In this document: positions 1-20,167 of the stretch, piece by piece
Layout: every line of letters starts with the position of its first letter
Numbering within the stretch: the stretch's first letter is position 1
DNA from: a virus
Reading direction: 5' to 3' (one strand)
IMG/VR virus record: IMGVR_UViG_3300032287_000004
Span: 1-20,167 of that record
DNA length: 20,167 bases
Notes under the pieces: generated by a model
The model's database searches: none
The model's input: only the letters and a program-made list of their open reading frames with translations
What the model was told of the DNA's origin: nothing
Translations under genes and position numbers: made by a program

Positions 1-674
1 CATTGAGTTCTTTTGCGTTTAAGCAAGAGTACTTGTCTAGCTTTGATACTGCAGGTGCAGATGTCTTTAAAGAGGAATGGTTCAAGACTTCTGAAGAACC
101 TAAGAGTGGTACATACATTGTAGCCATTGACTTAGCTGGCTTTGAAGAGGTTGGTAAGAATGCTGGGGCTTCTAAGAAGAGACTGGATGAGACAGCTATT
201 GCAGTTGTTAAGTTAAAAGAGAATGGTGATTGGTGGGTAGATAAGATACAGCATGGTAGATGGGACATCAGAGAGACTGCTGTGAACATCTTAAAGATTG
301 TAAGAGACTATCAACCAACAGCTGTAGGTATTGAGCGAGGAGCATTGAAGAATGCTGTACTGCCCTACCTGACTGACTTGATGAGAAAGAATAACATCTA
401 CTCACACATTCAGGACTTAACTCACGGTAATAAGAAGAAGGTAGATAGGGTTGTCTGGAGCTTACAAGGTCGTATGGAACATGGAAGGGTATCCTTCAAT
501 GAGTCAGAGGACTGGAGTGAGTTTAAGGATCAACTGATTATGTTTCCCACAGCTGGCGTACATGATGACTTAGTGGATGCTCTAAGTTACATTGACCAAC
601 TGGCTATTGCTTCCTACAACGCTGACTATGAGGAAGAAGAGTGGGATGTTTATGACAAGATTGCTGGCTATTAA
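1..674 (+). CDS. terL: Phage terminase large subunit, C-terminal (nuclease) part, 5' truncated
   Basis: The frame is open from the left edge, so the N-terminal ATPase lies outside the window; the TTG at 3 is not a convincing start. The visible 223 residues begin with a linker typical of T7-like large terminases (YLSSFDTAGADVFKEEWF), then an RNase H-like nuclease fold: AIDLAG with Asp43 as the first metal ligand, a strand with LDETAIAVV, GIERGALKN with Glu111, and a final HDDLVDALSY with Asp188/Asp189. The enzyme cuts concatemeric phage DNA and drives it through the portal into the prohead. The portal gene lies about 900 bp downstream, separated by three small genes. The stop at 672-674 runs into the Shine-Dalgarno sequence of the next gene. 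Family assignment is confident from the motif order; the catalytic residue assignments are by analogy. Confidence 0.92.
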   Translation, partial: LSSFAFKQEYLSSFDTAGADVFKEEWFKTSEEPKSGTYIVAIDLAGFEEVGKNAGASKKRLDETAIAVVKLKENGDWWVDKIQHGRWDIRETAVNILKIVRDYQPTAVGIERGALKNAVLPYLTDLMRKNNIYSHIQDLTHGNKKKVDRVVWSLQGRMEHGRVSFNESEDWSEFKDQLIMFPTAGVHDDLVDALSYIDQLAIASYNADYEEEEWDVYDKIAGY

Positions 675-686
675 AGGAGAATGACT

Positions 687-902
687 ATGGCTAATGGTTT
701 GTATGCAAATATTAATGCTAAACGTAAACGTATCGCAGCTGGTTCTGGCGAGAAGATGAACAAGGTAGGCTCTAAAGCTGCTCCGTCTAAGATGGACTTT
801 GTTAACTCAGCTAAGACTGCTAAGCCAACTAAGGCAATGCCCGTTAGAGGTAGCCGTACAGCTACGAACAAGGCTAAGAAGACTACTAAGAGTATGTACT
901 GA
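687..902 (+). CDS. Small basic phage protein (71 aa), function unknown
   Basis: This 71-residue Lys/Arg/Ala-rich protein starts MANGLYANINAKRKRIAAG. An in-frame ATG at 681 lies only one base after the AAAGGAG at 673-679, so the ATG at 687, with normal spacing, is the better start. I recall similar short proteins with a GLYANI-AKRKRIAAGSGEKM opening in other podoviruses near the terminase or portal gene, always unannotated. The high positive charge and lack of any membrane segment suggest nucleic-acid or head contact, but that is inference. The gene sits between the large terminase and the DUF6321-like gene and is read with them. Confidence 0.82.
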   Translation: MANGLYANINAKRKRIAAGSGEKMNKVGSKAAPSKMDFVNSAKTAKPTKAMPVRGSRTATNKAKKTTKSMY

Positions 903-903
903 C

Positions 904-1161
904 ATGAAGGACTCTAGACTTGAGAGAGCTGGTGTCAGTGGCTTTAACAAACCTAAGAAGACACCTAATCATCCAACTAAGAGTCACGTAGTTGTGGCTA
1001 AAGAGGGTGATGAAGTTAAGACTATCAGGTTTGGACAGCAAGGTGTCTCAGGTTCTCCTGAAGGTTCAGCTCGTAACGATTCCTTCAAAGCTCGTCACGC
1101 TAAGAACATTGCCAAAGGTAAGATGTCAGCGGCCTACTGGGCAAACAAAGTTAAGTGGTAA
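904..1161 (+). CDS. DUF6321-like small basic phage protein (85 aa)
   Basis: The protein starts MKDSRLERAGVSGFNKPKK and ends KGKMSAAYWANKVKW. The middle has KSHVVVAKEGDEVKTIRFGQQGVSG and FKARHAKNIAKG. I associate this pattern (NKPK-TPNHPTKSHVVVAKEGD ... RFGQQGV ... FKARHAKNI ... SAAYWA-KVKW) with the uncharacterised phage family DUF6321; the family name is from memory. The reading frame extends upstream to an ATG at 799, but those 35 codons overlap the previous gene and have no homology-like content, so 904 is preferred. The start follows the previous stop by one base, suggesting coupled translation. No function can be assigned; the protein is basic, soluble and probably made with virion genes. 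Confidence 0.85.
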   Translation: MKDSRLERAGVSGFNKPKKTPNHPTKSHVVVAKEGDEVKTIRFGQQGVSGSPEGSARNDSFKARHAKNIAKGKMSAAYWANKVKW

Positions 1162-1167
1162 ACAGAT

Positions 1168-1590
1168 ATGCAATGCCCTATTGAAACACATGACGTTAAA
1201 GCTAACCTGAAGAACAGGGATTGGGCTTTTAAGAACGTAGGCTATGGCCCAGCTAACCCTGAACTCTCCAATGGAGCCTTCTGGAATGATAAAGCTAATG
1301 AGTGGCAAACAAGTCTCTCACAGGCTAAGTCAATGCGCTGTGGTAACTGCTCAGCTTTTATCCAAACACCTCAGATGATGGAGTGTATCAGGTCAGGTAT
1401 TGATGCTGAGACTGATAGCTTTGCTGGTGATGTCGTAGATTCAGCTAAGCTAGGTTTCTGTGAGTTATTTGACTTTAAGTGTGCAGCTGAGAGAACTTGC
1501 AGTGCATGGTTAGTAGGTGGCCCAATAACATCTAGCAAGGTCACAGAGATTGACGACAATGCTCTAGATGATTCAACTAAGGATATGTAA
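1168..1590 (+). CDS. Cysteine-rich phage protein with HiPIP-like Cys spacing (140 aa)
   Basis: The protein has seven cysteines (3, 58, 61, 73, 98, 105, 111). The core pattern is C58-G-N-C61, then GFC98ELF, then TC111SAW. This resembles the C-x2-C ... C-x-L-F ... W-C-x-S/A-W arrangement that binds a [4Fe-4S] cluster in high-potential iron-sulfur proteins, although the C61-C98 distance is longer than in classical HiPIPs and there is no export signal. A structural zinc site is an equal possibility. The gene lies between the DUF6321-like gene and the portal, 2 bp from the portal start. The Shine-Dalgarno sequence is weak. I recall comparable proteins next to portal genes in aquatic podoviruses, without a known function. 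The gene call is confident; cofactor binding is inference. Confidence 0.85.
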   Translation: MQCPIETHDVKANLKNRDWAFKNVGYGPANPELSNGAFWNDKANEWQTSLSQAKSMRCGNCSAFIQTPQMMECIRSGIDAETDSFAGDVVDSAKLGFCELFDFKCAAERTCSAWLVGGPITSSKVTEIDDNALDDSTKDM

Positions 1591-1592
1591 TT

Positions 1593-3605
1593 ATGGATGA
1601 GATTGGAAAAGACAGTCCCTTTGAGGAACCTACAGAGTCTGAGAAGGAATTAACCTCTTGGATTATTGACCACACAGATCGCTGGCGTGACCATCGTGAT
1701 GCTAACTACATGGATCTATGGGAAGAGTATGAGCGTATCTTCCGAGGCCAGTGGGCTTCTGAGGATAAGCAACGTGAGTCTGAGCGTAGCCGTATCATCT
1801 CTCCAGCTTCTCAGCAAGCTGTTGAGACTAGACACGCTGAGATCATGGAAGCCATCTTTGGTCAGGGTGAATTCTTTGACATCCAAGATGACGTTAAAGA
1901 CATCAATGGTAATCCATTAGATGTTGAACAGATCAAGGTTCAACTACACGAAGACTTCAAGAGAGATAAGATTAAGAAGTCAGTAGATCACGTTGAGCTA
2001 ATGGCTGAGATATATGGTACTGGTATCGGTGAGATTATTGTTAAGACTGAGAAAGAATACATCCCAGCTACACAGGCAATCCCCGGTATAGCCAGTGCAG
2101 CAGCTATTGGTGTTCAAGAGAAGGATAGAGTTGCAGTTAAGATCAAGCCTATCAATCCTAAAAACTTCCTCATTGATCCTAATGCTGATTCTATTGACGA
2201 TGCTCTGGGCGTTGCTATCGAGAAGTACGTATCCATTCACAAGATTGTTGCAGGTATTGAGAGTGGCATTTACAAGAAAGTAGACATCACACCTCAGTAT
2301 GATGATGAAAAGCTAGAGCCAACACAAGATCTACGTACCTTTGAAGACGATAAAGTTAAGTTGTTAACTTATTATGGATTGGTTCCTCGTGAGTACTTAG
2401 AAGGCATGGAAGAAGGTGACAGTGAGATCACAGACCTGTTCCCAGATGACTCAGTAGCTGATAACCACTCAGACTTAGTTGAAGCTATCATTGTGATTGC
2501 CAATGACTCAGTACTTTTGAAGGCTGAAGCTAATCCTTACATGATGAAGGATAGACCAGTCATTGCCTACCAAGACGATACAGTCCCCGGCAGGTTCTGG
2601 GGTAGAGGTACGATGGAGAAAGCCTACAATATGCAGAAGGCTATTGATGCTAATCTACGTGCTCAGATGGACTCTATGGCACTGACCACAGCTCCAATGA
2701 TTGCTATGGATGCTACAAGGCTTCCTCGTGGTGCTAAGTTTGAGATTAAGCCCGGTAAGGCTATCTTGACCAATGGTGCACCTTCTGAGATCCTGTATCC
2801 CTTCAAGTTTGGTCAGACTGATGCTAGCTCAGCTGTAGCAGCTCAGAACTTTGAGCGTATGCTCCTGCAAGCTACAGGCACAGTTGACAGCGCTGGTATG
2901 CCCTCTAACGTACCTCGTGACGCAGGTGCTGGTGGTATGTCTATGGCTATGGCTGGCATCATCAAGAAGTACAAGCGTACCTTGAGTAACTTCCAAGAAG
3001 ACTTCATGATCCCGTTCATTAACAAGGCTGCCTTCAGGTATATGCAGTTTGACAGTGAGCGTTACCCCTCAGTTGACATGACCTTTATCCCCACAGCTAC
3101 CTTGGGTATCTTGGCTAGAGAGTTTGAACAACAACAGATGATTGGTTTGTTGCAGACACTTGGCCCTAACACTCCAGTACTGCCATTGATCCTAAAAGGT
3201 ATCCTGCAGAACAGCTCATTGTCTAACCGTGGTGAGTTGATGAAGGCTTTGGATCAGATGTCACAGCCTAATCCACAGGCTGCTGAGGCTCAACAAGCAA
3301 CACAACAAGCTGCAATGCAACTTGCACAGGCTCAAGTGGCTGATCTGACCTCTAAAGCTCAGAAACAACAGGCTGAGGCTCAGAAAACTATGATTGAAGC
3401 ACAGATGATCCCTGAAGAGCATCGTGTCAAAATCGTTCAAGCTGCTGCTACTAACCTAGATAATGGTGGAGACTTTGAAAAGCGTCTGAAACTGGCTGAC
3501 ATGATGCTAAAAGAGAAGCAAGTTAACCTCAAAGCTGCTGATATTGCCTCTAATGAGCGTATTGCAAGCCTTCAGATGATGAATAAGCAACAGAAAATAC
3601 AATAA
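1593..3605 (+). CDS. Portal (head-tail connector) protein
   Basis: This 670-residue protein has the length and features of podovirus portals: an acidic N-terminus with a DRWRDHRDANYMDLWEEYER segment, a core containing PVIAYQDDTVPGRFWGRG and KAYNMQKAIDANLRAQMD, then the crown region. The last 110 or so residues are a Gln/Ala-rich coiled coil (QAAEAQQATQQAAMQLAQAQ onward), like the barrel at the C-terminus of T7/P22-type portals. The dodecameric portal sits at one head vertex, docks the terminase and later the tail adaptor. The ATG at 1593 follows TAAGGAT with suitable spacing. A host-type promoter starts right after the stop, so the portal closes the first transcriptional block. Confidence 0.93.
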   Translation: MDEIGKDSPFEEPTESEKELTSWIIDHTDRWRDHRDANYMDLWEEYERIFRGQWASEDKQRESERSRIISPASQQAVETRHAEIMEAIFGQGEFFDIQDDVKDINGNPLDVEQIKVQLHEDFKRDKIKKSVDHVELMAEIYGTGIGEIIVKTEKEYIPATQAIPGIASAAAIGVQEKDRVAVKIKPINPKNFLIDPNADSIDDALGVAIEKYVSIHKIVAGIESGIYKKVDITPQYDDEKLEPTQDLRTFEDDKVKLLTYYGLVPREYLEGMEEGDSEITDLFPDDSVADNHSDLVEAIIVIANDSVLLKAEANPYMMKDRPVIAYQDDTVPGRFWGRGTMEKAYNMQKAIDANLRAQMDSMALTTAPMIAMDATRLPRGAKFEIKPGKAILTNGAPSEILYPFKFGQTDASSAVAAQNFERMLLQATGTVDSAGMPSNVPRDAGAGGMSMAMAGIIKKYKRTLSNFQEDFMIPFINKAAFRYMQFDSERYPSVDMTFIPTATLGILAREFEQQQMIGLLQTLGPNTPVLPLILKGILQNSSLSNRGELMKALDQMSQPNPQAAEAQQATQQAAMQLAQAQVADLTSKAQKQQAEAQKTMIEAQMIPEEHRVKIVQAAATNLDNGGDFEKRLKLADMMLKEKQVNLKAADIASNERIASLQMMNKQQKIQ

Positions 3606-3618
3606 GTTAACAAAAGAC

Positions 3619-3647
3619 TTGACAAAGTGTTGTTTTTATGCTACAAT
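3619..3647 (+). promoter_or_regulatory. Strong sigma70-type promoter with extended -10
   Basis: TTGACA at 3619-3624 and TACAAT at 3642-3647 are separated by 17 bp, with TG one base before the -10 (3639-3640). This near-consensus host promoter lies in the 80-bp gap after the portal gene and would drive the genes from 3686 to the capsid, ending at the terminator near 6050. A dyad ACAATA-N4-TATTGT (3643-3658) overlaps the -10 and the likely start point. Confidence 0.85.
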
Positions 3648-3685
3648 AACACTATTGTTAAGTACTATATAGAAGGATAAGCCAA

Positions 3686-3919
3686 ATGGCCCCTGATTTA
3701 CAGAAATATTACGAAGAAACCTTCAATACGATGAGTACTGAGGGTTGGAAGTTCCTCTTAGAGGACTTAGAAGAGATTAAGGTTAGTTTAAACAATCTCT
3801 CTACTGTCAACGATACACAAACACTCTTTTATCGTCAAGGACAGTTAGATATTATTGAATTAATCTTAGGGCGTAAGGCTGTGTGTGAGAAGGTATTTGA
3901 GGATTTAGAAGATGAGTAG
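3686..3919 (+). CDS. Conserved small phage protein upstream of the scaffold (77 aa)
   Basis: An acidic, mostly helical 77-residue protein (MAPDLQKYYEETFNTMSTEG, then EDLEEIKVSLNNL and YRQGQLDIIELIL). I recall similar proteins of the same length with the pattern LQKYYEE-F..M...GW....ED and GQLDI between portal and scaffold genes of T7-like aquatic phages; none has a known role. The ATG follows AGAAGGA with good spacing and is the first gene after the strong promoter, so it should be well expressed. No membrane segment or metal motif is present. A head-assembly helper is a reasonable guess from position only. Confidence 0.85.
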   Translation: MAPDLQKYYEETFNTMSTEGWKFLLEDLEEIKVSLNNLSTVNDTQTLFYRQGQLDIIELILGRKAVCEKVFEDLEDE

Positions 3920-3977
3920 CAGACGTAACTGGATAGGAACCCTGTATCGGTTCTCGACTCCAAGGAGTCTGCGATGA
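3912..3977 (+). CDS. Possible 21-codon leader or coupling ORF
   Basis: A short frame MSSRRNWIGTLYRFSTPRSL-R starts at an ATG inside the end of the previous gene (8-nt overlap) and ends with TGA at 3975-3977, overlapping the ATG of the zinc-ribbon gene at 3974 (ATGA). It fills the only gap between the two genes. A weak GAGG lies upstream. It is basic and too short to classify. It could be a real micro-protein or a device that carries ribosomes through two hairpins to the next start. The overlap at both ends is the only support. Confidence 0.3.
   Translation: MSSRRNWIGTLYRFSTPRSLR
3937..3969 (+). promoter_or_regulatory. Two tandem hairpins covering the zinc-ribbon gene's ribosome site
   Basis: GAACC (3937-3941) can pair with GGTTC (3949-3953) across a 7-nt loop, and GACTCC (3956-3961) with GGAGTC (3964-3969) across only two A residues. 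The second stem contains the AAGGAG that serves the ATG at 3974, so the ribosome site may be hidden until translation upstream opens it. A two-base loop is tight, so the inner pair would have to open. There is no U-tract, so it is not a terminator. Confidence 0.4.
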
Positions 3978-4219
3978 AACGCATCTATGACTTCTTATGT
4001 ACCAACGATCACATAACTGAATCGCTGGTTGATAGCGATCATACCACTGCTAAATGTAAGGTATGTAGTAAGGACGCTATCAGGGTTGTATCCTCCCCAA
4101 GGATAAAGCTGGATGGTTGCTCAGGCGATTTCCCTTCAGCTTCCGATAGGTGGGTACAAGTACGGGCTGAAAAGCTCAGGCAGGAACAGAAGCAGAACGC
4201 ATCTCATGTAGGTGACTAA
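3974..4219 (+). CDS. Small zinc-ribbon phage protein (81 aa)
   Basis: The N-terminal half has the layout of an FmdB-like zinc ribbon: Y5-D-F, Cys9, His13, then Cys28-K-V-Cys31, giving a C-x3-H ... C-x2-C site, followed by RVVSSPRIKLDG. The C-terminal half is helical and charged (RAEKLRQEQKQN). Podovirus proteins with this ribbon plus an I-x-APRIKLDG-like strand are often encoded just before the scaffold gene; their role is unknown. The AAGGAG at 3962-3967 lies seven bases before the ATG, within a small hairpin. Zinc binding is inferred from the cysteines. The scaffold gene follows. Confidence 0.82.
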   Translation: MKRIYDFLCTNDHITESLVDSDHTTAKCKVCSKDAIRVVSSPRIKLDGCSGDFPSASDRWVQVRAEKLRQEQKQNASHVGD

Positions 4220-4277
4220 CTCTGAATTCATTTATAACACTCCTAAAACCCATTACAGGGCAGGACGAAAGGTAGGT

Positions 4278-5054
4278 ATGGCTCTCATTGACCAAGAAGA
4301 ATTGGGACAAAGCGAATTTGATGCAGTAGAAGAACTACAGGCGGCTCGTGCAGCACCTGCAGAACCTCAAGAAGAAGTCTCCAGAGTTCCCGACAAGTAT
4401 CGGGGTAAAAGCTTAGAAGACATTGTGACGATGCACCAAGAGGCTGAAAAGCTAATCGGTAGGCAAGCACAAGAAGTTGGGGAAGTTCGGAGACTCGCAG
4501 ATGAGCTATTGAAACAGCAACTCTCTCAGAAACAAGTACAGCCTGCAGTAGTAGAGAATGAGATAGACTTCTTTGAAGATCCGCAGTCAGCGATTCGCAA
4601 AGCAGTAACAAATCATCCTGATGTATTAGCCGCTAAACAAGCTTCTGCACAGCTAAAGCAAATTCAGACACACGCAATGCTCAACAAGAAGCATCCTGAC
4701 TTTGCAGACGTTGTACGTGACGTTGAGTTTCAAGAGTGGGTTAAAGCTTCTCCAATGAGGCTTAATATCTACGCAATGGCTGATGCTAATTATGATTTCA
4801 ATGCTGCAGATGAATTACTCACAACATTCAAACAGATCCGGACATCTAAGACACAACAAACAACTGATGCCGGAAATGCTGTACGCAAGCAAAACTTGTC
4901 AGCAGCATCTGTAGATGTTGGAGGGACTGGTGAATCATCTAAGAAAGTATATCGTCGTGCCGACCTTATCCGGCTACGTATGACAGACCCTAATCGCTAT
5001 GAAGCACTTGAACCTGAAATTCGAGCAGCTTATAACGAAGGTAGGGTTAAATAA
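4278..5054 (+). CDS. Capsid assembly scaffolding protein
   Basis: This 258-residue, acidic, Gln/Ala/Glu-rich helical protein precedes the capsid gene, the standard place for a scaffold. The segment PDKYRGKSLEDIVTMHQEAE followed by KLIGRQAQEVGEVR is characteristic of the T7-like scaffold family in aquatic phages, and a helical central part is followed by a short basic C-terminus (YRRADLIRLRMTDPNRYEAL), where scaffolds bind the capsid. The scaffold is a temporary core that shapes the prohead and then leaves. I chose the ATG at 4278, which has GAAAGGTAGG upstream. An in-frame GTG at 4212, overlapping the preceding stop, would add 22 residues but has no clear ribosome site and a non-family-like extension. 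Confidence 0.88.
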   Translation: MALIDQEELGQSEFDAVEELQAARAAPAEPQEEVSRVPDKYRGKSLEDIVTMHQEAEKLIGRQAQEVGEVRRLADELLKQQLSQKQVQPAVVENEIDFFEDPQSAIRKAVTNHPDVLAAKQASAQLKQIQTHAMLNKKHPDFADVVRDVEFQEWVKASPMRLNIYAMADANYDFNAADELLTTFKQIRTSKTQQTTDAGNAVRKQNLSAASVDVGGTGESSKKVYRRADLIRLRMTDPNRYEALEPEIRAAYNEGRVK

Positions 5055-5069
5055 ATTAACATAAACATA

Positions 5070-5085
5070 AATTCTTAGGAGAATT
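5070..5085 (+). promoter_or_regulatory. Hairpin presenting the capsid gene's Shine-Dalgarno
   Basis: AATTCT (5070-5075), TAGG (5076-5079), AGAATT (5080-5085) form a perfect 6-bp stem with a tetraloop. The Shine-Dalgarno TAGGAG is half in the loop and half in the 3' arm, five bases before the ATG at 5090. The stem is AT-rich and weak, so it may tune rather than block initiation or protect the message. A second small dyad, GTTAA-N5-TTAAC, is at 5046-5060. Confidence 0.4.
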
Positions 5086-5089
5086 AAAA

Positions 5090-6016
5090 ATGGCTTTAGG
5101 TACAGATCACGTCACGAAGACGACGGCTGATAAATTCATCCCCGAAATCTGGAGTGATGAAATCGTTGCAACATACAAGAAGAACTTGGTGTTGGCTAAC
5201 TTGGTTAAGAAGATGACCTTCAAGGGTAAGAAAGGTGACACCGTTCACATTCCTTCACCCACACGTGGCAATGCTACTGCTAAAGCAGCTTCAACTCAGG
5301 TAACACTGATTGCAGCTACTGAGACAGAAGTTGTTGTTACTATCGATCAGCACTATGAGTACAGCCGCTTGATCGAGGACATCGTCGAAGCTCAAGCTTT
5401 GTCTTCACTGCGTAACTTCTACACTGAAGATGCTGGTTATGCTCTTGCTCGTCAAGTTGATACATCATTGATCCAAATTGGTCGTTTTGTCCAAGGCGGT
5501 GGTGGTACTTCTGCTTACTCTGGTGCTTTCTCAGGTGCTGACGGTACTACAGCTTATGTTGGTGGTTCCACTAACACAGGTTTGGGTGCTCTTACTGATG
5601 CAGCGATTCGTCGTAGCATTCAGCGTTTGGATGACAATGACGTTCCTATGGACGGTCGTTTCCTTGCTATCCCACCTTCAAGCCGTAACACTTTGATGGG
5701 TTTGGCTCGTTACACTGAACAAGCTTTTGTTGGTGAAATGGGTAACAACAACACCATTCGTAACGGTGAAATTGGTAACTTGTACGGTGTTCCCGTGTTT
5801 GTTACTTCTAATGCTGATACTACTAACGGTACTACCGCTTGCCGTATTGCACTGTTGGGTCATAAAGACTTCGCAGTGTTTGTCGAGCAAATGGGTGTTC
5901 GCTCACAGACTCAGTACAAACAAGAGTACCTCGGTACATTGTTCACAGCTGACACACTGTATGGCGTGAAAGAACTGCGTGACGGTTCAGCAGTTGCTTT
6001 GGCTGTTCCAGCTTAA
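5090..6016 (+). CDS. Major capsid protein (T7-like, HK97-fold)
   Basis: The 308-residue product opens MALGTDHVTKTTADKFIPEI and then has WSDEIVATYKKNLVLANLV, KGKKGDTVHIPSP, DQHYEYSRLIEDIVEAQALS and a P-domain region with DAAIRRSIQRLDDNDVP and MDGRFLAIPPSS, ending NLYGVPVFVTSN, a run to TLYGVKELRDGSAVAL. This order matches the phage capsid family of aquatic T7-like podoviruses. It assembles, on the scaffold, into the icosahedral shell. A strong TAGGAGA precedes the ATG, the scaffold is immediately upstream and an intrinsic terminator follows within 50 bp. Codon use is strongly optimised (GGT, GCT, CGT, AAC), as expected of the most abundant protein. I see no slippery site near the stop for a longer frameshifted form. 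Confidence 0.95.
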   Translation: MALGTDHVTKTTADKFIPEIWSDEIVATYKKNLVLANLVKKMTFKGKKGDTVHIPSPTRGNATAKAASTQVTLIAATETEVVVTIDQHYEYSRLIEDIVEAQALSSLRNFYTEDAGYALARQVDTSLIQIGRFVQGGGGTSAYSGAFSGADGTTAYVGGSTNTGLGALTDAAIRRSIQRLDDNDVPMDGRFLAIPPSSRNTLMGLARYTEQAFVGEMGNNNTIRNGEIGNLYGVPVFVTSNADTTNGTTACRIALLGHKDFAVFVEQMGVRSQTQYKQEYLGTLFTADTLYGVKELRDGSAVALAVPA

Positions 6017-6023
6017 GTGATGT

Positions 6024-6057
6024 AAGGGTTCCCACTGTAATAGGTGGGAGCCTTTTT
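6024..6057 (+). terminator. Intrinsic terminator after the capsid gene
   Basis: GGTTCCCAC (6027-6035) pairs with GTGGGAGCC (6044-6052) over nine base pairs including one G-U, with an 8-nt loop, followed by TTTTT at 6053-6057. An A-rich AA at 6024-6025 extends the stem. It begins eight bases after the capsid stop, the classic place for a late terminator in T7-like phages. Confidence 0.92.
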
Positions 6058-6095
6058 AATGTGTTTAGTAAAGCATATCAAAAAGGTAACATATT

Positions 6096-6272
6096 ATGAA
6101 ATTTAAATGTAAGCAAACTAATCAGATATACAACTTTGAACACGCAGTTGATATTGTTTCAATGGAGAAGCACCCTGACTACGAAGCAGTACCTGAATCT
6201 GAACTTGTAGTAGCACCTAAAGCAACTAAGAAAACAGTGAAGCAAGATGAAGACACTATCAACGGGTCTTAA
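6096..6272 (+). CDS. Small phage protein after the capsid gene (58 aa)
   Basis: The product opens MKFKCKQTNQIYNFEHAVDI and continues with EKHPDYEAVPESE and a Lys-rich, acidic tail. Small proteins with the pattern MKFKCK-T-..I-F....DI..M..H-.YE-V occur just after the capsid gene in several podoviruses in my recollection; their role is unknown. AAAAGG at 6081-6086 gives a usable ribosome site. The gene lies after the terminator with no clear promoter of its own, so it must be fed by read-through. It overlaps the next start by 26 nt. Its small size makes it easily missed. Confidence 0.72.
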   Translation: MKFKCKQTNQIYNFEHAVDIVSMEKHPDYEAVPESELVVAPKATKKTVKQDEDTINGS

Positions 6273-6579
6273 CTTAACAGCTAATACCCTGACTACTGTC
6301 TATACAGTACCTACAGGTTATTACGCTAAGTGTATCCTATTGCATACTGCTAATACATCACCTAGTAAGCACATAAGTTTTAATTGGTATAGAGCTTCTA
6401 CAGCTACAACTATTGTAGTTGTCTCAGAACAAGTACTATCAGCTAGAACAACTTTAGATTTATTAACTAATAGTCAATGCTTTGTTATGGAAGAGGGTGA
6501 TTATATATCAGCACTTTCAGAAGCAGGTGCAACAATGTCAATCGTAGCTACGTTTGAGTTATACAGAAAAGGCGAATAA
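6247..6579 (+). CDS. Small beta-rich putative virion protein (110 aa)
   Basis: The protein opens MKTLSTGLNLTANTLTTVYT, then VPTGYYAKCILLHTANTS, HISFNWYRAST and FVMEEGDYISALSEAG. The alternating polar/hydrophobic pattern predicts a compact beta-sandwich without a signal peptide or membrane helix. Similar 100-120-residue proteins with a TVYTVPTGYYAK motif are found among structural genes of aquatic phages; a decoration or tail-surface role is likely but unproven. It starts inside the previous gene, has no good Shine-Dalgarno, and is probably translated by coupling. The 497-residue protein starts five bases after its stop. Confidence 0.8.
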   Translation: MKTLSTGLNLTANTLTTVYTVPTGYYAKCILLHTANTSPSKHISFNWYRASTATTIVVVSEQVLSARTTLDLLTNSQCFVMEEGDYISALSEAGATMSIVATFELYRKGE

Positions 6580-6584
6580 CTATC

Positions 6585-8078
6585 ATGGCAACAACTCCTC
6601 AATCACTGACACCTGAACAGGTTGCCCAGATTATAGCCGCAGGTCGTGGTAATACAGTCAATATTGGCGGTACTTTGTATGGTGGTCAATGGGCTGATAC
6701 TGGCTCAGGTGAAACTATGCAAGAAGGTGCATTACAGAATATTTATGGCTCTTCAGGTCAGGTTGGTGCTGGTCTTCCTTACTATCAATATAGTCCAACA
6801 GGAGCTTATACTGGAACAGGAACTCAGCAAGAAGTTAATGCTAACAAAGACTTCTTAAAGTTCTTAGCTGGTTCAGCACTAACATTTGCTCTGCCCGGTG
6901 CTTTGAATGGTTCACTGTTTGGTACTGGTGCTGCAGCTAATACAGGTGCAGGATCAGCTTTTGAAGCAATGAATGCAGGTGCTTCAGCAATGACTGACTT
7001 AGGTGCTTTTGAGTTAGCTAATGCAGGTGCTGGAGCTGGTGTATTAGGTGACGTTGCAGCAGCAACTGGAGCCACAGCAGCTGAGATAACTGCAGCAGCC
7101 GCTTCTACAGGCTTAACTACTGCTCAGATAGCTAACTTACTCAAGGCTGGTATCAGTGTTGCTGGCCTTATTGGTGCTGGCAATGCTGTGTCTAATATGG
7201 GTAATAAAGCTGGAGCAAATACTACACAAGCTGGTGTGTCAATTCCTACACAAGGTACTCCACAGTATAACGCTGACTACTACTCAAGAGTTCAGGGTGC
7301 ATACAATCAAGCATTACCGGGTATGCCTCGTGATGTAGTCTCTAATTTAGCTGCGTGGTACGGTGGTGATTCAGGTATGATGTCAGGTGCTGATACAGCT
7401 AATACTGCTATTGCTAAACAAGTAACTAAGACTCCAACTAAGTTAACTGGCCCTATGACATCCTTGATGAATGCTTATAGGTCAGGTAATGTAGCTGACA
7501 CTAAACAAGCCCTTATTGGTGCTCTCAATGCAGGTATGACTACTGAGCAGTTGATGAGTACATTCAACTTAGGTATGAAAGACATTGATTACTTGAGAGG
7601 TCAAGGCTATTACTTACCAGCAATGACCAATGAAATTAAAGATGTAGTGGGTCAAGAGTTAAAGAACCCAGCTACAGCCTACGCTAATATTGTAGCTAAG
7701 ATGGATGCTACAGGAACTAACCCTGCAGCAGTTGCAGCAGCCTTAGGATTGTCAACTGAAGAAGTACAGAATGCTTATAACCAGTTAAACCCTACTGGCT
7801 TGTTTGCTTCTAACAACCCTAACTTTGGTGCTGTGGATGCTGGAATGCTCTATAACGTAGCAGCTAATCCAGCTGACTATCAGACTGCAATCCAGAACAT
7901 TCAACAGTATCGTGGAGCTGATGAGATGGGTCAGCAATCTATTGTTGAGAAAGCCTTGGCTGCTGAGTTGTCAGCTAGACCGGGTTCCTCACTGTCAGCA
8001 CTTCAACAAGCAGGTTCAACTTACGGTGTGAGTGCTGCTGACATAGCAGCCGCTTACGCTAAACTTGGTTACGCATAA
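6585..8078 (+). CDS. Ala/Gly-rich 497-residue putative virion protein
   Basis: I do not recognise a named family. The N-terminus (residues 6-20) contains SLTPEQVAQIIAAG. Residues 89-120 and 183-200 are hydrophobic (FLKFLAGSALTFALPGAL; ANLLKAGISVAGLIGAG), and 110-180 is a low-complexity Ala/Gly/Thr stretch. The C-terminal half repeats a short helical module (ALGLSTEEVQNAYNQL, TYGVSAADIAAAYAKLGY, and a weaker TFNLGMKDIDYLRGQGY). The mixture of low complexity and membrane-active helices resembles podovirus internal or ejection proteins and tape-like proteins, but it lies between capsid and fibre rather than with the ejection genes at 13957-18690. Virion location is inferred from context. Translation probably depends on the GGCGAATAACTATCATG junction. 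Confidence 0.8.
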   Translation: MATTPQSLTPEQVAQIIAAGRGNTVNIGGTLYGGQWADTGSGETMQEGALQNIYGSSGQVGAGLPYYQYSPTGAYTGTGTQQEVNANKDFLKFLAGSALTFALPGALNGSLFGTGAAANTGAGSAFEAMNAGASAMTDLGAFELANAGAGAGVLGDVAAATGATAAEITAAAASTGLTTAQIANLLKAGISVAGLIGAGNAVSNMGNKAGANTTQAGVSIPTQGTPQYNADYYSRVQGAYNQALPGMPRDVVSNLAAWYGGDSGMMSGADTANTAIAKQVTKTPTKLTGPMTSLMNAYRSGNVADTKQALIGALNAGMTTEQLMSTFNLGMKDIDYLRGQGYYLPAMTNEIKDVVGQELKNPATAYANIVAKMDATGTNPAAVAAALGLSTEEVQNAYNQLNPTGLFASNNPNFGAVDAGMLYNVAANPADYQTAIQNIQQYRGADEMGQQSIVEKALAAELSARPGSSLSALQQAGSTYGVSAADIAAAYAKLGYA

Positions 8079-8090
8079 AGGAATAACTAG

Positions 8091-10472
8091 ATGGCTACAA
8101 TTATTACAAAGAATAGCAGTACAGCCTCAGCAGCTCCTGCAGTTGGTGACTTAACCAAGGGTGAGTTAGCTGTTAACGTAACAGACAAGAAGCTGTACAC
8201 CAAAGACAATAATGCAGCTATTGTTAAGATTGTAGGTTCACTTGGTAATCAGGAAGCTAATGCTGTAGCCATCACAGGTGGCTCAGTTACAGGCATTACA
8301 GACATTACTGTAGCTGACGGTGGTACTGGTGCTTCAACAGCTGCTAATGCTCGTACTAATTTAGGTGCTGCAGCTAGTGGTGCTAACAGTGATATTACCT
8401 CATTAACTGGTCTTACAACAGCTTTGACAGTAGCTCAAGGTGGTACTGGAACTACAACTTCAACAGGCAGTGGTAATGTAGTCTTGTCTACATCCCCTAC
8501 ACTGGTAACACCCTCTTTAGGCACTCCTTCAGCTCTAGTGGGAACTAACATTACAGGTACAGCTGCAGGTTTGACAGCTGGTAGTGTAACTACTAATGCT
8601 AACCTTACTGGTGCTGTAACTTCTACTGGTAATGCAACATCTTTAGGATCATTTACATCTTCACAGTTGGCTACAGCTTTGACTGATGAAACTGGTTCAG
8701 GCTCAGCTGTGTTTGCTACTAGCCCTACCTTGGTTACACCTATCCTTGGAACACCTACTAGCGCAACTTTAACAAATGCTACAGGGCTTCCTATTAGTAC
8801 TGGTGTATCTGGTCTAGGAACAGGCGTAGCAACCTTTCTAGGTACTCCATCAAGTGCTAACTTGCTTGCGGCTGTTTCTGATGAGACAGGTACAGGAGCT
8901 TTGGTCTTTGCTACCTCACCTACCCTAGTTACACCCGCATTAGGCACTCCAAGCTCATTAGTAGGTACAAATATAACAGGTACTGCTTCAGGTCTAACTG
9001 CGGGTAACGTCACAACAAATGCTAACTTAACAGGTGCAGTTACTTCAGTAGGTAATGCAACTTCTCTTGGTTCCTTTAGTTCTGCTAATCTTTTAGCGGC
9101 ATTAACTGATGAAACTGGAACTGGTGTAAACGTATTTGCAACTTCTCCTACTTTGGTAACACCTATTCTTGGTACTCCAACAAGTGTCACCTTAACAAAT
9201 GCAACTGGTTTGCCTTTGTCTACTGGAGTCACAGGTAATCTACCTGTTACAAACTTAAATAGTGGTACATCTGCAAGCGCAACTACTTTTTGGCGTGGTG
9301 ATGGAAGTTGGGCAACACCTGCGGGTGGAGGTGGTGGAACACCCGGTGGTTCTACAACTCAAGTTCAATACAACAATGCAGGTGCATTTGGTGGCATTAC
9401 TGGTGCTACAACTAACGGCACAGCATTGACTCTTGTTGCTCCTGTTCTTGGCACTCCTGCAAGTGCTACTCTAACTAATGCCACAGGCTTACCTTTAAGC
9501 ACAGGTGTTACTGGTACTTTGCCTATTGCAAATGGTGGTTCAGGACAAACTACTGCTACTGCGGCTTTCAATGCTTTAGCACCTAGCCAAACAAGTAATT
9601 CAGGCAAGTATTTGACTACTGATGGAACAAATACTTCTTGGGCAACAGTAAGTGGTGGCTCAAGCCAATGGACAACTAGCGGTACACAAATTTATTACAA
9701 CACAGGTAATGTTGGAATTGGAACTACCTCTCCCGACACTTACACCGATGGTGCTAAGAACTTAACTTTACTTAGTTCTTCAGCAGGTCGCAGTAATTTT
9801 GCTTTGGTTGGTACGCAATCATCAGCAGATGAAATTCTTGGAAGACTTAATTTTACAAATACGAATACATCTAATGCTGCATATCGTCTTTGTATCATTG
9901 ATGCAAAAAGAGGAACTGATAATAATTCGGGATATTTTGACTTTAGTACATCCAATGCAGGAACAACAGCAGTACGAGCAAGAATTACACAAAGTGGTAA
10001 TTTATTGGTTGGCACTACAACTGAAACCTCATCAGCTGGTGTGCTTCAAGTTTCTAACGGCATCACATTCCCCGCAACTCAATCAGCATCATCAGACGCT
10101 AATACGCTAGATGACTATGAGGAAGGGACTTTTACGCCAACTCTTACATCTTCAGGTGGAACACTAACATCAGTATCTGTTGGCACAGGTTATTACACAA
10201 AAGTTGGAAATGTTGTAACTATAAATTGTAGGCCAGCAATAACAACAAATGGAACTGGTAGTGGTGCAATTTATATTGGTGGATTCCCTTTTGCATTAAC
10301 AGGTTCTGGTAGCGTTTTTTCTGGTGCGGGTAGAGAAGATTCTGTGGTGGGTTATGTTTTTGGTTTTAGTTCGCAAGGTGCAACTTCTCTTTATGTATCT
10401 AAATATGACAATACATACCCAGGCGGTAATGGGCATTCATTCGGAATTATGATAACTTATAGAACTTCATAA
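8091..10472 (+). CDS. Long repetitive tail fibre protein
   Basis: This 793-residue Gly/Thr/Ser/Ala-rich protein has typical fibre architecture. Residues 1-45 ([18 protein letters not shown]) form the attachment-like head, seen in many phage fibres. Then come GGTG(A/T)-S/T-T motifs and, from residue 135 to about 380, tandem repeats starting SPTLVTP-LGTP. A hinge ([12 protein letters not shown], Gly-rich) leads to a second part with [17 protein letters not shown] and [10 protein letters not shown]. The tip (from about 670) contains [13 protein letters not shown] and [12 protein letters not shown] and would bind the host receptor. No S74 chaperone motif is present. An AAAGGA precedes the ATG. 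The 3' half uses different Ala codons from the neighbours, suggesting recombination. The fibre lies upstream of the tail-adaptor gene, unlike in T7. Confidence 0.9.
8493..9236 (+). repeat. Coding tandem repeats of the tail fibre shaft
   Basis: Four units each begin with codons for SPTLVTP, at 8493, 8721, 8916 and 9144 (residues 135, 211, 276, 352). They alternate in type: a 76-residue A unit ([30 protein letters not shown]) and a 65-residue B unit ([13 protein letters not shown]). The A-B pair is thus repeated with a period of 141 residues (423 nt). A further partial B-like unit with [15 protein letters not shown] lies near 9440. The repeats differ much more at the DNA level than in protein, so they are old or diversified. 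Confidence 0.88.
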
Positions 10473-10491
10473 CTAGCATGGATGTGCTAGT
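10472..10491 (+). promoter_or_regulatory. Hairpin directly after the fibre gene
   Basis: ACTAGCA (10472-10478) and TGCTAGT (10485-10491) form a perfect 7-bp stem with a 6-nt loop, starting at the last base of the fibre stop codon. No T-run follows, so it is a poor terminator; an RNA-stability or processing element, or a recombination scar, are alternatives. Confidence 0.4.
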
Positions 10492-10516
10492 CGGACACTT
10501 AACTTAAAGGAAAATC

Positions 10517-10780
10517 ATGTCACTTACTAAAACCACAATTGTTGACCAAATTACAGTAATTGAAGATGGAACTGTTCTCTATCGTGAGGCAACTCGCATC
10601 ATGGAAGATGGCAATCAGATTAGCCAAACATTCCATCGCACAAGTCTATATCCCGCACAAGACCTAACTGGTCAACCAGCCAATGTCGTTGCAATCTGCA
10701 ATGCGGCTTGGACTGCGGAAGTTATTGCGGCTTATCAAGCGGCTATAGCTGCGACTGAAGCAGCTCGTAATAGCGCATAA
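10517..10780 (+). CDS. Fibre-linked small phage protein (87 aa)
   Basis: The protein opens MSLTKTTIVDQITVIEDGTV and continues with LYREATRIMEDGNQISQTFH, RTSLYPAQDLTGQPANV and an Ala-rich helical end. Proteins with the pattern LTKTT-.DQITV.E-G-..YR-AT-I.EDG-.....-HR-SL.PG/AQD often follow fibre genes in tailed phages and may belong to the fibre tip or help its assembly; this is inference. AAAGGA precedes the ATG. The C-terminus is unusually rich in GCG codons (GCG GCT, ACT GCG, GCG GAA), unlike the neighbouring genes, and shares this trait with the second half of the fibre, suggesting that both arrived together. Confidence 0.84.
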   Translation: MSLTKTTIVDQITVIEDGTVLYREATRIMEDGNQISQTFHRTSLYPAQDLTGQPANVVAICNAAWTAEVIAAYQAAIAATEAARNSA

Positions 10781-10785
10781 GCATC

Positions 10786-11019
10786 ATGGATGAGCCAGTC
10801 ACTCACGAACACATCTATGAACGTCTGCTGGCTGTAGAGGCTAAAGTAGACAACATAGAGAAGAACACAGAACACGTAATCAAAGCTTTTAACGCTGCGT
10901 CAGGTGCTTTCCTAGTACTTGAGTGGATCGCTAAAGCTGTGAAACCTATTATTATTATAGGTGCTTTCTTCGGGGCTATTTGGTTAGCTATTGACAACAA
11001 ATTTAATGGAGTAAAATAA
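10786..11019 (+). CDS. Small single-TM protein with N-terminal coiled coil (77 aa)
   Basis: Residues 1-35 are charged and helical with a heptad-like pattern (YERLLAVEAKVDNIEKNTEHV). A hydrophobic helix follows at about 53-69 (PIIIIGAFFGAIWLAI), with a short basic end. There is no signal peptidase site. Similar proteins beginning EPVTH-.IYERL-AVE-KVD-IEK occur in phages as hypothetical or holin-like proteins. Its position amid virion genes, away from the endolysin, leaves the role open: holin, antiholin or membrane-associated helper. It starts five bases after the preceding stop. Confidence 0.8.
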   Translation: MDEPVTHEHIYERLLAVEAKVDNIEKNTEHVIKAFNAASGAFLVLEWIAKAVKPIIIIGAFFGAIWLAIDNKFNGVK

Positions 11020-11021
11020 CT

Positions 11022-11294
11022 ATGGCATTGGCAACTCTTTTAAGTGGCGTAGCAGCCACAGGTGCTTCACAAGGTATTCGTACAGATGGTCTAGTACCAG
11101 CTCATGTACAGATTTCAGGTATTACTATCGGTACAGTGGCTGTTCAAGGCTCTGTAGACGGTACAACATGGGCTACAGTGGCTACAGCTTTGACAGCTGA
11201 CGGTATTGTAACTCTTGCATCACCTACACCTTATATACGAGCTAATGTAACAGCTTTTACATCAGGTTCTATTACAGTTAAAATCTTTTATTGA
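11022..11294 (+). CDS. Small beta-rich putative virion protein (90 aa)
   Basis: A Thr/Ala/Val-rich, near-uncharged 90-residue protein opening MALATLLSGVAATGASQGIR, then HVQISGITIGTVAVQGSVDG, TTWATVATALTADG and IRANVTAFTSGSITVKIFY. The pattern V-V-G-S-.DG-TTW-.V-T-A-....Y-IRANV-..-SG-.TV matches a small beta-sandwich often annotated as hypothetical or structural in aquatic phages; a decoration or fibre-accessory role is inferred only. It begins two bases after the preceding stop and is followed 13 bp later by the DUF6496-like gene. Confidence 0.8.
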   Translation: MALATLLSGVAATGASQGIRTDGLVPAHVQISGITIGTVAVQGSVDGTTWATVATALTADGIVTLASPTPYIRANVTAFTSGSITVKIFY

Positions 11295-11307
11295 TAGGGA
11301 AACTATT

Positions 11308-11478
11308 ATGGCTACTAAACCTACGGCAGGTATGAAGAAGATGGGAAAAGTAATGCACGAGTACAAAACAGGTACTTTGCATAGTGGTAAAGGTGGCCCC
11401 GTAGTTAAGTCACGTAAACAAGCCATTGCTATTGCCATGTCTGAGGCTAATATGGCTAAAAAGAAAGCTAAGAAATAA
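11308..11478 (+). CDS. DUF6496-like small basic protein (56 aa)
   Basis: The product opens MATKPTAGMKKMGKVMHEYK and has TGTLHSGKGGPVVKSRKQAI followed by AIAMSEA and a poly-Lys end. The pattern KVM.E.K-GTLHSG-..GPVVK-RKQAIAIA-SEA is that of the DUF6496 family, found in phages and bacteria, with no known role; the name is recalled, not searched. It is very short and easily missed. GATAGGGAAACT upstream supplies a ribosome site. A strong promoter begins two bases after its stop, so it ends the accessory block. The positive charge suggests nucleic-acid contact, which is only a guess. Confidence 0.85.
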   Translation: MATKPTAGMKKMGKVMHEYKTGTLHSGKGGPVVKSRKQAIAIAMSEANMAKKKAKK

Positions 11479-11479
11479 C

Positions 11480-11508
11480 TTGACATTAACACTAAAGTAT
11501 GTTAATAT
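11480..11508 (+). promoter_or_regulatory. Second strong sigma70-type promoter with extended -10
   Basis: TTGACA at 11480-11485 and TAATAT at 11503-11508, 17 bp apart, with TG one base before the -10 (11500-11501), the same architecture as the promoter at 3619. It lies in the 52-bp gap before the tail-adaptor gene and should drive the tail and ejection genes. A perfect dyad, ATTAAC-N10-GTTAAT (11485-11506), sits between the -35 and -10. Confidence 0.82.
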
Positions 11509-11530
11509 ATTGATTATATAAGGAATATTA

Positions 11531-12181
11531 ATGGCTACGACATATTTACAGTTGGTTAACAACGTACTCATACGGTTAAGAGAAACTGAAGTATCGTCAG
11601 TAAGTGATACTCCTTATAGTTCTTTAATTGGTGTGTTTGTTAACGATGCTAAAAGAGAGATTGAAGATGCTTACGATTGGAACTGTTTAACTACTACCAT
11701 TGTTTTACCTACAGTAGCCAGTACTCGTAACTATACCTTGACAGGTTCAGGTCAAAGGTTCAGGACAGTGGATGTCTTGAATGACACCCAAGATGTACCT
11801 ATGAGGTCAGTACCTACTAACTGGATGAACAGACAGTACTACATCGGTACTACTCAGAATGCAGCTCCTATATACTATAACTACAGCGGTATCTCCAATG
11901 ATGATACTCAGGTAGATTTATGGCCTCAACCTGATAAAGTATATTCACTTAGGTTTGAATTAGTTATCCCTCAAGTTGACCTCAGTGCCAATGCTGACCT
12001 ATTAAAGGTTCCTCCACACTTAGTACAAATGTTAGCTTACGCTAAAGCTGTTGGTGAACGTGGTGAGGACGGTGGTACAACCTTCAGTGAAATATACCAG
12101 CAGTATCGCCTAGCTTTGGCAGATGCTATTGCTATTGAGAAGAATCGTTATGATGATGAAAACACTTGGGTTAATGTCTAA
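11531..12181 (+). CDS. Head-tail adaptor / tail tubular protein A (gp11-like)
   Basis: The 216-residue protein has T7 gp11-like features: MATTYLQLVNNVLIRLRETE, then LIGVFVNDAKREIEDAYDWN, a middle beta-rich region (VDLWPQPDKVYSLRFELVIP) and a C-terminal helix pair (VPPHLVQMLAYAKAVGERGE, YQQYRLALADAIAIEKNRY). Gp11 forms the ring between portal and nozzle. The ATG has AAGGA upstream at 11520-11524 and is the first gene after the second strong promoter. Its TAA overlaps the next ATG by one base (TAATG), which is usual for the coupled gp11-gp12 pair. Confidence 0.9.
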   Translation: MATTYLQLVNNVLIRLRETEVSSVSDTPYSSLIGVFVNDAKREIEDAYDWNCLTTTIVLPTVASTRNYTLTGSGQRFRTVDVLNDTQDVPMRSVPTNWMNRQYYIGTTQNAAPIYYNYSGISNDDTQVDLWPQPDKVYSLRFELVIPQVDLSANADLLKVPPHLVQMLAYAKAVGERGEDGGTTFSEIYQQYRLALADAIAIEKNRYDDENTWVNV

Positions 12182-13719
12182 TGGTTGCTAAGCTCTTAAC
12201 TACAACTGTAGCAGCTCCCGGCTTCATGGGGCTGAATACTCAGGATAGCTCAGTTTCTTTAGAGGCTGGTTATGCTACTGTGGCTAACAACTGTGTCATT
12301 GATAAGTTTGGACGTATTGGTGCTCGTAAGGGATGGACTCTATCTCATGCTGCTAACAATGACTTAAGCACTGCTGACGTTAAAGCTATTGGTGAGTTAA
12401 TTGACAATACTGGTAACTCATACATTATTGCAGCTGGTAACAATAAACTATTCAAACTTGTAGGTTCTACTCTTACATTATTGACATATGGTGGTGGTGG
12501 TACAGCCCCTACCATCACAGACAGTCACTGGCAGATGGCTCCATTGAACGGTGTATTATACCTCTATCAAGCTGGACATGATCCACTGGTGTTTGACCCT
12601 GCAGTCAGTACAACTACATTTAAGAGAATATCTGAGAAGACTGGATATGTAGCAACTGTAGTTAGTAACAACTGTGTAATCAGTGCCTATGGTCGTACAT
12701 GGAGTGCTAATAACTCAACCTCTAAGAGTACTGTACAGTTCTCAGATTTACTATCAGGTCATGTCTTAAATACTGGTACAGCTGGTACTTTGGATGTAGC
12801 TCAGGTGTGGCCTAGTGGTGCAGATGAGATTGTAGCCCTAGCAGCTCACAATAACTTCTTAATTATCTTTGGTCGTAGACAGGTATTGATATATTCTAAT
12901 GCTACTGATCCTAACAATCTAACACTATCAGATGCTATTACAGGCATGGGCTGTGTAGCTAGAGACTCAGTAGTAGCCACTGGTAGTGATGTTATATTCT
13001 TGTCTGACTCAGGCGTACGTTCACTGATGCGTACCATTCAAGAGAAGTCAGCACCTATGCGAGACATCAGTGCCAATGTGCGTGATGACTTAGTGTTTGA
13101 GATTACCTTAGAAACTGCAGCTGACATAAAAGCTGTGTATTCAGATAAGGAAGCATTCTATCTATTGTCTCTACCAACTCGTCAGTTAGTGTACTGCTTT
13201 GACATGAGAGCACCACTACCTAACGGAGCTAACAGGGTTACAACATGGGATGGCTTAGTTCCCACAGCTTTTAAGTATACTCGTAATAAAGATTTATTAA
13301 TTGGTGAATCAGGATACATTGGTAAGTACGATGGTTACAAAGACAACGCTAACTCATACCTATTGAGATACTTTACCAACTACTTTGACTTTCAATCACC
13401 TACTGTGATTAAGATTATGAAGAAGGTAGGCATAACAGTTATTGGTGGTCAAGGTTATCCAGTCACTTTAAAGTTTGGCTTTGATTACAGTGACATCTTG
13501 AACACACGACAGTTTGCTTTAGCTAATGCAACGATTGCTGAATACAACATAGCTGAGTTTGCTATTGGTGAATATGGTGGAACAGCCTTCGACAATAAGA
13601 TTATTAATATTGGTGGTTCAGGTAAGGTTATTCAACTTGGCTTTGAAACCAATGTATTTAATAAATCAATCTCCATTCAAAAACTTGATGTCTATGTTAA
13701 GACAGGAAAGACTAGGTAA
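12181..13719 (+). CDS. Tail nozzle / tail tubular protein B-like
   Basis: This 512-residue, beta-rich protein directly follows the gp11-like gene. Its N-terminus carries FMGLNTQDSSVSLEAGYATV then ANNCVIDKFGRIGARKGW, a signature of podovirus tail nozzle or stabilisation proteins. The middle contains propeller-like repeats (YLYQAGHDPLVFDP, NNFLIIFGRRQVLIYSNA, VIFLSDSGVRSL). It is shorter than T7 gp12 (near 800 residues), closer to the smaller tail proteins of aquatic phages. It likely forms the end of the short tail, through which DNA leaves. It starts at the overlap with the previous stop and lacks its own strong ribosome site. Confidence 0.85.
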   Translation: MVAKLLTTTVAAPGFMGLNTQDSSVSLEAGYATVANNCVIDKFGRIGARKGWTLSHAANNDLSTADVKAIGELIDNTGNSYIIAAGNNKLFKLVGSTLTLLTYGGGGTAPTITDSHWQMAPLNGVLYLYQAGHDPLVFDPAVSTTTFKRISEKTGYVATVVSNNCVISAYGRTWSANNSTSKSTVQFSDLLSGHVLNTGTAGTLDVAQVWPSGADEIVALAAHNNFLIIFGRRQVLIYSNATDPNNLTLSDAITGMGCVARDSVVATGSDVIFLSDSGVRSLMRTIQEKSAPMRDISANVRDDLVFEITLETAADIKAVYSDKEAFYLLSLPTRQLVYCFDMRAPLPNGANRVTTWDGLVPTAFKYTRNKDLLIGESGYIGKYDGYKDNANSYLLRYFTNYFDFQSPTVIKIMKKVGITVIGGQGYPVTLKFGFDYSDILNTRQFALANATIAEYNIAEFAIGEYGGTAFDNKIINIGGSGKVIQLGFETNVFNKSISIQKLDVYVKTGKTR

Positions 13720-13724
13720 ACAAA

Positions 13725-13955
13725 TTGTCTAATTACACAAAGGCCACGAACTTTGCAGTCAAGGATAGTCTATCTACAGGCAATGCTGGGAAGATTATCA
13801 AAGGTACTGAAATTAATACTGAGTTTGACAACATTAGTTCAGCAATCAGCTCTAAACCTGATGCTAATAATGGTGCATTGACAGGAACAACCACTGCAGT
13901 GAATCTTACTGTTTCTGGTACTTTAACAGCAACTGTGGACGGAGGCACGTACTAA
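13725..13955 (+). CDS. Stand-alone tail-fibre N-terminal domain (76 aa), TTG start
   Basis: The product reads MSNYTKATNFAVKDSLSTGN then AGKIIKGTEINTEFDNISSA, the classic opening of many phage fibres (nYTK-TdFA-KD-L-sGn--Kii-GtEi-TEFDNI), where it attaches the fibre to the tail. Here the protein stops after 76 residues with TVSGTLTATVDGGTY. There is no ATG in the right place: the TTG at 13725 encodes the expected first Met, since the conserved SNYTK follows at once. The upstream sequence is weakly AGG-like. It may be a fibre remnant after loss of the shaft, or a small adaptor for the long fibre encoded at 8091. It lies between the nozzle and the first ejection protein. Confidence 0.78.
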   Translation: MSNYTKATNFAVKDSLSTGNAGKIIKGTEINTEFDNISSAISSKPDANNGALTGTTTAVNLTVSGTLTATVDGGTY

Positions 13956-13956
13956 T

Positions 13957-14973
13957 ATGGCAGATCCTATTGATTGGACAAGTTTACTTGGAACCCTTGG
14001 CTCTAGTGCCGTTGGTGCTGTAGGTACTAACTATGCAGCTAACCAAGCAGCTGATGCGGCTAGACAGTCAGCTCAACAAGCTGCACAGATGGCTCAATTC
14101 AGACCTGTAGGAGTTACTACTAGGTTTGGTAAGTCAGGCTTTAACTATGACCCTACAACTGGTCAACTCATTGGTGCTGGCTACCAAGTAGCTCCTGATG
14201 TAGCTGGCTTACGTGAAGGTCTGTTAGGGATGGCTAGTACTGGCTTAGGGCAGGCTCAGCAGATTCAAGGTATTCAACCTAACATCAATGAGCAAGCTCG
14301 TGGTCTGTTTAACTTAGGTGCTCAGTATGTAGCTCAGACACCTCAAGCTGCAGCTCAGCAGTACATGACTCAACAGCAACAACTGTTAGCTCCCGGTCGT
14401 GAACAACAACTGGCTCAAACGGTTAACCAACAACAGCAGCAAGGTCGTTTAGGTCTAGCTACAGGTGCAACTACAGCTGGTTACACTACTGGTGGTCAAG
14501 GTCTAATGGCTACTAATCCTCAGCTGGCTGCTTTGTACAATGCTCGTTCAGCTCAAGATGCTCAACTGGCAGCTCAAGCTCAGCAGATGGGTCAACAACA
14601 AGCTACGTTTGGTCAAGGCTTGATGACTGGTGGATTGAACTTAGCAGGTCAAGGCTTTGGATTACAGACACAAGCTTTGGCTCCATATAGTCAATATATG
14701 CAAGGTGCTACAGGCATTGAGAATCAAGCTGCTAATGCTTTGACATACGGTCAAGGTTTAGGTTCTTCAGGTGCTGCTTCAGCTCAGGCTGCAGCGAACC
14801 AGTATGCAGCAGGACAGACAACAGCTAATGCAGCTCAACGTGCAGCATTGCAAGGTACTGTAGCTGGTTTAACAGATCCTATTGCACAGTTGATTTCAGG
14901 ACTGTCTAACACTGGTTCTGGTGGTGTTAATTACAATGCTGTTGTTAATCCCTACTTCCAGACAAATCCTTAA
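13957..14973 (+). CDS. Internal virion (ejection) protein, gp14-like
   Basis: A 338-residue Gln/Ala/Gly-rich protein. It opens MADPIDWTSLLGTLGSSAVG, then a helical AANQAADAARQSAQQAAQMA segment, an NYDPTTGQLIGAGYQ strand region and long Gln-rich helices with repeated GQG-L and QQQQ runs. No catalytic motif is evident. Proteins of this make-up, placed after the nozzle and before two larger ones, form the trans-envelope tunnel components (T7 gp14, gp15, gp16) that exit first during infection. The assignment rests on order and composition. GGAGG at 13940-13944 is upstream of the ATG. Confidence 0.75.
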   Translation: MADPIDWTSLLGTLGSSAVGAVGTNYAANQAADAARQSAQQAAQMAQFRPVGVTTRFGKSGFNYDPTTGQLIGAGYQVAPDVAGLREGLLGMASTGLGQAQQIQGIQPNINEQARGLFNLGAQYVAQTPQAAAQQYMTQQQQLLAPGREQQLAQTVNQQQQQGRLGLATGATTAGYTTGGQGLMATNPQLAALYNARSAQDAQLAAQAQQMGQQQATFGQGLMTGGLNLAGQGFGLQTQALAPYSQYMQGATGIENQAANALTYGQGLGSSGAASAQAAANQYAAGQTTANAAQRAALQGTVAGLTDPIAQLISGLSNTGSGGVNYNAVVNPYFQTNP

Positions 14974-14982
14974 GGAGAGATA

Positions 14983-16146
14983 ATGGCAACACAATCAATA
15001 CAAGGTTTGTTTGGAGGCATGGGTACTCCTGAGGAAATGCAACGTCAAATGATTGAGCAGAAGGCTGCACAGTTTGCTGAAATGAATCAGAACCAACAGC
15101 TTAGCGCAATGGGTTACAAGGGCGGTGCTAACTTAGGTCGTGGCATAGCTGGAGCCTTTGGAGTAGACATTCAAGATCCAACTATTCAACGTGCTACCCG
15201 TTTGCGTCAACTTGCAAGTCAATATAATACCAATACAGCTAAGGGTCTTCGTGAGATGGCGGCTGCATTACAGTCTACAGATCCTGAGTCAGCTTTTCAG
15301 TTAACTCAACGTGCTCAAGTTATGGACATGGAAGAGGCTAAGTTAGGCTCTGAACAAGCACTTAAAACACAACGTGAGCGTGAAAGAGAAGCTGCAGATC
15401 CTTTCCAGAAACTTTTAGAGAAGGGTGTTTATACTCCTGCAAGTTTACAAACATATAAAACATCAAAGAATCCTAGTGACTTGAAGTTTAAAGATAAAGA
15501 ATTCTCACCTTCAGAGATTCAAACACTACAAGAGTATAGAAATACATTAATTGCACCTGCTCAAAACAGAGAGATTGCAGAAGTAAACGCTGTTATTAAA
15601 GCAGCTGGAGAAGGCAAGTCAACTAAGATTATAAATCAAATTCCCGGCTTAGGTGGAACTGGTGATATTGTAAATCTTCGTCAAAACCTTAACACTACAT
15701 TAAAGCCATTTCGTGACGCTGTTAATGCTGCCGATGCTGCTATTTCACTGGCTGATGATGTTCTTAAAACAGGTAACTTTGCTTCTGCTTCTGCCTTGTC
15801 TCGTCAACTGGCTAAAGCTTCAGGTGAGACACAACTGTCTAAATCTGACGTAGAGGCTTTTGGTGGTGATCCTTCATTGATTGGTATGGTGTCTGATACT
15901 GTTTCTAGACTTTCAACAGGCACTGCTACAGCAGATACAACACGTAAGCTAAAACAATTAGCTCAGATTATCAAGAAGAAGAATGAAGCTCTTGAGAACA
16001 ATGAGATTAAACAGACACAGCGTACAGCTGAACTATCTGGCTTGTATAAACCTGAACAAATTAAAGAAGTCTTTACATTAAGAGGTAATGCACCTACCAC
16101 TACACGTAAAACTAAGAGTGGTGTTGAATACTCTGTAGGGGAATAA
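14983..16146 (+). CDS. Internal virion (ejection) protein, gp15-like
   Basis: This 387-residue, helical, charged protein opens MATQSIQGLFGGMGTPEEMQ and includes LGRGIAGAFGVDIQDPTIQR, a long helix EEAKLGSEQALKTQREREREA and a C-terminal SKSDVEAFGGDPSLIGMVSD segment. The GRGIA.A.G....DP--Q-A region is one I recall from the second ejection protein of aquatic podoviruses. Its role would be to help form the tunnel that carries the genome into the cell. AAGGAGAG precedes the ATG with good spacing. It is followed three bases later by the 846-residue protein. Order and composition support the call; no enzymatic motif is seen. Confidence 0.76.
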   Translation: MATQSIQGLFGGMGTPEEMQRQMIEQKAAQFAEMNQNQQLSAMGYKGGANLGRGIAGAFGVDIQDPTIQRATRLRQLASQYNTNTAKGLREMAAALQSTDPESAFQLTQRAQVMDMEEAKLGSEQALKTQREREREAADPFQKLLEKGVYTPASLQTYKTSKNPSDLKFKDKEFSPSEIQTLQEYRNTLIAPAQNREIAEVNAVIKAAGEGKSTKIINQIPGLGGTGDIVNLRQNLNTTLKPFRDAVNAADAAISLADDVLKTGNFASASALSRQLAKASGETQLSKSDVEAFGGDPSLIGMVSDTVSRLSTGTATADTTRKLKQLAQIIKKKNEALENNEIKQTQRTAELSGLYKPEQIKEVFTLRGNAPTTTRKTKSGVEYSVGE

Positions 16147-16149
16147 TTA

Positions 16150-18690
16150 ATGAAGTACATTATTAATGGTAAACCTGTTACTGTAGATAGAGAACTAACT
16201 GATGCTGAGATTGATGAGATTGCAGCTGACTTAAGTGGTTCTATTCCTACTGGAGGTAACCCACCAGCTCCTGAAGCACAGCCTCAGATGTCTGCTGGTG
16301 AACGTATGTTCAACAACGCTTTGATGGGAGCTGCTGCAGTTCCTGTCTTAGGTGCAGGTGCTAGAGCTTTACAACTTGCAACACGGGGTGGAAAAGCAGC
16401 ACCATATACAACTAACTTGGCTAAAGCATTACTGCCTCAGTCTGGTCGTGCCTTAGCAGCTGAAGGAGTTATTGGAGCTGCTAGTGGTTTAGTGGGTGGA
16501 GAGACAGGTCAACAAGTTGCTCAGAAGTTTGGAGAGCCTTACAGACAAGCAGGAGAGTTTGTAGGTGGGCTAGGTTCAGGCTTGTTTGCAAATACAGTTG
16601 CACGTAACGTACCTGAAATGGCTATGGGTGCTTGGAAAGCTCAGACTGGTAACATTGTAGATGATGTGGCAGCTGCTGCTGGTGGTGTACGTGCTCGTGG
16701 TCGTTTGTCACAAGCTATGGAAGCTAACCCAACACTATCTGATGATCTGTTAAGAGCTAAGGAAATTGAAGCTTCTACAGGTGTGAAGTTACCAGTGACA
16801 GCTGCTTCCAAGGGTGATACTACTCTAACTGGTTTAGTTAGTTCACAGACATCCCGTGGTGAGAATGCTTCATTTACAGCTTTCATGGCTAACCAAGAGA
16901 AGGAAGCTTTAGAAGCTGTTAAGCAAGCACAACGTAGACTTGCTGGAGATCCTAAGAATGCTGAAGCTATTGCTCAAGTAGAAGCTAAGAAAGTAGAACT
17001 TGAGAACTTCCGTAGAGAGACAGCAGCTGAGATGCGTCTAGCTAATCAGAACAATAGAGTTGAGACAATCGATACCCGTATCAAAGAACTAACTGAAGAT
17101 ACTTTAAATGTAACTACAAACAAAGAAGATATTGGTAATCGTATTAATAGTCTTTTGTCTGCTAAAGAGAAGGCTGTTCGTGAAGACTTTTCTAAGAATG
17201 TATACACACCTTTATTGAATAAAGCTAAAACAGATGGTGTTGAGATGGAGTCTCAAGTAGCTGCTTCTCTTTGGAACTACATTAAGCAGGAGAGGGCTGG
17301 TGATGTGTTTGCTAAGTTTCCCGGCTTAACGACACAAGTTGAAAGAGCTTTTGCACCTAAGAAAGCACCTACAAGTAGTAAGTTTGCTGAGAAGTATCCT
17401 AACCTTGTTAAATCAGCTGAAGGAACTTTTCAGAATGTATCTGTTACTGATGTTGACTCTTTAAAGAGAGCTGTTAATAAAGCTATTGGAGATACACAGG
17501 ATAGGGATCAATCACGAATCTTGCTTGGCTTTAAGAGACAACTAGATGAAGCTATCGGAACTATGCCTGAGTCATTTGCAGTTCCATATAAGCAAGCTGA
17601 TAAAGACTTTGCATTCAAGGTTGGGATGCCTTTTAACGAAGCTGGTGTAGTGTCTGTTGACAGAGCAAGGTTTGTTGAATCTGTAGTGCCAATGCTTACA
17701 AATAAGCCTTCTGCTGTGCGTCAGATCTTAGCAGCTTCGGACAATTCACCTGAAGCTGTAAAGATTATTCAAGATGCTTTCTTAATGCGTATTGCACAGA
17801 CAGATGGTATTGTTAATAAGAATACACTAGAAATTAATCCGGCAGCTTTAACATCATTCATTAAAAAGAACAGTGCTACTATTGAACAAGTACCGGGCTT
17901 AAAAGAATTCCTACAGCGTAGGTCTAACAATGTAGCTGATTTACGTACAGAAAGAACACGTATTCTTGATGAGCAGAAACAAGCAACAGTTGATAAGTTC
18001 TCTAATGTATGGTCAGAGGCTTATGGTTCCAAGGGTGGTTTTGAAGGCTTTGTAAACAATGCTTTAAAGACTCCTGAAGACATGAACAGACTTATACGTA
18101 TGGCTGGCTCAGACCCTGCACTGCGTAGTGGTCTAAAGAGCAGTATCTTAGAGATTGGTTTAAACAATCCTAATAAAGTAGCTTTCTATACTGACAACGC
18201 TAAGGCCATTGATAGTTTGTTTGGAAAAGAACACTCACAGACTGTTAAAGACTTGTTAGAAGGTGCTGAAAGACTTGCACAGTTCCCACTGCGTAATAAA
18301 GTTAATCAGACACTGACACAGCAGACTGGCTTTGAACGTGAGTTTGGTACTGATCCTGCACGAGCTGCTTCATTGCTTAGACAACAAGTTCAAAGTACAT
18401 TCTATAAAGCTTCTACTTTGTTCAGTCGCTTTGTACAGAATAAAGCTACTAAGTCAGAGGCTACAGAGATACAGGAATTCTTGAAGAATCCCGGAGCTGT
18501 TGCAGATGCTGCTGATCTATTAAAAGCTTTAAATGATACTTCAGATCAAGGTATTAAAAGAGCTTTGAATATAGTGGGTAAGTTAGCTAAGAATACTGCT
18601 TCAGCAGGTATCTTTGGAGGTCTTACTCCTGTAATTACTGGTGAACTTGGACTGAGCGAAAGACAGCCAGTACAACAACCAGCTGAGTAA
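16150..18690 (+). CDS. Large internal virion (ejection) protein, gp16-like
   Basis: The 846-residue protein is the largest here. It opens MKYIINGKPVTVDRELTDAE; residues 55-76 (NALMGAAAVPVLGAGARAL) and 108-120 (VIGAASGLVGG) are hydrophobic and may be membrane-active. Residues 240-300 are a charged coiled coil, and the C-terminus has a hydrophobic ASAGIFGGLTPVITGEL. I see no lytic transglycosylase motif, unlike T7 gp16, so wall digestion must come from elsewhere or is not needed. As the last of three ejection-type genes it fits the gp16 position. AGGGGA precedes the ATG. Structure prediction would best test the assignment. Confidence 0.74.
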   Translation: MKYIINGKPVTVDRELTDAEIDEIAADLSGSIPTGGNPPAPEAQPQMSAGERMFNNALMGAAAVPVLGAGARALQLATRGGKAAPYTTNLAKALLPQSGRALAAEGVIGAASGLVGGETGQQVAQKFGEPYRQAGEFVGGLGSGLFANTVARNVPEMAMGAWKAQTGNIVDDVAAAAGGVRARGRLSQAMEANPTLSDDLLRAKEIEASTGVKLPVTAASKGDTTLTGLVSSQTSRGENASFTAFMANQEKEALEAVKQAQRRLAGDPKNAEAIAQVEAKKVELENFRRETAAEMRLANQNNRVETIDTRIKELTEDTLNVTTNKEDIGNRINSLLSAKEKAVREDFSKNVYTPLLNKAKTDGVEMESQVAASLWNYIKQERAGDVFAKFPGLTTQVERAFAPKKAPTSSKFAEKYPNLVKSAEGTFQNVSVTDVDSLKRAVNKAIGDTQDRDQSRILLGFKRQLDEAIGTMPESFAVPYKQADKDFAFKVGMPFNEAGVVSVDRARFVESVVPMLTNKPSAVRQILAASDNSPEAVKIIQDAFLMRIAQTDGIVNKNTLEINPAALTSFIKKNSATIEQVPGLKEFLQRRSNNVADLRTERTRILDEQKQATVDKFSNVWSEAYGSKGGFEGFVNNALKTPEDMNRLIRMAGSDPALRSGLKSSILEIGLNNPNKVAFYTDNAKAIDSLFGKEHSQTVKDLLEGAERLAQFPLRNKVNQTLTQQTGFEREFGTDPARAASLLRQQVQSTFYKASTLFSRFVQNKATKSEATEIQEFLKNPGAVADAADLLKALNDTSDQGIKRALNIVGKLAKNTASAGIFGGLTPVITGELGLSERQPVQQPAE

Positions 18691-18695
18691 CCAGC

Positions 18696-18998
18696 ATGAG
18701 AAAGCTAATAGTTATCCTACTAAGCCTAGGACTGTTAGCCTCTACTCCATCTAGTTCCTCTGACAACTGCAGTGTACGTGAGTTCTATGGCATAGCCTAC
18801 ACAGTACACAATCCTACTGAGCGTCACCAACAGATGTCAGCATGGCTTACAAAACATCAGACATTGTGTAAAAGTTCCGACATGACCGTAATCTGGAACA
18901 ATCTTAGTGAGTGGGCTGGAAGTGCAGATAGTGCAGAACTAAGGCACAAGGTTGTTAGTGCTTATAAGAATGCTAAAGCAAGGGAAGCTGGTAAATGA
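18696..18998 (+). CDS. Secreted phage protein with signal peptide (100 aa)
   Basis: Residues 1-20 are a signal peptide (MRKLIVILLSLGLLASTPSS: basic n-region, Leu-rich core, small residues near the cut). The mature part has two cysteines (25 and 58), able to form a disulfide in the periplasm, and the pattern CSVREFYGIAYTVHNPTERH then WLTKHQTLCKSSD and WNNLSEWAG. I recall close homologues in podoviruses between the ejection proteins and the lysis genes, without a role. No lipobox cysteine is present, so it is not an Rz1-type lipoprotein. A periplasmic lysis helper or superinfection factor is possible. Its stop overlaps the next start by four bases (ATGA). Confidence 0.8.
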   Translation: MRKLIVILLSLGLLASTPSSSSDNCSVREFYGIAYTVHNPTERHQQMSAWLTKHQTLCKSSDMTVIWNNLSEWAGSADSAELRHKVVSAYKNAKAREAGK

Positions 18999-19234
18999 AA
19001 GTAGATGCTATCAGATGGTTTCCTATTGTAGAGCCTCCAAGAATACCAGATAAGAGTGATGCCCTTACTCGCAGGGTTGAGAAGCATCAGGAGGACTACA
19101 GAGCTTCACTTAAGCAGAAGAAAGTACAAGACCAACTAGAGGATATACAGTTTCAGTTATATCTTAAGAAGGCTGAGCAGAACAGGATTAGATTAGAGAT
19201 ATTCACTAATCGTAAACTAGATATGTACGTATAG
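18995..19234 (+). CDS. Small charged coiled-coil protein (79 aa)
   Basis: The protein begins MKVDAIRWFPIVEPPRIPDK and continues as a long charged helix (EKHQEDYRASLKQKKVQDQL, then EDIQFQLYLKKAEQNRIRLE). No membrane segment or signal peptide is seen, so it is not a typical Rz spanin, although its coiled coil and place near the holins recall one. Similar proteins with an N-terminal VEPPRIPDK-like segment occur in related phages as hypothetical. The ATG overlaps the preceding stop (ATGA) and AGGGA lies upstream at 18981-18985. Confidence 0.8.
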   Translation: MKVDAIRWFPIVEPPRIPDKSDALTRRVEKHQEDYRASLKQKKVQDQLEDIQFQLYLKKAEQNRIRLEIFTNRKLDMYV

Positions 19235-19244
19235 GAGATTGATA

Positions 19245-19493
19245 ATGGATGATGTGAAAAGTAAATTGACTTTCTATGTTACTTTCATGGTTAGTTTTAC
19301 ATTATGTATATCTGTGATAGCTATGATGGCTGCCTTTGTCTTAGGCTTATGGGCTAAGGAAGTTGATAATGCTGAGATATTCAAGTTATTATCTCCAGCC
19401 TTCCAAACCATTATTGGTGGATTTATTGGCTTATTAGCTGGTGTGAAACTCTCACACGATGATGACAGTAAACATTGTAACAGAAGGGATTGA
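19245..19493 (+). CDS. Two-TM small membrane protein, holin candidate (82 aa)
   Basis: The 82-residue product has two predicted membrane helices, about 10-35 (FYVTFMVSFTLCISVIAMMA) and 49-69 (LLSPAFQTIIGGFIGLLAG), joined by a short acidic loop, with a charged His/Asp/Arg tail. Two-helix proteins of 70-90 residues fit class II holins. The conserved-looking LLSPAFQTIIGGFIGLL segment recurs in related phages. I chose the ATG at 19245: GGAG at 19234-19237 is well spaced, while a TTG at 19239 is too close. The next gene also has membrane helices, so one may be holin and the other antiholin or partner. Confidence 0.82.
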   Translation: MDDVKSKLTFYVTFMVSFTLCISVIAMMAAFVLGLWAKEVDNAEIFKLLSPAFQTIIGGFIGLLAGVKLSHDDDSKHCNRRD

Positions 19494-19495
19494 TT

Positions 19496-19990
19496 ATGTT
19501 AGAGATGCTTGGTGGTGGTCTATTAGGTAGTATCTTCGGAGGTCTATTCCGCATGGCTCCGGAAGTCCTTAAGTGGTTAGACAAGAAGAATGAGCGTTCA
19601 CATGAGCTTAATATGTTCAAGTTCCAGTGTGACTTAGAAGCTCAAAGGGGTGCTCAGAAACTATCTGAAATAGGTGCTCAACGTGAAGCTGCTATTGATA
19701 CTGGTGTCATGAATGCCTTTCAGTCAGCTATTGAGCAACAAACTGAGATGGTTAAGGCTGCAGGTGGCTGGGTAGCTTCTCTGTCTGCCTCAGTACGTCC
19801 TGTGGTGACTTACTGGATCTTAGGTCTGTGGAGTTTCATCCACATCTGGCTATCCTACAATGCTTGGGTGTCAGGTATGCCTCCACTGGATGTCTTTAAA
19901 GTCATGATGTCAGCTGACTTTGCAGCCCTAGTATCAGGTACTTTGAACTATTGGTTCCTTGACCGTACATTGTCTAAGCGTGGACTATAA
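19496..19990 (+). CDS. Probable 3TM-type phage holin (164 aa)
   Basis: The protein has a Gly-rich hydrophobic N-terminus (MLEMLGGGLLGSIFGGLF), a charged helical middle (EAQRGAQKLSEIGAQREAAI), a strong membrane helix at about 101-122 (RPVVTYWILGLWSFIHIWL) and a weaker one near 142-158 (FAALVSGTLNYWFLD). The sequence SASVRPVVTYWILGLW matches my memory of the holin family of gene-transfer agents and phages (GTA_holin_3TM, Pfam name recalled). It would permeabilise the inner membrane so the endolysin can reach the wall. An upstream in-frame TTG at 19490 exists, but AGAAGGGA at 19482-19489 suits the ATG at 19496. Its TAA overlaps the endolysin ATG. Confidence 0.78.
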   Translation: MLEMLGGGLLGSIFGGLFRMAPEVLKWLDKKNERSHELNMFKFQCDLEAQRGAQKLSEIGAQREAAIDTGVMNAFQSAIEQQTEMVKAAGGWVASLSASVRPVVTYWILGLWSFIHIWLSYNAWVSGMPPLDVFKVMMSADFAALVSGTLNYWFLDRTLSKRGL

Positions 19991-20167
19991 TGGCTGACCT
20001 CAGTATTGCAGCTGAGCTGTGCAAGAGGTTTGAGGGGTTTAGAAGTAAGCCCTACCTCTGTCCTGCCAATGTAGCTACGATAGGCTACGGTAGTACATAC
20101 TACACTGACGGTACTCGGGTTACTCTGAATGATCCACCAATGAATCAAGAAGAAGCTCATAACCTGC
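19990..20167 (+). CDS. Endolysin, GH24 lysozyme (3' end outside window)
   Basis: The 59 visible residues open MADLSIAAELCKRFEGFRSK and continue PYLCPANVATIGYGSTYY. The catalytic pattern is Glu15-x8-Cys24-x5-Thr30, matching the E-8-D/C-5-T triad of phage lysozymes such as P1 Lyz, with Cys in the Asp position. GYGST follows as in the family. The enzyme cleaves the glycan strands of peptidoglycan. No signal peptide or anchor helix is seen, so release through a holin, encoded just upstream, is expected. It begins with a one-base TAATG overlap. The C-terminal part is missing at the window edge. Confidence 0.92.
   Translation, partial: MADLSIAAELCKRFEGFRSKPYLCPANVATIGYGSTYYTDGTRVTLNDPPMNQEEAHNL

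Follow-up and report, generated by a model that had tools for sequence, protein, structure and literature searches.

HiPIP-like folds with a [4Fe-4S] cluster are described for the accessory subunits of glycyl radical enzymes (the HPAD small subunit, BSS beta, and MASS beta and gamma) in PMC12358834. In the literature consulted, the Fe-S clusters described from phage particles belong to tail-tip proteins: those of the lambda gpL type are virion proteins with a [4Fe-4S] cluster whose role is open (PMC10721106). The literature searched, which included few subscription papers, yielded no study linking HiPIPs or Fe-S clusters to phage heads or Dps, or describing fusions of this kind. We analysed a 20,167-bp virus record (the window), in which the + strand bears nearly all long ORFs. 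One of its genes encodes P0001, which looks like a soluble relative of the high-potential iron-sulfur proteins (HiPIPs, PF01355) and neighbours packaging genes in freshwater phages. Glycyl radical enzyme subunits partner a metabolic enzyme, whereas the partner proposed for the phage protein is the phage head. The gpL-type proteins, compared here by description, sit at the tail tip and have a different cysteine spacing, whereas P0001 is encoded beside head genes.

The HiPIP label is not itself new, since the name already stands in GenBank records. A tblastn search of 50,697 phage records gave seven matches, all seven annotated 'high potential iron-sulfur protein'; those named are metagenomic phages (DSL-LC01 and the Manatee Spring records). 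These records belong to the same family as P0001, and the likeness they report is the name only. The DSL-LC01 paper (PMC10611076) uses none of the terms 'iron-sulfur', HiPIP and 'high potential' in its main text. A shorter and more distant family member, gp68 of Roseobacter phage CRP-13 ('hypothetical protein'), was reached via locus L083. IMG/VR scans with five queries returned 205, 25, at least 582, 133 and 32 confirmed candidate stretches, which partly overlap, and up to 80 loci were retained per scan. The family was found at no fewer than 309 loci in tailed-phage contigs. Six MAG contigs also matched the family search, while the plasmid search returned no relatives. PHROGs held no family for P0001, and the weak PHROG matches of other members were scattered.

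The gene and its surroundings are listed in the table below. The original prediction had placed it next to the portal, and this is borne out: the gene lies upstream of the portal gene, which starts 2 bp beyond its stop codon. Against close relatives, P0001 gave a median dN/dS of 0.091 (maximum 0.195; 37 of 128 pairs had usable dS), and this purifying selection indicates that the ORF is a real gene. The PHROG 7595 protein immediately upstream bears a weak resemblance to one portion of PHROG 220, a minor head protein and DNA pilot family, and its relatives neighbour the HiPIP-like gene at 94 loci; relatives of the zinc-ribbon protein at 3974-4219 are found near it at 30 loci.

Features of the window around the HiPIP-like gene
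Feature	Position	Strand	Basis or remark
Terminase large subunit, C-terminal nuclease part; open at window start	3-674	+	Terminase_6C (Pfam)
Small protein, conserved neighbour	681-902	+	PHROG 16028
Small protein, conserved neighbour	904-1161	+	PHROG 7595; alternative longer ORF 799-1161 listed
HiPIP-like protein P0001, 140 aa, ATG to TAA	1168-1590	+	Ligand-like C58, C61, C98, C111 and invariant C105
Codons 58-61 (C58-G-N-C61)	1339-1350	+	Sequence; placed on HiPIP CxxC by hhalign
Codon C98 (GFC98ELF)	1459-1461	+	Aligns with third HiPIP ligand
Codon C105, a fifth cysteine that is invariant in the phage proteins	1480-1482	+	199-row alignment
Codon C111 (TC111SAW)	1498-1500	+	Aligns with fourth HiPIP ligand
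Portal protein	1593-3605	+	PHROG 1216, E 5.7e-44; Pfam SU10_portal
Small protein between portal gene and 3974-4219 ORF			
FmdB-like zinc-ribbon protein, Cys-rich, between portal and head genes	3974-4219		PHROG 1076, E 0.00025
280-aa protein, placed where the scaffold gene usually lies	4212-5054		PHROG 13678, no known function
Major head protein	5090-6016		Tail genes downstream

An Rfam scan of the window gave no matches, and promoter and terminator scans near the gene found no more than in shuffled sequence. In the gap 3' of the portal gene we noted a strong sigma-70-like site (3619-3647, 11/12, with TG before the second hexamer); the total number of sigma-70-like sites was at the level of the shuffles. 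Further along the window, a long tail-fibre-like protein (8091-10472) has repeats that include SPTLVTPxLGTP segments. The top PHROG label of the ORF at 12181-13719 is 'amidase' (PHROG 5107); virion and head-closure families match it too, and the label looks doubtful.

P0001 has cysteines at positions 3, 58, 61, 73, 98, 105 and 111. Three motifs had been proposed to mimic the cluster-binding cysteines of HiPIPs, and all three (C58GNC61, GFC98ELF and TC111SAW) are identical in the translation. A MAFFT alignment of 199 rows was used to follow each position through the family. The four key cysteines, C58, C61, C98 and C111, are kept in 199/199 rows, as are C105 and G96. N60, F64 and R109 are each present in 198 rows and W114 in 196, while C73 is found in 167/199 and C3 in 166/199. 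It had also been suggested that the extra cysteines 73 and 105 might make a zinc site. Of these two, C105 is invariant, but C73 is replaced in 32/199 rows and was rejected as a completing residue of a metal site; since C73 is not invariant, a zinc site built from the pair is unlikely. Across the loci, the five-cysteine pattern was present in 308 of 309, and the exception (L323) ends at a contig edge.

With HiPIPs the phage family shares the CxNC start and the arrangement C-x2-C ... C-x12/13-C-x2-aromatic, and the HiPIP ligand pattern (C-x2-C, then C and C-x2-aromatic) was present in every one of the 199 rows. The 12-residue gap from C98 to C111 equals that of 2 of the 13 reference HiPIPs and is one shorter than in the other 11. 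The phage family differs from HiPIPs in having no GW before the last ligand, in a C61-C98 loop that is long and spans anywhere between 21 and 68 residues, and in the fifth invariant cysteine: the C-x6-C-x5-C spacing is constant in the listed rows, whereas none of the 13 reference HiPIP segments has a cysteine between the third and fourth ligands. It also differs in bearing no export signal. Neither RRx[FLIVM] nor a strongly hydrophobic stretch was found in the first 45 residues of any of 301 rows, which makes electron transfer in the periplasm, as in HiPIPs, unlikely.

We used profile comparisons to examine the relationship to HiPIPs. The reference set comprised 13 HiPIPs, L209 having been excluded from the 14 found. 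For A2, hhalign gave a pairwise E of 0.0032 against this set and placed C58, C61, C98 and C111 in register on the four HiPIP ligands, in line with the proposed mimicry. An alignment of 128 family sequences scored 24.24 (pairwise E 0.00085). This score was equalled by none of 200 full shuffles of the HiPIP columns, by none of 200 shuffles with the cysteines fixed and by 3 of 200 shuffles within segments, indicating that the phage family and HiPIPs share more than cysteine spacing. Of three such comparisons, those of the whole family and of the CRP-13 subgroup aligned in register, while in that of subgroup q2 the cysteines were out of register. Database searches gave weaker signals. Of 39 members, three matched the Pfam HIPIP profile, the lowest E being 0.061, short of its curated cut-off, and P0001 itself matched no Pfam family at E up to 1. 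No HiPIP was among the matches of single-sequence or profile searches of PDB sequences; the top single-sequence match, a ferredoxin (E 1.1), was dismissed as chance.

The fold was then predicted by template-free AlphaFold for two distant subfamilies, P0001 (pLDDT 89.9, pTM 0.80) and the CRP-13 type (pLDDT 81.2), whose input alignments partly overlap. Both models appear HiPIP-like, with HiPIPs heading the Foldseek and VIA-align lists in each case; neither these folds nor the homologues, which keep the four key cysteines, refuted the original prediction. When the P0001 model was compared with 350,542 PDB chains by Foldseek, 33 matches were obtained at E up to 10; ranks 1-11 were HiPIPs and 13 HiPIP chains were found in total (best E 0.21). 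In VIA-align, all 14 listed entries for P0001 were HiPIPs (Z 3.9-5.2), the match to 1b0y reaching Z 5.2 and rmsd 3.6 with 79 of 85 residues aligned. For the CRP-13-type model, HiPIPs took Foldseek ranks 1-2 (best E 0.097) and 14 of 15 VIA-align rows (Z 4.0-6.0; 1hrq, Z 6.0, rmsd 3.5, 74 aligned). The best HiPIP matches to the phage models span 57-87 aligned residues. The only non-HiPIP row was 2y8n_B (Z 2.6, 36 residues aligned), a glycyl radical enzyme chain that we take to be of the small subunit type called HiPIP-like; likeness to these subunits was confined to this row and to the CRP-13-type model. All these Z scores are below 8, a range in which a match may reflect merely a common arrangement, and no individual fold or family match, Foldseek and Pfam HIPIP included, clears a strict threshold. 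HiPIPs make up only about 15 of 177,635 distinct PDB sequences, so their top ranking is telling despite the weak scores.

The gene's neighbours were counted at 275 of the 309 loci, the remaining 34 being dropped when the ORF picker missed the gene. A terminase, portal or scaffold gene within four ORFs, or a maturation-protease fusion, was found at 171 of the 275 loci and at 78 of 140 after dereplication; the head-gene labels come from eight neighbour clusters, for each of which a single protein was scanned, either a member or a near homologue of the cluster representative, and fusions in this count were called by N-terminal likeness. The other 62 dereplicated loci had no labelled head gene nearby, some being short of sequence and some having the gene genuinely elsewhere. 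In MW202867, a single gene lies between the HiPIP-like gene and a 'putative DNA transfer protein', and in MW202879 some 16 kb separate it from the gene for the head-to-tail connecting protein, and large late genes surround it. The adjoining portals are of several families, SU10/P22-like in the window, PHROG 2662 in L188, PHROG 776 in L254 and PHROG 859 in L226; the neighbour in L171 (PHROG 332), counted among the portals, is labelled head-tail adaptor.

Pfam scans covered five loci of the main fusion types (L188, L214, L254, L261 and L279) and nine with other long frames (L190, L192, L198, L226, L233, L237, L242, L244 and L272). The HiPIP-like domain was found fused with Peptidase_S78 (L188, L214), with DUF5824 and Peptidase_S78_2 (XkdF) (L261, L279), and with DUF5872/DUF6321 (L198). 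Links or fusions to portal or protease, marking a phage head-maturation module, were observed in this family, and the fusion to head-maturing proteases suggests a part for a metal cluster in virus-head assembly. Immediately 3' of the portal gene in L254, a single reading frame (3716-5908, about 730 codons) combines a ferritin/Dps domain (Pfam Ferritin, E 4.7e-17), a very Cys-rich part, a second CxNC mini-motif, the HiPIP-like domain and DUF5824. Both L190:2165-3967 and L254:3716-5908 carry, 5' of the HiPIP-like domain, the second short motif CINCVLYEG..C..I....DGKCRFAVIPDG, which may be another small metal site.

Taken at even chances, our preferred reading is that P0001 is a soluble, cytosolic HiPIP-fold domain, probably with a [4Fe-4S] cluster, that is accessory to phage-head assembly. 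The domain would be made late, together with the packaging and head genes, and would not be exported. We infer that it most likely holds one [4Fe-4S] cluster through C58, C61, C98 and C111, for which W114, F64 and F101 are candidate shielding residues; C105 would be an additional, fifth cysteine peculiar to this family. In the head, the protein would probably be a small subunit with an accessory or assembly function, belonging to the portal, maturation protease or ejection-protein complex. Glycyl radical enzymes have accessory subunits with a HiPIP fold, and by analogy with these the phage cluster would probably serve chiefly in folding and in stabilising a compact domain.

The same fold could instead carry zinc or a purely structural Cys4 site, in a late structural mini-domain that never holds iron, which we regard as somewhat unlikely. 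Sequence cannot distinguish Cys4 sites from one another, and the fifth invariant cysteine and the lost GW before the last cysteine both depart from HiPIPs. A second small Cys-rich protein in the operon (3974-4219) is a likely zinc ribbon, and in the zinc-ribbon family test Zn_ribbon_12 was weakly touched by 5 of 39 members (best E 0.068). However, [4Fe-4S] proteins led the PDB fold matches, and the spacing C-x2-C ... C-x6-C-x5-C-x2-W differs from the CxxC knuckle pair of zinc ribbons; no zinc ribbon was among the listed fold matches of either model, which by itself excludes nothing. The fifth invariant cysteine also leaves room for a redox-sensing role or for a different metal.

If a cluster is present, it might work outside the head. 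P0001 would then be an auxiliary redox protein of the infected cell, engaged in electron transfer or relief of oxidative stress and carried as a passenger of the late operon. The HiPIP label is one of electron carriers, and at two loci, L082 and L085, the gene has NinB-type and recombination genes close by instead of an adjoining portal gene. Most labelled contexts nevertheless consist of head genes, fusions join the domain to proteases of head maturation, and export signals are missing from the family, although each of the 13 reference HiPIPs opens with an RR-type one; we consider this role quite unlikely. A virion-borne iron module, sometimes with a Dps-like ferritin domain, that handles iron in the particle and protects the packaged DNA or enters the host with it is suggested by the L254 frame, whose N-terminus is shared, by eye, by five further loci; a viral structure record named Dps also matches the fold. 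Such a module appears very unlikely, the Dps fusion being confined to one lineage and Dps not being recognised in the scanned window proteins.

The broadest version of the head-assembly reading is that many tailed-phage lineages have a HiPIP-derived [4Fe-4S] domain in their head-assembly machine, some with a ferroxidase-like Dps in one head polyprotein, and that redox-active iron in the heads acts either as a gate for maturation or in the protection or delivery of cargo; in this full form we think it unlikely. If the head-assembly reading is true, a metal cluster would enter head assembly through a widespread HiPIP-fold domain tied to the portal and to the proteases of head maturation, and a fold familiar chiefly from electron transfer in the periplasm would have a structural use in the cytosol. 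The question of why phages carry Fe-S clusters would also become directly testable, with the fifth invariant cysteine, C105, as a clear handle for mutagenesis.
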